64,000 nt of DNA, taken from positions 558,001 to 622,000 of the forward strand of contig NZ_CP018092.1 of NCBI RefSeq assembly GCF_002754935.1, in the 5' to 3' direction. This stretch comes from Thermostichus lividus PCC 6715. GTDB taxonomy: Bacteria; Cyanobacteriota; Cyanobacteriia; Thermosynechococcales; Thermosynechococcaceae. A program made the translations under genes and the position numbers. The notes beneath the pieces were generated by a model. It was not told the origin of the DNA. It was given only the letters and a program-made list of their open reading frames with translations, and searched no databases. Of the stretch, positions 1 through 64,000 are shown piece after piece; positions within the stretch are counted from its first letter, which is position 1, and every line of letters begins with the position of its first letter.

Positions 1-337
1 CCACCAGTACTGCCGCTGCATTGGTGGAGCCACCCGCTAACCCCGCCCCCATGGGAATCCGCTTCTCAATAAAAATTTCCACACCATCGCGATCAGGGAA
101 GTGCTGTTGCAGGAGGGCTGCAGCTTTATAGGCCAAATTGCGCTGATCGCAGGGCACTGCTGGATGGGTGCACTCAATTTTAATCTGGCGATCGCGACGA
201 GGTACCAGTTCCACACGATCCGCTAAAGATACCGCCTGCATCACCATCACCAATTCATGGTAGCCACTGCCATCCAGACAATTACCGACAATTTGCAGAA
301 AGAGATTAATTTTGGCTGGTGCCAACAAACGGTACAC
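1..337 (-). CDS. ispE: 4-diphosphocytidyl-2-C-methyl-D-erythritol kinase (partial, C-terminus outside window)
   Basis: This is a GHMP-family kinase of the non-mevalonate isoprenoid pathway; it phosphorylates CDP-methylerythritol in the cytoplasm. The reverse-strand translation opens with YRLLAPAKINLFLQIVG, the substrate-side signature of IspE, and reaches the glycine-rich ATP loop PMGAGLAGGSTNAAA about 90 residues in. A GTG at 335-337 is the likely start because an in-frame TGA lies just four codons upstream of it. Only about 112 residues are present; the gene continues off the left edge. ispG of the same pathway is also in this window (23881), but the two are not linked in an operon. Family assignment is secure; the exact start is less so. 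Confidence 0.9.
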   Translation of the reverse strand, partial: MYRLLAPAKINLFLQIVGNCLDGSGYHELVMVMQAVSLADRVELVPRRDRQIKIECTHPAVPCDQRNLAYKAAALLQQHFPDRDGVEIFIEKRIPMGAGLAGGSTNAAAVLV

Positions 338-426
338 GCTAGCAGACTCTCACAACATTGAGGGTGGGGCTTGGCTATAGATCCTCTCACAGGAGTTGTT
401 CTTTTGCCAGCACTTGCCGCAGTGCC

Positions 427-456
427 TTGACAACATCCCCCTTGATTTTTTACATT
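427..456 (+). promoter_or_regulatory. Sigma-70 type promoter of tRNA-Gly
   Basis: A perfect TTGACA box (427-432) is followed after 18 bases by TACATT (451-456). Transcription would begin near 463, about five bases before the tRNA. No ORF intervenes, so this promoter most simply serves the tRNA and possibly the downstream FUSC gene. Confidence 0.6.
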
Positions 457-467
457 AGAAATCTGTT

Positions 468-539
468 GCGGGTATAGCTCAGTGGTAGAGCGCAACCTTG
501 CCAAGGTTGATGTCGCGCGTTCGAATCGCGTTACCCGCT
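468..539 (+). tRNA. tRNA-Gly (anticodon GCC)
   Basis: This is a 72-base cloverleaf. The acceptor stem GCGGGTA pairs with TACCCGC, followed by discriminator T; the D-arm contains TAGCTCAGTGGTAGAGC; the anticodon loop is CTTGCCAAG within a CAACC/GGTTG stem, giving anticodon GCC; the T-loop is GTTCGAATC. The CCA end is not encoded. An ORF that appears to start inside this tRNA is simply the upstream extension of the following gene, whose real start is at 558. Confidence 0.97.
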
Positions 540-557
540 TTGACCTCAAGATTAGCC

Positions 558-1538
558 ATGTCACGCTGGTTGTTGCCTAGCCGCCTCCAGCTTAAACACG
601 CTGTCAAGGTGGGCATTGCAGCCGGTTTACTGGCCATTGTCTGCTGGCATGCCAACCTCAAGATGGTTCACTATCCTGCCATGGGGTTAGTGGCCACCAT
701 GTTGTCTTTGAATACGGGTGAAACCCTCAAAAACGGTTGGGGACGGCTGGGAGGCAGTCTCTTAGGGGGACTTTGTACAGCTCTATGGATTTCTGGCTTG
801 GGGCTGAATCCCCTTGCGGGGACACTGGCGTTTAGTACCGCTGTCTTACTGTGCGAAACCCTCAAGTTACCAACGATGCAAAACCAAGCCGCTGCGGTAA
901 CGGCAATTATGGCAGCCAGTACCGAATTTGGTCAGCAGCCGTGGGAGTATGCCAGCAGTCGTGTGTTCGATAACTGTATTGGAATTGCCATCGGCATTTT
1001 AGTGACCCTTTGCCTTTGGCCAGAGCACCCGGAGCTGACGCTCAAACGGTCAACCAGCGCTATTGTGGCCAAGTTACACGAAATCTATGAAGACGTTTGC
1101 CAAACACTAGTCACAGGTATTGTCCCAGAGCATGAAGCAACCTTAGCGGCATTGGTCAGCCAGCTGCAGCAAGCGGAGGCTACCCTCGAAGCATCGGTAT
1201 ATGGCATTCTCGGTTGGGTGCTGGTGTTGCAAAACTGGAGCGATCGCCTGATGGGTCTGCGGCGACTACGGCGACACCTACGCAGCTTGAGTCATCTCAG
1301 TCCTGCCCTCCATAGCAGTCAGTTTCGCCAAGAATGTCAGCCGTTTTTTGATCAGCTTTGGCCCGCCTTGAGGGCTAAGTTTAGGGTGCTAGAAACCCAC
1401 TTGCAAGGCACAGGGCACTCTAACCCGCTTGCAGATTCGCCACCACCCTTTGCATTGCTCCACGAGCGGTTGACACATCTGCGCCACCAGCAAATCACTA
1501 AAAAATATCCTCTCGACGATGTCATTCACATCGGGTAG
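558..1538 (+). pseudogene. FUSC-family (aromatic acid exporter-like) membrane protein, 5' part of an interrupted gene
   Basis: The protein starts MSRWLLPSRLQLKHAVKVG and has several hydrophobic helices in its first 160 residues, including the family-typical stretch HYPAMGLVATMLSLNTGETL, followed by a charged helical cytoplasmic region. This fits FUSC/ArAE efflux proteins of the inner membrane; the substrate is unknown. I chose the ATG at 558 because the longer reading frame would begin inside tRNA-Gly. The frame stops at 1536-1538 right where a palindromic insertion begins (1539-1757), after YPLDDVIHIG. The missing C-terminus resumes in the same phase at 1758 (VYTILQECQP...). The C-terminal domain contains an internal repeat, KKYPLDDVIHIG-x-VYTILQEC against REYPLEGILEAFNVLEVLKEV, which makes the join convincing. 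The truncated 326-residue product may or may not function. Confidence 0.75.
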
Positions 1539-1757
1539 GGCTGGAAGCCCCGTACTTCAGTGCGGGGAGGAAAGCTCCTTTAGCAACTTCAGTTGTTTTA
1601 GGTTATAATTGTACTGCGGACACCAGAAACGGTTGTTCAAGGCACTGGTAACGGTCGATTGGGGGTGTTGTAAACCACCCCAGAGGCTCGCGGTTGGCTT
1701 GCTAACTGCAGGGCTACTAAAAGCTCCCTGCTTTAGCTGGGAGTAGTTTACCCTAGC
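1539..1757. mobile_element. Small non-autonomous palindromic element (IS200/IS605-like ends) inside the FUSC gene
   Basis: About 215 bases without coding capacity separate the two parts of the FUSC gene. The left side has the hairpin CCCCGTACTTCAGTGCGGGG followed by GAGGAAAGCT. The same hairpin and flank occur in inverted orientation at about 36060-36113. The right side has a CTCCC-GGGAG hairpin followed by AGTAGTTTACC, and a similar GTAGTTTACC follows the tnpB at the right edge of the window. Subterminal hairpins at both ends without long inverted repeats are the hallmark of IS200/IS605 derivatives. The boundaries are approximate. Confidence 0.6.
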
Positions 1758-2027
1758 ATGGTCTATACTATCCTGCAGGAATGTCAACCCGCTGTGGGCG
1801 AAGTACTGAGGGCGATCGCCCATAGCCTACACCAAGGCCTACCTACCCAAGAGACCATCAGTGCTGTTGCGCACTCCTTGCACGAACTCGAAACACAGTT
1901 AGTGAGCCTGCGTCAGCAGAGCCGCCTGCGGGAGTACCCCCTCGAGGGAATTTTAGAAGCTTTTAATGTCCTTGAAGTGCTAAAAGAGGTTGGTGGCGAC
2001 ATCCTGCCAACCATGGATCCTAGCTAG
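1758..2027 (+). pseudogene. FUSC-family protein, 3' part cut off by insertion
   Basis: This 89-codon frame (VYTILQECQPAVGEVL..., ending in EVGGDILPTMDPS) is the helical C-terminal end of the transporter that begins at 558. It is in the same phase and lacks any membrane segment or ribosome binding site of its own. The ATG at 1758 may just be the residue created at the element boundary. Its stop overlaps the stop of the convergent SepF-domain gene by four bases. On its own it is unlikely to be a functional gene; removing the 1539-1757 insert would restore a protein of roughly 415 residues. Confidence 0.65.
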
Positions 2028-2329
2028 ACGACTGAAACTGCCTCTGAGCTAGAATGAGGCTCTTGTATATTAATAATGCTTGGCGTAAATAGAAAGACCC
2101 CATCTCCCAACCGTGACTGATTGCCGTTAATGGCAAAGGTGCTACCAGCAGCAAAGTCAGAAATCCGCTGTGCTTCGGCAATATCTAACTCTTCTAAATT
2201 GAGGATCACTGCTTTATCTGCCCGTAGTGCCTGCACAATTAGGGTCGTATCACTCAGCGACTGCGGCTTAATGATCACGACTTCATAACCACTGCTCAGG
2301 GAATGGCCAAAGGCAGTCAGTTCACTCAT
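2024..2329 (-). CDS. Small SepF-domain protein (SepF/YlmF paralogue)
   Basis: This 101-residue protein is almost entirely the SepF C-terminal domain: EVVIIKPQSLSDTTLIVQAL, KAVILNLEELD, AQRISDFAAGSTFAINGNQ and GVFLFTPS follow the SepF pattern in order. SepF tethers FtsZ to the membrane in cyanobacteria. The usual cyanobacterial SepF is nearly twice as long, with an N-terminal membrane-binding helix and a linker. Neither is present here, so this is either a domain-only paralogue or a SepF with a reduced N-terminus. It is not next to ftsZ (33839-35100). A role in division is inferred from the domain only. Confidence 0.7.
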   Translation of the reverse strand: MSELTAFGHSLSSGYEVVIIKPQSLSDTTLIVQALRADKAVILNLEELDIAEAQRISDFAAGSTFAINGNQSRLGDGVFLFTPSIINIQEPHSSSEAVSVV

Positions 2330-2462
2330 GGGAGTCCCCCTTGGGAATGCGAAATAGAAGAAATAGACTTTTAGCCTAACTTTTTTATACGATCAGGACT
2401 TACGCTTATGCAAACAAACGTAAAAAGAGCTTAATCCTTGACAAGGGCTAGCCCTATTGAAG

Positions 2463-2921
2463 CTAGGTTCCCGATTTAGGCGATTTACGGGTTTGCCAAC
2501 TGTCCACAATACGGCCAAAATTAGTACGAAATTCTGCAATCCCTAGCCAACTGCCAGCCTGTGCCTCATCCCAAGAGGCTGAGATGACACCATAACTCAG
2601 GCCAAGGGCACCTAACCCAAACCAGCCCAAACTAACAAGAACCACCACCACATGGGGCAGACTAAACCAGTGATGCTGCACAATGACGTAGCTTACGGGG
2701 AATGTTGTCAACCCCAACAGCGTTGGTACACCAGCGCACACCGCCATCCGACTGACCATCCGCCGACTAACGACTTCAGGGATAGCGCCTTGCTTGGCAG
2801 CAGCACTCTTTTGCTGTTTGGCAGCGCTCTTGCGGCCAGTATCATCAGGGCTAGGGGCTTTGGAGAACGTTGCTTTACTCTTCTTACGAGATTCAAAAGG
2901 TAGTCCAGAGCCTTTGGCCAT
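2463..2921 (-). CDS. PAM68-like photosystem II assembly protein
   Basis: The 152-residue protein has a basic, Lys/Ser/Ala-rich N-terminus (residues 1-50), then RRMVSRMAVCAGVPTLLGL, two hydrophobic membrane segments at about 60-80 and 92-112, and the conserved tail SWDEAQAGSWLGIAEFRTNF. This architecture is that of PAM68 family proteins, which act in early photosystem II assembly at the thylakoid membrane. The gene lies five bases downstream of rpsO on the same strand and is probably cotranscribed with it. Confidence 0.85.
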   Translation of the reverse strand: MAKGSGLPFESRKKSKATFSKAPSPDDTGRKSAAKQQKSAAAKQGAIPEVVSRRMVSRMAVCAGVPTLLGLTTFPVSYVIVQHHWFSLPHVVVVLVSLGWFGLGALGLSYGVISASWDEAQAGSWLGIAEFRTNFGRIVDSWQTRKSPKSGT

Positions 2922-2926
2922 GTTGC

Positions 2927-3196
2927 TTAACCCCGAATTCCTAAACGCTCGATAAGTTGACGATAACGCTGTGAATCGTGCTTGTTGATATAAGCGAGGA
3001 GCCTCTTACGGCGGCCAATAATTTTCAGTAGCCCCCGCCGCGACGCATGATCCTTCTTATTCGTCTTGAGGTGTTCTGAAAGTTGTTTAATGCGCTCGGT
3101 GAGAATAGCGACCTGCACATCCGCAGAGCCGGTATCTGTACTGTGAATTTGGTAAGTGTTGATGATGTCCTGTTTGAGGTCGTGTTGCAGTGCCAT
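2927..3196 (-). CDS. rpsO: 30S ribosomal protein S15
   Basis: This 89-residue protein is a full-length S15. It contains [15 protein letters not shown], the conserved [16 protein letters not shown] block that contacts 16S rRNA, and RRKRLLAYI near the C-terminus. The start is set at MALQHDLKQ (ATG at 3194-3196), the usual length for the family, and not at the upstream Met. PAM68 follows immediately. Confidence 0.96.
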
Positions 3197-3333
3197 AGCT
3201 ATGATCAAGAGATGAACGGCGCGATCTATATATCATACGGTGCGATCGCCCCAGAAGGGTAGCCCTTAACAGGGGATGATTTTTAGTATAGACACTATCG
3301 AGGCGTGGATGCTCCGCTCATGGGGTTTCGCGT

Positions 3334-3747
3334 TCATAAGCGGCTTCCCAATCCCCATAGCAGAGAGAGGGTGACCGGCATTCTCGGCGTAGAGCAGGAA
3401 CTTCTGTCTTTCGCTACCTGCCCGTCCTTGCGGCGGGTCAGCTTCAGTTGATACGCCAAGTATCGAGCCGCGATATTGTAGCTGGCGCTAAGGTCAAAGG
3501 ACGAAACTTGTCCTTTCACAAACTCGATAGCAGCACGACGCAGGCAGGACGGGAACTTGTAGAACCGCGTCTCAACGTAGGAATACTTCGGGTTCGGATG
3601 CTGACTGGTGCGATGAATGAGCCGTTCCACTGCCGCACAGCAACTTTTGGCTTCAGTTAGTTTTGACCAGTGGCCCATGACCACATCGCTCAACGCCTTG
3701 CAGTAAGCCCGGTACTCATTAAACGTTGCTGAGAGATGAAGTCTCAC
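3334..3747 (-). pseudogene. Internally deleted tnpB remnant (IS200/IS605)
   Basis: The N-terminal part (FNEYRAYCKALSDVV ... RFYKFPSCLRRAAIEFVKGQVSSF) resembles the start of TnpB-type proteins. It then jumps directly to a TnpB C-terminal motif, DLSASYNIAARYLAYQL, and a tail SSCSTPRMPVTLSLL typical of the end of these genes. The whole RuvC core with its catalytic D and E residues is missing. The frame itself is open, so the deletion was in phase. With the tnpA fragment at 3826 it marks a decayed insertion element between rpsO and the amidase gene. Confidence 0.6.
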
Positions 3748-3825
3748 GTCTGGCGACGGTTGTAAGCCTCATTTGTCAGTGCGTACAATAGGTTTACTCA
3801 TAATCAACTAATTCTGGCTCGGAAA

Positions 3826-3999
3826 ATGCATCAAGAGTTTGCGGAGCAGCTACGCCCCTTTTACTGGACGCCTTACGTCTGGAACCGGGTCTATGGCTTG
3901 ATCACGACTGGGGGATGGGCCAGCATCGAAACCCTTTTGAAATACATCGAGAATCAGGGCGAGCCGCGAACACTCCGTCCGCCGCTAACTAAGGAATGA
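3826..3999 (+). pseudogene. tnpA (IS200-type Y1 transposase) C-terminal remnant
   Basis: This 57-codon open frame contains PFYWTPYVWNRVYGLITTGG followed by ASIETLLKYIENQGEP. That spacing (W-x-x-x-Y, then GG, then I-E-x-L-x-K-Y-I-E-N-Q) matches the C-terminal end of IS200/IS605 TnpA. The catalytic HUH and Tyr region is absent. It is divergent to the deleted tnpB at 3334-3747, as expected for an IS605-type layout. Resemblance is by eye; the fragment is short. Confidence 0.45.
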
Positions 4000-4064
4000 C
4001 GCTTCGCGTCTATTCGTAGGATTGCGGCGGTTTTGCTCAAAATGAGTGAGGACGTGAGTCATCC

Positions 4065-4928
4065 GTGAAGCAGCAACGGTTATGGTTTGGGGTTATCCTT
4101 GCCTGTACAGTTATCGGTCTCATGTTGAGCCGCTACTGGTATGCTCACCATGTCATGGCGAGTGCTGAGGCGGCGGCTCGCCAGCGATTGGTTGTTGCCC
4201 TAGAGCGAGCGCTGCCCCCCTTAAACACCACAGTGCCAGTTAATCTAAACTGCGCGATCGCAACGCCAGTGATTTCTTTAGCCCACGTGCAGCAACTGGG
4301 TCGCCATCGCCCGCGGGAACGGTGGGCGCTAGCCCATGCTTCAAACTATGGCGATCGCGTCACCGTCGATGTGCATGGGAACCCGACGAATCATCTGCTG
4401 CTGGTCGTCCTCCACGAAACGGTCTATAGTGCCGCCAGTGCTGTTGACTACTTCCAGACCTACCACGAGCGTGACGAGGATCAGGCCAGCTACCATGCCA
4501 TTATTACCCGCAGTGGGGAGATCTTTTACACCGTCCCTGCCCATAAACGGGCCTACGGCGCAGGGAATTCGGCCTTTCAGGGGGAACAGGTACAAACGAA
4601 TCTGCGCATTGCTGCATCGGTGAATAACTTTGCGTACCATATCTCCCTCGAAACCCCCTTAGATGGCCAGAACGCAAACTTGAGTCATAGCGGCTATACC
4701 GAAGCACAGTATCGGTCTCTCGCATGGCTGGTCAGTCGCACCCAAGTGCCATGGCAGCGCATTACCACTCACGCTGCGGTGGATCTAGGGGGCGAGCGCG
4801 CTGATCCGCGCAGCTTCGATTGGCAACGGTTTGCGCAGTATTGGCAGCCCTATCATCGCCTTCAGCAACACTATTGCGCCATGCTGGCCAATCGCCAACT
4901 CCCAGCTAGGGAATCCAACGCCAGCTAA
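4065..4928 (+). CDS. N-acetylmuramoyl-L-alanine amidase (Amidase_2/PGRP fold), membrane-anchored
   Basis: The GTG start at 4065 gives 287 residues with an N-terminal hydrophobic anchor (WFGVILACTVIGLMLSRYW). The catalytic domain shows the zinc-site pattern of type 2 amidases: a first His in LLVVLHETVYS, a central YHAIITRSGEIFYTVP segment, and a last His plus Asp in ITTHAAVDLGGERADP. It should cleave the amide bond between MurNAc and the peptide in the periplasm. It lies downstream of the IS remnant and 45 bases before the antiporter gene. Confidence 0.85.
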   Translation: MKQQRLWFGVILACTVIGLMLSRYWYAHHVMASAEAAARQRLVVALERALPPLNTTVPVNLNCAIATPVISLAHVQQLGRHRPRERWALAHASNYGDRVTVDVHGNPTNHLLLVVLHETVYSAASAVDYFQTYHERDEDQASYHAIITRSGEIFYTVPAHKRAYGAGNSAFQGEQVQTNLRIAASVNNFAYHISLETPLDGQNANLSHSGYTEAQYRSLAWLVSRTQVPWQRITTHAAVDLGGERADPRSFDWQRFAQYWQPYHRLQQHYCAMLANRQLPARESNAS

Positions 4929-4973
4929 GTTCCTACGGGCTAGGATAGAGGAGTTTTTGACAGGGATGCTCCC

Positions 4974-6047
4974 ATGGGCTTGAAACGCTTTGTCTCGTTT
5001 AGTTTCTTGGTGTTTATTCCCCTCTCGGTTGCTGCTGAAAAATTGGAGTGGGGGGCGCTCACGGTCTTTATTGTGGCAGCACTGGCCATTGTTCCCCTCG
5101 CTATTTGGCTGAGTACTGCCACCGAAGAAGTTGCCCTCGCCACCGGTCCGACCATTGGCGGGCTATTGAATGCCCTGTTTGGCAATGCCACGGAGTTGAT
5201 TATTGCCATTGTGGCGCTGCGGGGAGGCTTGGTGGATATTGTCAAAGCCAGTATTACAGGAACACTAATTGCTAACTTGCTTCTTGTTATGGGGCTGTCG
5301 ATGTTTCTTGGGGGGATTCGCTACAAGGAGCAATCCTTTGCACCTGTCGTTGCCCGGGTGAATGCCTCTTCAATGACTGTGGCGATCGCGGCCATTCTGC
5401 TACCGGCGATGGTGATTTACACCTCCACCAGCGTACCGGAGACGGCCATTTCCACGATGTCGGTGGTGGCGGCTGGGGTCTTAATTGCCGTCTATGGGAT
5501 GACGCTCCTGTTTTCCTTAAAAACCCACAGCTACCTCTACGAAGTCAGCCAAGTGGAGCTGGCGGATGACGAGGGTCACCATGAAAAACCCAACCTCACC
5601 CTGTGGATGACGGTGCTGATCATTGCGACCCTTGGGGTTGCCTTTGAGTCCGAAATTTTTGTAGGGGCAGTGGAGGCAGCAACAGAAGGCTTGGGTCTAA
5701 CGCCATTGTTTACAGGGGTAATCTTACTGCCCTTAGTGGGTGGCGCAGCGGAGTACGTCACGGCGGTGGGGGTTGCCCTCAAGAATAATATGGATCTATC
5801 CGTCTCGATTGCCCTTGGTTCATCCCTACTAGTCGCCTTGCTAGTTGCCCCCGTATTAGTCGTAATTGGTCAGGTCATTGGCCAGCCCATGGATTTGAAC
5901 TTTAGCCTGTTTGAGGTCGTGACGGTCATTATCTCGGTGGTGATTGCCAACGTCATTAGCCTCGATGGTCGCTCAAACTGGCTGGAGGGAGCGCTGTTGC
6001 TTGCCACCTATAGCATTCTCGGCACCGCCTTCTTTTTCCACACTTAG
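4974..6047 (+). CDS. cax: Calcium/proton antiporter (CaCA/Cax family)
   Basis: This 357-residue, roughly eleven-helix membrane protein carries two Cax alpha-repeats: FGNATELIIAIVAL near residue 70 and GGAAEYVTAVGVALKNNMDLS near residue 255, each with the conserved acidic residue that binds the cation. An acidic stretch (ELADDEGHHEKPN) separates the two halves. It exports Ca2+ in exchange for protons. Cyanobacterial members have been linked to salt tolerance at alkaline pH, but that role is not visible here. Confidence 0.92.
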   Translation: MGLKRFVSFSFLVFIPLSVAAEKLEWGALTVFIVAALAIVPLAIWLSTATEEVALATGPTIGGLLNALFGNATELIIAIVALRGGLVDIVKASITGTLIANLLLVMGLSMFLGGIRYKEQSFAPVVARVNASSMTVAIAAILLPAMVIYTSTSVPETAISTMSVVAAGVLIAVYGMTLLFSLKTHSYLYEVSQVELADDEGHHEKPNLTLWMTVLIIATLGVAFESEIFVGAVEAATEGLGLTPLFTGVILLPLVGGAAEYVTAVGVALKNNMDLSVSIALGSSLLVALLVAPVLVVIGQVIGQPMDLNFSLFEVVTVIISVVIANVISLDGRSNWLEGALLLATYSILGTAFFFHT

Positions 6048-6096
6048 CTGCGAGCCGTACCGCCCAGGCTGGAAGGCATGATCAGCCTAGGGGATT

Positions 6097-6966
6097 TCAG
6101 GAAAGGGGTTGGATGTGGAGGTGGTAGGTCATGGTGGCGGTGACCCCTTGCCCCCGCAATACTCCATCAATAGGGGCAGCATCGGCAGGCTCAGCCGTGG
6201 CCACCAGCGCAACATGGCGATCGCTCACCGCTAGACCATGGGTGGGGTCGTAGCCCCGCCACCCTGCTCCCGGCAGATAGACCTCCACCCACGCATGGAG
6301 GTGGCGCTCTGGGTTATCTAGATCCCCTTCTTGATAGCCACTGACAAAGCGGGCGGCCAATCCGACCGCACGGCAGGCATGGATAAACAAGACCGCAGTA
6401 TCGCGACAGGACCCCGCCTGCTGGGACCATGTCAGACAGGGAGGCCACGGTGCCCCTGTCTCGCGAATTTGATGCTGGCAGGTGCGGTAAATCTGTTCGT
6501 TGAGTTCACTCAAAAATGGCAGAACCGCGCCGTCCACCCGTGCCAACGTTTCCCACGCCAGTTGATAGGCCACCGGATCCACTGCGCCGCTAAGATAGGG
6601 GTGCAACCCATGGGCTAAACGTTGGGGATAGTTGAAGGGCAACGTCATTGCCCACGGCTCCAACAGGTAGTTAAACGGATTCTGACAGTAGGTTTCCACC
6701 TCAGAGGTGACTTGAATCATTAAGGTCGTGGTGAGGTTGTTCGACCACCAGTAGCGCCGCAGGTGATTGCCATAGGCATCGAGAACCGTACTGCACCCTT
6801 GGGGCACAGGTAGGATCTGCACCGTTAGCGATCGCAGGTGTTGATGACCATCGCTGCGGGGGATCAGCCGTAGATCGTGGGGGGCTAAGGCAACAGCAGC
6901 ACTATAGGTGTAGGTCGTTTGATGGGTAATTCGGTAGTCCATCATGCTCTCGTCTGGGGTCAGCAT
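6097..6966 (-). CDS. Transglutaminase-like cysteine protease family protein
   Basis: An N-terminal beta domain (YRITHQTTYTYSAAVALAPHDLRLIPR) is typical of bacterial transglutaminase-like proteins. The core shows the full catalytic triad in context: Cys in AGSCRDTAVLFIHACRAVGLAARFVSGY, His in HLHAWVEVYLPGAGW and Asp in YDPTHG. No signal peptide is apparent. Two starts are plausible upstream of MMDYRITHQ; I give the ATG at 6964-6966, which has a GGTGGAG sequence upstream. The substrate is unknown. Confidence 0.85.
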   Translation of the reverse strand: MLTPDESMMDYRITHQTTYTYSAAVALAPHDLRLIPRSDGHQHLRSLTVQILPVPQGCSTVLDAYGNHLRRYWWSNNLTTTLMIQVTSEVETYCQNPFNYLLEPWAMTLPFNYPQRLAHGLHPYLSGAVDPVAYQLAWETLARVDGAVLPFLSELNEQIYRTCQHQIRETGAPWPPCLTWSQQAGSCRDTAVLFIHACRAVGLAARFVSGYQEGDLDNPERHLHAWVEVYLPGAGWRGYDPTHGLAVSDRHVALVATAEPADAAPIDGVLRGQGVTATMTYHLHIQPLS

Positions 6967-7081
6967 TATTTTGCCATTCTCCACCGAGTTTAGGGGGGGA
7001 AAATGGGGGATAATGCTACTTCAGAGGTAGTGAGTCGGCTACCCCGCAATTGCCGCTGATAAGATTTGGGAGTTAGCAACG

Positions 7082-7270
7082 ATGTCGATTTTGTTTCAAC
7101 TGGCACTCGCCGCCCTGGTCATCCTGTCCTTTGTCATGGTGATTGGGGTGCCAGTGGCCTATGCGTCACCCCAAGACTGGGATCGCTCGAAGCAGCTAAT
7201 CTTTTTGGGGTCTGGGGTCTGGATTGCCCTAGTGCTGGTGGTGGCGGTTCTGAATTTCTTCGTCGTCTAG
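7082..7270 (+). CDS. psbZ: Photosystem II core subunit PsbZ (Ycf9)
   Basis: This 62-residue protein has two transmembrane helices joined by the short loop [11 protein letters not shown] and ends with the characteristic VLNFFVV. Both length and loop match PsbZ, a small subunit at the edge of the photosystem II core. Its stop codon overlaps the stop of the convergent RNA methyltransferase gene by four bases. Confidence 0.96.
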
Positions 7271-8043
7271 CCCTGCCACCGTTGACGATAGACCTCGTAG
7301 AGCAGCACAGCGGTGGCGATCGCCACGTTTAAGGAGTCCACCGTGGCGGCTTGGGGAATAGCCACAGAGGTAAAGGTCAAGGCACCGTAATCGGCGGGAA
7401 GACCTTGGCCTTCGTTTCCCATCACAATTAACGTAGGCTGACAAAAATTGACTTGCCAGTACACCTGTGCCGCCGTGGGCGACGTGACCACCACCTGCCA
7501 GCCCTGCGCCTGATAGGTAGCCAACGTCCCTAGAGGATCCGCAACCGTTTGAAACGGCAGCCGAAACCACTGCCCTGCACTAGCTCGCAATACTTTAGGG
7601 TGGCTCATCTCTACACAGTCGGGCGTGAGCAGGATACCTTCAACGCCAGTGGCGGCGGCGGTGCGGACAATGGTACCTAGGTTCCCTGGATCCTGAAGCG
7701 TGACAAGGCACAACCCCAAACTCTGGAGGGGCAATGAATTTGGGGGGCGATAGGTGGTTACCGCAACCACGCCATCCGGTGTACGGGTTGTGCAGAGGGC
7801 AGCCAGCACCTCCTCACTTACCACCTCGAGGCGATTGCTGTGCTGTTCCAGTTGCTGCAGCCACGGGCTTGGTTGCTTGTCGTACCATGCGGGGGTACAA
7901 CAAACCACGTCCAGCGAATAGCCTGCTGCCAAGGCTTCCTGTACCAGATGGGTGCCTTCCAGTAGGAGATGACCTTGACGATATTTCCGCTGATGGAGCT
8001 TGCGAATGTGGCGCACCAGCGGATTTTGTCGGCTTGTGATCAT
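7267..8043 (-). CDS. SpoU/TrmH family RNA 2'-O-ribose methyltransferase
   Basis: The N-terminal substrate-binding domain ([31 protein letters not shown]) is of the RlmB/TrmH type. The SPOUT catalytic domain carries the three knotted-fold motifs: [28 protein letters not shown] and [18 protein letters not shown], the last two forming the S-adenosylmethionine pocket. At 258 residues it is full length. The likely target is rRNA; which position cannot be told from sequence. Confidence 0.92.
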
Positions 8044-8058
8044 GAAGCAACGCCGATG

Positions 8059-8493
8059 CTAGTTACCCTCATAACCAGAGAGCTGAGCCAACGCACTGAG
8101 GGGAAATACGCCTTCGTATTTTTTGCCATTAATCTCCCACGTTGGGTAGGCACGGATATTAGCTTGTTTACACAGTTCTGGTTTGGGGTTAGTACCGCGA
8201 GCATCGCACTCAATGTATTGAACACTCTTAAAGGCATTGCCAAACAGTTCTTTCTGTTTTGTGCAAGCTGGGCACCAGTACGCACCATACATCTTGGCAT
8301 TAATTTTTTTGAGGTGAGCCGCAAGACCTTGGGCAGAAATGGTTTGATGGGTACTCTGGGCAAAGGTCGCCGGAACCGCACTAGCGGCCACGATCCGAGG
8401 CGCCAAGGCGATCGCCCCCATCACCTCTAGTCCTGCTAGTGCATACCGTATCTGTCGCCCTGAGGAACAAACCATAGTAGAATAACTCGCCAA
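8059..8493 (-). CDS. Secreted/thylakoid thioredoxin-like protein, CPAC motif (VKOR-associated type)
   Basis: After an N-terminal hydrophobic segment (ALAGLEVMGAIALAPRIVAA), the mature part has KMYGAYWCPACTKQKELFG, a thioredoxin CxxC site, then ECDARGTNPKPELCKQANIRAYPTWEINGKKYEG. This is the thioredoxin domain usually found at the C-terminus of cyanobacterial and plant VKOR (LTO1-like) proteins, here standing alone. It probably works in disulfide exchange in the lumen or periplasm. No VKOR domain is encoded next to it. Confidence 0.8.
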   Translation of the reverse strand: MASYSTMVCSSGRQIRYALAGLEVMGAIALAPRIVAASAVPATFAQSTHQTISAQGLAAHLKKINAKMYGAYWCPACTKQKELFGNAFKSVQYIECDARGTNPKPELCKQANIRAYPTWEINGKKYEGVFPLSALAQLSGYEGN

Positions 8494-8555
8494 TGGATGT
8501 GTAGTACGATGACCATCCTAGTTTAGCGCTAGCCAATTCCCCAACGCCAAGGGTT

Positions 8556-10433
8556 CTACACCTCAACTTGCATCCCCATTTCCACCACCTGCTGAGGTGG
8601 GAGCCGAAAATAGGTCATCGGACTTTCAGCATTACGGTAAAGCCATGCAAACAGCACCTTTTGCCAATGCCACAACCCTGCTGCTGGGGTGGGAACAATG
8701 GTACGCCGTCCCACAAAGTAGCTAACCGTTTCAACCTCCGCTGCAATATCCAAGGCGCGCCAGCAGCGCGCCATCGCAGCAGGAATATCAATAGTATCCC
8801 GAAAGCCGTAATTGATGGTGACCTGATACATATTCTCGGCGAGGGAAGCAACATGAAGTTGGTCAGACTCACTCACGTGGGGCAAATCCGCTGTATTTAG
8901 ATGGACGAAAAATACCCGCTGATGTATCACATGGTTGTGGTGCAGGTTTTGTATAAACGCAAAGGGGATGAGTGTCGGCAGGGGTGAAAAAAATACCCCT
9001 GTCCCCGGCACTTGCAGGGGATGCGCTGCAAGCAACGACTCTAGCGAGAGGTGTTGCGTTACTTGTCGTAGTTGGTCTTGGAGGCGATCGCGCCCTTGGT
9101 GCCATGTCACCAGCAACCCATAAACCATCATGCCAAACAGCAGCGGATACCACCCGCCGGCGGGAATTTTGAGGGTATTGGCCACTAAAAAGCTGGCCTC
9201 AATAGCCAAGAGACTCCCAAAAACCACCACCGCTCGCCCCAACGACCAGCGCCACTGTTGTCGAGCTAACAGGAGCAGATAAATTGTGGTCACCCCCATC
9301 GTGACATTCACCGCCAAACCGTAGGCGGCGGCCAAATTTGTGGGCTGCTGAAAAGTAATGACCAGTGCAATCACCGTAAGCAGTAACAGCCAATTGATGA
9401 AAGGAATATAGACTTGCCCTCGATGCTGATCATCGGTGATCTGAATCTTGAGCCGCGGCAGATAACCGAGTTTAATGGCTGCGGCAGTCATGGAGAAGGC
9501 ACCTGAAATCACCGCCTGCGACGCAATAATGGTGGCCAACGTACTCAGGATCACAAGGGGGATCACTCCAGCCGTAGGGACAAGGCGAAAAAAGGGATTT
9601 GCGGCGGCGGTGGCATCCGTCAGCACGAGGGCACCTTGCCCAAGGTAATTGAGCACAAGGGCAGGAAAGACGATCCGATACCACGCATGGCGCACGGGGT
9701 GTCGGCCAAAATGCCCCATGTCGGCATACATTGCTTCAGCCCCCGTTAAGGCCAGGATCACCACCCCAAGCAGAAAGAGTGTCTCTTGGGGGGTGGTCCA
9801 AAACAGGTGCATCCCCCACCATGGATTCAAGGCATTGAGAATGAGGGGATGCTGCATAATGTGCCATGCCCCCAGCCCACTGAGAACCATAAACCACAGG
9901 AGCATGACCGGACCAAAAAAGTGCCCCACTCGTGTGGTGCCGTGGGCTTGCACGGCAAAGAGGCTCACGAGAATGGCAACCGTCAGGGGTACCAGCCAAG
10001 GCGCAAGCCCCGGATTGATGACCTGTAGCCCGTGTACCGCTGAGAGGACGCTAATGGCAGGGGTGATGGTACTATCGCCATAAAACATCGCTGCCCCGAT
10101 TAGCCCCAAGGCCACAATGCCACCATACCAACGGGATGCCCCTGACCAGCGGGATAGCACCAGAGCCATCAGCGGAAAAATGCCGCCCTCGCCACCGTTA
10201 TCTGCCCGCAGCGCAAAAGTGGCATACTTGAGAGTGGCAATTAAAATCAATGACCAAATAATCAGGGACAGCACCCCATAGATATTAGCAGGGGTAACAG
10301 CCAAGGCATGAAGGGGATTAAAGGCCTCCTGAAAGGCGTACAGAGGACTCGTGCCAAGGTCGCCATAGACAACGCCTACCGCACCAAGGGTGAGAGACCA
10401 TGACCTCCGAGCGGGTGTAGAAACAGCTTTCAT
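8556..10433 (-). CDS. kup: KUP-family potassium uptake protein
   Basis: The 625-residue membrane protein opens with the KUP signature [22 protein letters not shown] and continues with [32 protein letters not shown], and [15 protein letters not shown], all in the order of the family. Twelve hydrophobic segments are followed by a hydrophilic C-terminal domain of about 170 residues. It mediates H+/K+ symport. Its start overlaps the stop of the upstream ccs1 gene (ATGA), suggesting translational coupling. Confidence 0.95.
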
Positions 10434-11770
10434 CGCTCGGCGGTTTGAGGGGGGGCCTGTGTTTGTAAGGCGGCGGCGATCGCCACCAACTCCTGCTCAA
10501 AGGCTAACTGAGCGCGATTGGTGCGCCCGCCCACGTAGAGGGTCTCCTCGGTGAACAGCCCCCACACCTGAGAGTGAGACACGTAACTCATGATCACCCC
10601 AGCCATCAGAAAGGCAAACCCAGCATAAAACAGGGGAATCCCAGGGTCAGATTTAATTTGTAGGCCTGTGCTGCCCACCAACTCTGTGAGGGTGAGGGTG
10701 ACGTTGTTGATCTGGGTGCTCATTCCTTGGCGCAAACTGGTGAGAAACTCACCATCTGCACCATAGATGAGTACCGTCCCCTGCAAATCTCGAGCAATGA
10801 GAGAAATACCCGCCGACAGATCCGGCTTAGTGGGGATCCAAGTGCCCCAGAGGCGGCCTTTCCCCTCAGTGTTCAGTTGCGCCATGGGCAATTGCAGCAC
10901 CGGGCTTTGATTCAGGCGAAACCGGACGGCTGCAATACTCCAATCTGCTTGGTAGAGGGTTACCCCAGCGTACTTGAGGGGTTGATTGACGTGAATGGTG
11001 CCTCGCTTGACCTCTGTGCCAGTGGCATCGAGTACCGAGAGATCCGAGTAAAACTGATCAATATCTCCAGCGGGTGTGTAGTCAATCCAAAAGCGGTTCA
11101 CTTTCACCGACCAATTCTCGGGGAGGTGAGCCAACGGCCCCGCTTGAATCAGGTGTTGAATGTGGAACGTCGAGCCACTGGGCACCAACTCCTGTGCCAT
11201 AAACCCCGTCAGGGAACCCAGAATACCTCCGAGCAAAATCAGGATCATGCTGGCATGCACCACAATTGGGCCAATGCGCCCAGCAATCCCTTTGCGGGCA
11301 TAGAGTTGGTTATCGGTGTACCAAACGCGATAACCGTTTTGGCTGAGGGCGGCTGCCAAGGTACGCAATGATCCGTGGGGCACTGTAGTACTGAGGGCAA
11401 GCTTGCCAAACTGGCGTGGCTCGCAGTAGTACTGCCAGCGTTGGGCGCTTTTGAGGGCTGGAACTTGTCGAGTAACGGTGCAGGCCACCAGACTGGCACC
11501 AAAGAGCACTAAGAGGGTTAAGTACCACGCTGTTCGATAGACATGATCAAGCCCAATAGCCAGCAGCACCCGCCAACTTAAAAACCCAAAAAGCGCTGGG
11601 TTTTCGGGGTAATTGGTTTGATAAAACGAGAGGGGCTGCCCCTGCTCAATGACGGTACCGGCAATACTGGCCAAGGCAATGATCAGCAGCAGCAGAATGG
11701 CTAAACGGAGGTCGCCAAGGAGCGACAGGCTGCGCCGCCACCAGTATTGCAGAAAAGGTGCAGGGGTCAT
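10430..11770 (-). CDS. ccs1: Cytochrome c biogenesis protein Ccs1/ResB (system II)
   Basis: At 446 residues, the protein has three N-terminal membrane helices ([56 protein letters not shown]), a large lumenal domain and a final helix near residue 385 ([22 protein letters not shown]). [15 protein letters not shown] and the tail match cyanobacterial and plastid Ccs1. With CcsA, encoded elsewhere, it delivers and attaches heme to c-type cytochromes. Neighbouring hemF and the CCB gene fit the heme theme. Confidence 0.94.
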
Positions 11771-11783
11771 AGAGGTTTGCTGC

Positions 11784-12800
11784 TTAGTGGGACCAGTTCA
11801 CCCAATCTTGGGCTTTGAGGAACGTGGTGTAGAGTTCCGCTTCAGGGCTGTTCGGCTCAGGGGTGTAGTTGTACTCCCAGCGCACCAAGGGCGGCAAGGA
11901 CATTAAAATAGACTCGGTACGGCCATTGGTTTGTAGCCCAAAAATGGTGCCTCGGTCATAGACTAAGTTGAATTCGACGTAGCGGCCACGGCGATAGAGT
12001 TGAAATTGACGTTCGCGATCGCCATACTCAATATGCCGCCGCCGTTCAACAATGGGTAGGTACGCCTCTAAAAAGGCTTGACCGCAGCTTTGGATAAAGG
12101 CAAAGAGGCTCTCCCAAGAGCGGGGGGCAACCGCACCCACCTGGCGGCTATAACTGGCGGCATCGCCGTCAAGATTTGGGCCGCGATAGAGTTCCCCCTC
12201 GCTACCGTCTTGGTAGTCAAAGAAAATGCCGCCAATCCCGCGAGATTCACCGCGATGCTTCAAATAAAAGTACTCATCGCACCAACGTTTGAAGACGGGA
12301 TAGTACTCACTGTGGTGGCGATCGCACGCGGCCTTGTGAACACGGTGAAAGTGCTGGGCATCTTCCGCAAAGGGGTAGTAGGGGGTTAAGTCTGCCCCTC
12401 CACCAAACCACCACACTGGCCCTGCCTCAAAGTAGCGGTAGTTGAGGTGCACTGTTGGCACATAGGGGTTGCGCGGATGCAGCACCATAGAAGTGCCCGT
12501 GGCATAAAATCCATGGCCAGCGGCTTCTGGGCGTTGGCTGAGAATGGAAGGCGGTAACTGCTCCCCCCACACTTCGGAAAAGTTAACGCCGCCCTGCTCG
12601 AGCAGGTTCCCGTTCTTCATCACCCGGGAGCGCCCGCCCCCTCCTTCGGGTCGCTGCCAACTATCCTCTTGGAACTGGGCACCGCCATCCGCTGCTTCTA
12701 ACCCTTGGCAAATCTGATCCTGAAGGGTTTTGAGGAAGGAGGACACCCGCTGGCGGGAGTCACTGGGCAGTGTGGTGGGAGCAGAAGTTGCAACAGTCAT
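11784..12800 (-). CDS. hemF: Coproporphyrinogen III oxidase, aerobic
   Basis: This 338-residue enzyme converts coproporphyrinogen III to protoporphyrinogen IX using oxygen. Diagnostic stretches are [53 protein letters not shown] and [20 protein letters not shown]. It sits in a leftward cluster with chlI and heme-attachment genes, so tetrapyrrole supply and use are grouped here. Confidence 0.97.
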
Positions 12801-12879
12801 AGTAGTAATGTGTCAGTCCTATACAACGATCAAAGGGGATAGCACTAATCCCAAGGGGAGAGTGGCAAGGGTCTAGGGT

Positions 12880-13515
12880 CTATTCTACCGTTGCCTGCAG
12901 AGCCTGATCTAACTTGGCCGCAATGGCGGCCACCCATTGCTCGTCCTGTTTGGTATAGCTGCGGGGGGCGTTAGCACCGAGGATCAGTACGGTTGTCTCG
13001 TTGATGGGTTGGCAGATCACCCCTTGGGTGTTGGGGGGTAAATAGTCAAATTCAATGCGTCCTGGGTAAAGGGCTAAATTGACTAGATAGATGGGGCGCT
13101 GCGTCCTCAGGGCGCGCTGGACAATGGCACCAGCTTGGGTCATGGTTCGCGGCCCCAATATCCCCCGCCGTAGGAGGGGGCGATCGCTCCGCCACAGCAC
13201 AATAGACTTTGTCGGCGTGTTCGTTAGCAACGTATAGGAGGCCCACGCCAACTCGGTTTTAAGGGCATCGGGCAAGTCCGGTGCCAATTCAAAGCCCTCC
13301 TCGCCCTCTAAGATCACCGCCTCTGGTGGCCGCGGCTGCACCTGCTGCCAAATGAGGGTGGTTAAGATCAAGACAGCGGCTAAAATCACGCCAACTACAT
13401 CAGACCGGGCTTGGGCAGGGGTTGGTTCAACGGTCAGCAGGCGGTTCACCAGCAGCAGCGTGCCCCCAAGAACCCCCGTGGCTAGCGGCAAGTACCGCAG
13501 GAGGGTCGCTCCCAT
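12880..13515 (-). CDS. Cofactor assembly of complex C subunit B (CCB2/CCB4-like)
   Basis: Two closely spaced N-terminal membrane helices (YLPLATGVLGGTLLLVNRLL and VVGVILAAVLILTTLIWQ) are followed by a soluble domain with GFELAPDLPDALKTELAW and QGVICQPINETTVLILGANAPRSYTKQDEQW. This pattern is that of cyanobacterial relatives of the plastid CCB proteins, which attach heme ci to cytochrome b6 of the b6f complex. The gene is two bases from chlI. Confidence 0.82.
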   Translation of the reverse strand: MGATLLRYLPLATGVLGGTLLLVNRLLTVEPTPAQARSDVVGVILAAVLILTTLIWQQVQPRPPEAVILEGEEGFELAPDLPDALKTELAWASYTLLTNTPTKSIVLWRSDRPLLRRGILGPRTMTQAGAIVQRALRTQRPIYLVNLALYPGRIEFDYLPPNTQGVICQPINETTVLILGANAPRSYTKQDEQWVAAIAAKLDQALQATVE

Positions 13516-13517
13516 CC

Positions 13518-14600
13518 TTAGGCTGCAGCGTGGAGCGCCGCTAAATCAACCCCAAACACCTCTTGGAACACTTTCCCCACCTTATAGCCAGAGTCAATAG
13601 ACTCCAGCGGGTCTTTCCGAAGGCGGTGGCGCAAACAGAGGACAATCACCCGGGCAATATCGCTGACGTTCACATCTGTACGCCCCTCCAAAGCGGCTAG
13701 CGCCTTAGCTGCACGGTTGGTGACCAGATCTCCACGCAGGCCATCCACATCCAGCTCAGCGCAGACGTGGGAAATATTGATCCGCAGTTCGTGGTCAATG
13801 GTTACCTTGGGCAGCAGTGCCTGTGCTGCGACTAGCTTGGCCTGAAGGGCTTCCTGCTCTCTTTGGTACTGGGCTAAAAAGCCTTCGGGATCGTGGTCAA
13901 AGCGCGATCGCTGCTCGACAATTTCCACCCGCAGTGTTGGATCTTTGACGGTGCGGATTTCTGCGTGCATCCCAAAGCGATCAAGGAGTTGGGGCCGCAA
14001 TTCCCCCTCTTCTGGGTTGCCGGATCCCACAAGGACAAACCGCGCGGGGTGACGAATTGAAATCCCCTCGCGCTCAACCGTGTTCCAGCCGGAGGCGGCA
14101 GCATCTAGAAGGACATCCACAAGGTGATCGTCTAGGAGGTTGACTTCATCCACGTAGAGGATACCGCGGTTAGCCTTGGCCAGCAGGCCGGGTTCAAAGG
14201 CTTTGACCCCTTCGGCAAGGGCTTTTTCAATATCAATGGTGCCACAAACACGGTCTTCTGTTGCCCCTAGGGGGAGATCCACCATCGGCACTTTCTTAGT
14301 GGTGGTGGCGATCGGCTCTCCCGCAGCCACCCTCTCCTTGACTGCATCACTCATCAGGTCGGGATCACTGGGATGGCTATTAAAGGGATCGTCAGCGACA
14401 ACCTCAATGTCCGGCAGCAGGTCGGCAAGGGCACGAATGGTGGTGGATTTACCTGTGCCGCGATCGCCCATGATCATTACCCCGCCAATTTTGGGGTCAA
14501 TGACATTCAGCAACAATGACAGCTTCATTTCGTCTTGGCCAACAATTGCCGCAAAGGGAAAAACAGGCCGACGGGGGACAGCAGTGGCAGGCACAGGCAT
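13518..14600 (-). CDS. chlI: Magnesium chelatase subunit ChlI
   Basis: The AAA+ ATPase subunit of Mg-chelatase, which inserts Mg2+ into protoporphyrin IX. Walker A is GDRGTGKST near residue 45, Walker B is [13 protein letters not shown] near 155, and the sensor region includes [22 protein letters not shown]. The helical C-terminal domain is complete and the total of 360 residues is normal. The first residues ([16 protein letters not shown]) form the usual variable leader. Confidence 0.97.
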
Positions 14601-14657
14601 TGCATCGTAAAAACAGCATTAATCATTGTGCCATAGAGCGGCCTCCTCAGGAGCCGC

Positions 14658-15374
14658 CTAGCCGCTGAGGAGTGCTTTCATATCCCGTACCGCCTGTACC
14701 AATCCCACCAAGACGGCACGGCTAATAATGGTGTGGCCAATATTTAACTCTTCCATACCTTCAAGGCGGGCGACAGCCTGAACATTTTGGTAGGTGAGGC
14801 CATGACCGGCATTCACCCGTAACCCTAAGGCTTTGGCAGTGCTAACTCCCTGAGCCAGTGCCGCTAACTCTTGCTGCTGCGCGGCTTCCCCCTTGGCTTC
14901 GGCATAGCGCCCTGTGTGCAGTTCAACCAACTGGGCACCGGTGCTGGCGGCAGCGTTTAACTGCGCTGGATCGGCATCAATAAACAAACTGACCGGAATC
15001 CCCTTTCCTTGCAGCGTCTGCACCACTTGGGTGAGGCTCTCTTGCTGCCCTAGGACATCCAACCCCCCTTCCGTGGTCACTTCCTCCCGCCGCTCCGGCA
15101 CAAGGGTGACATAATCTGGGCGCAGGTCGAGGGCGATCGCCACCATCTCTGGAGTCGCAGCCATTTCTAGGTTCAGGTGGCTGCGCACGGTTTGGCGCAG
15201 CAGTCGCACATCCCGCTCCTGAATATGGCGACGGTCTTCGCGCAGGTGCACCGTAATCCCATCAGCACCACCCAGTTCAGCCAAAACAGCAGCGGCAACC
15301 GGATCTGGCTCGACAGTGCGGCGGGCTTGGCGGATGGTTGCCACATGGTCAATGTTGACACCGAGGGTTACCAA
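14658..15374 (-). CDS. pdxJ: Pyridoxine 5'-phosphate synthase
   Basis: This 238-residue TIM-barrel protein begins [22 protein letters not shown], the PdxJ phosphate-site signature, and contains [40 protein letters not shown] and [12 protein letters not shown]. It joins amino-acetone phosphate and deoxyxylulose phosphate to make vitamin B6. The insertion element at 15442 begins about 65 bases upstream of its start and may have replaced part of its promoter region. Confidence 0.96.
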
Positions 15375-15485
15375 GGTAATAAATTCCTCTTTTCACAAGT
15401 AAAACCACTGTGTATTTTAGCGAATTAGGGCGTTGCACAATTTGACTTCTCTCCTCCTTGAAAGAGAGGGGATTCCCAAAGGATG

Positions 15486-16775
15486 CTACGCAACGGGCTG
15501 AAGCCGCGTTGCTTCGCTTTTCCCTTGAGCTGTCACCCACAACTTAATACGGGTGGGGGCAGTCAAAGACCCCCTACCAACTCCGCTCAGACTCAATCCA
15601 AGCATCGTCGCTACTTTACGCAGGATGTTGGCAGCGCCATTACAATCCGCGTTGATGTACCAATTCTGAGCAGTCCTGAACAAGCCTCGCTTCGTCCGCT
15701 TCCCCGATGACTTCCAGCTATCAGGTTTTTCACCGAATGTCGGCAAAAAGTCACCATCCACAAACGATGCTTGAGAGGTATACGACTCCTCAGTTTCAAC
15801 AAACTCTATCCCGTACTGCTCCGCTAATTGAGCAATCCGCTCTTTCAGTCTCGCAGTTGGGATCTGCACAAACTTCTGATTGGTCTTCTTGCCTAGGTTG
15901 GAACCGTCCTTTTGCTGCTGGTTCCAGCCAAATACAATCCGACCAATCCGGTTACGGGTGCAATGGTCAATCACAATCCTAGCCGCTTTGTTCACTGCAT
16001 CACGTATCTGCCGATTGCGCTTCTCAGTGAGTTGTGCCAGTCGCTTTGACCAAAAGCCTTGAGGCTTACCTTCTTTCAGCTTGGCAATTTGCTTGTTGTA
16101 CCAGCGGTTCAACGATTTCAGGTGCAGTCCATCCACAATGAAGCTGGTTCCCACATTGCTGACGCAGGTGAGCCAGTTGTTTAATCCCGAATCGATGCCC
16201 AGCACCCGCATCGGGTCTACATCAATCTGAACGGGGTTCAGACGATAGACAAACTCAGCGTAGAAACACCCATTGCGCGGCAGAATCCGCAGTTCCTTGA
16301 TGTCCTCAAATTTGAGATTGGAGGGCATGGGGACAGTGAACGAATCAATCTGAAACCACACTTTCACTAACTGCCCCAGCGGAACCCGGATCATCCCATC
16401 AACCAACTTCAGCGCTTGTTTGGGATAGCTGACTACTGCCAACCCTCCCTTCTTGCGGTAATTTGGCATCCTGGGTTTCTCTGCCAGTTCTCCACCTCGC
16501 CACAGTTTCAACAATGCTCGGTAGGACTTAAACGACTCGTAGACCGAAATCAAGGTTTGCTGTGCAGCCTGGGAGTAAAGAGCTTGGAAGTGCTTACTGG
16601 TCTTGTATTCGTAACTCAGGCTATGCTTGCCAATCCACTGCCCGGTCTTAAAGTGCAGTTGACGAGCATAGTAGATGCCCTGATTGGTTAGCTTGTTTGC
16701 CTCAGAGCAGACAAATTCCATCACCCCCTTAAGTTCGTTATTGGGGTTGAGCAAAACTTGCTGACATCCAAACAT
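15486..16775 (-). CDS. tnpB: TnpB RNA-guided nuclease, zinc-finger-less type
   Basis: Starting at MFGCQQVLLNPNNELKG (ATG at 16773-16775) the protein has 429 residues. The RuvC-like acidic residues sit in VLGIDSGLNNW (D), VETEESYTSQASF (E) and YINADCNGAANILR (D). The region between the last two lacks the CxxC pairs of the usual zinc ribbon and instead reads DGDFLPTFGEKPD, as in the IS1341-like subgroup. The last 28 or so codons (SLTAPTRIKLWVTAQGKSEA...) lie in the part conserved with the non-coding copy B, that is, probably inside the guide-RNA scaffold. Biochemically unproven here. Confidence 0.88.
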   Translation of the reverse strand: MFGCQQVLLNPNNELKGVMEFVCSEANKLTNQGIYYARQLHFKTGQWIGKHSLSYEYKTSKHFQALYSQAAQQTLISVYESFKSYRALLKLWRGGELAEKPRMPNYRKKGGLAVVSYPKQALKLVDGMIRVPLGQLVKVWFQIDSFTVPMPSNLKFEDIKELRILPRNGCFYAEFVYRLNPVQIDVDPMRVLGIDSGLNNWLTCVSNVGTSFIVDGLHLKSLNRWYNKQIAKLKEGKPQGFWSKRLAQLTEKRNRQIRDAVNKAARIVIDHCTRNRIGRIVFGWNQQQKDGSNLGKKTNQKFVQIPTARLKERIAQLAEQYGIEFVETEESYTSQASFVDGDFLPTFGEKPDSWKSSGKRTKRGLFRTAQNWYINADCNGAANILRKVATMLGLSLSGVGRGSLTAPTRIKLWVTAQGKSEATRLQPVA

Positions 16776-16829
16776 GGTGAGTTTATGCGACAATTGTCTA
16801 CAGCGTAGCACAGATAGACAAACAGGTAA

Positions 16830-17022
16830 ACTATGGACTACCAGAAAAGCCGCAGTGCATCGAATTAAGGGGCGAACTGCACAGTTCCTCAGACAGGAAT
16901 TCCCTAATCCATTAATGAAACTGCCGTCCATGTGGACATCCAGTTACTTTGTCTCAACGGCTGGCAATGTTAGCAGCGAAACAATTCAGCGCTACATTGA
17001 AGCTCAGGGCAAGAGTAATTGA
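16830..17022 (+). pseudogene. tnpA: Truncated tnpA of copy A
   Basis: The C-terminal segment of a Y1 (HUH) transposase is readable: TAQFLRQEFP, LPSMWTSSYFVSTAGNVSSE, and TIQRYIEAQGKSN before the stop. The N-terminal half with the HUH pair is missing; upstream sequence runs straight into the divergent tnpB start. So the element retains tnpB but not a working transposase. Confidence 0.75.
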
Positions 17023-17159
17023 CCTTACTAGGGGCTAAAGCCCCCTGAGTTGGCTGTATCCCCTCGCTAAAGCGGAGGGGTTTTAGCCCGCCCACATCAC
17101 TCCTATAAAATTCGGAATCAAGTGGGTGCGTTGGGTCGAGGTAGCCAGTTTATTTGATT

Positions 17160-17529
17160 GAGGAATGGTCAAGATTAACGCCAGAAGAAACAGTCAAATT
17201 AGAGCAGCTTTTGCAACACTCAAAGCAATTAAAAAAAGCGTACCGATGAGAAGAAGAGTTGAGTGGAATTGATGAGCAGTCGTTGACGGTTGAGGAAGGG
17301 AAGCGTCGAATTCACGAATGGCTAAATCACGCACGAGCCGTTTACAATCAAGCAATCACAACGCTTGGAAACCCTTTAGATGGAATTAGCAACTACTTTA
17401 GAAACCGCACTACCAGTGAAGCAATGGCGGGAATCAATATATCGTATTAAGTTGATTAAGCAATAAGCGTATGGCTTTGTAAACTTAAACAATTTTCGGG
17501 AAAGTTTGTTAGCGTGCTTCTCTAATTAG
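17160..17529 (+). pseudogene. ISL3-family transposase C-terminal remnant
   Basis: Reading across one frame change and two in-frame stops gives EEWSRLTPEETVKLEQLLQ, LKKAYR, HEWLNHARAVYNQAI, GISNYFRNRTTSEAMAGIN, then RIKLIKQ-stop-AYGFVNLNNFRESLLACFSN. That is the recognisable end of an ISL3 transposase with the last catalytic glutamate region. It is unlike the intact ISL3 copy at 22293 in detail, so it is a different, older insertion. It directly abuts the left end of copy A. Confidence 0.75.
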
Positions 17530-17873
17530 TAAAATTATCACCACACTAATGGGAGAGCCGAAAAGAATAAGCTTGTGAAAGTTAATCTGGGCTAATTTTA
17601 GTTAGCCAACAAGTTCATCAATCTAGGTTGGTTGCATTTCTTGATTGAACGAGGGGGGTCGGAAACACGAACTTCTCTAAGCTGGAAAACCGACCCTTCC
17701 TTGTGTGAACTGAGTTCTACTATATTCTCATAGGCTGGTTCTCTGAGCATCAGACTTAAATTGTCAACTCCAGTCCTGACATGAGGTGTAAGCCCATATC
17801 AAGCCCGTGGTGATGATTTAGCCTGCAACCATAGACAGTTTTTGAGATTTTACAAGCATGGAGGATATTGTCG
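17530..17873. other. Non-coding upstream region of dnaK
   Basis: These 344 bases contain no convincing gene. A GGAGGA ribosome binding site at 17860-17865 lies eight bases before the dnaK ATG at 17874. A possible -10 element TATATT is near 17721, without a well-spaced -35. I saw no CIRCE-type inverted repeat (TTAGCACTC-N9-GAGTGCTAA), the usual HrcA site at heat-shock genes. Confidence 0.4.
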
Positions 17874-19742
17874 ATGGCAAAAGTTGTTGGAATTGACTTA
17901 GGAACAACAAATTCCTGTGTAGCAGTCATGGAAGGTGGACAACCTGTTGTGATTGCTAATGCAGAAGGTAACCGAACTACGCCATCAGTCGTTGCCTTTA
18001 CAAAGACTGGTGATAAGCTGGTGGGGCAAATTGCCAAACGGCAGGCGGTCATGAACCCGGAAAATACCTTCTACTCGGTTAAGCGGTTTATTGGGCGCAA
18101 ATATGACGAAGTGACGGATGAATCAAAGCAGGTTTCCTACAAGGTACTGCGTGACAGCAATGGCAATGTCAAACTGGACTGCCCAATTCAGAAAAAGCAA
18201 TTTGCACCCGAGGAAATTTCGGCAGAAGTGCTACGTAAGCTAGTCAATGATGCCAGCAAGTATCTGGGTGAACCGGTGAAGCAGGCGGTCATCACAGTTC
18301 CTGCTTATTTCAATGATTCTCAACGGCAGGCAACCAAAGATGCCGGACGGATTGCAGGCATTGAAGTTCTACGCATTATCAACGAACCAACGGCGGCAGC
18401 ACTGGCCTATGGGTTAGACAAGAAAAGCAATGAAACCATCCTGGTGTTTGACTTGGGTGGCGGTACGTTTGATGTCTCCATTTTGGACGTCGGAGATGGG
18501 GTATTCGAGGTCAAAGCCACCAGTGGTGATACCCACTTGGGTGGCGATGACTTTGATAAAAAGATTGTGGATTGGCTTGCCACTGAGTTTCAGCGCAATG
18601 AAGGCATTGATCTCCGCAAAGACAAGCAAGCCTTGCAACGGCTGACAGAGGCAGCAGAAAAAGCCAAGATTGAACTGTCGGCAGCGACTCAGACGCAAAT
18701 TAATTTACCGTTCATTACGGCTACCCAAGACGGGCCCAAGCACTTGGATATGACGCTGACCAGAGCGCAGTTTGAGCAATTGTGCAGTGACTTGCTCGAT
18801 CGCTGCCGCAAACCTGTTGATCAAGCGCTTCGGGATGCTAAGCTAACGGCGTCTGACATCGATGAAGTTGTGCTGGTGGGTGGTTCGACTCGCATTCCAG
18901 CCGTGCAGCAATTAGTCCGGCAAATGACTGGGAAAGAACCCTGCCAGGGCGTGAATCCGGATGAGGTTGTTGCAGTGGGTGCGGCCATCCAAGCGGGGGT
19001 CTTGGCAGGGGACGTGAAAGACGTGTTATTGTTGGATGTCACGCCGCTGTCGCTGGGTGTGGAAACCCTCGGTGGCGTAATGACCAAAATTATTCCCCGT
19101 AATACCACCATTCCAGTGAAAAAATCGGAGATCTTTTCCACCGCAGCGGATGGCCAAACTAATGTCGAAATCCACGTTTTGCAAGGGGAGCGGGAAATGG
19201 CAGCGGACAACAAGAGCCTAGGAACCTTCCGACTCGACGGCATTCCTCCCGCACCCCGGGGTGTCCCCCAAATTGAAGTCACCTTTGATATTGACACCAA
19301 CGGCATTCTCTCTGTCTCGGCTCAAGACAAGGCCAGCGGCAAACAGCAATCCATTACAATCACCGGGGCTTCGACCCTTGATAAATCGGAGGTCGAACGC
19401 ATGGTGAAAGAAGCCGAGCGCAACGCCGAAGCCGATCGCCGCCGCCGCGAACAAATCGATACCAAAAACACTGCCGATTCCGTTGCCTATCAAGCCGAGA
19501 AGCAGCTCAAAGACTTGGGCGACAAAGTCCCCACCGCCGACAAAACTCGGCTGGAAGGCATGGTTCAAGACCTGCGCACCGCGATCCAACAAGAAAACTA
19601 CGATCGCATGAAATCCCTCACCAACGACATTCAGCAGGCGCTCATGCAAGTTGGCAGTGCAGTCTATTCTCAGCAGACCGGTGGCAGCACTACCAACGGC
19701 GGTGAAGATGTCATCGACGCTGACTTTATAGATCAAAAGTGA
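17874..19742 (+). CDS. dnaK: Hsp70 chaperone DnaK (island-encoded copy)
   Basis: The start at [14 protein letters not shown] (ATG 17874) is chosen over a TTG six bases upstream because of its well-placed ribosome binding site. The 622-residue protein has all Hsp70 landmarks: phosphate-1 loop [47 protein letters not shown], the linker [15 protein letters not shown], a beta substrate-binding domain, a helical lid and the tail [14 protein letters not shown]. It most resembles cyanobacterial DnaK2. It starts a run of same-strand chaperone genes flanked by mobile elements, so it is probably not the only dnaK of the genome. Confidence 0.95.
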
Positions 19743-19844
19743 TGAACAATTACTATCATGTTGATAGTAAGTGCTGAAGCGCTTACTAAAAGCTAAACCT
19801 TCCTAACCGCCAATTTGAAAATCTTGAATTAAGGAGCAGTAACC

Positions 19845-20615
19845 ATGAGTTCAGCCTTTGCTAAAACCCCAGAAAAGTGCGTTTCCGCCACCTTCAAAGA
19901 TGAGAAAAAGCTACAGGATGCTGTCCAACGCCTGCTCAATCGCGGCGTGCCCAAAGAGCGGATTTCCATCATTGGACGTAACTTCCAATCGGAAGCTCGC
20001 ATCACTGGGTTTTTGACTAAAAAAGACGTGATTTTGGATGGTTTGGCCAGCGGTGCGCTCTATGGTTCCCTATTTGGCTCTGTTTTAAGCCTGCTTACCG
20101 GAGTCGGTGTGCTGTTTATTCCCTTTTTAGGTGCAGTTGTCGCAGCAGGGCCACTGGGGGCGGCGCTACTGGGAGCGACTAGTGGTGCCCTCTACGGGGC
20201 GCTGGGTGCAGGGTTAGGCTCTGCGCTCATCTCATTGGGAATGCCCCAAGATAAGGCTGCTATTTATCAAACGCGTGTGCAGGCGGGTGAATTTTTGCTG
20301 GTCGTAGAAGTTCCTGAAGAGAAATCGGGTGAAACTTTCCTACTTTTACAAAGTGCAGGGGGTGAAGAAGTTGCTATTACAGATATGCAGTTGCCCCGTG
20401 AACCCGAAGGCGAATTGACAGGCAGTCACCAAATTTCGCCAGAGATCAAGGCGGATTTGTCCGAAGAGGCGCAGCAAACCTTTGTGGAAGCCTATAACCA
20501 GTCTCTCAGCGAATCTCCAGAGACAACCAATGCTTTGAAAACAGCTTGGGAGCGGATCAAGCAATTATTCGATCGCGACGACAAGGGCATCTTCTCCAAA
20601 CGCAAAGCGAATTAG
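19845..20615 (+). CDS. General stress protein 17M-like / glycine-rich membrane protein
   Basis: Residues 1-60 (VSATFKDEKKLQDAVQRLLNRGVPKERISIIGRNF) form the fold seen in YflT/GSP17M proteins. Residues 70-140 are a glycine- and alanine-rich hydrophobic hairpin (GALYGSLFGSVLSLLTGVGV, GAALLGATSGALYGALGAG). A short ferredoxin-like stretch with GEFLLVVEV follows, then an acidic C-terminus with SPEIKADLSEEAQQTFVEAY. It is 102 bases after dnaK with its own AAGGAG ribosome binding site. Such proteins are stress-induced in other bacteria; the specific role here is unknown, and its place between dnaK and cbpA suggests a membrane-stress function. Confidence 0.65.
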   Translation: MSSAFAKTPEKCVSATFKDEKKLQDAVQRLLNRGVPKERISIIGRNFQSEARITGFLTKKDVILDGLASGALYGSLFGSVLSLLTGVGVLFIPFLGAVVAAGPLGAALLGATSGALYGALGAGLGSALISLGMPQDKAAIYQTRVQAGEFLLVVEVPEEKSGETFLLLQSAGGEEVAITDMQLPREPEGELTGSHQISPEIKADLSEEAQQTFVEAYNQSLSESPETTNALKTAWERIKQLFDRDDKGIFSKRKAN

Positions 20616-20686
20616 AACGTATTGGAGGTAATTTGCTTACTGAATCTGCCCGATAAGCTACTCATATTCATTTGGTAGAGGTGTCC

Positions 20687-21682
20687 ATGGCTGCTACCGA
20701 TTTCAAAGACTATTACGAAATCCTGGGAGTGAGTAAAACCGCCACACCAGAAGAAATCAAAAAGGCCTACCGGAAACTGGCGCGCAAATATCACCCTGAT
20801 TTGAATCCAGGTGATCCAGCAGCAGAAGCTCGCTTTAAAGAGATCAACGAAGCCCACGAGGTACTATCTGACCCAGAAAAACGCCAGAAATACGATCAGT
20901 TTGGGCAGTATTGGAAGCAAGCTGCTGCGGGGGCACCGCCGCCGGGTGGAGCTGGCTTTGAAGGGATGGATTTTGGGCAGTACAGTAGTTTCGATGATTT
21001 TATTAACGAACTATTGGGACGTTTCGGGCGCAGCGGTGGAGCTGGGCGACGAGTGTACACCTATCGAACCACAACGGGGCCAGAGGGATTCCGAGAATAC
21101 GTGGACTTTGGGGACGATCCCTTCAGCCGTTTTGTGGACATGCCAGCCCAAGATACGGAGGCTGCGATCGCCCTCACCCTTTCCGAAGCTTTTCACGGTA
21201 CCCAAAAACGGTTACAAATTGGGGATGAAACGGTTACTGTTCGTATTCCACCTGGAGCCAAGTCCGGTAGCCGTATTCGGGTCAAGGGCAAAGGGCAGAT
21301 GAGTCCCTTTAGCCAGCAGCGGGGGGATTTATATCTTACTATCGAGTTACTACCCCATGCCTTTTATAAATTTGAAGGCAATAATTTAATTTGTGAAGTT
21401 CCGATTAGTCCAGCAGAAGCCGTACTCGGTGCTCAAATAAAAGTTCCGACCCCTGACGGAAAGGTAACGATGAGCATCCCTCCTGGCGTGGATTCTGGAC
21501 AAACCTTGAGATTACGTGGCAAAGGCTGGCGCGATCCCAAAGGTAATCGAACTGATTTGCTGGTACGGCTGAAAATTGTCACCCCGAAAGACTTAAGTAG
21601 GCAGGAAAGAGAATGCTATGAGAAGTTGCAGCAGATTAGCAGTTTTGATCCTCGAGGTGCGATCGCGGAGGTGCATCTATGA
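20687..21682 (+). CDS. cbpA: DnaJ-type co-chaperone, CbpA class
   Basis: The J domain at residues 1-70 has [20 protein letters not shown], the HPD tripeptide in [10 protein letters not shown] and QKYDQFG. A Gly/Phe-rich linker follows ([19 protein letters not shown]). Two beta substrate-binding domains end the protein without a zinc finger, which makes it CbpA-like and not a type I DnaJ. The start at 20687 follows a GAGGT sequence; an upstream GTG-type start is less likely. It should recruit substrates to the neighbouring DnaK. Its stop overlaps the cbpM start. Confidence 0.9.
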
Positions 21683-21996
21683 CCACTAGCATGGGGCTTT
21701 CACGAATTGTTTGGTCGAATGCAGGCGATCGCCTCTACAGCTTTGAACAAGCCGCTTACTTTACCCAAACCTCAGTGCCACTCATTGAGCAATTTGTGAC
21801 GTTAGGTCTAGTTGAACCAACAGGCACGATGCTGCGCCGCCAAGATCTCGTCCGCGTGGTGCAGATTCAACGCCTGCGTCGCGATTTGGGATTAAATTTA
21901 GTCGGTGCCGCGATGGTACTCGACATGGCCGCCGAGATTGCGCAGCTCAAGGCTCAACTGCGCGCCTATCAAACAGACGTTAGAACTAGGCATTAG
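21679..21996 (+). CDS. cbpM: CbpM-like chaperone modulator (MerR-type fold)
   Basis: This 105-residue protein has a MerR/CbpM-like helical core: [62 protein letters not shown], then a short C-terminal coiled coil ([14 protein letters not shown]). Its ATG overlaps the cbpA TGA and is preceded by GGAGGT. In enterobacteria CbpM binds the J domain of CbpA and inhibits it, and the tight coupling suggests the same pairing. A transcription-factor role is an alternative. Confidence 0.78.
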
Positions 21997-22051
21997 GGGG
22001 TTGGCCTTTAAATATCAAAATACTGACTTCAATTAATTCCTAGGGACAGCT

Positions 22052-22288
22052 ATGATTGCGGAGATTGGAAAAATATTTGTCGTTCTCGGTGCAAGCCTCC
22101 TGTTGCTAGGAAGTTTGCTCTGGCTCAGTGCTGGAACCTTGAGGCACATCCCTCTTGGCCGCTTGCCGGGGGATATTCTGGTACAGAATGAGTATTTTAC
22201 CTTCTACTTTCCATTGACCACTGGTATCCTCTTGAGCCTTGGCTTAAGCGTCTTGCTCTGGTTAGGAAAATTCATTACCAGTCGCTAA
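22052..22288 (+). CDS. DUF2905 family small membrane protein
   Basis: A 78-residue protein with two membrane helices (IFVVLGASLLLLGSLLWLSA and FPLTTGILLSLGLSVLLWLG) separated by the conserved loop LRHIPLGRLPGDILVQNEYFTFYF, which defines DUF2905. Function is unknown. It is the last gene of the chaperone run; the ISL3 left end begins four bases after its stop, so the operon may once have extended further. Confidence 0.85.
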   Translation: MIAEIGKIFVVLGASLLLLGSLLWLSAGTLRHIPLGRLPGDILVQNEYFTFYFPLTTGILLSLGLSVLLWLGKFITSR

Positions 22289-22292
22289 TTTA

Positions 22293-23577
22293 GGGTCTAT
22301 CGGACTTGGTATGCTAATGTAACATGCTATACGAAATCTGAGATATGCAGCTACTTCTAACTGATCTACTCAACCTACCTGGAATTGAGGTTGAAGATTA
22401 TACCGATGTTGCGGGAGAATTGATTCTTATAGTGGAAGCAAAGACAACCGAGGCGATTTGCCCACGTTGCCAACAAAAAAGTTGTCATTTACACCAGAAT
22501 CATTGGTATCTAGTGCGAGATTTAAGCATCAGTGGACGAACCGTATTTCTTAAGATCAATCGTCGCCAGTTTAAGTGTCGAACTTGTGGTAAGCCATTCA
22601 GTGAAACGCTCGATTTCATCGGCAATCGTCGCAAGCAAACGGATCGATTTGCTCAGTCAATCGTGCAACAGGTTTTGCACAGCGACATTCATAATGTTGC
22701 AATTTCAAATGGTCTCACTGATGAAGAAGTATGGTCAATGGTACAGTATGTCAGTAAAAAAAACTCCACGTCGATGTGAGTTCAGTAAAACGATTAGGTA
22801 TAGATGAGATTTCCTTAGGTAAAGGACAAGGAGATTACATAGTTGTTTTGGTCGATTTAGAGCGGCGAATTCCCCTTGCCTTTGCCCCTTCTCGCAAGCA
22901 GGAAGATGTGAGGCAAGTGCTTGAGGCATGGGGAGCAGCAGTACTCAATCAAATTATTGAGGTGAGCATTGACCTGTCTGGAAACTATAAAAGTTTGGTT
23001 CATAAACTCCTACCTAATGCTACAGTGGTTGCTGACCGATTTCATGTTATAAAAATTGTGAATCAGGAATTGGATAAGGCTCGACAAAGTATTTGTAAAG
23101 CGAATGAGCAGACGGTAAATGAAGTCAAGAAAGCCCAGATTGCAGCCGCGCTCAAACAAAGTAAATATGCGTTACTCAAGCCGGAGGAAAATCTAACTCA
23201 GAAGCAAAAAGCAAAACTGGAAGAAATTCGAGAAGTAGTGCCAAGTCTGGCTCGAATGCATCAGGAGAAGGAATCGTTTAGAGCCATCTTTGAGCAAGCA
23301 AAAGATTGGAAAGATGGAACCTTTCAATTGCTCGATTGGTTAGCTCAAGCTCAGGATTCTTTTCAAGAGAGCGTAAGAACAATTTGTCGATGGTTTGGTG
23401 AAGCCACCGCCTATTTTGATAATCACACAAATAGTGGTGTTGTCGAAGGTATTAACAATAAATTGAAGCTGATCAAGCGGTCAGGTTATGGGTTCAGTAA
23501 CTTTGACAATTTTCAGTTACGTTGCTTAATTTGCTGGCATTTAGCTATTGATTAAGCATAACTCGGACGATAGAGCC
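22293..23577 (+). mobile_element. ISL3-family insertion sequence
   Basis: Imperfect terminal inverted repeats of 22 bases bound a 1285-base unit: GGGTCTATCGGACTTGGTATGC at 22293-22314 and the reverse complement of 23556-23577 (GGCTCTATCGTCCGAGTTATGC), 16 of 22 matching by eye. The single gene inside is an ISL3 transposase. No 8-base target duplication is evident at the flanks, so one end may have been rearranged. Confidence 0.8.
22345..23555 (+). CDS. ISL3 transposase, split by a frameshift at an A8 run
   Basis: Part one (to 22779) contains the N-terminal zinc finger, CPRCQQKSCHLH and RRQFKCRTCGKPFSE. Part two, from the run of eight A at 22756-22763, continues HVDVSSVKRLGIDEISLGKG, DLSGNYKSLVHKLLPNATVVADRFHVIKIVN, and the final TNSGVVEGINNKLKLIKRSGYGF, giving the D, D and E of the DDE triad. 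The run is a canonical A-AAA-AAC slippery heptamer in the zero frame, so -1 frameshifting would fuse the parts. A ninth A missing from the consensus would look the same, and other homopolymers in this window show just that. A start-stop overlap (ATGTGA at 22776) could also allow separate translation. Confidence 0.85.
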
Positions 23578-23619
23578 GAGAAAGGTAAGCACAAAGCTCA
23601 ATATCGATTTGAGTGGAGT

Positions 23620-23797
23620 GTGTAGAGGGGCTGTGGCAGCCCCTTCTAAGGTCAAGTTAGAGCAGATTGGCTTTGCTCTAGCCTAACTCAGAGAAGCCTC
23701 GCCGTTCCACGGCGGGGAGTGTCACCGTTTCTTTACCGTTGACCAAACCCATTGGGATGCAAGCCCCGTCCTTCAGGACGGTGGAGAATGTCAAGTT
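23620..23797. repeat. Cluster of palindromes and IS200/IS605 right-end-like scars
   Basis: The 303 bases between the ISL3 element and ispG hold no gene. They contain a hairpin GGGGCTGTGGCAGCCCC, a long imperfect inverted repeat around GTTAGAGCA...TGCTCTAGCCTAAC, and two hairpins each followed by a cleavage-site-like tail: CTCGCCG-TTCCA-CGGCGGGG then AGTGTCAC (23697-23724), and CCGTCCTTCAGGACGG then TGGAGAATGTCAA (23763-23793). These look like leftover ends of two different small elements. Confidence 0.5.
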
Positions 23798-23880
23798 GAT
23801 TACCATGGGTTTGCCCTTCTGTGGCATTCTGAAAGGGAGGATATTATCCTTGGCGTAGAAGTGAGGCGAGAGAGCACCCT

Positions 23881-25094
23881 ATGCAAACCCTGCCTAATCC
23901 AGTTCAAGCTGCCCCCACGCCCGTAGAGACGGCAATTGTGCGGCGCAAGACCCGACCGGTTCCCGTGGGATCCATCACCATTGGCGGTGGTCATCCGGTA
24001 GCGGTGCAGTCGATGATTAACGAAGATACGCTAGACATTGATGGTTCAGTGGCTGCCATTCGTCGTCTCCACGAAATTGGTTGTGAAATTGTGCGGGTGA
24101 CGGTACCTAGTCTTGCCCACGCCAAAGCGATGGAAGAGATTCGCGATCGCCTCTACAAGACCTATAAACCTGTTCCTCTGGTGGCGGATGTTCACCATAA
24201 TGGCATGAAAATTGCCCTAGAAGTGGCCAAGTACGTGGATAATGTTCGCATTAATCCGGGGCTGTACGTGTTTGAAAAGCCCAAGGGCGATCGCACCGAA
24301 TATTCTGCGGCGGAATTTGCTGAAATTGGCGACAAAATCCGCGAAACCCTTGAACCCCTAGTGATTTCCCTGCGGGATCAGGGTAAATCCATGCGCATTG
24401 GTGTAAACCATGGCTCGTTAGCCGAGCGGATGCTCTTTACCTACGGTGATACCCCCGAAGGCATGGTGGAATCAGCCCTAGAATTTATCCGTATTTGTGA
24501 GTCCTTGAATTTTTACAACCTTGAAATTTCCCTCAAAGCCTCGCGGGTACCCGTGATGCTGGCAGCTAACCGACTAATGGTGAAACGCATGGATGAGTTG
24601 GGGATGGACTATCCCCTCCACCTTGGGGTGACCGAAGCAGGAGATGGCGAATACGGACGCATTAAATCCACCGCTGGCATTGGCACCCTCCTAGCCGAGG
24701 GTATTGGCGATACCATCCGCGTCTCTCTCACGGAAGCGCCGGAAAAAGAAATCCCCGTGTGCTATGGGATTTTGCAGGCACTAGGGCTGCGGCGCACCAT
24801 GGTGGAGTATGTCGCCTGCCCGTCCTGTGGTCGTACGCTGTTTAACCTTGAGGATGTCTTACACAAAGTGCGTGAAGCCACGAAGCATTTAACTGGCCTG
24901 AATATTGCCGTGATGGGGTGCATTGTCAACGGCCCCGGAGAAATGGCCGATGCCGACTATGGGTATGTGGGCAAGCAACCGGGCTATATTTCCCTGTATC
25001 GCGGTCGGGAAGAGGTAAAGAAAGTGCCCGAGTCAGAAGGGGTAGCAGCCCTCATTGACCTCATTAAAGCTGACGGTCGATGGATTGACCCGCA

Positions 25095-25098
<4 letters not shown>
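23881..25098 (+). CDS. ispG: 4-hydroxy-3-methylbut-2-enyl diphosphate synthase
   Basis: This 405-residue iron-sulfur enzyme converts MEcPP to HMBPP, the penultimate step of the MEP pathway; in cyanobacteria ferredoxin supplies the electrons. It has the TIM-barrel start [43 protein letters not shown], and the C-terminal 4Fe-4S cysteines in [14 protein letters not shown] and [17 protein letters not shown]. Its stop overlaps the following carbonic anhydrase start by four bases. Confidence 0.97.
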
Positions 25099-26053
<955 letters not shown>

Positions 26054-26110
26054 GGCCACCACAGTTATTTACTTTCTGTAATGCTTTTTAAGGGCGATCG
26101 CCGAAAACCC

Positions 26111-26153
26111 GTAGCTTAAGATACAGTTTCCACAGATAACGCCCCCTTAACCT
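26111..26153 (+). promoter_or_regulatory. NtcA-activated promoter of the urt operon
   Basis: A perfect NtcA box GTA-N8-TAC (GTAGCTTAAGATAC, 26111-26124) is followed after 23 bases by a -10 element of form TAN3T (TAACCT, 26148-26153). This is the canonical class II NtcA arrangement, in which the box replaces the -35. It predicts induction of urtABCDE under nitrogen limitation. Confidence 0.85.
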
Positions 26154-26194
26154 ATGGGAGGTTATTGCTTTGATTTATAGAGATAGCACCCCCC

Positions 26195-27505
26195 ATGGCT
26201 CAACAATTTGGACTTGGACGACGTAAATTTATTGTGTATGGCTCCGCCGCCTTGGGAACGAGCCTACTGATCAAAGGCTGCGCTCCAGCCACAGACACCG
26301 GTGGTGGTGGCACAACAGCAGGCAGTGGTGAGACGATTAAAGTCGGCATTTTGCACTCCCTCAGTGGCACCATGGCCATCAGCGAAAAAAGCGTCGTGGA
26401 TGCCACCCAGCTAGCCATCGATGAAATTAACAGTGCTGGCGGTGTCCTCGGTAAACAGATTGAGCCTATTCTTGAAGACGGTGCCTCCGACTGGCCGACC
26501 TTTGCCGAAAAAGCCACAAAACTGATCGATCAAGATAACGTTGTTGTTGTCTTTGGCTGTTGGACCTCTGCCTCCCGCAAAGCTGTGCTGCCAGTGTTTG
26601 AGGCTAAAAATCATATGCTCTGGTACCCCGTGCAATATGAAGGTCAAGAATGCTCTAAAAATATTTTCTATACGGGGGCAGCCCCTAACCAGCAAATTGA
26701 ACCTGCCGTAGATTGGTTGCTGGAAAATAAAGGGAAAAAATTCTTTTTGGTCGGCTCTGACTACGTCTTCCCCCGCACCGCCAATACTATTATTAAGGCG
26801 CAACTCGCGGCCAAAGGTGGGGAAACGGTCGGTGAAGACTATCTGCCCCTTGGCAGCATCGAGGTCACCCCCATTATTACCAAGATTCGCTCTGCTCTCC
26901 CCGATGGCGGTGTTATTTTTAACACCCTGAACGGCGATAGTAACGTTGCCTTCTTCAAACAACTGCAGGGGGCGGGGTTAACTCCCGATAAATACCCCAC
27001 CATGTCGGTAAGTATTGCTGAAGAAGAAGTTCAAGCCATTGGTGTGGAGTACCTCAAGGGGCACTACGCTGCTTGGAATTACTTCATGACCGTTGATACG
27101 CCCCAAAACAAAACCTTTGTGGAGGCCTTCAAAGCAAAATTTGGCCAAAATCGCGTTACCAACGACCCCATGGAGTCTGCCTATATTGGGGTTAACCTGT
27201 GGAAGCAAGCAGTGGAGCAGGCGGGAACCGCTGATGATCTCGAAAAAGTGCGCCAAGCTGCCATTGGCCAAGCCTTTGATGCACCCCAAGGCCCGGTGAA
27301 GATGTTCCCTAATCACCATATTTCGCAAACGGTGCGCATTGGAGAAGTGGGCGACGATGGCCTCTTTAAGATTGTTTATGCCACCCCACAGCCAGTGGAT
27401 CCGCTGCCGTGGAACCAGTTCGTGGCTGAAACCAAAGGCTTTACCTGCGACTGGACCCGCACTGATGTAGAGAATCCCGGCCAATTCCGGATGGAAGGGT
27501 CATAA
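26195..27505 (+). CDS. urtA: Urea ABC transporter substrate-binding lipoprotein UrtA
   Basis: The protein has a twin-arginine-like and lipobox leader ([26 protein letters not shown], with the lipidated Cys expected in IKGC) and a low-complexity Gly/Thr spacer. The type I periplasmic binding fold of the amide-urea subfamily follows, with [39 protein letters not shown] and [20 protein letters not shown]. At 436 residues it is full length. It captures urea for UrtBC and lies downstream of an NtcA promoter as first gene of urtABCDE. Confidence 0.96.
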
Positions 27506-27607
27506 TCTAGCCATTTGGTAGCTTCAAAAACAGTTTGTGCCACCCCGACCGTTGACGATCAAGGTTAACTGTTGGCGGTGGCTCTTTAACCCTAACCTTG
27601 TTTAGCC

Positions 27608-28765
27608 ATGACGTTTTTGCTTGAGAGTATTTTTAATGGCACGAGCATTGGCGCAGTCTTGCTGTTGGCAGCACTGGGCTTAGCCATTGTCTTTGGCATT
27701 ATGGGGGTGATTAATCTTGCCCACGGCGAACTAATGATGCTGGGGGCCTACACTACCTTTGTGGTGCAAAATGCCTTTCGGGCACTGGGAGATAGCTGGT
27801 TTGACTGGTACTTGCTGGTGGCTGTTCCCCTCGCCTTTGCCCTAGCAGCTGGCGTTGGTGTTATGCTCGAGCGCAGTGTCATTCGCTATCTCTACGGTCG
27901 TCCCCTCGAAACTCTATTGGCGACGTGGGGGGTGAGTTTGATTTTGCAACAGTTGGTGCGCAGCATTAGCTGGCAGATGACCCTGCAAATTGCCCTCTTT
28001 TGCCTCCTGTTTTTTGGGGGTATGTGGCTGCTCAAGGGACGTACCATAGCTCAGCGTTGGCACGCTTGGGTGACCCCTGTCTTACTAGTGCTGTCTTTGG
28101 GAATTGGTATTACAACGGGGCTGGCTGTAGGGGGGGCAGCGGGCTTAGCTGTGACTAAGCCGTGGTTTGGTGCCCAAGGGGTTGATGTCACCGCACCCAG
28201 TTGGTTGCGGGCGGGGGTGAACCTCTTGGGGGTGCAATTTCCCTTTGTGCGCTTGTTTATTATTGCCTTGACAGCAGTATGCTTGGTGGCCATTTATCTG
28301 TTCCTGCTGCGATCGCAATGGGGGTTGCGCATTCGTGCGGTTACCCAAAACCGCAGTATGAGTGCTTGCCTAGGCATTCCCACTCAAACTGTGGATGCCT
28401 TGACCTTTGCCCTCGGATCAGGGCTGGCTGGGATTGCTGGCTGTGCTATTAGTCTGCTGGGGTCGGTGAGCCCAAACACTGGTCAAAACTATATTGTTGA
28501 TGCCTTTATGGTGGTGGTGGTCGGCGGGGTCGGCAAAATTGTTGGCTCCATTGTAGCTGCCTTGGGGATTGGTTTTGTCAACTATGTGATTGGCTCTGGG
28601 CTCTTCACGCGATTCTTGGCACCCGGTACGGGGCTTTACGACTTCTTTGAGTTTTTTGCCAGTACCAGTATGGCGCGGGTGATGGTCTTTATCCTCATTA
28701 TTACCTTCTTGCAAATTCGCCCTGCTGGCTTATTTCCGCAAAAAGGACGTACCGTCGATGCCTAA
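27608..28765 (+). CDS. urtB: Urea ABC transporter permease UrtB
   Basis: A 385-residue LivH-like permease with FGIMGVINLAHGELMMLGAY near the N-terminus and AVTQNRSMSACLGIPTQTVDAL plus VVVVGGVGKIVGSIVAALG toward the C-terminus. About 100 bases separate it from urtA. It pairs with UrtC, whose start overlaps its last eight bases. Confidence 0.95.
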   Translation: MTFLLESIFNGTSIGAVLLLAALGLAIVFGIMGVINLAHGELMMLGAYTTFVVQNAFRALGDSWFDWYLLVAVPLAFALAAGVGVMLERSVIRYLYGRPLETLLATWGVSLILQQLVRSISWQMTLQIALFCLLFFGGMWLLKGRTIAQRWHAWVTPVLLVLSLGIGITTGLAVGGAAGLAVTKPWFGAQGVDVTAPSWLRAGVNLLGVQFPFVRLFIIALTAVCLVAIYLFLLRSQWGLRIRAVTQNRSMSACLGIPTQTVDALTFALGSGLAGIAGCAISLLGSVSPNTGQNYIVDAFMVVVVGGVGKIVGSIVAALGIGFVNYVIGSGLFTRFLAPGTGLYDFFEFFASTSMARVMVFILIITFLQIRPAGLFPQKGRTVDA

Positions 28766-29936
28766 GTTACCTAAACTGTCGTTTCCTAAGCATCGTATCA
28801 GTGCTCCAGAGTTAGGAGTGGTGGCTGCCCTTGCCTTAGTTTTAATCTTTATTATGCCCCTTGTCCTGCCCGGCTTCCGTTTGGATCTGCTGCATCGCTA
28901 TTTGGCACTGGCAATTGTGGCGCTTGGCATTGACCTGATTTGGGGATTTACGGGCTTACTGAGCTTAGGGCATGGCATTTTCTTTGCCTTGGGCGGCTAT
29001 GCGATCGCTATGCATATTAAACTGCAAGTCCCAGCAGGCGCCGCCAGTCCTCTGCCGGATTTCATGACCCTTTATGGGGTCACGGAGCTACCTTGGTTTT
29101 GGTATCCGTTCTATTCCTTTGCCTTCGCTGCGGTAGCAGTGGTGCTGATTCCGGCACTCTTGGGGGCAATTCTAGGCTATCTAGTGTTTCGCAACCGCAT
29201 TCGCGGCGTTTACTTTTCCATCCTTACCCAAGCGGCCATTATCGTCTTCTTTAATTTCTTTAACGGTCAGCAAAAGCTTTTTAACGGCACTAACGGTCTC
29301 ACAGACTTTCAGACCCTTTTAGGGGTACCCGTACGGGATGCCCAAACGCAGTATTGGTTTTACGTGCTGACGGTGATCTTCCTCGCGCTGGCGTATTTGC
29401 TCTGTCGTTGGCTGACCATGGGACGCTTTGGCCGACTCTTGGTGGCGATTCGCGATGATGAAGCTCGGGTGCGCTTTTCCGGCTACAACCCCACTAGCTA
29501 TAAGGTACTGGTGTTTGCCATTTCTGCTGCCCTAGCGGGGATTGGCGGTGCTTTTTTTACGCTGCGAACCGGGATCATCTCGCCGCGTGCGATGGATATT
29601 GCCTTTTCCATTGAGATGGTGATCTGGGTGGCGGTGGGCGGTCGTGCCAGCCTGATCGGCGCAATTTTAGGGGCACTGCTTGTGAACTTTGCCCGTAGTT
29701 TGCTAAGTGAGCAGTTTGCAGATATTTGGCTCTTTTTCCAAGGGGCGCTGTTCCTCATTGTTGTGTTGGCCTTACCCACGGGAATTGTGGGCTGGCTGCG
29801 GACGGAGAGCCATTTGTTTTTGGCAAGACTGCTGGGGCGACCCCAACCTTTGGCCACCTATCCTGAATTGGAGCTAGACCCAGACATACAGTACGAGCGT
29901 GACGTTCTCAAGCAGGAGGGCAAACACCCATCGTGA
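28758..29936 (+). CDS. urtC: Urea ABC transporter permease UrtC
   Basis: This LivM-like permease of 392 residues has LIWGFTGLLSLGHGIFFALGGYA, VAIRDDEARVRFSGYNPTSYK and EMVIWVAVGGRASLIGAILG, and ends in a hydrophilic tail. It overlaps urtB at its start and urtD at its end (GTGA), as in other cyanobacterial urt operons. Confidence 0.95.
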   Translation: MPKLPKLSFPKHRISAPELGVVAALALVLIFIMPLVLPGFRLDLLHRYLALAIVALGIDLIWGFTGLLSLGHGIFFALGGYAIAMHIKLQVPAGAASPLPDFMTLYGVTELPWFWYPFYSFAFAAVAVVLIPALLGAILGYLVFRNRIRGVYFSILTQAAIIVFFNFFNGQQKLFNGTNGLTDFQTLLGVPVRDAQTQYWFYVLTVIFLALAYLLCRWLTMGRFGRLLVAIRDDEARVRFSGYNPTSYKVLVFAISAALAGIGGAFFTLRTGIISPRAMDIAFSIEMVIWVAVGGRASLIGAILGALLVNFARSLLSEQFADIWLFFQGALFLIVVLALPTGIVGWLRTESHLFLARLLGRPQPLATYPELELDPDIQYERDVLKQEGKHPS

Positions 29937-30703
29937 CACCACCGATTCTAGAAATTGAGGATCTCACCGTTAGCTTTGATGGCTTTAATGCCCTGAATCA
30001 CCTTTCGTTTCAAATGGAAACGGGAGAGCTAAGGGTGATCATTGGTCCCAATGGTGCTGGGAAGACCACTTTCTTAGATGTCATTACCGGCAAAGTGAAG
30101 CCTACCCAAGGCCGAGTACTGTTCAAAGGCCGTAATCTCCGCCGTTATAGCGAAGATCAGATTGCCCGTTTTGGCATTGGCCGTAAGTTTCAAACACCGC
30201 GGGTGTATCTCAATTTAACGGTACGAGAAAACTTAGAGTTAGCGGGTGCCCGGCAAAAAGGCGTGCTCTCAACCCTGTTACACCCCTTACCCAAACCGGA
30301 TCGGGAGCGGATTCAGGCCTTGATTGAAACCATTGGCTTACGGCCGAAAGCCAATTTTCCCGCAGGCTTACTCTCCCACGGCGAAAAGCAATGGTTAGAG
30401 ATTGGGATGCTGGTGGCGCAATCACCGGATCTATTACTGGTGGACGAGCCAGTGGCGGGTCTTACGGATGAGGAAACCCGTCTCACAGGAGAACTCTTAG
30501 TGGCGCTGGCGGAAAGCCATTCCATTATTGTGATTGAGCACGATATGGAGTTTGTGCGGCAAATTGCCCGTACGGTTACGGTGCTCCACGAAGGCTCGGT
30601 ACTGTGCGAAGGCTCCATCGAAGATGTCCAGAATGACCCCCGCGTGATTGAGGTCTATTTGGGGGCACCCTTAGAAGAACCTACCTCCCAGAAACAGCCA
30701 TGA
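29933..30703 (+). CDS. urtD: Urea ABC transporter ATP-binding protein UrtD
   Basis: This LivG-like ATPase has Walker A GPNGAGKTT, the signature LLSHGEKQWLEIGM (SHGEK in place of the classic SGGQ, usual for UrtD), Walker B LLLVDEPVAGL and the switch His in VIEHDMEF. The 256 residues start from a GTG that overlaps the urtC stop. Confidence 0.95.
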   Translation: MTPPILEIEDLTVSFDGFNALNHLSFQMETGELRVIIGPNGAGKTTFLDVITGKVKPTQGRVLFKGRNLRRYSEDQIARFGIGRKFQTPRVYLNLTVRENLELAGARQKGVLSTLLHPLPKPDRERIQALIETIGLRPKANFPAGLLSHGEKQWLEIGMLVAQSPDLLLVDEPVAGLTDEETRLTGELLVALAESHSIIVIEHDMEFVRQIARTVTVLHEGSVLCEGSIEDVQNDPRVIEVYLGAPLEEPTSQKQP

Positions 30704-31449
30704 CCCGTGTTGATCACTACCCTTTACCCACGACTGCGGTGGCCGCCGATTGGATGCTGCGGGTGCGCGGTCTGAATGTCTATTACGGTGAAAGCCATAT
30801 CCTACGGGATATTGATCTGAGTGTGCCTACCGGTAAGATGGTGTGCCTGATTGGTCGCAATGGCGTTGGCAAAACTACTCTCCTCAAGAGTATCATTGGC
30901 TTACTCAACCCCCGCCAAGGTGAACTGGTGTGCCAAGAGCAGTCATTACTGCCGCTGCGCCCGGATCAGCGGGCAAAGCTGGGGATTGGCTATGTTCCCA
31001 AGGCCGTGAGATCATTCCACGGCTGACGGTTAAGGAAAATTTACTGCTGGGGTTAGAGGCACGTCCGCACTCTGCTCGCAAAGGTGATATTCCCGAGGAC
31101 ATTTTTGAGTTGTTTCCCGTCCTGAAGAAGATGCTACACCGTATGGGGGGCGACCTGAGTGGGGGCAACAACAGCAGTTGGCGATCGCCCGGGCATTGAT
31201 GGGGCAGCCCAAGCTTTTGCTGCTGGATGAACCCACTGAGGGAATTCAGCCCTCAATTATTTTAGAAATTGAAGCCGCCGTCCGACGGATTATTGCTGCC
31301 CGTGGTATTTCTGTCCTTTTGGTGGAGCAGCACCTCCACTTTGTGCGCGAAGCCGATTGGTACTACGCTATGCAAAAGGGGGGATTGTTGCCTCAGGCCC
31401 AACCAGCGACCTCAGTCAAGATGTGATTCAGCGGTTTTTGGCAGTTTAG
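30700..31449 (+). CDS. urtE: Urea ABC transporter ATP-binding protein UrtE, broken by three homopolymer frameshifts
   Basis: The LivF-like ATPase is recognisable along its whole length when three frame changes are bridged: Walker A GRNGVGKTT near residue 55, then after a CCC run at 30997-30999 the sequence QGREIIPRLTVKENLLLGL, then after a G5 run at 31161-31165 QLAIARALMGQPKLLLLDEPTEGIQPSI with Walker B, then after a G6 run at 31378-31383 IVASGPTSDLSQDVIQRFLAV. Each break is cured by adding one base to the run. Three independent losses, all in homopolymers and nowhere else, point to sequencing error. If real, the gene is dead and urea uptake by this system should fail. Confidence 0.88.
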
Positions 31450-31478
31450 GCGTCTGCCCGTCTATATCAATCTCTATA

Positions 31479-32822
31479 TCAATCTAGGGTGCTGGGCTGC
31501 TCTACAAGGGTGACCCGCCGCGGTTGAGCGAGTTGCCGCAGTAGCGGTTGGAGGGTGGCGAGGGTCTGGTTTAGGGTCTGGAGCACTAATTGCAGGCTGC
31601 CCGTCTCTGCAAGTGCGTTGAGGGCATCGCTCAGTTGCTCGATGAGGAGCAGTCGCTGTTGCAGGCGTTGTTCGCTTTGCGAGAGTAACTGGGCTATAGA
31701 CTGGCCGTGCTGGCGCAGTTCTTGGCCAATGGCTATGTGCTCTTGATTAACGCGCTCAAGAAGTTGAAGTTGGCTTGTTTCTAGCTGCTCTAGCAATCGC
31801 TGAAATGACGCATCGGCAGACTGCTGTTGCGTGGTGATGGCCGCCACAAACTGTTGGCGATCGCTCACCATTGCCTGCGCTAAATGGGTGAGGTTTTGCA
31901 GCAGTTGCTCGAGCCGCTCGGTAGCGGGTGCCATCAGGGCTTCTGGATTGGGTAACTCGGCTCGGATGACCTCTTGCAGTACCGCTTTGAGGGTGTCTGG
32001 TGCCAGCGCCGCTGGACTGGCACCCATGGGTAAGCGCGGTAGCAGATAATCGTTAATGTAGGTGTCAATTTGCAGCAGTAACTTGGCTTCCCAGCGCTCA
32101 ACCGCCACTAAAGGAATCATGACAAAAACACTCAAGACTAAGGCCACGAGGGTGGTGTCAAAGGCAACCGCCAAGCCAGTGGTGACGCTGCCAATCCCCT
32201 CCTTAATTTGGTTGACATCCTGAGCCGTTTCCAAAAAACTGGAAAACCCACTCACCGCTTGGCTAATGCCAACTACGGTGCCGATGAAGCCCAGCAGCGG
32301 GATCGCCCACACCAAAACCCGTGGAATAGTGTAGGAGGCATCCGCTGCTGCTGCTGCACTGCCACTGTCTTCTGCGGCAACGTCTGCGGCAATGGCGCGC
32401 TGCTCACTGGTCATAAATGCCGCCAATACTCGCCCACAGCGATTGGGGAGCAGCCCCTGGCGTTGGGCTAAGGTCTGCTGTAAGTAAGCAACATCCCGCG
32501 CCGTTGTCAGGGGATAGTTAGCCGGGATCCAATTTTGGCGCAGGCTGGGAAACTGCTGCACCAAGGCGATCGCCTTCAGAAGAGTAAAGATCAGCACTGT
32601 CCAGGCAAAAAACAGCGCCACAGGTTGGGTCCACCCCCGTGCAAGAAGTAATTGTCCCAAGTAGGTACCCTGAAACGGCAGAAACCCAATATAGACCCCT
32701 ACAGTGGCCACAAGGGCGATCGCCAACGCCAGCCACAGATTCGCCCGGATATCCTTACGCGCAACCGCCACTGGGGTCAACGGCGGCGTTGAGGTTAGCA
32801 CAGGGGTTGAAGAAGCAGTCAT
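31479..32822 (-). CDS. MotA/TolQ/ExbB proton channel family protein
   Basis: The N-terminal half has membrane helices at about residues 30-50, 70-90, 175-195 and 220-240, with the family pattern IPLLGFIGTVVGISQAVSGF and GLAVAFDTTLVALVLSVFVMIPL. The last 170 residues are a long Gln/Leu-rich helical coiled-coil tail (RLEQLLQNLTHLAQAMVSDRQ and onward). No ExbD/TolR partner gene is adjacent, unlike most TolQ/ExbB operons. The start is ambiguous between an ATG at 32822 and a GTG four codons upstream. Function, probably energising an envelope or motility process, is unknown. Confidence 0.82.
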   Translation of the reverse strand: MTASSTPVLTSTPPLTPVAVARKDIRANLWLALAIALVATVGVYIGFLPFQGTYLGQLLLARGWTQPVALFFAWTVLIFTLLKAIALVQQFPSLRQNWIPANYPLTTARDVAYLQQTLAQRQGLLPNRCGRVLAAFMTSEQRAIAADVAAEDSGSAAAAADASYTIPRVLVWAIPLLGFIGTVVGISQAVSGFSSFLETAQDVNQIKEGIGSVTTGLAVAFDTTLVALVLSVFVMIPLVAVERWEAKLLLQIDTYINDYLLPRLPMGASPAALAPDTLKAVLQEVIRAELPNPEALMAPATERLEQLLQNLTHLAQAMVSDRQQFVAAITTQQQSADASFQRLLEQLETSQLQLLERVNQEHIAIGQELRQHGQSIAQLLSQSEQRLQQRLLLIEQLSDALNALAETGSLQLVLQTLNQTLATLQPLLRQLAQPRRVTLVEQPSTLD

Positions 32823-32881
32823 ACTCACCGTCACGGATAATGCAAACGTTTACCATCTTACTGAACCCCAGCCTGCCCCTC

Positions 32882-33832
32882 TCAGGGCTTGGGTGCAATC
32901 GCGGTACTCTGCTGCCAACGCCAAATCCCGGCCAACAGGCTACCAATCAGCGAATGGGTCACCCCTGAAATGGCACAGGGGACGGCGGTCAGGGGGTTAG
33001 CGAACGCTTGCCGTGCCAAGGCCACCCCCAACCCCGAATTTTGCATCCCCACCTCAATGGAAATCGTGCGACAGGTTCGCTGGGAATAGCCCACCCATCG
33101 TGCGATGTAGTACCCGCCAAAGAAGCCAATACTATGCAGGGAGATCACCGCCGCCAACAGCTGCACCCCATGGGTAAGAATCGCACTGGCACTTGCGGCA
33201 AAAACCCCACCGCAAATGATGCAAATTCCCAAAACTGAAATAAAGGGGGAAATAGGCAGTACCTTTTTCACCAGATTAGGTGCCTTTGTATTCAAGGCAA
33301 GACCCACCAGAATAGGCAACAGCACCACCTGCACCGTTCCCCAAAACAACTGCATTGCATTCACTTCCACGTACTGCCCCGCCAACAGTTTTGTTAGGAG
33401 CGGGGTGAGCACAACGGCCGCTAACGTAGAGCAGAGGGTCATCACCACCGACAGAGCAACGTGGGCACGAGCAATAAAGCTCACCACATTAGAGGCCGTT
33501 CCCCCCGGACAGCAAGCAACCAGAATCAGACCCACCGCAAAGGGGGGTGGCAACTGGTAAAGACGCGCCACCAGCCATCCGGCCGTTGGCATGATCAAGT
33601 ACTGCGCTAAGAATCCCAAGGCAACAGAGCGAGGCATTAAACCGACAGCCTTAAAGTCCGCCCAACTGAGGGTCAGCCCCATCCCCAGCATCACCACCAT
33701 CAAAATCCAGACGATGTAGTCACTGCTCACCCACAAAAACAGCGGCGGATGCAGCAGCGCAACAATAGCAGTGATCAAGACCCATAGGGGAAAAAGATTG
33801 GTCAGCCACTCAAGGCGAGACATGGTGGGCAC
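32882..33832 (-). CDS. Bile acid:sodium symporter (SBF/BASS) family transporter
   Basis: This roughly ten-helix protein of 316 residues contains [40 protein letters not shown] and [18 protein letters not shown], the sodium- and substrate-site signatures of the SBF family. Plant and cyanobacterial BASS members move pyruvate, bicarbonate or other organic anions with Na+; which one applies here cannot be read from sequence. It starts a few bases downstream of the corrected ftsZ stop, so cotranscription with ftsZ is possible. Confidence 0.9.
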
Positions 33833-33838
33833 TGCTCC

Positions 33839-35100
33839 CTAGGGGGTGGGTCGCCGCCGCTGCAAAAACTCTGGAATATCCAGCTTAGGCTTGCCCTCAG
33901 GGTCTGTTGGCTCAGACTTTGGAGCGGGCACAGAGGCAACATTCGATTGGGGCTTGCTAGGGAGGGGGGGGCTTTGGCAACCGTGCGGCTGCGGGGAGTG
34001 GCCTCCCCCGTGAAGCCCGTTGCAATAACCGTGACTTGCACTTCGCCCTGTAGCTCGGGATCAATCACCGCCCCAAAGATAATGTTGGCATTCGCATCGG
34101 CCACATTGTAGATGACCTCTGCGGCAGCATTGACTTCGTGCAACGTTAAATCCGTTCCGCCAGTAATGTTAAAGACAACCCCTTTGGCGCCTTCAATAGA
34201 GCCTTCCAAAAGGGGTGAAGAAATGGCCGTCATCGCTGCTTCTGCCGCTCGGGATTTACCAGAGGCAATGCCAATCCCCATCATGGCAGAGCCAGCATCG
34301 GCCATCACAGAGCGAATATCCGCAAAGTCAACGTTAATCAGACCCGGCAGGTTAATAATGTCGGAGATGCCCTGTACCCCTTGGCGCAGCACATCGTCTG
34401 CCACGCGGAAGGCATCCTGCACAGAGGTTTGCTCAGAAATGACGGAAAGAATTTTATCGTTGGGAATAACAATAAGGGTATCTACCCGACTTTGCAATGC
34501 CTCAATGCCTTCGTCTGCTTGAGTTGCCCGTCGTCGGCCTTCAAAAGTAAAGGGGCGAGTCACCACCGCAACAGTGAGGGCACCTTGCTCCTTGGCAACT
34601 TCCGCCACAATGGGCGCAGCACCCGTGCCTGTGCCGCCCCCCATCCCACAGGTAATAAAAATTAAATCAGCATCCTTCAGTGCCGCCGCAAGCTCTTCCC
34701 GGGATTCTTCGGCAGCTTTTTGGCCAATGGCCGGATTGCCACCTGCTCCAAGGCCCCGGGTTAATTTTTGGCCGATTTGTAAGGCGCGATGGGCTTGAGA
34801 CTGGGCGATCGCTTGGGCATCAGTATTGACCGACCAAAACTCAACGCCAGCAACATTACTGGCAATCATGCGATTGACTGCATTGCCACCACCACCACCG
34901 ACGCCAATGACTTTAATGCGGGCTGCTGACGTTTCCACCAAATTCTCATGACTCCTTAACACATCGGTCGGCGCGCTATAACCATTTTCGCCAGATGCAA
35001 CCTCAGAATTTCCTGCAGCAAAAGACTCGGGATGATCAACGGGAACGCTTTCCGCAGGAAAATAGTGCTCTGACTCCATAAGACAACGTTCTTTACCCAT
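33839..35100 (-). CDS. ftsZ: Cell division GTPase FtsZ, C-terminus frameshifted
   Basis: The tubulin-like core is intact: [33 protein letters not shown] (T4 tubulin loop), NDKILS and the T7 region [24 protein letters not shown] variable 55-residue N-terminus precedes it. After residue 355 the uncorrected frame reads nonsense to 33802. Adding one base to the G8 run at 33964-33971 gives [19 protein letters not shown] and the expected C-terminal peptide [13 protein letters not shown], ending with TAG at 33839-33841. That peptide binds SepF/FtsA-type partners, so the break is almost certainly a consensus error in an essential gene. Confidence 0.94.
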
Positions 35101-35324
35101 GATAAATATGGGGCAACTATATCATGAACTCTAGTAAAGGCATGATTAACATCTACAAAATTATAAATAGGTCGTCCTCATTTTGGCAGACCTATCAACA
35201 GATAACGTGAAGGCAGTGTGTCCACTGACGAGCAAATTGACTGCCTAGGGTTTGGATTCAGATCAAAGCTTCGCTAGAGTGTTTTAGGAACCATTGCACA
35301 ACCTGTCGGAAGAGGAAAGGACGC

Positions 35325-35870
35325 ATGAAACGGCTGTGGACGCAACGTCTAACGCTCATAGGCCTTGCGCTGTTACTGTGGGGGTTGCTCACGAGTGTCA
35401 GTTGGGCTGGGGTAAACGACGATCGCTACGACGGCAACATTTTTGCCCTTTACGGTGGCAACGGCTCCCTCGTGCCGCCCAAAGTTAGCCTCAGCCAATC
35501 GCTAAAGAGCGATCGCGCCACGCTGCTGGTGTTTTACGTCAACGACAGCCGTGACTGCAAACAGTTTGCCACCACTATCTCCCAACTACAGGGCTATTAT
35601 GGCCGTGTCACAGACTTTATTCCTATTGATATTGATGCTCTACCCCTAGGGGCTGAATTTACCGCCACCGATCCGGGGTACTACTACAAAGGATTGGTGC
35701 CGCAAACCCTAATTTTTGATCGGCAGGGGCGGCTCCGCCAAGAGGTGGTGGGCAATGTCCCCTTTGAAACCCTTGACGATACCCTGCGGCAGGTCTTTGA
35801 TCTGTTGCCTCGCTCGGAGTCACCAGAACTACGGTCTCGCTCTGTGAATGACAGCCTCCCCAATTTGTAG
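35325..35870 (+). CDS. Thylakoid thioredoxin-fold protein (photosystem I accumulation factor-like)
   Basis: A clear signal peptide (LTLIGLALLLWGLLTSVSWAG) precedes VNDDRYDGNIFALYGGNGSLVPP, then ATLLVFYVNDSRDCKQFATT, PIDIDALP, YYYKGLVPQTLIFDRQGRL and EVFDLLPRSESPEL-type ending. This is a family conserved across cyanobacteria with a thioredoxin fold but only one Cys (SRDC) in place of CxxC, so not a simple disulfide reductase. It has been described as a thylakoid factor needed for photosystem I accumulation; I recall that annotation but cannot verify it here. Confidence 0.7.
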   Translation: MKRLWTQRLTLIGLALLLWGLLTSVSWAGVNDDRYDGNIFALYGGNGSLVPPKVSLSQSLKSDRATLLVFYVNDSRDCKQFATTISQLQGYYGRVTDFIPIDIDALPLGAEFTATDPGYYYKGLVPQTLIFDRQGRLRQEVVGNVPFETLDDTLRQVFDLLPRSESPELRSRSVNDSLPNL

Positions 35871-35879
35871 AGGAGAGGA

Positions 35880-36115
35880 TTGACACTCCCACCGACTAAA
35901 GTCGGGGGATTCTTACGCAGTCCACAAACGAACTCGTAAAGGCGTGAGCAAACCGCCCCTACACAGTTCCTTGAGGCAAAGCCCCAAAGTTCTGCTTACT
36001 TGTAACAACTGTCGCCGATTGGGTTTTTCACCAAGGATGGCGATTAAGTATAGATTAGCACAGAGCAACTAAAGTTGCTAGGTAGCTTTTCCTCCCCGTA
36101 CTTTAGTACGGGGCT
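35880..36115 (-). mobile_element. Non-autonomous IS200/IS605-like element
   Basis: This 236-base block lies between two gene ends and has no coding capacity. On the minus strand it ends with a hairpin and GGTGGGAGTGTCAA (35880-35893). The about 90 bases next to that end match 58672-58765 nearly base for base, apart from paired changes in the hairpin stem. The other end (36090-36113) has the hairpin CCCCGTACTTTAGTACGGGG and matches, inverted, the left side of the element at 1539. It looks like a chimera of two end types or a deletion derivative. Confidence 0.65.
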
Positions 36116-36135
36116 ACCAAGCTATCCCTCTGTGT

Positions 36136-37993
36136 TTAGAAGAGGCAGCTTAAGGCAGAACGCAGTTTGAAGCGCAAGGCGATCGCCGTCAGGTTATCGT
36201 GGCCGTTGACTTCGTTGCCCATCTCAATGAGTTTATGGAGGGTTTGGCTGAGGGGCACGCTAAAGTCTAGCATGGGCAGGATATGGCTAATGATATGGGT
36301 TTCGAGGCAGCGATTATCCGAGAGACCATCGGAGCACAATAAAACTAAGGTATCTTCATCAATGGTAATATCCATAACCTCAGGGGCAACGGATTGATTA
36401 TTGCGTGGGCCAAGGGCTTGGGTCAGCTGGTAGGCATCGGGGCGACCGTAGGCAATCTCTGGCTCTACGCCCTGCTGAATGAGGCGCTGACCCACTTCAT
36501 GATCAACGGTGAGCTGCTCTAAGCCTTGGCGTTTGGTAAAGCGATAGATACGGCTATCGCCCACATGCCCTAAGCGCAGATGATAGTTATCCACCAGCGC
36601 CATAACCAGTGTGGTTCCCATGCGGCCACTGCCGGTTTTTGCCTTTTGCTCGTTGGTTTCAAAAATGGCTTCATTTGCACGATAAATAGCCTTTCGCACC
36701 TCGTCGGCGCTGGGTAGGTCTCCCTGCCATGGCCACGTTTCTTCAAAATAGTCATACACCGTTTTAGCTGCAAGGGAGCTAGCAACTTCCCCTTCGGCGT
36801 GCCCCCCCATACCATCACACAGGATAAATACTCCTTGCATATTTAATTGCTGGCCGTTGGGGGTGACCCGCAACTGCTGGCGGTGATTCATTAAATACAC
36901 GTCTTCATTATGGTGGCGATCGCGTCCGGTATCGGTTTGGGCCGCAACCTCTACTTGAACCAGTTGGCGGGGTAGCAGTGCCGTGGGCGCATCATCAATG
37001 GCGGTATGGTCGTTATCATCTGGCAAGGGCAGTTTAGGGAGCGCAGCAATCAAATCATCCGTGCTCTCACCCGCCTCATCCGCTTCATTAAGCACTAACA
37101 GGGGTTCGGTGCGCAGCGTTTCTGCTAATGAGTCTAGGAGCATTTGTATCTCCCTGATGGTTTCAATGGGAGCGGTACTCAGGGATACCAACAACGGCAT
37201 GAAGACCGACTGCCGGCGCACTGAGGTGTTTTCAAACAGTTGCTGCCAGATAGTGACAAGGGTTGGCCGTTGAGCAAGAGGGCGAAAGCTCTCGACAAGG
37301 GGAGGCGTGAAGTCAAGCTGGTGTAACCGTAGGCTTTGATCAGGGTTGACGGCCAAGTTTTTAATTGTTAAAAGCGAAAAAATGACTATGCCATGGCTCT
37401 AGCAGTTGCCAGAGGCTAAGCATGTCTTCAAGATAGGCAAAAATACGCTCGTCGGGGATGCTGTCGTCTTCCCATACATCTTTGAGGGGGCGGGCGGCGT
37501 GGTTGTAGTCCAGAATAACACCGTGGCATTGATGCGCCGGGAAATTAGCTGTTGCAACGGTATCTAGCCAAGCATCATGAATGGCTGGCACTGACTCAGG
37601 GCAGGCAAGATTGAGCACTAAGTAGGCGATCGCCACCCCACTGAGACCGGGGTAGGCGGCCTGTAGCTGGGCAATAACACGCTCCGGCTGCGCTAGATCG
37701 AGTCCATCGGCCCACAGATGGGGCGAGGCGTGTAACTCAGCCAGCAGGGTGCTCTCATGGGGTTGCAAATCCTGCACGAGTTGCGGCAAATCGTAGGCAT
37801 AACGACTGTTCCACCGCTGGTAGCGATGCTGGGGGTCAAAATAAGCCGCAGCGTTCGGTGGGTTGGTATCCTGCTCAAAGACTGTGCCCTCCACCTCCGG
37901 AGTGGCAACTGCCAAAATTGGATGGTCATTGTAAGCCGGATAGAGAACACCCCACCAGAGCTTGAGGTCTTTATCGTTTTCAGTGGTGTGCAT
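36136..37993 (-). CDS. PP2C-type Ser/Thr protein phosphatase, split by a frameshift
   Basis: The C-terminal 250 residues are a PPM phosphatase: AAQTDTGRDRHHNEDVYLMN, GVFILCDGMGGHAEGEVAS, GRMGTTLVMALV, LGHVGDSRIYRF, LCSDGLSDN and NEVNGHDNLTAIAL, with the metal-binding aspartates in place. The upstream part (37361-37993; YFDPQHRYQ, PAIHDAWLDT, LEPWHSH) belongs to the same polypeptide. A run of six A at 37377-37382 shifts the frame; with five, the sequence reads LEPWHSHFSLLTIKNLAVNPDQSLRLHQL, matching the layout of long cyanobacterial phosphatases of this kind. These usually have zinc ribbons before this region. A possible ribbon (HCPSC) is readable in another frame just upstream (about 38000-38060). 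Confidence 0.8.
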
Positions 37994-38239
37994 TACAGAC
38001 TGTAGAGCAGGAGGGACAGTGTGGGTACTCCTGAGGGCAGATGATTGAGCAATAGCGCTCAGGAGTAAGCCTATTGTATAGCGATCGCCCTCGAAGCATC
38101 ACAGTTTAGCCAGTACGCTCTAGGAGAGCTGCCACTGCCCTAGTCCTCAGAGACTCTAATTAACCGACTCCCGTCCCTCAACCTTGGTGAGGAAACACAA
38201 CTCGGTTAGAGTGCAGGGCTGATCTACCCCCAAATCCCC

Positions 38240-39151
38240 TCAGCTAAGGGAAAATGAGGTTGCCAAAAAACTTGACGGCACAGGGGTTGGTGTGGTGGGT
38301 TGATGCAGGCGGATGAGCTGCGCTAAGGTCTCTTTTAGCTCGGTGCGGGGCACAATGGCATCCACAAAGCCACACTTTTGCACGAATTCTGCCGTTTGGA
38401 AGTCATCGGGTAATTTCTCCCGCAGAGTTTGTTCAATGACGCGCCGTCCAGCAAAGGCAATGGTGGCTTTTGGCTCAGCTAGGATAATATCCCCCAGCAT
38501 GGCAAAGCTAGCGGTGACCCCCCCAGCGGTTGGATGGGTTAACACTGGAATGTAAAGTAAGCCAGCGGCGCGATGGCGCTCGAGAGCAGCGGCGGTTTTG
38601 GCCATTTGCACAAGGCTGAGCATGCCTTCCTGCATCCGCGCTCCCCCGGATGCACAGATGAGCACGAGAGGAATGTGCTCCCACGTGGCTCGCTCAATCA
38701 GGCGGGTGATTTTTTCCCCCACTACGCTACCCATGCTGCCACCCATAAAGGCAAAATCCATGACCCCAAGAGCCACAGGTAGGCCGTTGAGCTGCCCTAA
38801 CCCGGTTTGCACCGCATCCTTTAGACCGGTTTTTTCTTGGTATTCCCGCAGGCGATCGCTATAGGGCTTGCGATCTTTGAACTGGAGGGGATCACAACTC
38901 ACCAACTGCTCATCGAGGGGTCGCCACGTTTGAGCATCAATCAGTTGTTGGATGCGCTCGTGGCTGCTAACCCGGTGATGATGACCACACTCAGGACAAA
39001 CTAACTGATGGCTATGGAGGTCTTTGCTATAGATCATCACCCCGCAGGCTTCGCACTTTGTCCACAGGCCATCGGCAATTTCTCGTTCTTGGTGCATGGG
39101 GGTAAGGGCAGTTTCTTTACGGCGATTTGCAAACCAGTCAAATAACGACAT
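38240..39151 (-). CDS. accD: Acetyl-CoA carboxylase carboxyltransferase subunit beta
   Basis: The protein starts [12 protein letters not shown] and has the four-Cys zinc ribbon CEACG-17-CPECG (residues 33-56). The crotonase-like core follows, with [46 protein letters not shown] and [19 protein letters not shown]. At 303 residues it is full length. With AccA it transfers the carboxyl group to acetyl-CoA to start fatty acid synthesis. Confidence 0.97.
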
Positions 39152-39477
39152 TGTTGAAAATTCCCTCTAAGCTTAACGTCAGATTGTTTAATCGATGCCT
39201 CTTCCAGCACGAAACCAAGGTTCGAGAAGGCGTAACCCTAGCACTCTTAGTTGATTTCTGCACTGAAACAGGCCATAAGGCGTGTGTATTAAGTGTCCTC
39301 AAGGGGCAACAGCTAAGAATAATTACTTATCATCCCACTTTGTTGCAATTTTGCAATATATCGTACAAACTGAGAAAATTATGCATAGCAGGGGTAAATA
39401 CCCACGGCACACGGGGGGCACAAGTGCCACAATGGGAAAGAAGCGTACCGGTCAAAGCGTAGCATTGGGTTCAGTCC
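39152..39477. other. Divergent intergenic region between accD and rseP
   Basis: These 326 bases carry no convincing gene; an open frame running through it starts inside accD and has no family features. A TTGCAATTTTGCAA double palindrome lies at about 39343-39356, followed by a possible -10 region TATATCGTAC. Promoters for both flanking genes must lie here, but I cannot place them firmly. Confidence 0.35.
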
Positions 39478-40584
39478 ATGTCGATGGTTGCAGTAGCGGT
39501 GGCGATCGCCATCCTCGGAATCTTAATTTTCGTTCATGAGTTGGGGCATTTTCTAGCAGCCCGCAGCCAAGGAATTTACGTCAATCGCTTTTCGATTGGC
39601 TTTGGCCCCATCCTCTGGAAGTACCAAGGGGCGCAAACAGAGTACGCCCTGCGACTCATTCCTTTGGGGGGGTATGTGGGGTTTCCTGACGACGATCCCA
39701 ACAGTGCCGTTCCCGCCAGCGACCCTAACCTTCTCAGTAACCGACCCATTCTGGATCGAGCCATTGTCATCAGCGCGGGGGTGATTGCTAACCTTCTGTT
39801 TGCCTATCTGCTATTCCTCGTTCAGATGGGGGTGCTTGGGGTCAGCCATGCCACCTACTACGATGGAGTGTTAGTTCCTGCCCTTGTGCCTGAAAGTAGT
39901 TTGGTAGCCACCAAGGCAGGCATTCAGCCCGGCGATCTGATCATTTCGGTGGAGGGAAAACCCTTAACCGCCAGTGCCAGTAGCCTGCCCACTCTGATGA
40001 AAGCTATTCAGCAGCACCCGAACCAACCCCTCACCCTTGAGATTCAGCGCCAAGGAATCGTTAAGCAAGTCACTCTAATTCCTGAAGTTAACAGCGACGG
40101 TCAAGCCCGTATTGGGGTACAACTTGCTCCCCATGTTGAGGTGCATCGAGAGCGAACATGGAACCCCATCACTTTGGCCACTGCCGCCGCCGCAGAATTC
40201 CAAAACGTCATTCTCCTCACCTTCGATGGGTTTCGTGAACTATTTCAGCACTTTGATCAAGCAGCGCAGCAGGTGTCTGGACCAGTGGCGATCGTGGCGA
40301 TGGGGGCTGACATTGCCCGCTCCAATGCCGAGCAGTTGTTTACCTTTACCGCGCTGATCAGCATTAACCTTGCCATTATTAACATCTTGCCCCTACCGGC
40401 TCTGGATGGTGGCCAACTGTTATTTTTACTCATCGAAGCCCTGCGCGGTCGGCCGTTGCCCAATCGCATTCAGGAAGGGGTGATGCAAACTGGTCTGGTC
40501 TTACTGCTGGGGCTAGGGATGGTACTGATTGTTCGTGATACGGTGAACCTGACCGGACTAGCTTGGGTACAGCAACTCTTTTAG
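39478..40584 (+). CDS. rseP: Site-2 protease RseP (RIP metalloprotease)
   Basis: The active-site zinc motif HELGH is in the first membrane helix (ILIFVHELGHFLAAR), a single PDZ domain covers about residues 125-220 (AGIQPGDLIISVEGKPL), and the second catalytic motif is in INILPLPALDGGQLLFLLIE. The 368 residues match cyanobacterial RseP/S2P. It performs intramembrane proteolysis of anti-sigma factors or signal peptides. Confidence 0.95.
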   Translation: MSMVAVAVAIAILGILIFVHELGHFLAARSQGIYVNRFSIGFGPILWKYQGAQTEYALRLIPLGGYVGFPDDDPNSAVPASDPNLLSNRPILDRAIVISAGVIANLLFAYLLFLVQMGVLGVSHATYYDGVLVPALVPESSLVATKAGIQPGDLIISVEGKPLTASASSLPTLMKAIQQHPNQPLTLEIQRQGIVKQVTLIPEVNSDGQARIGVQLAPHVEVHRERTWNPITLATAAAAEFQNVILLTFDGFRELFQHFDQAAQQVSGPVAIVAMGADIARSNAEQLFTFTALISINLAIINILPLPALDGGQLLFLLIEALRGRPLPNRIQEGVMQTGLVLLLGLGMVLIVRDTVNLTGLAWVQQLF

Positions 40585-40620
40585 TGATTATTAGTTGATT
40601 AGTGATGAATCGTTGTCCTG

Positions 40621-41289
40621 ATGGCTATTACCCGCCGCCTTTGTGCTAAACAACAACGAGCTTTGGAAATTCTCACCCGCCTCAAGCGTCTTTATCCAGA
40701 TGCCACCTGTAGTCTCAAGTTCGAGACTCCTGTGCAGTTACTGGTAGCCACTATCCTCTCAGCCCAGTGTACCGATGAGCGGGTGAACCAAGTCACACCG
40801 GCCTTATTTGAGCGCTTTCCGGATGCAGTGGCTTTTGCTAATGCCGATGTGGCAGAGCTAGAGCACTATATCAAATCCACCGGCTTCTATCGCAATAAAG
40901 CGCGGCATATTCAAGGGGCGTGTCGGCGGATTGTGGAGGTGTATGGCGGACAGGTGCCTAAGGTGATGGAGGATCTACTCTCACTACCGGGAGTGGCTCG
41001 CAAAACTGCTAATGTGGTACTGGCTCACGGCTTTGGTATTTTAGGTGGGGTAACGGTGGACACCCATGTCAAACGCCTCAGTCAGCGGTTTGGGCTAACC
41101 ACAGAAACAGACCCGGTGAAAATTGAGCGCGATCTCATGCGCTTAGTGCCCCAGCCTGATTGGGAGAATTGGTCTATTCGCCTGATCTATCATGGTCGTG
41201 CAGTGTGCCAAGCGCGCCAGCCCCATTGTGAGAGCTGTGAGCTAGTGGATCTGTGTGCGACGGGCAAACAACTCTTGGGGGTGCGCTGA
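40621..41289 (+). CDS. nth: Endonuclease III
   Basis: This base-excision repair glycosylase/AP lyase of 222 residues has the helix-hairpin-helix LLSLPGVARKTANVVL with the catalytic Lys, VDTHVKRLSQRFGL with the catalytic Asp, and the 4Fe-4S cluster loop C-x6-C-x2-C-x5-C in CQARQPHCESCELVDLC. It follows rseP by 36 bases and may share its transcript. Confidence 0.96.
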   Translation: MAITRRLCAKQQRALEILTRLKRLYPDATCSLKFETPVQLLVATILSAQCTDERVNQVTPALFERFPDAVAFANADVAELEHYIKSTGFYRNKARHIQGACRRIVEVYGGQVPKVMEDLLSLPGVARKTANVVLAHGFGILGGVTVDTHVKRLSQRFGLTTETDPVKIERDLMRLVPQPDWENWSIRLIYHGRAVCQARQPHCESCELVDLCATGKQLLGVR

Positions 41290-41372
41290 GGAGCGTCTCC
41301 CCGCAGGCTAAGATGCCTCTAACAAACTACAGTGTTCAATAGTGTTCAAAAGCAACTTTAGCGGCGATCGCC

Positions 41373-42362
41373 ATGGCGGATGCAATCACTGCGACCAGCC
41401 CCTTGATCCTCTGGACTAGCCTTGGTTTGGTACTGGGACGGTGGCTACCGGCAGTCATCCCCCAGTGGTTGGGTCGTGGCCTTTACTGGGTGGGGGTACC
41501 GCTACAAATCTTTGCCCTTGTGCACCACACTGACTTTACGGGTCTCATTTGGCTGTCGCCCGTCTTTGCCTTTTTGACGTTGGTGGTGGGCTATGTTGTA
41601 GCCCAGGTCTGTTACCCTTGGCAAGAACGCTATTTTCTGCCCCAATGGCTTCAGTACACACCGCCAACTTTAACTACAGCCTTGCCTGTGGCTGAAGCTC
41701 GACGCTTTCAGGGCAGCTACCTCATTTCTTGTATCCTTGGGAATACGGGCTTTGTGGGGTTAGGCGTAGCCATTCCCCTACTGGCAGCGGCGGATCTGCG
41801 CTGGGCCACCTTTTATGCTATTACCCAAAATGCCATTGGTACCTATGGTCTGGGGTCGTTTCTGGGACAGTACTACGGTAAAACGCACTCCCAATCTTGG
41901 TGGCAAGCTCTGGCTGTCCTCCCCACAGTACCCACCCTCTGGGCAGCGATGGCTGGATTTGCCACCCATGGGATGCTGTTTCCCCCAGGGGTTGAGTTCA
42001 TACTGCAACTGGATATTCGCGGCGTGATTCCCCTAGCCTTTGTCCTGACGGGGATTCGCTTAAGTCGGCTGCCGGGATGGCACAGTTTTGCGATGGCGAT
42101 CATCCCAGCCTTGGTTAAAACGTTGATCTTGCCCCTGCCGATGTTAGCGATTGTCTATGGTCTGGGGCTGCGGGGCGATCCCCTGCTGGCGATCGCCATC
42201 ATGACGAGTACCCCCACCGCCTTTGCCGCATTGATCCTTGCAGAAGAGTATGAGCTAAATGCAGAGCTACCACCGGCAGCCATTGCCCTGAGTACCCTAA
42301 GCTTTATTGCGGTGCTGCCCCTGTGGATTTTCCTGTGTCGCCATCTGCTGGTATTTGGTTGA
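41373..42362 (+). CDS. AEC (auxin efflux carrier)-like permease
   Basis: This 329-residue protein has about ten membrane helices. The stretch GSYLISCILGNTGFVGLGVAIPLL and the ending MTSTPTAFAALILAEEYELNAEL are typical of the AEC/membrane transport family. The substrate is unknown. Its 3' end overlaps the convergent VOC gene by 59 bases. Confidence 0.82.
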   Translation: MADAITATSPLILWTSLGLVLGRWLPAVIPQWLGRGLYWVGVPLQIFALVHHTDFTGLIWLSPVFAFLTLVVGYVVAQVCYPWQERYFLPQWLQYTPPTLTTALPVAEARRFQGSYLISCILGNTGFVGLGVAIPLLAAADLRWATFYAITQNAIGTYGLGSFLGQYYGKTHSQSWWQALAVLPTVPTLWAAMAGFATHGMLFPPGVEFILQLDIRGVIPLAFVLTGIRLSRLPGWHSFAMAIIPALVKTLILPLPMLAIVYGLGLRGDPLLAIAIMTSTPTAFAALILAEEYELNAELPPAAIALSTLSFIAVLPLWIFLCRHLLVFG

Positions 42363-42705
42363 GTTCAATGAGGTTGCCATCGGGATCCTGCACAAAAATG
42401 GCTGCGCGACCTGAGGCGCTGGTTTGCATAGGAATACCCGCCGCCGTGAGGGTTGCCTTCAGAGCATCTAAATTGGTAACCCCCAAAGCAAGGTGAGGGT
42501 TCCGTCCCCAGCGATCGCCATCTTGGAGCCGATTGGTCACATGGGGTGCTTGGATGAGGTGAATTTGCACCGCACCCACTTGGTACCACAACCCCGGAAA
42601 TGTCAGGGGGCGATCGACTCGGTGTAACCCGAGCAGCCCCTCATAAAAGGCAGCGGCACGATCAAGGTCAGTCACATTGATTGCTGTGTGCAAAAACAGC
42701 ATCAT
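42304..42705 (-). CDS. VOC-superfamily (glyoxalase/bleomycin resistance fold) protein
   Basis: Two beta-alpha-beta modules are visible: HTAINVTDLDRAAAFYEGLLGL with IHLIQAPH, and HLALGVTNLDALKATLTAAGI ending in IFVQDPDGNLIELNQ, where the Glu is a metal ligand in the family. At 133 residues it is a single-fold VOC protein. The reaction is unknown. The long overlap with the AEC gene means the last 19 codons of each share sequence. Confidence 0.85.
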   Translation of the reverse strand: MMLFLHTAINVTDLDRAAAFYEGLLGLHRVDRPLTFPGLWYQVGAVQIHLIQAPHVTNRLQDGDRWGRNPHLALGVTNLDALKATLTAAGIPMQTSASGRAAIFVQDPDGNLIELNQIPADGDTGKSTGAAPQ

Positions 42706-42759
42706 GACTGGGCGGGTTGGGTCACCCCCAAACGAATTTCAGAACAAAAGGATGCCATA

Positions 42760-43239
42760 CTAAAAGCCGCCAAAGCGCTTCAAAATACTGGTGCGCAGTC
42801 GCAGATTGGGGCTGGCAAACCACAACCGCTCTTCCGAGTACATGGTTTCGTACTCTGTAATCAGCGTGAGCGCACCATCACTGCCCATACTAAAGCGACC
42901 CGCCACTGGTGCTTTCTCGGCATAGCCCATCTCCCGCAGCAACTTGCCTTCGTGGGTTGATCCGTCCCCCATAATCGGTACAAGCACCGTTGATCCCTCG
43001 TGCTTTTCAGCATCCCATTCCATCGTGCCATCCCAACTAACCCGCGCCCCACAAATGGCCCATTGCGGATCCATTTCGTACTGCTGGCACAGGGCAATCA
43101 CCGCCGGATCATCCACACTCAGTAAATCAATCGTTAGTTGAGACTTGCCCGACTCAGTTTGCTTAAAGGCAAGATGATGACTTGTGCGCTGGGAAAACCA
43201 ACGACCAGCACTCTGAGCAAAAAAATCGCGGATATCCAT
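42760..43239 (-). CDS. cpcS: Phycobiliprotein chromophore lyase CpcS/CpeS
   Basis: Starting at [22 protein letters not shown] (43237-43239) the 159-residue protein has the CpcS lipocalin-like fold: [71 protein letters not shown]. CpcS-type lyases attach phycocyanobilin to Cys84 of allophycocyanin and phycocyanin beta. An upstream in-frame ATG at 43254 is less likely as the start. Confidence 0.93.
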
Positions 43240-43474
43240 GCTAACCCCATGCAACTATAGCTAGATAGACGAGTCGATTTACAGCATTGCCACCCTAGGC
43301 CGAAGAATCAACAACATAAGCGTTGACTCCTTGATCTAGGGTACTACAGCCAATTTCCCTCAGTGTTGGCAATGACCAGCTTGGCGCCATGGCGACAAAT
43401 TCCCTGAACAAATTGTAACAATATGTAAACGAGATTAAGATTTAAGATAGAAGTAAGGTTGTCCCCATTGCCCT

Positions 43475-43804
43475 ATGTTGCACTCCAATTTACCTGAACC
43501 CCAACTCCTCAAGGTGTTACTGGAACCGTTGCTTGACGATTTCCAAGACTGGTTTAGCCGTGCTCAATCCCTGTTGCGGACGGAGGTCATGCCGTTTTTA
43601 GAGGTTGCTGACCAGCAAGCCCTGTTGAGTCGAGTGGATGCCGCCCTAAATGATGTGGTTGCGACCCAAAGTCTATTTCGAGCAACAGAAGGGCAGGTTG
43701 GCGTGGATACGCATGTATTAATGCAATGGCATACGCTGTTGATGGAGTGCTGGCAGGTTGCCCACCACTATCGCCTATCCAAATCCAATGGTTGTCACAC
43801 TTAA
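43475..43804 (+). CDS. DUF2605 family protein
   Basis: A 109-residue soluble, mostly helical protein with LLKVLLEPLLDDFQDWFSRAQSLL and HVLMQWHTLLMECWQVAHHYRLS, which I recognise as the cyanobacterial family DUF2605. Function is unknown. It begins a same-strand trio with a DUF2973 protein and a GTPase. Confidence 0.75.
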   Translation: MLHSNLPEPQLLKVLLEPLLDDFQDWFSRAQSLLRTEVMPFLEVADQQALLSRVDAALNDVVATQSLFRATEGQVGVDTHVLMQWHTLLMECWQVAHHYRLSKSNGCHT

Positions 43805-43849
43805 ACGTCTTTTATTGTCTTAAACTCTTGGCTCGGAGGTGCTCTTTTC

Positions 43850-44140
43850 ATGTTGCAGTTGCTTTACATTGTTGCCTTTACGGTACTGGCACTATTGGCA
43901 ATGGCCAACCTTATTCGGAGTTTGTTGACCTTAGGGATTGAATCGCAGCGACAGTCTGCCGCCCCTCGGGGGCGAACCGTTAGCCATCCCGAACTGCTCG
44001 ATAGCCATGGCCATGTCATTGATGAGCCATTACTGGTGATGCGCTCCCTAAGTGTGGAGGATGCCCGGGCACAACTGGATGCGATCTATCGCGAGTCTCC
44101 CAGCTACGGTGATGATCAGCGTGGTGAAAGCCAACGTTAA
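43850..44140 (+). CDS. DUF2973 family small membrane protein
   Basis: The 96-residue protein has one N-terminal membrane helix (LLYIVAFTVLALLAMANLI) and a hydrophilic tail with RTVSHPELLDSHGHVIDEPLLVMRSLSVEDARAQLDAIY, the DUF2973 pattern. Function is unknown. Its 3' end overlaps the start region of the following GTPase. Confidence 0.78.
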   Translation: MLQLLYIVAFTVLALLAMANLIRSLLTLGIESQRQSAAPRGRTVSHPELLDSHGHVIDEPLLVMRSLSVEDARAQLDAIYRESPSYGDDQRGESQR

Positions 44141-45311
44141 GCCACTCCCCCAGTATCTGCGATCGCTAACCCGCTGGTTTCAGGTGGATGCCACGGCCTT
44201 GGCAGAGGTGTTGGCAACAGCGCGGCAACAGCTTCCTGTGACCGAAGTTCTACTGATTGGCAAGCCCCAATCGGGTAAAAGTTCAATTGTGCGAGGGATG
44301 ACGGGAGCCTCCCCAAGTATTGTGGGTTCGGGCTTTCGCCCCCATACACGTCAGACGCAACGCTATCACTACCCGACAGCGGATTTACCCCTGATCACCT
44401 TTACCGACACGGTGGGGTTAGGGGAAACCCCAGCCCAGACAGAGCAGGTGGTGGCGGAACTGGATCACCTTCTGCGGGAGAGTCAGCGGGCACGGGTGAT
44501 TATTCTAACCCTGAAAGTCACAGACTTTGCCAGCGATCGCCTCTATCAGGTGGCCAAGGAACTCAAACGCCATCATCCCGACATTCCCTTTTTAGTGGCA
44601 GTTACCTGCTTGCACGAGTTATATCCACCCAGCCAAGAGAATCATCCGCCCTACCCGCCGGACTTCCCTGATCTCACCTTGGCGATCGCAGGGTTAACAG
44701 AGCGCTTTGCTGACATTAGCGATCGCGTGGTTCCGATTGACTTTACCTTGGAGGAAGATGGCTACACACCGCTGTTCTACGGGTTTGAATCCTTAGCAGC
44801 AACCCTAGAAACTGTGCTGCCCAAGGCAGAGGCTCATATGCTGCGGCAGCTGGTGGTGCACTCAGACCTTGGCGATCGCCTTGCCCCACTCTATCGCCAA
44901 GTGGGACGGCGTTACATTGCGCCCTTTGCGGTGATGGCGGGCACGCTCTCGGCGGTACCCTTTCCCTTTGCCACGATGCCGGTCTTGGTAGCAGTGCAGG
45001 TGGTGATGGTGATTCTGCTCGGGCAGCTGTACGGTCAAACGCTGTCACCATCGCAAGCTGGGGGAATTTTAACCACGATTGGCGGTGGGTTTGTCGCCCG
45101 CTTGATCGGTCAGCAGTTGATTAAGTTCGTTCCTGGGGTGGGGTCGGTGCTCGCTGCCTCCTGGGCTGCGGCCTATACTTGGGCATTGGGAGAGGCAGCC
45201 TGCGTCTATTTTGGTGATCTCATGGGAGGGAAAACCCCGGATCTGGAACGGATTCAGCAGGTGTTACAGGACACCCTCACCTCGGCAAAACTCAACCTAA
45301 CCAGGTCTTAG
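44112..45311 (+). CDS. Membrane-associated GTPase with DUF697-like C-terminal domain
   Basis: The G domain shows P-loop GKPQSGKSS, G3 DTVGLGETP, and VAVTCLHELY in place of a canonical NKxD, as in several small Era-like relatives. The C-terminal 150 residues hold two hydrophobic hairpins (FAVMAGTLSAVPFPFATMPVLVAV and GGFVARLIGQQLIKFVPGVGSVLAA) typical of DUF697. The start is uncertain; ATG 44112 fits within the overlap with the DUF2973 gene, and later GTG starts are possible. Its role is unknown. Confidence 0.8.
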   Translation: MISVVKANVKPLPQYLRSLTRWFQVDATALAEVLATARQQLPVTEVLLIGKPQSGKSSIVRGMTGASPSIVGSGFRPHTRQTQRYHYPTADLPLITFTDTVGLGETPAQTEQVVAELDHLLRESQRARVIILTLKVTDFASDRLYQVAKELKRHHPDIPFLVAVTCLHELYPPSQENHPPYPPDFPDLTLAIAGLTERFADISDRVVPIDFTLEEDGYTPLFYGFESLAATLETVLPKAEAHMLRQLVVHSDLGDRLAPLYRQVGRRYIAPFAVMAGTLSAVPFPFATMPVLVAVQVVMVILLGQLYGQTLSPSQAGGILTTIGGGFVARLIGQQLIKFVPGVGSVLAASWAAAYTWALGEAACVYFGDLMGGKTPDLERIQQVLQDTLTSAKLNLTRS

Positions 45312-47590
45312 AAAATTCCATCATTGCTGGCATCGAGATTGGCCGTTAGCGCGGTTTTGGGGGTCCAGCGGATCTCGCCATCCCTGCCGACAATAAAATA
45401 GGGAATATTTTTTTGCTGTAGGGCTGTACTGATCTGTGGTGCCAGCCGTGCCTGACTAAAAATAATCGCTTTAGGCTGAATGTGCTCTAACAGTTGCAGG
45501 TCAAACCGACGCCCCCACCACCAGAGAACATCCGGGGTAGCGACAGGGGCACCCCTCAACCAGTGGTGCTGGTCAGCGGCAGGATCGCTAATAAATAACC
45601 AATCACTGCGACCAAGGTTGAACCGAAGAATCGCAGGATCGGCTCGTTGTACTGTAATCTCAACGTTCCCCAAGCGGCTCGGTTGCTGGGGCAGCAAAGT
45701 GTGGTGTTCAACGGGTAGGGCTGCCAGCATTTGCTGATAGGCAGGGTCGCTGTTGGCCGTGGCCACGGTAGTGAGGCGACGCAGGGGGGTGGTGGCATGA
45801 ACGTCAAGCCAGTTCTGGGATCGGCGATCGCTGGCAATCGCCCAATCAATTCGGTTAATGCCCTCTTGGGCTAAAAATGCGGTCAAAACATGGGGATCCC
45901 CAGCATTGAGGGCGATCGTCCCCGCCGGTTGCTGAATGACCAACATCGGCACACGGGTTGTAGCTAAGACAGTGGCTTGAAACAGCATCTGCTGGCGGAT
46001 GAGGAAGGGCAGTACCACGAGGGCTAACCCAACGGTAAAGACGGCAAGCCAGCGGTGTTGCCACCATGGGTGCCACCACACCAGCACGATCAGGGCATAC
46101 AGCACCACCACTTGTCCCCAGCCGAGGGTGCCCAACGCAATGGTTGCGCCCGGCCATTGGCCAATGTGCTGCACGAACCAGACCAATAGCTCCGTTGGCC
46201 AGTAGAGCACGGTGGCAATGCTAGCTCCAATCGTTGGCAGGAGTAACGCGCCAAGGGCACTGATGAAACCGCCGACGGTCAGCATGACGAGGAGAAAGGT
46301 CGTGAGGACATTGGCAAGGAGACCATATACGGGAAAGACACCAAAAATTGCTAGGGATAGGGGAAAAACCCAAATCGTCGCCGCCAAAGGAACAGCTAGC
46401 GGATTCCGGAGGACTCCGGGGCACCAGTCAAGGCGATCGCTAATGGGTTGGCTACTAACAATCAGCCCAAGGGTGGCTAAAAAACTCAGTTGAAAGCCAA
46501 TGTCCTCAATCCAAAGGGGATTATAAAGCAGCATGCCACAGGCGATCGCTAGCAAGGCGCCTAGGGGCTGCACCTTTTGGTTGCCTGCTAAGGCCGCTAA
46601 ACTGGCTAACCCCATCAGCCCCGCCCGAATGGCCGACGGTGCAAAGCCACTGAGGCACACAAAGAGGATCAGAACGCCACCGCCACAACTGTACCGCCAA
46701 CGCTCAGGGAACGGGCGCACTAGGGTTAACGCTACCGTTAAGAGGATAGCCGTATGGAACCCTGATGCAGCCAAGGCATGGGAAAGCCCCACCCGCCGAA
46801 AGGCATCCCGCAGCTCAAAGGGCACCGCTACCGCTCGTGACCCCAGCACCATGGCCGACACTAATGAGCCATGGCGATCGCCTAAACCTGCCCGATGCGC
46901 TGCGGTAATGCGCTGCCGAATCGCCCACAACCCCCAACCGGAGCCGTGATCAAGCCCCCTAAGCTCTTCGCCCGTTAACCCAGCAAAGGTGTTCTGGAGT
47001 TGCAACTGGCGCTGAAAATTAAAGGTGCGGATAAAACGACTGCCACTGGGGCGGGGACGGTAGAGGGTTCCTTTGACTTCAATGCGTTGACCTGGATGGA
47101 GATCGGCGGCGATCGTCCCGGGCAGCGTCACGTAAAGACGGCCACTGGCACGACCCCGCAATAGTGCATCCTGACTGGCCTGTTGGCTGACATTGCGATA
47201 CTGCTCCACCGCCATAAAAAAGCGCAGCCGTCCAGCACGGTTGGGCAATGGGGTGGTTTGGACAACACCCGTCACCGCAACGGTGGGGGGCAAGTTGAGG
47301 TCTGCCAACCGCCTAACCACCCCGCTAATATCCGTGACTGTGGGCTGAGGCGTGCGCAGCCACAGGTAGCTCATGGCCAGCAGGGCAACGACGGTGGCGA
47401 TTGCCACACTGCGAGAGGTAGGAAGCCGCAGCCAGAGGGAGCGTCCCCAACGCTGTCGCCGTAGCCACCAGCACAAGCCTCCAGTGCCTAGGACAATCAG
47501 CCAGCCCCCTTGAACAAGGGTAAGGATGCAACCTGCGATGAAGGCGATCGCCCACAACACAAGATCGTTCCTAGGAACCGTGCTGACCAT
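45308..47590 (-). CDS. comEC: ComEC/Rec2-family DNA uptake channel
   Basis: The 760-residue protein has an N-terminal OB-like domain (VTGVVQTTPLPNRAGRLRFF), then the Competence domain with SALVLG-type AMVLGSRAVAVPFELRDAFRRVGLSHALAASGFHTAIL and about ten membrane helices. The C-terminal metallo-beta-lactamase-like domain is reduced: its metal ligands are not obvious (FISDPAADQHHW remains). It imports single-stranded DNA in natural transformation, which agrees with the competence of Thermosynechococcus. Its stop overlaps the convergent GTPase stop. Confidence 0.9.
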   Translation of the reverse strand: MVSTVPRNDLVLWAIAFIAGCILTLVQGGWLIVLGTGGLCWWLRRQRWGRSLWLRLPTSRSVAIATVVALLAMSYLWLRTPQPTVTDISGVVRRLADLNLPPTVAVTGVVQTTPLPNRAGRLRFFMAVEQYRNVSQQASQDALLRGRASGRLYVTLPGTIAADLHPGQRIEVKGTLYRPRPSGSRFIRTFNFQRQLQLQNTFAGLTGEELRGLDHGSGWGLWAIRQRITAAHRAGLGDRHGSLVSAMVLGSRAVAVPFELRDAFRRVGLSHALAASGFHTAILLTVALTLVRPFPERWRYSCGGGVLILFVCLSGFAPSAIRAGLMGLASLAALAGNQKVQPLGALLAIACGMLLYNPLWIEDIGFQLSFLATLGLIVSSQPISDRLDWCPGVLRNPLAVPLAATIWVFPLSLAIFGVFPVYGLLANVLTTFLLVMLTVGGFISALGALLLPTIGASIATVLYWPTELLVWFVQHIGQWPGATIALGTLGWGQVVVLYALIVLVWWHPWWQHRWLAVFTVGLALVVLPFLIRQQMLFQATVLATTRVPMLVIQQPAGTIALNAGDPHVLTAFLAQEGINRIDWAIASDRRSQNWLDVHATTPLRRLTTVATANSDPAYQQMLAALPVEHHTLLPQQPSRLGNVEITVQRADPAILRFNLGRSDWLFISDPAADQHHWLRGAPVATPDVLWWWGRRFDLQLLEHIQPKAIIFSQARLAPQISTALQQKNIPYFIVGRDGEIRWTPKTALTANLDASNDGIF

Positions 47591-47661
47591 CAGAGCAATC
47601 TATCCCCTCGTGGCCAGATAACCTCTAACGACTCCGCCGCCGTCTGAGGTCACCCTGCTGT

Positions 47662-47958
47662 TTAAGGCACGGCAGAACTAAGGGGCATCAGAGGCTTTTT
47701 TGCCATTTCCTCATCAATTGTCAGATCCTGAGGCCGACACCGCAATACTTCGACATCAAAGCCTTCAGCACCTTCTGCTTTCAAATCTTCAAGGTAACCG
47801 TCCTTTTCCTTATCGGCTTCGGCTGGAGTGAGAAACGGCCCAAAGTAGTAGATGCAGTGGGGCTGCTGTGTTTCAACCTTGACCCACCACGCTAAACCAA
47901 TTTCATTGACAACATTGGCCAGCCAGCCAGTAAAGGTTGTGTTATTATCGCCAACCAT
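47662..47958 (-). CDS. DUF1816 family protein
   Basis: A 98-residue protein with AWWVKVETQQPHCIYYFGPF, EADKEKDGYLEDLKAEGAEGF and VLRCRPQDLTIDEE. This is the cyanobacterial family DUF1816, related in part to CpcD-like linker regions; the function is unknown. A GGAGGA ribosome binding site lies nine bases before the ATG. Confidence 0.8.
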   Translation of the reverse strand: MVGDNNTTFTGWLANVVNEIGLAWWVKVETQQPHCIYYFGPFLTPAEADKEKDGYLEDLKAEGAEGFDVEVLRCRPQDLTIDEEMAKKPLMPLSSAVP

Positions 47959-48270
47959 TTAGTATATTCCTCCGGTAATTGCCTAACGACCCCAACCAAT
48001 CTGGTTCGCTCTCTATTTGTGTATAACTGATCCCCTCACAAATGTGTATGCGGAAAATTCCAAACCATAAATTGTCATATTTATTTACGTCTAGGATCAG
48101 AATTGATGCAGATCAACCCAATCTATCGCCTTGAGCAATGGTGACAATTTTAGAATGTTGGGAATACTTCAAGTCCTCTAGGGTAGAAGCGTGAGACCAC
48201 TGAATTGCCGACATTATCGAAGCTTTGGTAAATTATGGAGTGCTCCCTACCAAATATAGCGTAAGCGTTT
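47959..48270. other. Intergenic region between DUF1816 and DUF2085 genes
   Basis: These 312 bases are AT-richer than the flanking genes and hold the divergent promoters. I see no RNA gene, repeat or NtcA box. A conspicuously T/A-rich stretch lies at about 48050-48105. Confidence 0.35.
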
Positions 48271-48768
48271 ATGAACCGACGGCGATCGCCCGCCTCGCTC
48301 TGGCTAGACACCCTTCTTGCTGCTCTACTCCTTGGGCCGTTGTTGGCTCCATTCTTAGCGGCCAGTCAGTTTCTGTTTTTACCCCGGATTGCCCACATTA
48401 TCTACACCATGGGGAACCACGTCTGTCCCCAACCAGAGATGGGCGTGGTGTTGGCACCCCCTTGGACGATGGCTGTGTGTATGCGCTGTTATGGGACGTT
48501 GATGGCCGTCTTGCTGACCCGCGTGTGGATTGGGCGATCGCCCGCCGCTCAGGAATGGTACTGGCTGCATCAGTACGGGGGCCGTGGCTGGGCAGTTGCC
48601 ATCCTGTTAATGTTGTTTTACCCCCTAGAGTGGGCATTACAACACTACGGTGTCTGGGACTACTCTAACTGGGTGGTCTTTCCCTTTGGCGCGATCGCTG
48701 GCTTAGGGCTTGGCCTGTTAATCATGCCGCGCCTATACCCCAAAGCTTCCTTGGCGGCGTCCCATTGA
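48271..48768 (+). CDS. DUF2085 family membrane protein
   Basis: A 165-residue protein with four hydrophobic segments and the conserved motif HVCPQPE...PWTMAVCMRCYGTLMAVLL, in which a CxxC and upstream Cys/His may bind a metal. YPLEWALQHYGVWDYSN and GLGLGLLIMP follow. This is DUF2085; function unknown. It lies just upstream of glnA on the same strand, but glnA has its own promoter. Confidence 0.8.
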   Translation: MNRRRSPASLWLDTLLAALLLGPLLAPFLAASQFLFLPRIAHIIYTMGNHVCPQPEMGVVLAPPWTMAVCMRCYGTLMAVLLTRVWIGRSPAAQEWYWLHQYGGRGWAVAILLMLFYPLEWALQHYGVWDYSNWVVFPFGAIAGLGLGLLIMPRLYPKASLAASH

Positions 48769-48819
48769 GGAACCACCGTTCGTAAGGAATCATGCTGCAA
48801 CGAGAATCAAGGCTTTTTG

Positions 48820-48862
48820 GTAGCCTGCGATACAAAAAACGGTGAAGTCAACTTTCTACCAT
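48820..48862 (+). promoter_or_regulatory. NtcA-activated promoter of glnA
   Basis: A perfect GTA-N8-TAC box (GTAGCCTGCGATAC, 48820-48833) is followed after 23 bases by TACCAT (48857-48862), a TAN3T -10 element. This exactly matches the consensus for class II NtcA promoters and predicts activation at high 2-oxoglutarate (low nitrogen). Confidence 0.88.
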
Positions 48863-48907
48863 AGATTGTCGCTGCGGTGCGCCCAAACATAGAAGGAGTA
48901 ACCTTAC

Positions 48908-50323
48908 ATGGCAACGCCCCAAGAAATCCTTGATTTGATCAACAGCAAGTACGAGTTAATCGACTTGAAATTTATTGACATGCCCGGAACATGGCAACAC
49001 TTGACCGTTCACAAGAGCCAATTAAATGAAAGCTCGTTTAGCGATGGTGTTGCCTTTGACGGCTCCAGCATTCGCGGTTGGAAAGCCATCAACGAATCCG
49101 ACATGATGATGGTGCCCGATCCTGAGACAGCGTGGGAAGATCCCTTCATGAAAGAACCCACCCTCAGCATGATCTGCACTATTAAAGACCCTCGCACTGG
49201 TGAACTCTACGATCGCTGTCCCCGCTCCATTGCCACCCGTGCCATTGAATACCTAAAAGCCACTGGCATTGGCGATACGGCATTCTTTGGGCCAGAAGCT
49301 GAGTTTTTCGTCTTTGATGATGTTCGCTACGACCAAAATCAAAAATCGGGCTACTACTATATTGATAGCGCTGAAGGTCTTTGGAACACTGGCCGTGAAG
49401 AAGACGGTGGCAACCTTGGCTACAAAATCCGCGGCAAAGAAGGGTATTTCCCCGTTGCGCCAACGGATACCCTCCAAGACTTGCGTACGGAAATGCTCTT
49501 AACGATGGCCAAATGTGGGGTACCCATTGAAAAACACCACCACGAAGTGGCAACGGGGGGTCAGTGCGAGTTGGGTCTGCGCTTTGGCACCCTTATTCAA
49601 GCAGCAGACTGGCTGATGACCTATAAGTATTGTGTCAAGAACGTGGCGCGCAAGCACGGTAAAGTGGCTACCTTCATGCCCAAGCCAGTGTTCAATGACA
49701 ATGGCTCCGGCATGCACACCCACCAATCGATTTGGAAAGATGGTCAGCCGCTCTTTTGGGGCGATGGCTATGCCAACCTCAGCCAAACCGCTCTTTGGTA
49801 CATTGGTGGTATTCTTAAGCATGCCCCAGCGCTGTTGGCCTTCACCAACCCGACGACTAACTCCTACAAGCGTCTAGTGCCGGGGTTTGAAGCACCGGTG
49901 AACTTAGCCTACTCCCAAGGCAACCGCTCCGCGTCTGTGCGGATTCCGCTGACCGGCACAAACCCGAAAGCAAAGCGCTTAGAGTTTCGCTGCCCCGATG
50001 CCACCAGTAACCCCTACTTAGCCTTTGCCGCCATGCTGTGTGCAGGGATTGACGGTATTAAAAATCAAATTGATCCTGGTAGCCCGCTGGATGTCGATAT
50101 CTACGACCTCAGCCCTGAAGAGCTGGCCAAAATTCCCTCTACCCCTGGTTCTTTGATGGCAGCGCTAGAAAATCTGCAAAAGGATCATAGCTTCTTGACC
50201 GCTGGTGGGGTCTTTAGCGAAGACTTTATCCTCAACTGGATTCAGTACAAACTCGACACCGAAGTGATTCCGATGTCACTGCGTCCCCATCCCTACGAGT
50301 TTGCCCTTTACTTCGATGCCTAG
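48908..50323 (+). CDS. glnA: Glutamine synthetase type I
   Basis: The 471-residue enzyme forms glutamine from glutamate, ammonia and ATP as a dodecamer. It shows [70 protein letters not shown] and [15 protein letters not shown] Tyr sits in the adenylylation-loop position ([10 protein letters not shown]), but cyanobacterial GS is controlled mainly by the inactivating factors IF7 and IF17; a gifB gene lies at 62244. A GGAG ribosome binding site precedes the ATG and an NtcA promoter lies upstream. Confidence 0.98.
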
Positions 50324-50348
50324 GCGCATTGAAGACTAAAAGTAGCTC

Positions 50349-50380
50349 AGAGGTGGTTCCAAAAGAGCCGCCTCTTTTTT
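50349..50380 (+). terminator. Rho-independent terminator of glnA
   Basis: Stem AGAGGTGGTTC (50349-50359) pairs with GAGCCGCCTCT (50365-50375), using G-U pairs, around a short A-rich loop and is followed by a run of six T. It lies 26 bases after the glnA stop. Confidence 0.85.
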
Positions 50381-50463
50381 AGTGAGGTTTAGCAATGTGA
50401 ATAAAACAATGTGAATAAAAACCAAAAATCTACAGAATCCTTGCGAGAAAAGCTGCAGGAACC

Positions 50464-50700
50464 TTACCAAGTTGGGTCACTAAAAACAGAGGCAGTCACG
50501 GTGAGGCGATCGCCCGCAAGGGTGGAAATACAGGCGCGAATTTCCTCGCCATCTTCTAGCTCCAGCGTGCACGCACCACAACTCCCCATACAGCAGCCCG
50601 TGGGAATCTCAACCCCGGCGCGATCGGCCACGGTCAACCACGATTCCCCAGCCTCAGCACTCACCGATACGTTCTCGGGCAAAAAGGTTACCGTAATCAT
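50464..50700 (-). CDS. Short [2Fe-2S] ferredoxin-like protein
   Basis: This 78-residue protein has a plant-type cluster loop: two adjacent Cys in [16 protein letters not shown], giving C-x4-C-x2-C, and the fourth Cys in [10 protein letters not shown]. It is shorter than PetF (about 97 residues), lacking the final helix. It probably serves as a specialised electron carrier. Its start overlaps the pyrB stop, so it is the last gene of a leftward unit with pyrB. Confidence 0.85.
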
Positions 50701-51692
50701 CCACCTGCGTCCGGCGTACTCCCCATCAAATATAACAAGGCCATCCGCACCGCCACACCACTGGTCACCTGTTGGTTCACGAGGCTGACGTGCCCATCAT
50801 CAAGTAAGGCGGAACTCAGTTCTACCCCACGGTTCACAGGCCCCGGATGCAGAACCCGCACGTGGGGCTGGCACAGCCGTAGCCGTTCGTGGGTAATGCC
50901 AAACTGTTGGTGATACTCGCGCAAACTGGGAATCAAATGCTGATCCATGCGCTCCCGCTGCAACCGCAGGGTCATCACGATGTCGGCCTTGGCGAGGGCT
51001 GGCTCTAGCTGCCAGTGGAGGGTGACCCCATACTTGGCAAACTCAGGCGGCAAGAGGGTCGGCGGCCCTGCCAGATGCACATCGGCACCAGCAGTCGTCA
51101 GGCTATAGAGGTTGGAGCGTGCCACCCGGGAATGGCGAATATCTCCGACAATGGCAATTTTTTTCCCCCGGAGAAGTTCACAGCGGGGCTGACGAGGACT
51201 GTAAAGCTGACAGAGGGTAAATAAATCTAAAAGGGCTTGGGAGGGGTGCTCGTGCAGGCCATCCCCGGCATTGAGAACCGCCACCTGAGTGCCAAGGCGA
51301 TCCATTTCAGCCGCAATGGTGTGGGGCACCCCCGACTGTTGGTGGCGAATAACCATGAATTCCGCCCCCATCGCCCAGAGGGTCTTGGCGGTATCCAGAA
51401 TGGTTTCCCCCTTACTGAGGGCAGAGGTTCCCGGCGCAAAGTTAAGAATATCGGCAGAGAGACGCTTGGCTGCTAGTTCAAAACTATTGCGAGTGCGGGT
51501 GGAGCTTTCAAAAAAGAGATTGGCAACCACCCTAGCTTGGAGCGTTGGCACTTTTTTGGTGCGGCGATTCAGTACCTCCTGAAAGCTGGCGGCGGTTTGC
51601 AGGACAATATCTAGCTCTGGAACGCTAAAGTCCTGGAGCGACAGGATATGACGGCGGTGCCATTGCAGAGGTGTGTGGAGGGATGAGGTCAT
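50697..51692 (-). CDS. pyrB: Aspartate carbamoyltransferase catalytic subunit
   Basis: The 331-residue enzyme condenses carbamoyl phosphate and aspartate, the first committed step of pyrimidine synthesis. The carbamoyl phosphate site [19 protein letters not shown] and the domain [39 protein letters not shown] and [13 protein letters not shown] are all present. Its start overlaps the stop of the upstream phosphoribosyltransferase by four bases. Confidence 0.97.
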
Positions 51693-52206
51693 GGACAGGG
51701 GCTAAAGGTTGCGGCTAAATCGGTCACACTCAACTGTTCGTAGCGCTCAAAGGGCTGATGAATCCACGGATTGTCCGGTAGGTAGTGCACATAATAGTCG
51801 GGCGTGATACAGGAGGCGGCCTTGTACCACAGTACTGCAGTACGAATCTCTTCAATTGCAAAGCCGTACTTTACGTCGAGCCAGCGTAGCGTCTTTTTCA
51901 GTGACACGCCGGAATCAACCAAGTCATCGACTAGGAGCACATGGCTGCCAAGGTTGGCGGTGGTCATGGTTAGGTCATGGCCAAAGGTGATGCGCCCCCG
52001 TTCTTGGTTATGCACTCCTGTGTAGGAGGATACCGCCAGAATGGCTAGGGGCTGCCGAAATAGGCGGCTGAGAATATCCCCGACCCGTAGCCCCCCTTAG
52101 CTAGGCAAAGCACTTGATTAAACTGCCAGCCAGAGTCGTGGATGGCGATCGCCAACTGCTCAATGGTGCGATGGTAGTCGTCCCAGTTGATATAGAGGTC
52201 TGCCAT
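51689..52206 (-). CDS. Phosphoribosyltransferase family protein, frameshifted in a G/C run
   Basis: Starting [19 protein letters not shown], the frame breaks at a C6 run (plus strand 52091-52096). With a seventh base it continues [23 protein letters not shown] into [12 protein letters not shown] and the PRPP-binding loop [21 protein letters not shown]. The full protein would have about 172 residues, of the xanthine-guanine type seen in many cyanobacteria. The adjacency to pyrB agrees with nucleotide metabolism. Confidence 0.85.
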
Positions 52207-52211
52207 AGCCC

Positions 52212-54562
<2,351 letters not shown>

Positions 54563-54729
54563 CTACTGTTTGTTAACCCAGCTTTGGGGCGATCGTGAAA
54601 AGCTTTTTATTATTATATTTACAAAACGTTACGCAGGAATGGCCGACCCCGAAATTCCTGTGGCTCAGGAGAGCGCGTTAAAATCCAAATGGAACTGCTC
54701 AGTTGCCTTATTGCACCCAAACTCCTGTG

Positions 54730-55974
54730 ATGACCTCTTCGTTTCTGCCGTTCGACCCCTGTGCTCCAGCCGTTCCCTGCCAATTACCGCCGGTGGATGT
54801 GGCGATTGTTGGGGGGGGAGTGGTTGGCCTTAGTTTAGCCTGTGCCCTGCGCCAGAGCGCTCTTAAGGTCGCCGTAATTGAAGCGGTGCCCACCGCCGGG
54901 GCGATCGCCAAGGGGCAAGCCTATGCGCTGCATCAGGTGTCGCGACAGTTTTTTCGTGAGATTGGGGTTTGGGAGGCCTTAGCCCCCCGGATTCAGCCCT
55001 TTGAGCAGGTACAACTTTCGGATGGTACCTTTTCCCAGACAGTGCGTTTTGACCCGCAGGATTTAGGCACGGAGGTCATTGGTTATGTGGCCGAGCATGC
55101 TGTGCTGGTGGACACGCTACAGGCGACGCTCAAGGCGGCCAGCAATGTGGTGGTCTATTGCCCATGGCGAGTGATAGAAACTCAAGGGGGGGGCGATCGC
55201 GCTCAGTTAACCCTAGTGAGTGCTGACTTGGCTCAGCCACAGGTGGCTCACCTCAGCGCCCGGTTGATTGTGGCGGCGGATGGAGGTAAATCTGCTGTGC
55301 GGGAGCAAATGGGTCTGAAACCGTGGGGCTGGCATTACCCTCAATCCTGCGTTGTGGCCACCCTCAACGTTGCCCATCCCCAACCCGTGCTGGCCTACGA
55401 GCGCTTTTGGCCCACCGGCCCGCTGGGGGTGTTGCCTTTGCCGGGCGATCGCTACCGTGTGGTCTGGACGCTGCCCCATGAGATGGCGGCGGCGGTTCTG
55501 GCGCTGGAGGATGCTGCCTTTTTAGAGCGGTTGCGGCCTTACCTTGACCCCGCTATGGCAGAGATCACTGGCGTGAGTGAGCGATTTATCTTCCCCACCC
55601 AACTGATGCAGGTGAATTCCTACGTGGGCGATCGCTGCGTGGTCATTGGCGATGCGGCACACCGCTGTCATCCGGTGGGAGGGCAGGGCTTAAACTTGGG
55701 GCTGCGAGATGTCTGGGCATTGGCAGCACAACTACAGGCGATCGCCCCCCAAGACATTGGCAGCTACCCTCAACTGCGGCAGTTTCAGCGGCAGCGGTTT
55801 TGGCAAAACAGCCTGACCTTGGCCTTCACCGACCTTCTGAATCGTCTCTTTTCCAATAATTGGCTCCCCCTTGTCCTGCTCCGTCGCGGTGGTTTGCTGG
55901 CTCTGCGATCAATCCCGATCCTGAGGCAGGGCGTGTTGCGATTCATGGCAGGTCTCACCTTCCCAGTGTCTTAG
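54730..55974 (+). CDS. FAD-dependent hydroxylase of the UbiH/Coq6 family
   Basis: The Rossmann FAD motif VDVAIVGGGVVGLSLACAL is at the N-terminus, the middle motif VAADGGKSAVREQMGL near residue 180, and the second FAD motif CVVIGDAAHRCHPVGGQGLNLGLRD near 305. These three define aromatic hydroxylases of the UbiH type. In cyanobacteria, which lack ubiquinone, the substrate is unclear. I use the ATG at 54730; an in-frame ATG 27 bases upstream gives a longer, less typical leader. It is transcribed divergently from crtP. Confidence 0.88.
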   Translation: MTSSFLPFDPCAPAVPCQLPPVDVAIVGGGVVGLSLACALRQSALKVAVIEAVPTAGAIAKGQAYALHQVSRQFFREIGVWEALAPRIQPFEQVQLSDGTFSQTVRFDPQDLGTEVIGYVAEHAVLVDTLQATLKAASNVVVYCPWRVIETQGGGDRAQLTLVSADLAQPQVAHLSARLIVAADGGKSAVREQMGLKPWGWHYPQSCVVATLNVAHPQPVLAYERFWPTGPLGVLPLPGDRYRVVWTLPHEMAAAVLALEDAAFLERLRPYLDPAMAEITGVSERFIFPTQLMQVNSYVGDRCVVIGDAAHRCHPVGGQGLNLGLRDVWALAAQLQAIAPQDIGSYPQLRQFQRQRFWQNSLTLAFTDLLNRLFSNNWLPLVLLRRGGLLALRSIPILRQGVLRFMAGLTFPVS

Positions 55975-56705
55975 GGAAAGCGCTGCGATCGATAGCGGTA
56001 GAGCACAAAGGGAACAACGGGTGCAAGAATCACCAAGAAGCCGTACAGGCCAACCACAGTGGCTAAATCCGTATGGAAAAAATCCCGCGCTAGGCGCACC
56101 AAGTCGTGATCAATTCCCCCTTTGCCCATGAGGTAGAGTTCCCGAAACACATCGTTGAACTGCAACTGCCACGCAAAGCGCATATTAAATAGCACAATAA
56201 AAAAGCCCAGCATGGCATAAAGGGGGCGCTCAATGGCGTAGCGACACCCCCAGCCGCTCAGCGCACGGTAGAGAAAAATCATCGCAAATAGGAGTTCAAA
56301 GCCGTGCCCCATCGCTACAAAGAGCATCTCGTGAATGGGACTCAGGGCAAAAAGAGTGTAGATTGCGGTCAATACGCCAAGGGCGATCAATAGCGGCCGA
56401 TGGTGGCGACAGTAGTAGGCCAAGCCTGCTAACCCAGCGTAAAGCAGCACCACTAAAAAACCGACGCGATCGCCATGCAGCGTCACGCCACCGCCGTAGC
56501 GAAAATCAAAGGCAGGAATGGCCGGATAGCCAAACAGCCATGCGGTGAATGCGTGCCCCAGCTCATGCACCAGTGTGATTAATGGACTCAACAAAAAGGT
56601 GACCTGCTCGGAACTGAGCACCAGTAGCGCCAGACCGATCCCTGCTACAACCACCTGCCAGTCGTTGCTCGTGGGGTCTTGCCCGGGCAGACTCACCTTG
56701 CTCAC
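55971..56705 (-). CDS. M50-type membrane metalloprotease-like protein
   Basis: The 244-residue multi-spanning protein has LSPLITLVHELGHAFTAWLFGYP, a zinc HExxH motif in a membrane helix as in the M50B/SpoIVFB group, and HGDRVGFLVVLLYAGLAGL. A second conserved Asp motif of active M50 proteases is not obvious, so activity is uncertain. Its end overlaps the hydroxylase stop in convergent orientation. Confidence 0.7.
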   Translation of the reverse strand: MSKVSLPGQDPTSNDWQVVVAGIGLALLVLSSEQVTFLLSPLITLVHELGHAFTAWLFGYPAIPAFDFRYGGGVTLHGDRVGFLVVLLYAGLAGLAYYCRHHRPLLIALGVLTAIYTLFALSPIHEMLFVAMGHGFELLFAMIFLYRALSGWGCRYAIERPLYAMLGFFIVLFNMRFAWQLQFNDVFRELYLMGKGGIDHDLVRLARDFFHTDLATVVGLYGFLVILAPVVPFVLYRYRSQRFP

Positions 56706-56707
56706 GG

Positions 56708-57079
56708 CTAGGGAGGGGCTGGAGACGGTTGTGGTGAGGCAGTGCGCAGGAGGTCGCCCTGAGCCACCTTCTGTAGGCGACTGCAGCTAGTGAGGTCAAG
56801 GGACGTTTCCCACAGCAGAGCGTCCTGATGGTAGGCGCTAACAATGGCACTAAAGGTTGGGTAGGTGGGCCACTGCACTAGTTCGCGGCTCAACAGCGTC
56901 AGGGCGATCGCCGCGGGCACCGGTGCTGGACACAGTAACCCCAAGTATAAACACTGGCTTTTGTGCTGCACCTCAACCTGAATCCCCTTCGGAGCCAACG
57001 CTTGGGTGAGGAGGGTCTGCACTGCCCCCAGATCCCCCATGGCGGCTGCTTGCCGCAGCGAGTGCTGTGCTGTGCCCAT
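56708..57079 (-). CDS. Conserved cyanobacterial protein of unknown function
   Basis: This 123-residue protein has a repeated-domain-like segment LLTQALAPKGIQVEVQHKSQCLYLGLLCPAPVP, resembling a short module found singly or repeated in cyanobacterial proteins (pattern L..L.PKGI...V....CL.V.L). The rest is featureless with a Pro-rich end. It sits two bases from the M50 gene and three from the next upstream gene, so the three are likely one transcript. Confidence 0.6.
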   Translation of the reverse strand: MGTAQHSLRQAAAMGDLGAVQTLLTQALAPKGIQVEVQHKSQCLYLGLLCPAPVPAAIALTLLSRELVQWPTYPTFSAIVSAYHQDALLWETSLDLTSCSRLQKVAQGDLLRTASPQPSPAPP

Positions 57080-57082
57080 GGC

Positions 57083-58411
57083 TTACTCCGATTTGAGCCG
57101 CCGCTGCCAGTCGCGATCAATTCTCTCTGATTGTGCGAGTTCCTGCTCAAGAAGATCTTGATCAGAGCGGTAGGCAAGGTTGTCCTCATCAACCTGTCTC
57201 TCTTGGGCGTAGGCTTGAGCCGCTCTCAGTTTGGCTTGCACCTCGGTGCTGGGGTTCGCCAAAATTGCCGCATAGCGATAGCGGCGGGCATTGCGATCGC
57301 GAATGCGCTGATTTTGCCACAGTAACCAGTAATATCGTCCTAGGGGAATTCCCAAAAAGCCAAGGCCATACCCCAATAACACCCAAAAAATAGAGGCGAC
57401 AAAGGCCACTAGCCCCCCTAACTCTTGGGCAATCTCGCCATCCCCCAGCAGGTACCAGAGCATGAGGGCACCAATGAGGTTGACGCAGCCAAGGCCAATC
57501 GCCACCATAATTTGCCACGCCGGTGCACGACTAAACCGCCAGAGATGCTCCTCTAGGATGGGGGGTAAGGAGGGCTGAGGCCGCCGCCGTTGCCCTGCGG
57601 TGGTTTGCAGATCAGGAAACCGGTAGATAATTTGACCCGTTTCAGTTACCTCGGGGCGGCCATTGAAGTGGCTGAGCACCGGAATCATAAAAGACTCGTC
57701 ATCGCTGGGGCGATCGCCGAGATCAAGGTAGGGGGCAATCTGCTCCGCTATGACGGCTCCTTGATGTTGGCGAATAACTTGACCAATCAGTTGCCAGCGG
57801 CGCTCCTCAAGATCGGCATTGGGGTTACCGTCCCCAAATAAAAACGAATAGACCCCTTCAAAGAAGTTCATCTCTTCGCTGTCATCTCTGCTGCGCCCTC
57901 TCGTTGCGCTGCTGGACACCGGCGATCGCCGTCGCGAGGAGGTATCCCCAAAGAAAAACCAAAAGTCCGGAAAAACCCACCAACGAATGCTGCCACCACC
58001 CCATGAACCACCCTCGCCATTGCTATCGTCACTATTGCGGCCTTGGGTTGCTAAGGCAATGAGAATAATGGCGATCGCCAAGAAAATCAGGACAATAGAC
58101 ACCACGAGGAAAATACCAAAGGAGATGCGAATAAGATAAAACAGCACCCCCCAGACCCGCTGCCACAGTGCATGGAGTTGCAGTTGCCAATACTTTGCCT
58201 GCAAAATACTGCGAAAGTTGGGGGGCAGCACGTAGGCAATATCGCCACTTTCAGCAACTTGCAGCGTACCGCCGACCTCCCCTGCCAAGGCAAGGAGACC
58301 CCTTTCTGCCTCCTGGAGTGGCAACCCCACCGCCGCTGCCACATCCCCGGCAGTGACACGGTAGCCAAGGGTTTCAACAGCCCGCATTAGTCGGCGATCC
58401 ACATTCATCAA
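57083..58411 (-). CDS. Conserved cyanobacterial/plastid membrane protein of unknown function
   Basis: A winged-helix-like N-terminus (LMRAVETLGYRVTAGDVAAAVGLPLQEAERGLLAL) is followed by a double hydrophobic segment at about residues 85-125 and an acidic, Gly/Arg/Ser-rich loop. A second domain contains QLIGQVIRQHQGAVIAEQIAPYL and EVTETGQIIYRFPDLQ, then two more helices near 300-355 and a charged C-terminal helix. Relatives exist in plant plastids as I recall. Function unknown; the N-terminal domain suggests nucleic acid or protein binding. Confidence 0.65.
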   Translation of the reverse strand: MMNVDRRLMRAVETLGYRVTAGDVAAAVGLPLQEAERGLLALAGEVGGTLQVAESGDIAYVLPPNFRSILQAKYWQLQLHALWQRVWGVLFYLIRISFGIFLVVSIVLIFLAIAIILIALATQGRNSDDSNGEGGSWGGGSIRWWVFPDFWFFFGDTSSRRRSPVSSSATRGRSRDDSEEMNFFEGVYSFLFGDGNPNADLEERRWQLIGQVIRQHQGAVIAEQIAPYLDLGDRPSDDESFMIPVLSHFNGRPEVTETGQIIYRFPDLQTTAGQRRRPQPSLPPILEEHLWRFSRAPAWQIMVAIGLGCVNLIGALMLWYLLGDGEIAQELGGLVAFVASIFWVLLGYGLGFLGIPLGRYYWLLWQNQRIRDRNARRYRYAAILANPSTEVQAKLRAAQAYAQERQVDEDNLAYRSDQDLLEQELAQSERIDRDWQRRLKSE

Positions 58412-58478
58412 AACCTCCCGACCCCACTATGGGCTAAGGCTCTATCCCTACTGTGACATACTCTCAGGGGTGATTGAC

Positions 58479-58765
58479 AGCCTCCCCACCGCAAGCGGAC
58501 GGGGTTTTCCGCTCACATTCGATAAAAGTGAACGGGCGATGACCACACCCCACATCTGCGGGGCATCGAACCCCTTGATGAAGGCACTTGCATCCCGATG
58601 CTCACCTGACCTTTTGGGCGGTGAGCGACAGGTAGAGCGCGAGGCTTACCGATTGCCGCAGAACCGTACTACACGGAACTGTGTAGGGGCGGTTTGCTCA
58701 CGCCTTTACGAGTTCGTTTGTGGACTACGTAAGAATCCCCCACCTTTAGGTGGTGGGAGTGTCAA
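58479..58765 (+). mobile_element. Non-autonomous IS200/IS605-like element with both ends
   Basis: The left end follows TTGAC (58474-58478) with the hairpin CCCCACCGCAAGCGGACGGGG. The right end has the hairpin around CCACCTTTAGGTGG and finishes GGGAGTGTCAA. No transposase or tnpB frame lies inside; a long open frame through it shows no family features. Its right 90 bases are shared with 35880-35975. The spacing suggests a stripped element that keeps the ends and the presumed guide-RNA scaffold. Confidence 0.7.
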
Positions 58766-58821
58766 ACCCAGCGATCGCCCCGCAGAGGCAGAACTGCATC
58801 GACAGCCACTGCGGGATGCGC

Positions 58822-61128
58822 TCATACAGAGCGATGCTGCGGTGGAATATGCTGGACTGGATGTTCTGGGTGCGTGGCTTCCCACTCCGCAAGGAACTCT
58901 TTGGTATCTTTGACTGGAGGTAAGGGCAACGCGCCTCCCGGACCAGTCAAGGGGCGTAACCCGTTGAGTTCCGCCAAGATCGCGGTTCCATTGTTAATGA
59001 CCACCGCAAGGATAGGATCAAGGGCAAAGAAGATGCCTGACAGCAGCGCACCAATGTTTGGAATGGCTACAATGGCTGTGTTTTGCCAGACAATTTCCAT
59101 GGCTTGCTTGGCAATGCGAATAGCAAGGGTTAGCCCCCGCAAATCATCTTCCATCAGCACTACATCTGCGGTCTCCCGAGCAATATCCGTAGCACCAGCA
59201 AAGGAAATAGACACATCTGCATAGGCCAAGGCCGCGGAGTCATTGATGCCATCACCGCAGAAGGCAACTACTTTACCGCTGTCGTGGAGACTGCGCACCA
59301 CCTCAACTTTCTTTTCGGGAAAGGCTTCAGCGTAGATATTCTGGGGAGCAATGCCAAGATCCTTCGCCACCGCACGAGCAACTCGACCCACATCGCCCGT
59401 GAGCATATGGGGGGTAATGCCTGCACCTTTGAGTTCGCGAATGACCTCGGGGCTTTCATTGCGCATCGGGTCACTGTAAAGGATGACACCAATGAGATGG
59501 CCATCACCAGCAATATAAACCAGCGATGCCCGCCCAGAATTGAGATCCGGGAACCGCTCATTCAGTTCGTTTAGGCAAATGTTCTCCTGATCCATCATGC
59601 GGCGGCTGCCCACCCGCAGATCCACACCCCGAACCTTGGTCACCACCCCTAAGCCCACACGGTATTCCCAGTCTTCGCAGTCGTAAAGGGGCACGTTTGT
59701 CTCGCGGGCATGGCGGACAATGGCTTCAGCAACCGGATGGGTCAGCCCTTGCTCGGCACTGGCAGCCATACTGAGGATGTCCTCTGCACTGAAACGGGGA
59801 TCCATCACTTTAATATCGGTAACCCCTGCATGCCCTTGGGTGAGGGTGCCGGTTTTGTCAAAGACGATGGTGTCAATCTGCGCCAATTTTTCAATGGCGC
59901 GGCCACTGCGGATCAAGACACCGTGCTGCGCTGCGTAGGTGAGGGCAGAAAGAATGGTCGTGGGCACCGATACGCGGATCCCTGTCCCTAGATCAAGGGT
60001 GAGCAGGGCGATCGCCCGATTCAAGTCACCGGAGAGCAGTCCCACACCAGTACCAATGGCAAGGGTGGGAATCACCGCTCGGTTGGCCACCGCCGCCGCG
60101 TAGTTTTCAATACGAGTATCGTGCACCGGGGCAGCCTGCATGAGGCCGACAATAACTCCTGCGCGGGTATTGTTGCCAACCCGCTCAGCTAAAATGACCA
60201 GTTGGCCATCGACTAGGAGCGTTGAGGCAAAAACCTCCATCCCTTCACTGCGGGTAACAGGGACTGATTCCCCCGTTAGCTTACACTGATCAATTAAGCC
60301 GGTGCCCCGCAGCACAATGCCATCGACCGGAATTTGGTCACCGGGGTAAACAACGACGCGATCGCCTTCGACAATATCTTTAACTTCTACTTCTACCTCA
60401 ACCCCATCGCGCTCTACAAACGCAGTCTTGCCAAGGCAGTCCAGCAGATTGAGATTAGCGCGCTCCGACCCACGGGCTGTCAGATCCCGAATGACTTCCC
60501 CCCCTTCGACTAACCCCAACATAAAGGAAGGAGCAAAATAATGACCTTGCATCGTGTGCAGCGCGATCGCCAACCCATCTAGAAAATCAATGGTTAACTG
60601 CTTTTCCTCTTGCAGAGCATCCCATGCCCGCTTAAAGACGGGCATCGCTCCAGCAATAACCACACTGGCAATCACATACCCCGGAATAGGCAGCCCCATG
60701 AGAGAGCCTAAGCTCAGCCCCAACCCCAAGGCGGACAGCCCTAGGCGCTCCCAATAATTAATTTCATGACTTTCAGTTGCCGGCGCTGCTTTTTCTGCCG
60801 CTAGGACAGGTAAGTCCGGATTAGCTGCCACCTGAATAGACTCAAAAATCTGCCCCTGTACGGTTGCCAGTGCTTCGCCAAAAAGCTTGGGATTGTACTC
60901 CACAACTAAAGACCGCGCAGGCGGGTTAATCCGTGCCGTAGTAACAGCGGGTAAGGTTCCCACAATATAGAGGAGGCGTGCGCCATACTCCGCATCAACG
61001 CCCAAGCGGGGAATCCGAATCCGAAACCGTCCAGTGATCCAATGAACGACTTGATAATGAATCGTTTCTGCCGCAACAGTAGTGGCTAAATTCGACTCAG
61101 GGGAAGCACTGCGGGCAATGGTAGTCAT
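58822..61128 (-). CDS. P1B-like heavy-metal transport ATPase with an atypical ion-binding motif
   Basis: The 768-residue protein has the P-type ATPase core: CKLTGESVPVTR, phosphorylation site VFDKTGTLTQGH, the P1B His-Pro pair in GLTHPVAEAI, MLTGDVG and FCGDGINDSAAL. The N-terminal 90 residues form an HMA-like fold (WITGRFRIRIPRLG) without CxxC. The membrane motif that is CPC in most metal ATPases reads LDLGTGIRVSVPT here, without Cys. The C-terminal tail is His-rich (HPEHPVQHIPPQHRS). Cu and Zn transport by the usual site is thus unlikely; Mn, Co or Fe are possible but unproven. Confidence 0.85.
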   Translation of the reverse strand: MTTIARSASPESNLATTVAAETIHYQVVHWITGRFRIRIPRLGVDAEYGARLLYIVGTLPAVTTARINPPARSLVVEYNPKLFGEALATVQGQIFESIQVAANPDLPVLAAEKAAPATESHEINYWERLGLSALGLGLSLGSLMGLPIPGYVIASVVIAGAMPVFKRAWDALQEEKQLTIDFLDGLAIALHTMQGHYFAPSFMLGLVEGGEVIRDLTARGSERANLNLLDCLGKTAFVERDGVEVEVEVKDIVEGDRVVVYPGDQIPVDGIVLRGTGLIDQCKLTGESVPVTRSEGMEVFASTLLVDGQLVILAERVGNNTRAGVIVGLMQAAPVHDTRIENYAAAVANRAVIPTLAIGTGVGLLSGDLNRAIALLTLDLGTGIRVSVPTTILSALTYAAQHGVLIRSGRAIEKLAQIDTIVFDKTGTLTQGHAGVTDIKVMDPRFSAEDILSMAASAEQGLTHPVAEAIVRHARETNVPLYDCEDWEYRVGLGVVTKVRGVDLRVGSRRMMDQENICLNELNERFPDLNSGRASLVYIAGDGHLIGVILYSDPMRNESPEVIRELKGAGITPHMLTGDVGRVARAVAKDLGIAPQNIYAEAFPEKKVEVVRSLHDSGKVVAFCGDGINDSAALAYADVSISFAGATDIARETADVVLMEDDLRGLTLAIRIAKQAMEIVWQNTAIVAIPNIGALLSGIFFALDPILAVVINNGTAILAELNGLRPLTGPGGALPLPPVKDTKEFLAEWEATHPEHPVQHIPPQHRSV

Positions 61129-61343
61129 GGTTGGTTCCTGAATGGGATAAAACTGTCAAGCACAGGTCGTATTCAAAGGTTTCAGAGGTATTCTATGGCT
61201 TGTAGCTGAGGTATTCTATGGCTTGTAGCTTAAGACACGGAGATGACAACATCATGGCAGCACTGTGAACCCGAAGTGACAAAAGTTGATTCAAATTAAA
61301 GCAGTCTATGCAATGAAAGGCAATGTGTCATGGGACGATTTAT

Positions 61344-61781
61344 AGGAGTGATGTGGGCGGGCTAAAACCCCTCCGCTTTAGCGAGGGGATACAGCCAACT
61401 CAGGGGGCTTTAGCCCTCTCTATGTGTTAAACTAGAGACGTGGAAAGTAGGCGTATCAACTACGCGAAGAAACATCCTAGTACGGAGAAATCCCGGCAAG
61501 TAAGTCACTACCGCTTTGGCGGCAAGCCTAAACCACTGCAAGCAATGGCAGGATGTTGAGCGTATCGAATTGGCTAGTGTTGAAAAGCGCGAAACCACGA
61601 ACCGAAACATAAACGTAGTCCCAATAGCAGAAATGCTTGAGGTGAGTAGGGGGTCTTTGACTGCCCCCACCCGCATTAAGTTGTGGGTGACAGCTCAAGG
61701 GAAAAGCGAAGCAACGCGGCTTCAGCCCGTTGCGTAGCATCCTTTGGGAATCCCCTCTCTTTCAAGGAGGGGAGAAGTCAA
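61344..61781 (+). mobile_element. Copy B: 438-base non-autonomous derivative of the tnpB element at 15442
   Basis: Preceded by TTTAT (61339-61343), the left end with its two hairpins matches copy A through GGGGGCTTTAGCCC. The last 140 bases, from TAGGGGGTCTTTGACTG to GTCAA, match copy A with only about two differences by eye. The middle 200 bases hold a different, decayed tnpB-like tail (VERIELASVEKRETTNRN...). The element therefore keeps both ends and the RE-proximal region expected to encode the guide-RNA scaffold, but no enzyme. Confidence 0.82.
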
Positions 61782-61812
61782 ACCTTACAACTTACATTTG
61801 CAAATTAGCCAA

Positions 61813-62028
61813 ATGTACCAACAAGGGCAGTCCTTCTTTGCAACAGCAAAAGTAGAAGATTGGCTGAGACAGTATCAACAAAATCCTGCCGACTACATCA
61901 TCTCTTTTTCTCAACATCCCGCCCCTCCCAATTCTGGCTTGGTCTATGTGGTACAGGTTCACCTGCAACGGCGTGATGGCCAGCCCGTAGATCCATGGCT
62001 ATTGGCACAGCTTCAAGGAGGCCAATAG
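61813..62028 (+). CDS. Small hypothetical protein
   Basis: From ATG 61813 it encodes 71 residues: MYQQGQSFFATAKVEDWLRQYQ, NPADYIISFSQHP, LVYVVQVHLQRRDGQPVDPWLLAQLQ. It looks like a compact alpha/beta domain and codon choice resembles its neighbours, but I cannot name a family. The frame is open upstream into copy B, whose right end lies only 31 bases away; insertion may have removed the native promoter or a few N-terminal residues. Confidence 0.5.
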   Translation: MYQQGQSFFATAKVEDWLRQYQQNPADYIISFSQHPAPPNSGLVYVVQVHLQRRDGQPVDPWLLAQLQGGQ

Positions 62029-62067
62029 TAAAGTTTTGTGAACAACTTGCGTTAAGGTGGAGAAATT

Positions 62068-62081
62068 GTTAAATTAGATAC
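62068..62081 (+). promoter_or_regulatory. Possible NtcA repressor site at the gifB promoter
   Basis: GTTAAATTAGATAC matches the NtcA box GTA-N8-TAC at five of six conserved positions (GTT for GTA). It overlaps the probable -10 region (TAAATT or TAGATA at 62070-62080). NtcA is known to repress gif genes in other cyanobacteria, where the site overlaps the promoter. Confidence 0.45.
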
Positions 62082-62090
62082 AGAAATGAA

Positions 62091-62205
62091 TCGTTCATCT
62101 CTCTCAGGACATCAGTAAAACGCGTTTAAGACGTTAGTGACTCGTCAGCGTTGTTCCTGTAGTCAGAGACGGAAGTAGGGAAAGTGATCCCGAAGGAACG
62201 CGCCT
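62091..62205 (+). promoter_or_regulatory. Glutamine riboswitch (glnA RNA motif type) in the gifB leader
   Basis: The conserved blocks of the glnA/Downstream-peptide RNA class are present in order: CGTTCATC (62092-62099), GGAAGTAGG (62171-62179) and CGAAGGAACGCGCC (62191-62204), with a variable hairpin between the first two. It ends about 40 bases before the gifB start. This class binds L-glutamine and, for gifB in Synechocystis, turns expression on when glutamine is high. Confidence 0.88.
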
Positions 62206-62243
62206 CAAATGATCCACCTTGTAATAAAAATGGGGCGACAACT

Positions 62244-62687
62244 ATGACTACTCTTACCTATCGCGGCGTTCAGTACAACTACGTTCCTCCTGCGATCAAC
62301 ACACAAGCCACGGATGTGGTGGCCAAATATCGCGGCACTACCTACCGTGTGGCCACAGCAGTGAATCCACCGGAAGACTCGCTGAAAATCATGACCTATC
62401 GCGGTGTTAAGTACCAAAAAGGCAAAAAATTGGCGGGAGTGCCGGCAGCACGGATGGCCGATACAACGGTGTCTGTAGCGATGCCTTCAGGTATTAATGA
62501 AATGGCACGTTCATTGGCAATGGCTCATCACGCTACCATCAAAAGCCGTGAGCAAACCCTGTTGGCACGGACTGCTGCTGCTATTGGTATGCCCGCCACT
62601 GCCGCCAACTACTGGAGCCAAATTCAAGGCAAAATCAATCCTGTATTTGGTGCCACCTACGATCGCTCCCACGTTGCCCTTAGCTAG
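62244..62687 (+). CDS. gifB: Glutamine synthetase inactivating factor IF17 (DUF4278 N-terminal domain)
   Basis: Starting MTTLTYRGVQYNYVPP, the 147-residue protein has three YRG repeats of the DUF4278 type (LTYRGVQY, AKYRGTTY, MTYRGVKY) and then a C-terminal module MAHHATIKSREQTLLARTAA, YWSQIQGKINP and TYDRSHVALS. That module is the homologue of IF7 (GifA), the basic helical peptide that binds and inactivates type I glutamine synthetase. Its combination with the riboswitch leader makes the call firm. The target GlnA is encoded at 48908. No gifA was seen in the window. Confidence 0.92.
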   Translation: MTTLTYRGVQYNYVPPAINTQATDVVAKYRGTTYRVATAVNPPEDSLKIMTYRGVKYQKGKKLAGVPAARMADTTVSVAMPSGINEMARSLAMAHHATIKSREQTLLARTAAAIGMPATAANYWSQIQGKINPVFGATYDRSHVALS

Positions 62688-62815
62688 GGCAATCAGGGGC
62701 GCAGCCCATTAGCCAAATGTAGATGAACATCAGGGAGCTAGGGATACAACTTGGCTCCCTTCTTAGTGGGATCGCAGGCTGTGTCCACCGCAACCATAAA
62801 GGTGTAGGTCTGCCA

Positions 62816-63117
62816 TCAGAGGTTGTCTTGGCGGAAGTGGTTGAGCAGTTCTAAAAGGCTATCTTGATTCGTTTTGGGAACCAACCGGTCAAGGGAGAGA
62901 GACTCTTGGCCACCCCCAGAGGCACGCTCACCTCCTGCAACACTGCTTGTACGTGGCTACGGTTCACCTCTCCCTGCTCTAGGAGGGGCAAAAATGCCTC
63001 CGCAAGGGGGGTATGCAGCTTGGCATCCCTGAGGTACAGATGCCATTTGGCCACATCAATGTAAATTTCACCACCAATGGCAGCAGCCAATCGTTCAATT
63101 AAGGGGGTGCGACTCAT
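62816..63117 (-). CDS. DUF3181 family protein, frameshifted in a C/G run
   Basis: The start MSRTPLIERLAAAIGGEIYIDVAKWHLYLRDAKLH and LAEAFLPLLEQGEVNRSHV match the cyanobacterial family DUF3181. The frame is lost at a C5 run (62923-62927). One extra base gives VSVPLGGGQESLSLDRLVPK and the usual end DSLLELLNHFRQDNL with TGA at 62816-62818. Function unknown. The start overlaps the stop of the upstream 2TM gene. Confidence 0.82.
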
Positions 63118-63368
63118 GGGGTAAACTCTCCATCGGCGTAGCGGGCGATCGCAAAGATATACGCCCCATGCCCCAGCAATAGCACCAGCCACCCCAAAGT
63201 GAGTAGGGGTAAAAAGGGCAAAGCATGGGGCTGAACTTGGTGCCAAAACCAACCGCCCGAGTTCACTGCGGCAAATGCTGCCACATGAACGGCAAAATTC
63301 ATGCGATCGTCTAAACGACGGTAGCGCGGATCTCGACGATCCGGTTTACGGGGCCAGCGAGGGGGCAT
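63114..63368 (-). CDS. 2TM-domain small membrane protein
   Basis: Starting MPPRWPRKPDRRDPRYRRLDDRM, a basic N-terminus precedes two hydrophobic helices, FAVHVAAFAAVNSGGWFW and LLTLGWLVLLLGHGAYIFAI. The arrangement (FxxHxxxYxxVN...W, then GW...HG) is that of the 2TM domain also found in histidine-kinase-like proteins. The 84-residue protein is cotranscribed with the DUF3181 gene through an ATGA overlap. Confidence 0.78.
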   Translation of the reverse strand: MPPRWPRKPDRRDPRYRRLDDRMNFAVHVAAFAAVNSGGWFWHQVQPHALPFLPLLTLGWLVLLLGHGAYIFAIARYADGEFTP

Positions 63369-63474
63369 AGTAGAATACTCCGCATTCAAGCGTGTTAAGG
63401 AATGGACATGTGCTATTTTTACTGTACCGGATGTGTTGGCTCGTTACAGGTTGGTAAACTACCCGACGCTCCTC

Positions 63475-64000
63475 CTACGGACAGAGCGCGGGCTTTCGGT
63501 AGCCCTGCAGTTGGCACGCCAACCACGCTCCGTAGGTGGCGTCAGCCATACCTCTAGGCTGGTTTACAGGCAGCTCCAAAAGCGCAATTAGATTCGCACC
63601 GTTAAAGTCAGCCTCCCCCTGCCAACCGCAATGGCCACAAGTAAACCCCTTGCCACTTCGATAAGACTTGCCTTGCACTGGATGAATGTGCAGGCATTGG
63701 TGACAGATTTGCGAGGTATATACCGGATTAACCGCAAGCACCTGAACGCCTGCCTGAAGTGCCTTATAGGCGATAAACAAACGCAATTGAAAGAATGCCC
63801 AACCACTAGAGCTGCGTCGCTCGGTCTTGTTGCGCGGCAGCTTGTTGGTGCATTCTCTGATACCTGTCAAATCTTCCACAGCAATTACAGCATTCAAGGC
63901 GTTAGCCCGCTGCACAATCGCTTTGCTGATTTGATGGTTCAACCATTGCTGATAACGGCGATTTTTACCCGACAACCGTTCCAAACTCTGTCTTGCCCTG
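63475..64000 (-). CDS. tnpB: TnpB RNA-guided nuclease, zinc-ribbon type (partial, N-terminus outside window)
   Basis: The C-terminal 175 residues of a TnpB are present: the RuvC Glu in VIAVEDLTGIRE, the zinc ribbon VYTSQICHQCLHIH and FTCGHCGWQGEADFNGANLIALL with the last catalytic Asp. The frame is open through the right edge of the window. Downstream (63440-63474), a CGCTC-GAGCG hairpin and GGGTAGTTTACC form a likely right end. It differs clearly from the zinc-finger-less TnpB at 15486 and represents a second TnpB lineage. Confidence 0.9.
   Translation of the reverse strand, partial: RARQSLERLSGKNRRYQQWLNHQISKAIVQRANALNAVIAVEDLTGIRECTNKLPRNKTERRSSSGWAFFQLRLFIAYKALQAGVQVLAVNPVYTSQICHQCLHIHPVQGKSYRSGKGFTCGHCGWQGEADFNGANLIALLELPVNQPRGMADATYGAWLACQLQGYRKPALCP

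Follow-up and report, generated by a model that had tools for sequence, protein, structure and literature searches.

Probable IS605-type right ends with paired hairpin differences, one of them a likely mosaic of two subfamilies, in Thermostichus lividus PCC 6715

Transposons of the IS605 type, such as IS608 and ISDra2, carry a Y1 transposase gene divergent from tnpB, possess terminal hairpins and insert 3' of a fixed short motif. IS608 uses a GAAT/TCAA guide pairing. The elements described here share this organization, with TCAA at the right end and GAAT at the foot of the right hairpin, but their motif is ACAC rather than the TTAC or TTGAT given in the available part of PMC8612924, and their left and right hairpins differ in sequence. 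Non-autonomous derivatives known as PATEs, for example in Halanaerobium hydrogeniformans, combine a left-end hairpin with the final stretch of tnpB and a complete right end, and are presumed to move in trans (PMC7290912, available sections); the present family contains elements of the same build, but in 14 copies rather than one and alongside an additional 91-nt form that lacks the left-end hairpin. The right end and the 3' end of tnpB also form the reRNA or omegaRNA of TnpB, with the flank as guide; in ISDra2 the scaffold overlaps the tnpB end and the last approximately 16 nt of the reRNA are flanking DNA (PMC8612924, as excerpted). Our family resembles these systems at the level of sequence, but 18 of its 20 copies in the genome are not attached to the family's tnpB. 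The available text of PMC11870625, on a TnpB gene drive, contains no mention of non-autonomous elements that we could find. According to extracts of PMC10711439, some TnpBs carry a repositioned RuvC2 glutamate (Ealt), defined as lying six residues before the first zinc-finger cysteine, and the pro-Fanzors, one such group, are exclusively cyanobacterial. A template-switch mechanism for hairpins has been described in RNA genes by Monttinen and Loytynoja 2022 (PMC8794818); in the part of that paper at hand, a compensatory change combined with a loop inversion is named as what would be the strongest support, and such cases as extremely rare.

The window analyzed here is a 64,000-nucleotide stretch of the T. 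lividus chromosome (contig NZ_CP018092.1, positions 558,001 to 622,000), and coordinates refer to the window unless stated otherwise. It contains two closely similar pieces, one in a copy on the forward strand (L001) and the other in the right-end part of a longer, inverted copy (L009), with the following features.

58671–58674, + strand: ACAC directly 5' of L001, a putative target or transposon-adjacent motif found at the same place in 18 of 19 whole copies
58675–58765, + strand: 91-nt mini-element L001, a right end only, without the usual left end; one of three of this length (L001, L015, L016)
58684–58708, + strand: predicted scaffold helix 1 (TAG.GGCG...CGCC.TTA), with 100% of cells paired in the 19 own copies and the G006 copy
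58711–58726, + strand: tentative scaffold helix 2 (AGTTC...GGACT), with 100% of cells paired and U-G, C-G and U-A at one pair
58737–58757, + strand: right-end hairpin with tip ACC-TTTA-GGT and an unpaired T at 58754, from alignment pairing and RNA and DNA folds
58762–58765, + strand: TCAA, the last bases of the element and 3' limit common to the copies, a candidate right cleavage site
58766–58781, + strand: flanking DNA, the would-be guide of an RNA from the L001 end, by analogy with the ISDra2 reRNA (PMC8612924, in part)
36132–36135, − strand: ACAC directly 5' of L009, from comparison of copy limits
35880–36131, − strand: 252-nt two-ended non-autonomous element L009, of the palindrome-associated type and identical to L007
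36094–36113, − strand: left-end hairpin of L009, CCCCGTAC-TAAA-GTACGGGG, its loop inverted relative to TTTA copies; only two loop bases differ from L004 over 252 nt
35888–35908, − strand: right-end hairpin of L009 with tip GAC-TTTA-GTC, from alignment pairing and RNA and DNA folds

The first-pass annotation had described the elements at 58672–58765 and, inverted, at 35880–35975 as nearly identical over about 90 bases apart from a paired change in the hairpin stem, and both observations stand for 58675–58765 (+) and 35880–35970 (−). L001 and L009 differ at one site in alignment columns 4–64 (58676–58736), at four sites in the hairpin (columns 65–85) and at none in columns 86–93, with one further difference in columns 1–3 at the left limit. 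The four hairpin sites make up two complete base pairs (pairs 70–79 and 71–78), A-T against G-C and C-G against A-T, which convert the tip ACC-TTTA-GGT of L001 into the GAC-TTTA-GTC of L009. Each hairpin comprises a 5-bp upper stem, a 3-bp lower stem and one unpaired T, with one extra pair at the foot in energy folds. Both fold better than shuffled sequences, as RNA (z = -3.60 and -4.05; 0/200 shuffles as good for each) and as DNA (z = -3.29, 0/200, and -3.74, 1/200). The word GGGAGTGTCAA alone is a weak marker: allowing at most one mismatch it has three matches in the window, a number reached in 10 of 100 shuffles. Helix 1 also holds in a mixed alignment, where each pair is broken by 0 to 2 of 24 sequences, while the AGTTC arm of helix 2 has an alternative upstream partner, GAACT, which is used in the minimum-energy fold.

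The 94-nt unit that includes L001 has 20 strong copies in the chromosome (2,659,739 bases, one contig; E 3.2e-21 or better). Among 10 other genomes of the genus, searched at E <= 0.001, it occurs once, diverged, in G006 (77% identity, E 5.6e-12), with two partial matches in G010 (E 2.1e-4). The copies take a few discrete forms: two full-length elements of 1783 and 1784 nt, thirteen of 252 nt, one of 253 nt, three of 91 nt and a 65-nt remnant. All 19 whole copies end in TCAA and are preceded by ACAC (18) or ACAT (1), in keeping with the insertion of IS200/IS605 transposons 3' of a fixed tetra- or pentanucleotide. In the full-length copies, at chromosomal positions 2644401–2646184 and 1587620–1589402, left end, tnpA on the opposite strand, tnpB and right end are continuous. 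TnpA of the first copy matches NF033573 (126.4 bits, cut-off 55) and PF01797 (E 2.9e-33) and shows, by eye, the HVH motif and downstream tyrosine of a Y1 (HUH) transposase, and its TnpB matches NF040570 (174 bits, cut-off 100). The second tnpA has an open frame of 107 aa against 172 in the first, so perhaps a single copy makes the whole transposase.

Hairpins lie at both ends of these elements, as in IS200/IS605 transposons generally, except that the 91-nt copies lack the usual left-end hairpin. The 252-nt and 253-nt copies fit the definition of PATEs, since they carry no intact gene and their ends match those of the 1783- and 1784-nt copies. The 91-nt copies, including that at 58675–58765, fall outside this definition for want of the left-end hairpin; they start at GGAACTGTG, inside the tnpB end of the full element, and are informative about the minimal end that the transposase requires.

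These observations bear out the first-pass suggestion of an IS200/IS605 end: matching tnpA and tnpB genes are present in the genome, the right end is matched by a covariance model, and its apical pairs covary. Its statement that the window contains no matching transposase is correct for the subfamily of L001 and L009, but a sister TnpB, 55% identical, does lie inside the window. The same-family tnpB that it proposed to look for lies outside the window, in the two full-length copies, which carry both tnpA and tnpB. With these two copies at hand, we have discarded the idea of chance similarity or a non-mobile cellular RNA, which is extremely improbable: no Rfam family reaches its gathering threshold at either site (a tRNA and a glutamine riboswitch are the only window matches), which speaks for it, but there are 20 copies with defined ends and the unit is nearly absent from the 10 other genomes of the genus.

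We therefore consider it very likely that the two pieces are IS605-type right ends of one family, with a hairpin of dual role and movement in trans, and that L001 is a mosaic. As single-stranded DNA, the right-end hairpin is probably the end gripped by TnpA; as RNA, it is probably the 3' hairpin of a guide-RNA scaffold that uses the host flank as guide. The gene-less window copies are most likely moved in trans by the full-length chromosomal copies. Under this explanation the tips may vary while pairing is mostly kept, because the hairpin must fold.

The right end is very probably a guide-RNA (reRNA/omegaRNA) scaffold. A conserved, structured right end adjoins tnpB across relatives, as expected of a TnpB reRNA/omegaRNA. 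The tnpB frame stops 4 nt before the right-end hairpin, so that a scaffold at this place would overlap the end of the gene, as it does in ISDra2 (PMC8612924, in the available part). B-type copies, defined below, have a TGA in the tnpB frame within the right-end stretch and, read by eye, still keep the hairpin. No promoter-like site for a free-standing guide RNA was found in the 252-nt copy of the window, and a promoter search of a further copy, L011, returned only two promoter-like sites, both on the opposite strand.

The family's TnpB resembles those with a RuvC-II glutamate at the alternative place. What we take to be the usual RuvC-II place shows by eye no acidic residue in any of the 13 aligned proteins. 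D190, E325 and D372, a candidate D-E-D catalytic triad of an RNA-guided nuclease, are invariant in all 13 (alignment A3, the family's TnpB and 12 relatives), and by eye and position E325 would be the replacement for the usual glutamate. E325 sits six residues upstream of where the first zinc-finger cysteine would be, the same spacing as in the Ealt TnpBs, cyanobacterial pro-Fanzors included (PMC10711439, in extract), but the family has DHG or DPG at RuvC1 and an alanine at the cysteine place in 13/13, and the published CxxC pattern is therefore matched by position only.

Covariation is commonly taken to prove that an RNA or DNA structure is under selection, and the first-pass annotation had seen a sign of such selection in the two window copies. 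At the level of the family, the structure is well supported. In the 19 own copies and the G006 copy (12 distinct rows), 98.3% of cells are paired, a value not reached in 500 shuffles, and sliding the partners by 1 to 3 columns lowers it to 38.8 to 60.4%. Within this set, neither the pairs changed on both sides (43/500 shuffles as high) nor the further pair types (415/500) are exceptional. The evidence for covariation comes from relatives: among 20 distinct pairs of tip arms, with related sequences treated as independent, 54 of 60 cells are paired, against a mean of 25.8 and a maximum of 39 in 10,000 shuffles, and structure is therefore kept while sequence drifts. Of the 187 loci behind this count, 142 were parsed successfully and gave 66 distinct sequences; 45 unfitting loci were left out, and several loci are one place fetched twice. 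A spurious row (L150) was dropped and eight hairpins without a recognized loop were set aside, while three of the six unpaired cells (types CCC/GCA and TTC/AGA), which look like misplaced loop anchors, were kept in the count.

Other genera show this right-end layout, too, behind their relatives of tnpB. A search at E <= 1e-40 places TnpB relatives in 63 of 386 sampled cyanobacterial genomes, and most of 30 fetched right ends have the same layout with different tips, some with a longer insert before the hairpin. A pattern fixing only the base of the stem and the upstream words occurs at 26 places in 14 of the 386 genomes, and its reversed control at none. A covariance model built with the tip left unpaired matches the right end in 54 of 60 genomes, which were chosen by hand and include some that supplied model sequences. 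RNAalifold on the mixed alignment A1 returns 11 pairs and no tip helix, because the tips do not align.

Copies with unpaired stem changes, which the first-pass annotation had named as counter-evidence to selection on the structure, do exist. Two of the 20 own copies, L017 and L018, have single unpaired changes in the lower stem; their differences from L011 number 3 and 1, respectively, over 252 sites. Two cells are unpaired in the G006 copy, and single-sided changes also occur among close relatives (L153, L157, L170, L267). The first-pass interpretation is thus partly supported, its structural reading being right for the family and not proven by the pair L001 and L009.

What sets these two apart is best explained by the subfamily structure of the copies. 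Alignment A2 comprises the 19 whole own copies and the G006 copy, with the 65-nt remnant L020 set aside, and nine A copies (tip GAC/GTC) and nine B copies (tip ACC/GGT) were grouped beforehand by tip. Eleven columns are fixed between the groups, four of them in the tip and seven outside it. Over these columns L001 reads AAAAAAABBBB, A-type at the seven and B-type at all four tip sites. Relative to L002 it has no differences in columns 4–64 and four in the hairpin; relative to L015 and L016, the other two 91-nt copies, it has ten differences in columns 4–64 and none in the hairpin, and these two alone share its columns 1–3 (ACG). The partner copy at 35880 is plain A. The element at 58675–58765 is therefore best read as a B-type mini-element with an A patch, and on this reading the paired tip difference arose earlier, between the subfamilies, and was joined to a nearly identical body by mosaicism. 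That covariation in two copies speaks for selection is not supported, since the tip is a fixed difference between A and B, and L001 joins an A body to a B tip. We propose that A and B subfamilies coexist in this genome and that the middle of a B mini-element (at least columns 20–55) was replaced by A sequence, most simply by gene conversion. An A body with a B tip could instead be the ancestral state of the A branch, but the A in column 55 groups L001 with L002, L003 and L006.

Pure stepwise compensation, the account of the first-pass annotation, in which two independent single mutations per pair are kept as TnpA and/or TnpB need the stem, strikes us as rather doubtful. In its favour, pairs two and three, counted from the loop, take all four Watson-Crick forms among relatives, and one-sided, pairing-compatible changes occur in helices 1 and 2 of the own copies. 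The tip of L001, however, matches that of the B copies as one unit. In L169 and L156, which come from two genomes of a single genus, the bodies, GTAG through GAAT, are identical while two tip pairs have changed; this disfavours stepwise change, although recombination would account for it too.

Some hairpins of the family also differ by exact loop inversions, which suggest a mutational process acting on the hairpin as a unit. L004 and the identical L007 and L009 agree over 252 nt except in the left-end loop, TTTA against TAAA, its exact reverse complement. Four of 252 sites set L012 apart from L011 and L014, and each of them falls within or beside the left-end hairpin; they comprise a TTTA/TAAA loop inversion, a repair of the stem from T.G to T-A, and a single base next to the stem. 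In a second TnpB family of this genome, of 392 aa (L042, L045–L051), the hairpin behind tnpB reads CCCCTGAC-TTCA-GTCAGGGG in two of eight members and has the inverted loop TGAA in the other six. A third inversion lies upstream of tnpB in Microcoleus sp. CAWBG506 when compared with related Oscillatoriales.

Such changes are what template switching would produce, a process in which an arm or loop is copied from the other side of the hairpin in a single event, with neither selection nor intermediates; it would be compatible with our preferred explanation, and as the process that rewrites these hairpins it is possible, if somewhat less probable than the opposite. The exact inversions of the family's left end and of the hairpin behind tnpB in the 392-aa family bear its pattern, and the L012 case, which couples inversion with stem repair between near-identical copies, is the kind of event described in PMC8794818 (available sections), albeit in transposon hairpins here and in RNA genes there. 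A literature search returned, among the matches listed, no paper joining IS200/IS605 hairpins to template switching. The A/B change at the right-end tip does not fit this process: going from GAC-TTTA-GTC to ACC-TTTA-GGT involves no inverted loop and no simple copying of one arm, and the right-end loops of the family in this genome are not inverted (20/20 read TTTA or GTTA). For L012, conversion by a donor resembling L007, together with a single point change, is an alternative account. In Microcoleus the hairpin is at most a candidate terminal one, and L345 there has a non-inverted loop, TTGA. The scan that yielded the two inversions of this genome also gave 28 non-inversion types with changes of two or more bases and 40 single-base types, a hairpin's two strands and its different loop lengths being tallied as separate types, so inversions are not the sole loop change.

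Because the loop inversions look like template switching, pairing alone is not proof of selection; within one genome, structural constraint, mosaic copies and template-switch-like inversions yield the same signal. Since IS605-type elements pass through single-stranded DNA, we raise tentatively the further idea, on balance an unlikely one, that their terminal hairpins are hotspots of template switching, where a single event would replace base pairs of the tip or invert its loop. If so, ends would diversify yet stay foldable, and the mutation process would maintain part of the structure alongside selection. The rate of such inversions could be measured on the high-copy IS605 ends of cyanobacteria.

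The insertion sites can be compared with relatives for 16 of the 19 whole insertions (all but L006, L018 and L019). Both flanks are found together in G008, the closest relative, at six sites. At three of these (L002, L012, L017) there is no large loss compared with G008; at the others (L008, L014, L016) about 220, 509 and 93 nt of the relative's DNA are missing from the T. lividus genome. At L008 and L014 the same gap is seen against a second genome, G001, and queries with the three missing stretches found nothing significant elsewhere in the T. lividus genome (best E 0.30). In the relatives, the right flank at these sites is preceded by ACAC at L008, ACGC at L014 and AAAC at L016. The losses fit an insertion coupled to deletion of the DNA between two target motifs and, equally well, a pair of insertions that later recombined. 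Insertions that cost about 93 to 509 nt of host sequence are relevant to the way in which such elements remodel genomes. For L004 and L009, the left and right flanks map well away from each other in G008, which points to rearrangement at these elements, and at the remaining eight compared insertions only one flank was matched. Because the aligned flanks are only 72 to 92% identical, the insertion point is not placeable to the base at most sites.

Related right ends and other features occur in the window and elsewhere in the genome.

15442–16772, − strand: sister IS605-type element with TnpB at 15531–16772, the 55% identical protein noted above, and a related right end (model R1, E 8.2e-5)
61636–61781, + strand: further right end of the sister type (R1, E 2.1e-4)
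23612–23725, + strand: weak match to the right-end model, ending GGGAGTGTCAC (E 0.0051)
C1:1359612–1359705 (chromosome), − strand: further diverged right end, L308, behind a tnpB-like stretch, with tip TGCC-TTTA-GGCA
63592–63795, − strand: another TnpB C-terminal domain (PF07282, Cas12f1-like_TNB), near the right edge of the window
62090–62204, + strand: glutamine riboswitch (Rfam RF01739, 51.5 bits)
468–539, + strand: tRNA, from the Rfam search

A single base of the 3' arm distinguishes the hairpin at 61636–61781 from the one in the element at 15442. A partial match to a Y1 transposase lies near the sister element at 15442–16772. Upstream of the 91-nt copy L001, 54 nt at 58473–58526 are 89% identical to L064, the surroundings of another Y1 transposase gene.

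Follow-up and report, generated by a model that had tools for sequence, protein, structure and literature searches.

A gifB-like gene of Thermosynechococcus probably controlled by an NtcA-type promoter box and a glutamine riboswitch

Introduction

Is the gifB-like gene at the end of the analyzed DNA subject to two layers of nitrogen control, one acting at its promoter and one in its leader, and is glnA in the same DNA driven the opposite way? The window, i.e., the whole 64,000-nt stretch that was analyzed (G000:C1:558001-622000), is part of the 2.66-Mb complete genome of Thermostichus lividus PCC 6715. In Synechocystis, NtcA repression of gifB, its glutamine-ON riboswitch and the activation of glnA have been shown experimentally (reviewed in PMC6316151; see also PMC11288750).

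Results

The open reading frame at 62244-62687 (forward strand) encodes a protein of 147 amino acids. An N-terminal DUF4278 domain (PF14105; residues 2-57, 62247-62414, 60.4 bits) was followed by a C-terminal IF7 domain (IF7A, NF052599; residues 84-147, 62493-62684), whose score of 81.9 bits exceeded the curated cut-off of 70. This domain fusion indicated an IF17-type glutamine synthetase (GS) inactivating factor, as the sequence-only reading had proposed. The protein could be aligned with the IF17- and IF7-like proteins of a genome with a Synechocystis-type gene pair (G090), and R89, R102, and R109 were invariant in the alignment (n = 5 sequences). We take these residues to be the equivalents of the critical arginines of Synechocystis IF7. 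Three arginines were found to be critical in that protein (PMC6316151). The window gene was intact in 11/11 Thermosynechococcus genomes. In one strain of the genus, the IF17 reading frame (L030, G027) contained an in-frame 27-nt tandem duplication, by which AHYWNQIQG occurs twice inside the IF7 domain. Sequence searches yielded no solved structure of IF7 or IF17, and a search of genome contigs with the window protein returned near relatives only.

IS200/IS605-type TnpB sequences were observed at three places. In addition to a full-length open reading frame (481 aa, 15486-16931), the window contained a C-terminal TnpB fragment near its end (63475-63984; guided_TnpB, 109.7 bits) and, approximately 300 bp upstream of gifB, a 3′ remnant encoding the same C-terminal peptide (61400-61740).

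In the leader of the gene, a cmscan match to RF01739 was detected at 62090-62204 on the forward strand (51.5 bits, E = 2.1e-8; gathering threshold, 35 bits), which spanned 53/53 model positions and thus corresponded to a full-length type-1 glutamine riboswitch. The RF01739 alignment placed P1 at 62092-62096 with 62196-62200, the J2/3 junction CGGAAGUA at 62170-62177 and P3 at 62178-62181 with 62188-62191, while the P2 arm (62098-62169) consisted of a UCUCU/AGAGA base followed by an insertion of 59 nt relative to the Rfam model. All glutamine contacts of the crystallized aptamer (C1, G2, G22, G23, C58, G59, and C60; residues and numbering from PMC6698751 and PMC11477058) were found in the aligned window sequence. 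Among 48 relatives, P1 and the riboswitch core were invariant, while P2 and P3 varied with pairing kept. From its sequence, 62090-62204 is a glutamine riboswitch for which glutamine binding is predicted. The riboswitch had been anticipated at this place, with coordinates of 62091-62205 that the Rfam match corrects. From aptamer start to junction, the P2 arm measured 74-76 nt in 10/11 genus orthologs and 61 nt in L030. Only one of its pairs had changed on both sides among 10 orthologs, so that its length is kept and its detailed fold is a prediction.

Immediately 3′ of P1, a putative anti-Shine-Dalgarno strand (CGCCTCA, 62201-62207) was complementary to the Shine-Dalgarno (SD) region TGGGGCG (62231-62237), just before the start codon. 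In 47 leaders, 89% of cells were paired in this helix, vs. 40-53% when the partner was slid by 1-3 columns; covariation in the same leaders was not above that of shuffles. Both the RNAalifold consensus of ten orthologs and the centroid structure of the window leader contained the helix, which some minimum-energy folds lacked. Single-strand folding of the window leader showed no stability excess over shuffles (z +1.47). In the leader of the second IF17 gene of this genome (locus L001; see below), blocking of the anti-SD strand cost nothing in a minimum-energy model, though the pairing bases were present. No terminator-like element was found on the forward strand between aptamer and start codon. 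In the crystal structure, binding of glutamine inserts G23 into P1, where it pairs with C60 (PMC11477058; contacts in PMC6698751). In the alignment, C60 coincided with 62201, with which the anti-SD strand begins; ligand binding and SD sequestration would therefore compete at least for this base. Such competition fits a translational ON switch, as which glutamine riboswitches have been described (PMC6698751; PMC11288750). The window riboswitch is probably a switch of this type, in which ligand binding may open the SD helix by way of the one shared base.

The sequence GTTAAATTAGATAC was present at 62068-62081 (forward strand) and forms an NtcA-type box, GTT-AAATTAGA-TAC, with a degenerate left and a canonical right half-site. 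In the window, the loose GTW-N8-TAC pattern was at chance level (30 found vs. 29.8 expected), for which reason the box could not stand alone without comparative data. Upstream regions were therefore surveyed for 78 riboswitch loci, 48 from the order to which the window belongs and 30 from a sample of the class, which dereplication at 70% identity over 60 nt upstream reduced to 42. In the interval from 33 to 20 nt upstream of the aptamer, 75/78 cyanobacterial loci (0.4 expected) and 39 of the 42 dereplicated ones had a GTW-N8-TAC box, at a distance of 22-32 nt; dinucleotide shuffles gave a mean of 0.25 and a maximum of 3. The left half-site was canonical (GTAN8TAC) in 40 of the 75 boxes and GTT in 35. 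As all boxes outside the order had GTA, GTT represents a deviation within the lineage of the window, which makes the earlier term "degenerate" apt.

Conservation extended beyond the box. Its right half-site continued as TACAGAAA (62079-62086, forward strand), in which TACA was invariant and followed by G in 38/39 dereplicated loci; as TACAGAA, this half-site was nearly invariant across riboswitch loci. In the 2.66-Mb genome, GTW-N6-GATACAGAAA occurred at three sites, one before each of three DUF4278 genes, and the reversed-pattern control at none. The wider GTWN8TACAGAA showed no genome-wide excess over its reversed control (6 vs. 11), so that only the longer form is distinctive in the genome. 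In promoters of gifA across the class (L066-L095), the NtcA box was embedded in an extended palindrome, TTCTGTA-N8-TACAGAA. Since the gifA site lies elsewhere relative to the -10 than that of gifB (PMC6316151), the shared TACAGAA flank indicated that the gifB box is not merely a conserved -10. Whether AGAAA, which is conserved behind the box, constitutes a separate element was also considered. This option was rejected and AGAAA was reassigned to the extended NtcA half-site, because the flank is palindromic in gifA and recurs at the third DUF4278 gene, which has no riboswitch. NtcA itself is encoded in the genome (TIGR03697, 394.6 bits, G000:C1:1119263-1119841).

The likely promoter of the window gene overlaps the box. 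The site through which NtcA represses gifB in Synechocystis lies at -7.5 (PMC6316151). A box centered at the same position would place the transcription start of the window gene at approximately 62082 and its -10 hexamer, TAAATT, at 62070-62075 (forward strand), inside the box, as the sequence-only reading had it. A -35-like hexamer, TTGCGT (62047-62052, forward strand), lies 17 nt before this -10 and is a weak match to TTGACA; a consensus promoter scanner did not report the TTGCGT/TAAATT promoter. Overlap of an NtcA box with the -10 implies that the gene would be repressed by NtcA, whose affinity could be low with GTT instead of GTA as left half-site. In all GTT boxes, the base that spoils this half-site was the first T of the -10 hexamer, and 35/35 fitted TANNNT in the -10 register. 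This sequence pattern suggests a trade-off between the NtcA half-site and the -10.

Type I GS, the main enzyme of ammonium assimilation and presumably what the inactivating factor acts on, is encoded in the same window by glnA (48908-50323, forward strand; 471 aa), whose sequence was read directly. A canonical NtcA box, GTAGCCTGCGATAC, was found upstream of glnA at 48820-48833 (forward strand), 23 nt before the -10 TACCAT (48857-48862). A distance of about 23 nt between NtcA box and -10 is typical of NtcA-activated promoters (class II geometry). The earlier prediction that glnA is driven oppositely to gifB was thus supported by an activator-type box. Another canonical NtcA box, GTAGCTTAAGATAC, was present at 26111-26124, just upstream of a gene for a urea-type ABC transporter binding protein (26195-27505).

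Two IF7-domain genes were detected in the genome, both long and IF17-like, and a stand-alone IF7 gene was not found in it. The presence of two IF17 homologs has already been noted for T. elongatus (PMC6316151). The second copy, at L001, has its own riboswitch (RF01739, 54.2 bits), by which the brake would be doubled, and shares an identical 21-nt stretch, TGTTAAATTAGATACAGAAAT, with the window copy. On the IF7 model, the window copy scored 83.5 and the L001 copy 92.0 bits. The P2 arm, from aptamer start to junction, was 42-47 nt in L001-type riboswitches, vs. 74-76 nt (61 nt in one strain) in those of the window type, across 11/11 genus members. The L001 copy lies directly downstream of a gene for a CRP-family regulator (the pair occupies L001 1013-1462 and 1706-2344, reverse strand), which was closest to PtrA at 177.5 bits, below the cut-off of 300, and matched NtcA more weakly.

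Several other DUF4278 genes were observed. The third one in this genome (L056 1297-1725, reverse strand; genome 1180831-1180998) is preceded by GTATAATAAGATACAGAAA, an NtcA box over a perfect TATAAT. It has neither a glutamine riboswitch nor an IF7 domain, and its leader seems to fold into a hairpin of another kind. Eight riboswitch-controlled DUF4278 proteins at other loci (L015, L017, L018, L019, L022, L026, L027, and L042) also lacked an IF7 domain; they shared a C-terminal motif like KVHNTFIRQTLEHRLAVAKRKGDQGLIQMLEQEQHQLN and always had a GTA box. Five further riboswitch-controlled proteins (L003, L004, L028, L011, and L047) were only 40-74 aa long and had no more than 1-3 YRG repeats; the NtcA-type box was missing at L003 and L004.

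Discussion

We consider it very likely that the window locus represents, in Thermosynechococcus, the gifB brake already known, in which an NtcA-repressed promoter and a glutamine ON riboswitch control an IF17 protein. Judged by its domains and conserved arginines, this protein would inactivate type I GS by binding. Transcription would start at approximately 62082, from a -10 inside the NtcA box. Under nitrogen shortage, with 2-oxoglutarate at a high level, NtcA may fill the gifB box and block RNA polymerase, while its upstream box would activate glnA; site position and conservation point to this NtcA step. The mRNA would begin with the glutamine-I aptamer. Without glutamine, 62201-62207 would pair with 62231-62237 and translation would be low. 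With glutamine, the long-range G23-C60 pair would capture 62201, stabilize P1 and compete with the sequestering helix, thereby freeing the ribosome site. For this switch step, the helix is conserved and the competition is suggested by the published crystal structure. IF17 would then be made mainly at low 2-oxoglutarate and high glutamine. The second IF17 gene lies elsewhere, shares the box and is preceded by a riboswitch of its own, in which the P2 arm is shorter; its role is probably equivalent. The initial reading stated that IF17 is made only when both conditions hold. Its logic stands, as the elements are conserved and the mechanism has been shown for Synechocystis gifB; "only when both" claims too much, because the sequence gives no evidence on how leaky the control is.

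Chance frequency of the bare pattern, the degenerate left half-site and the TANNNT fit of 35/35 GTT boxes would also be expected if GTT-N8-TAC were only a conserved -10, with NtcA inactive at this promoter and the riboswitch as sole control. Such an arrangement appears quite unlikely in view of the perfect GTAN8TAC that relatives have at this position (40/75), the repression of Synechocystis gifB by NtcA from its -7.5 site (PMC6316151) and the nearly invariant TACAGAA, which lies downstream of the -10 and recurs in the gifA palindrome TTCTGTA-N8-TACAGAA. Repression by NtcA therefore remains the preferred interpretation of the box. For the leader, the weak covariation of the SD helix would agree with a riboswitch that acts through transcription attenuation or mRNA stability instead of ribosome-site exposure. 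We regard this as very improbable: forward-strand sequence from aptamer to start codon held no terminator-like element, anti-SD/SD complementarity was in register across 47 leaders, and the class has been described as translational ON switches (PMC6698751; PMC11288750).

The existence of two paralogs and the lower IF7-model score of the window copy (83.5 vs. 92.0 bits) raise the question whether this copy has diverged and lost GS inactivation, with the L001 copy doing the work. An intact gene in 11/11 Thermosynechococcus genomes, a score above the curated cut-off, retention of the critical arginines and an invariant riboswitch core make such a loss, if anything, slightly less probable still than control by attenuation or mRNA stability. 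An active brake of the gifB type is thus preferred for the window locus. A more speculative extension, to which we attach rather little weight, is that Thermosynechococcus replaced IF7 and IF17 by two IF17 copies whose riboswitches, differing in the P2 arm, could each switch at a different glutamine level and thereby grade the brake. In the same speculative view, replacement of A by T in the NtcA half-site, from which the first T of the -10 arises, may have given this lineage a stronger promoter at the expense of repressor binding.

Across riboswitch-bearing cyanobacterial gif genes, the two-layer GS control of Synechocystis emerges as a nearly universal promoter-plus-leader unit. With the window locus, this unit is placed in a thermophile, and thermophile proteins and RNAs lend themselves to structural studies. 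Two specific points can be tested: one base belongs to both the NtcA half-site and the -10, and base 62201 would belong to both the ligand pocket and the helix that covers the ribosome site. The class-wide box, the GTT variant that coincides with the T of the -10 and the two riboswitch-bearing IF17 paralogs are apparently undescribed.

As Synechocystis gifB is already known to be under the two-layer brake, the window locus most likely represents a new instance of it, a well-preserved copy of that circuit and no new kind of system. Its aptamer matched 53/53 positions of the glutamine-I riboswitch (glnA RNA motif, RF01739) and differs from it by the 59-nt insertion in the P2 arm. With cyanobacterial gifA (IF7) promoters it has the extended half-site TACAGAA in common, whereas gifA genes have neither DUF4278 nor riboswitch and show a fuller palindrome, TTCTGTA-N8-TACAGAA, than the window gene. 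Synechocystis gifB (IF17) shares the aptamer class and the DUF4278-IF7 architecture with the window gene, for which an NtcA-type box over the core promoter and an inversely regulated glnA are predicted as well. The window locus differs from it in a left half-site of GTT instead of GTA and in a P2 arm that is about 50 nt longer, and its genome differs from the Synechocystis gene set in that IF17 is present twice and a separate IF7 gene was not found.
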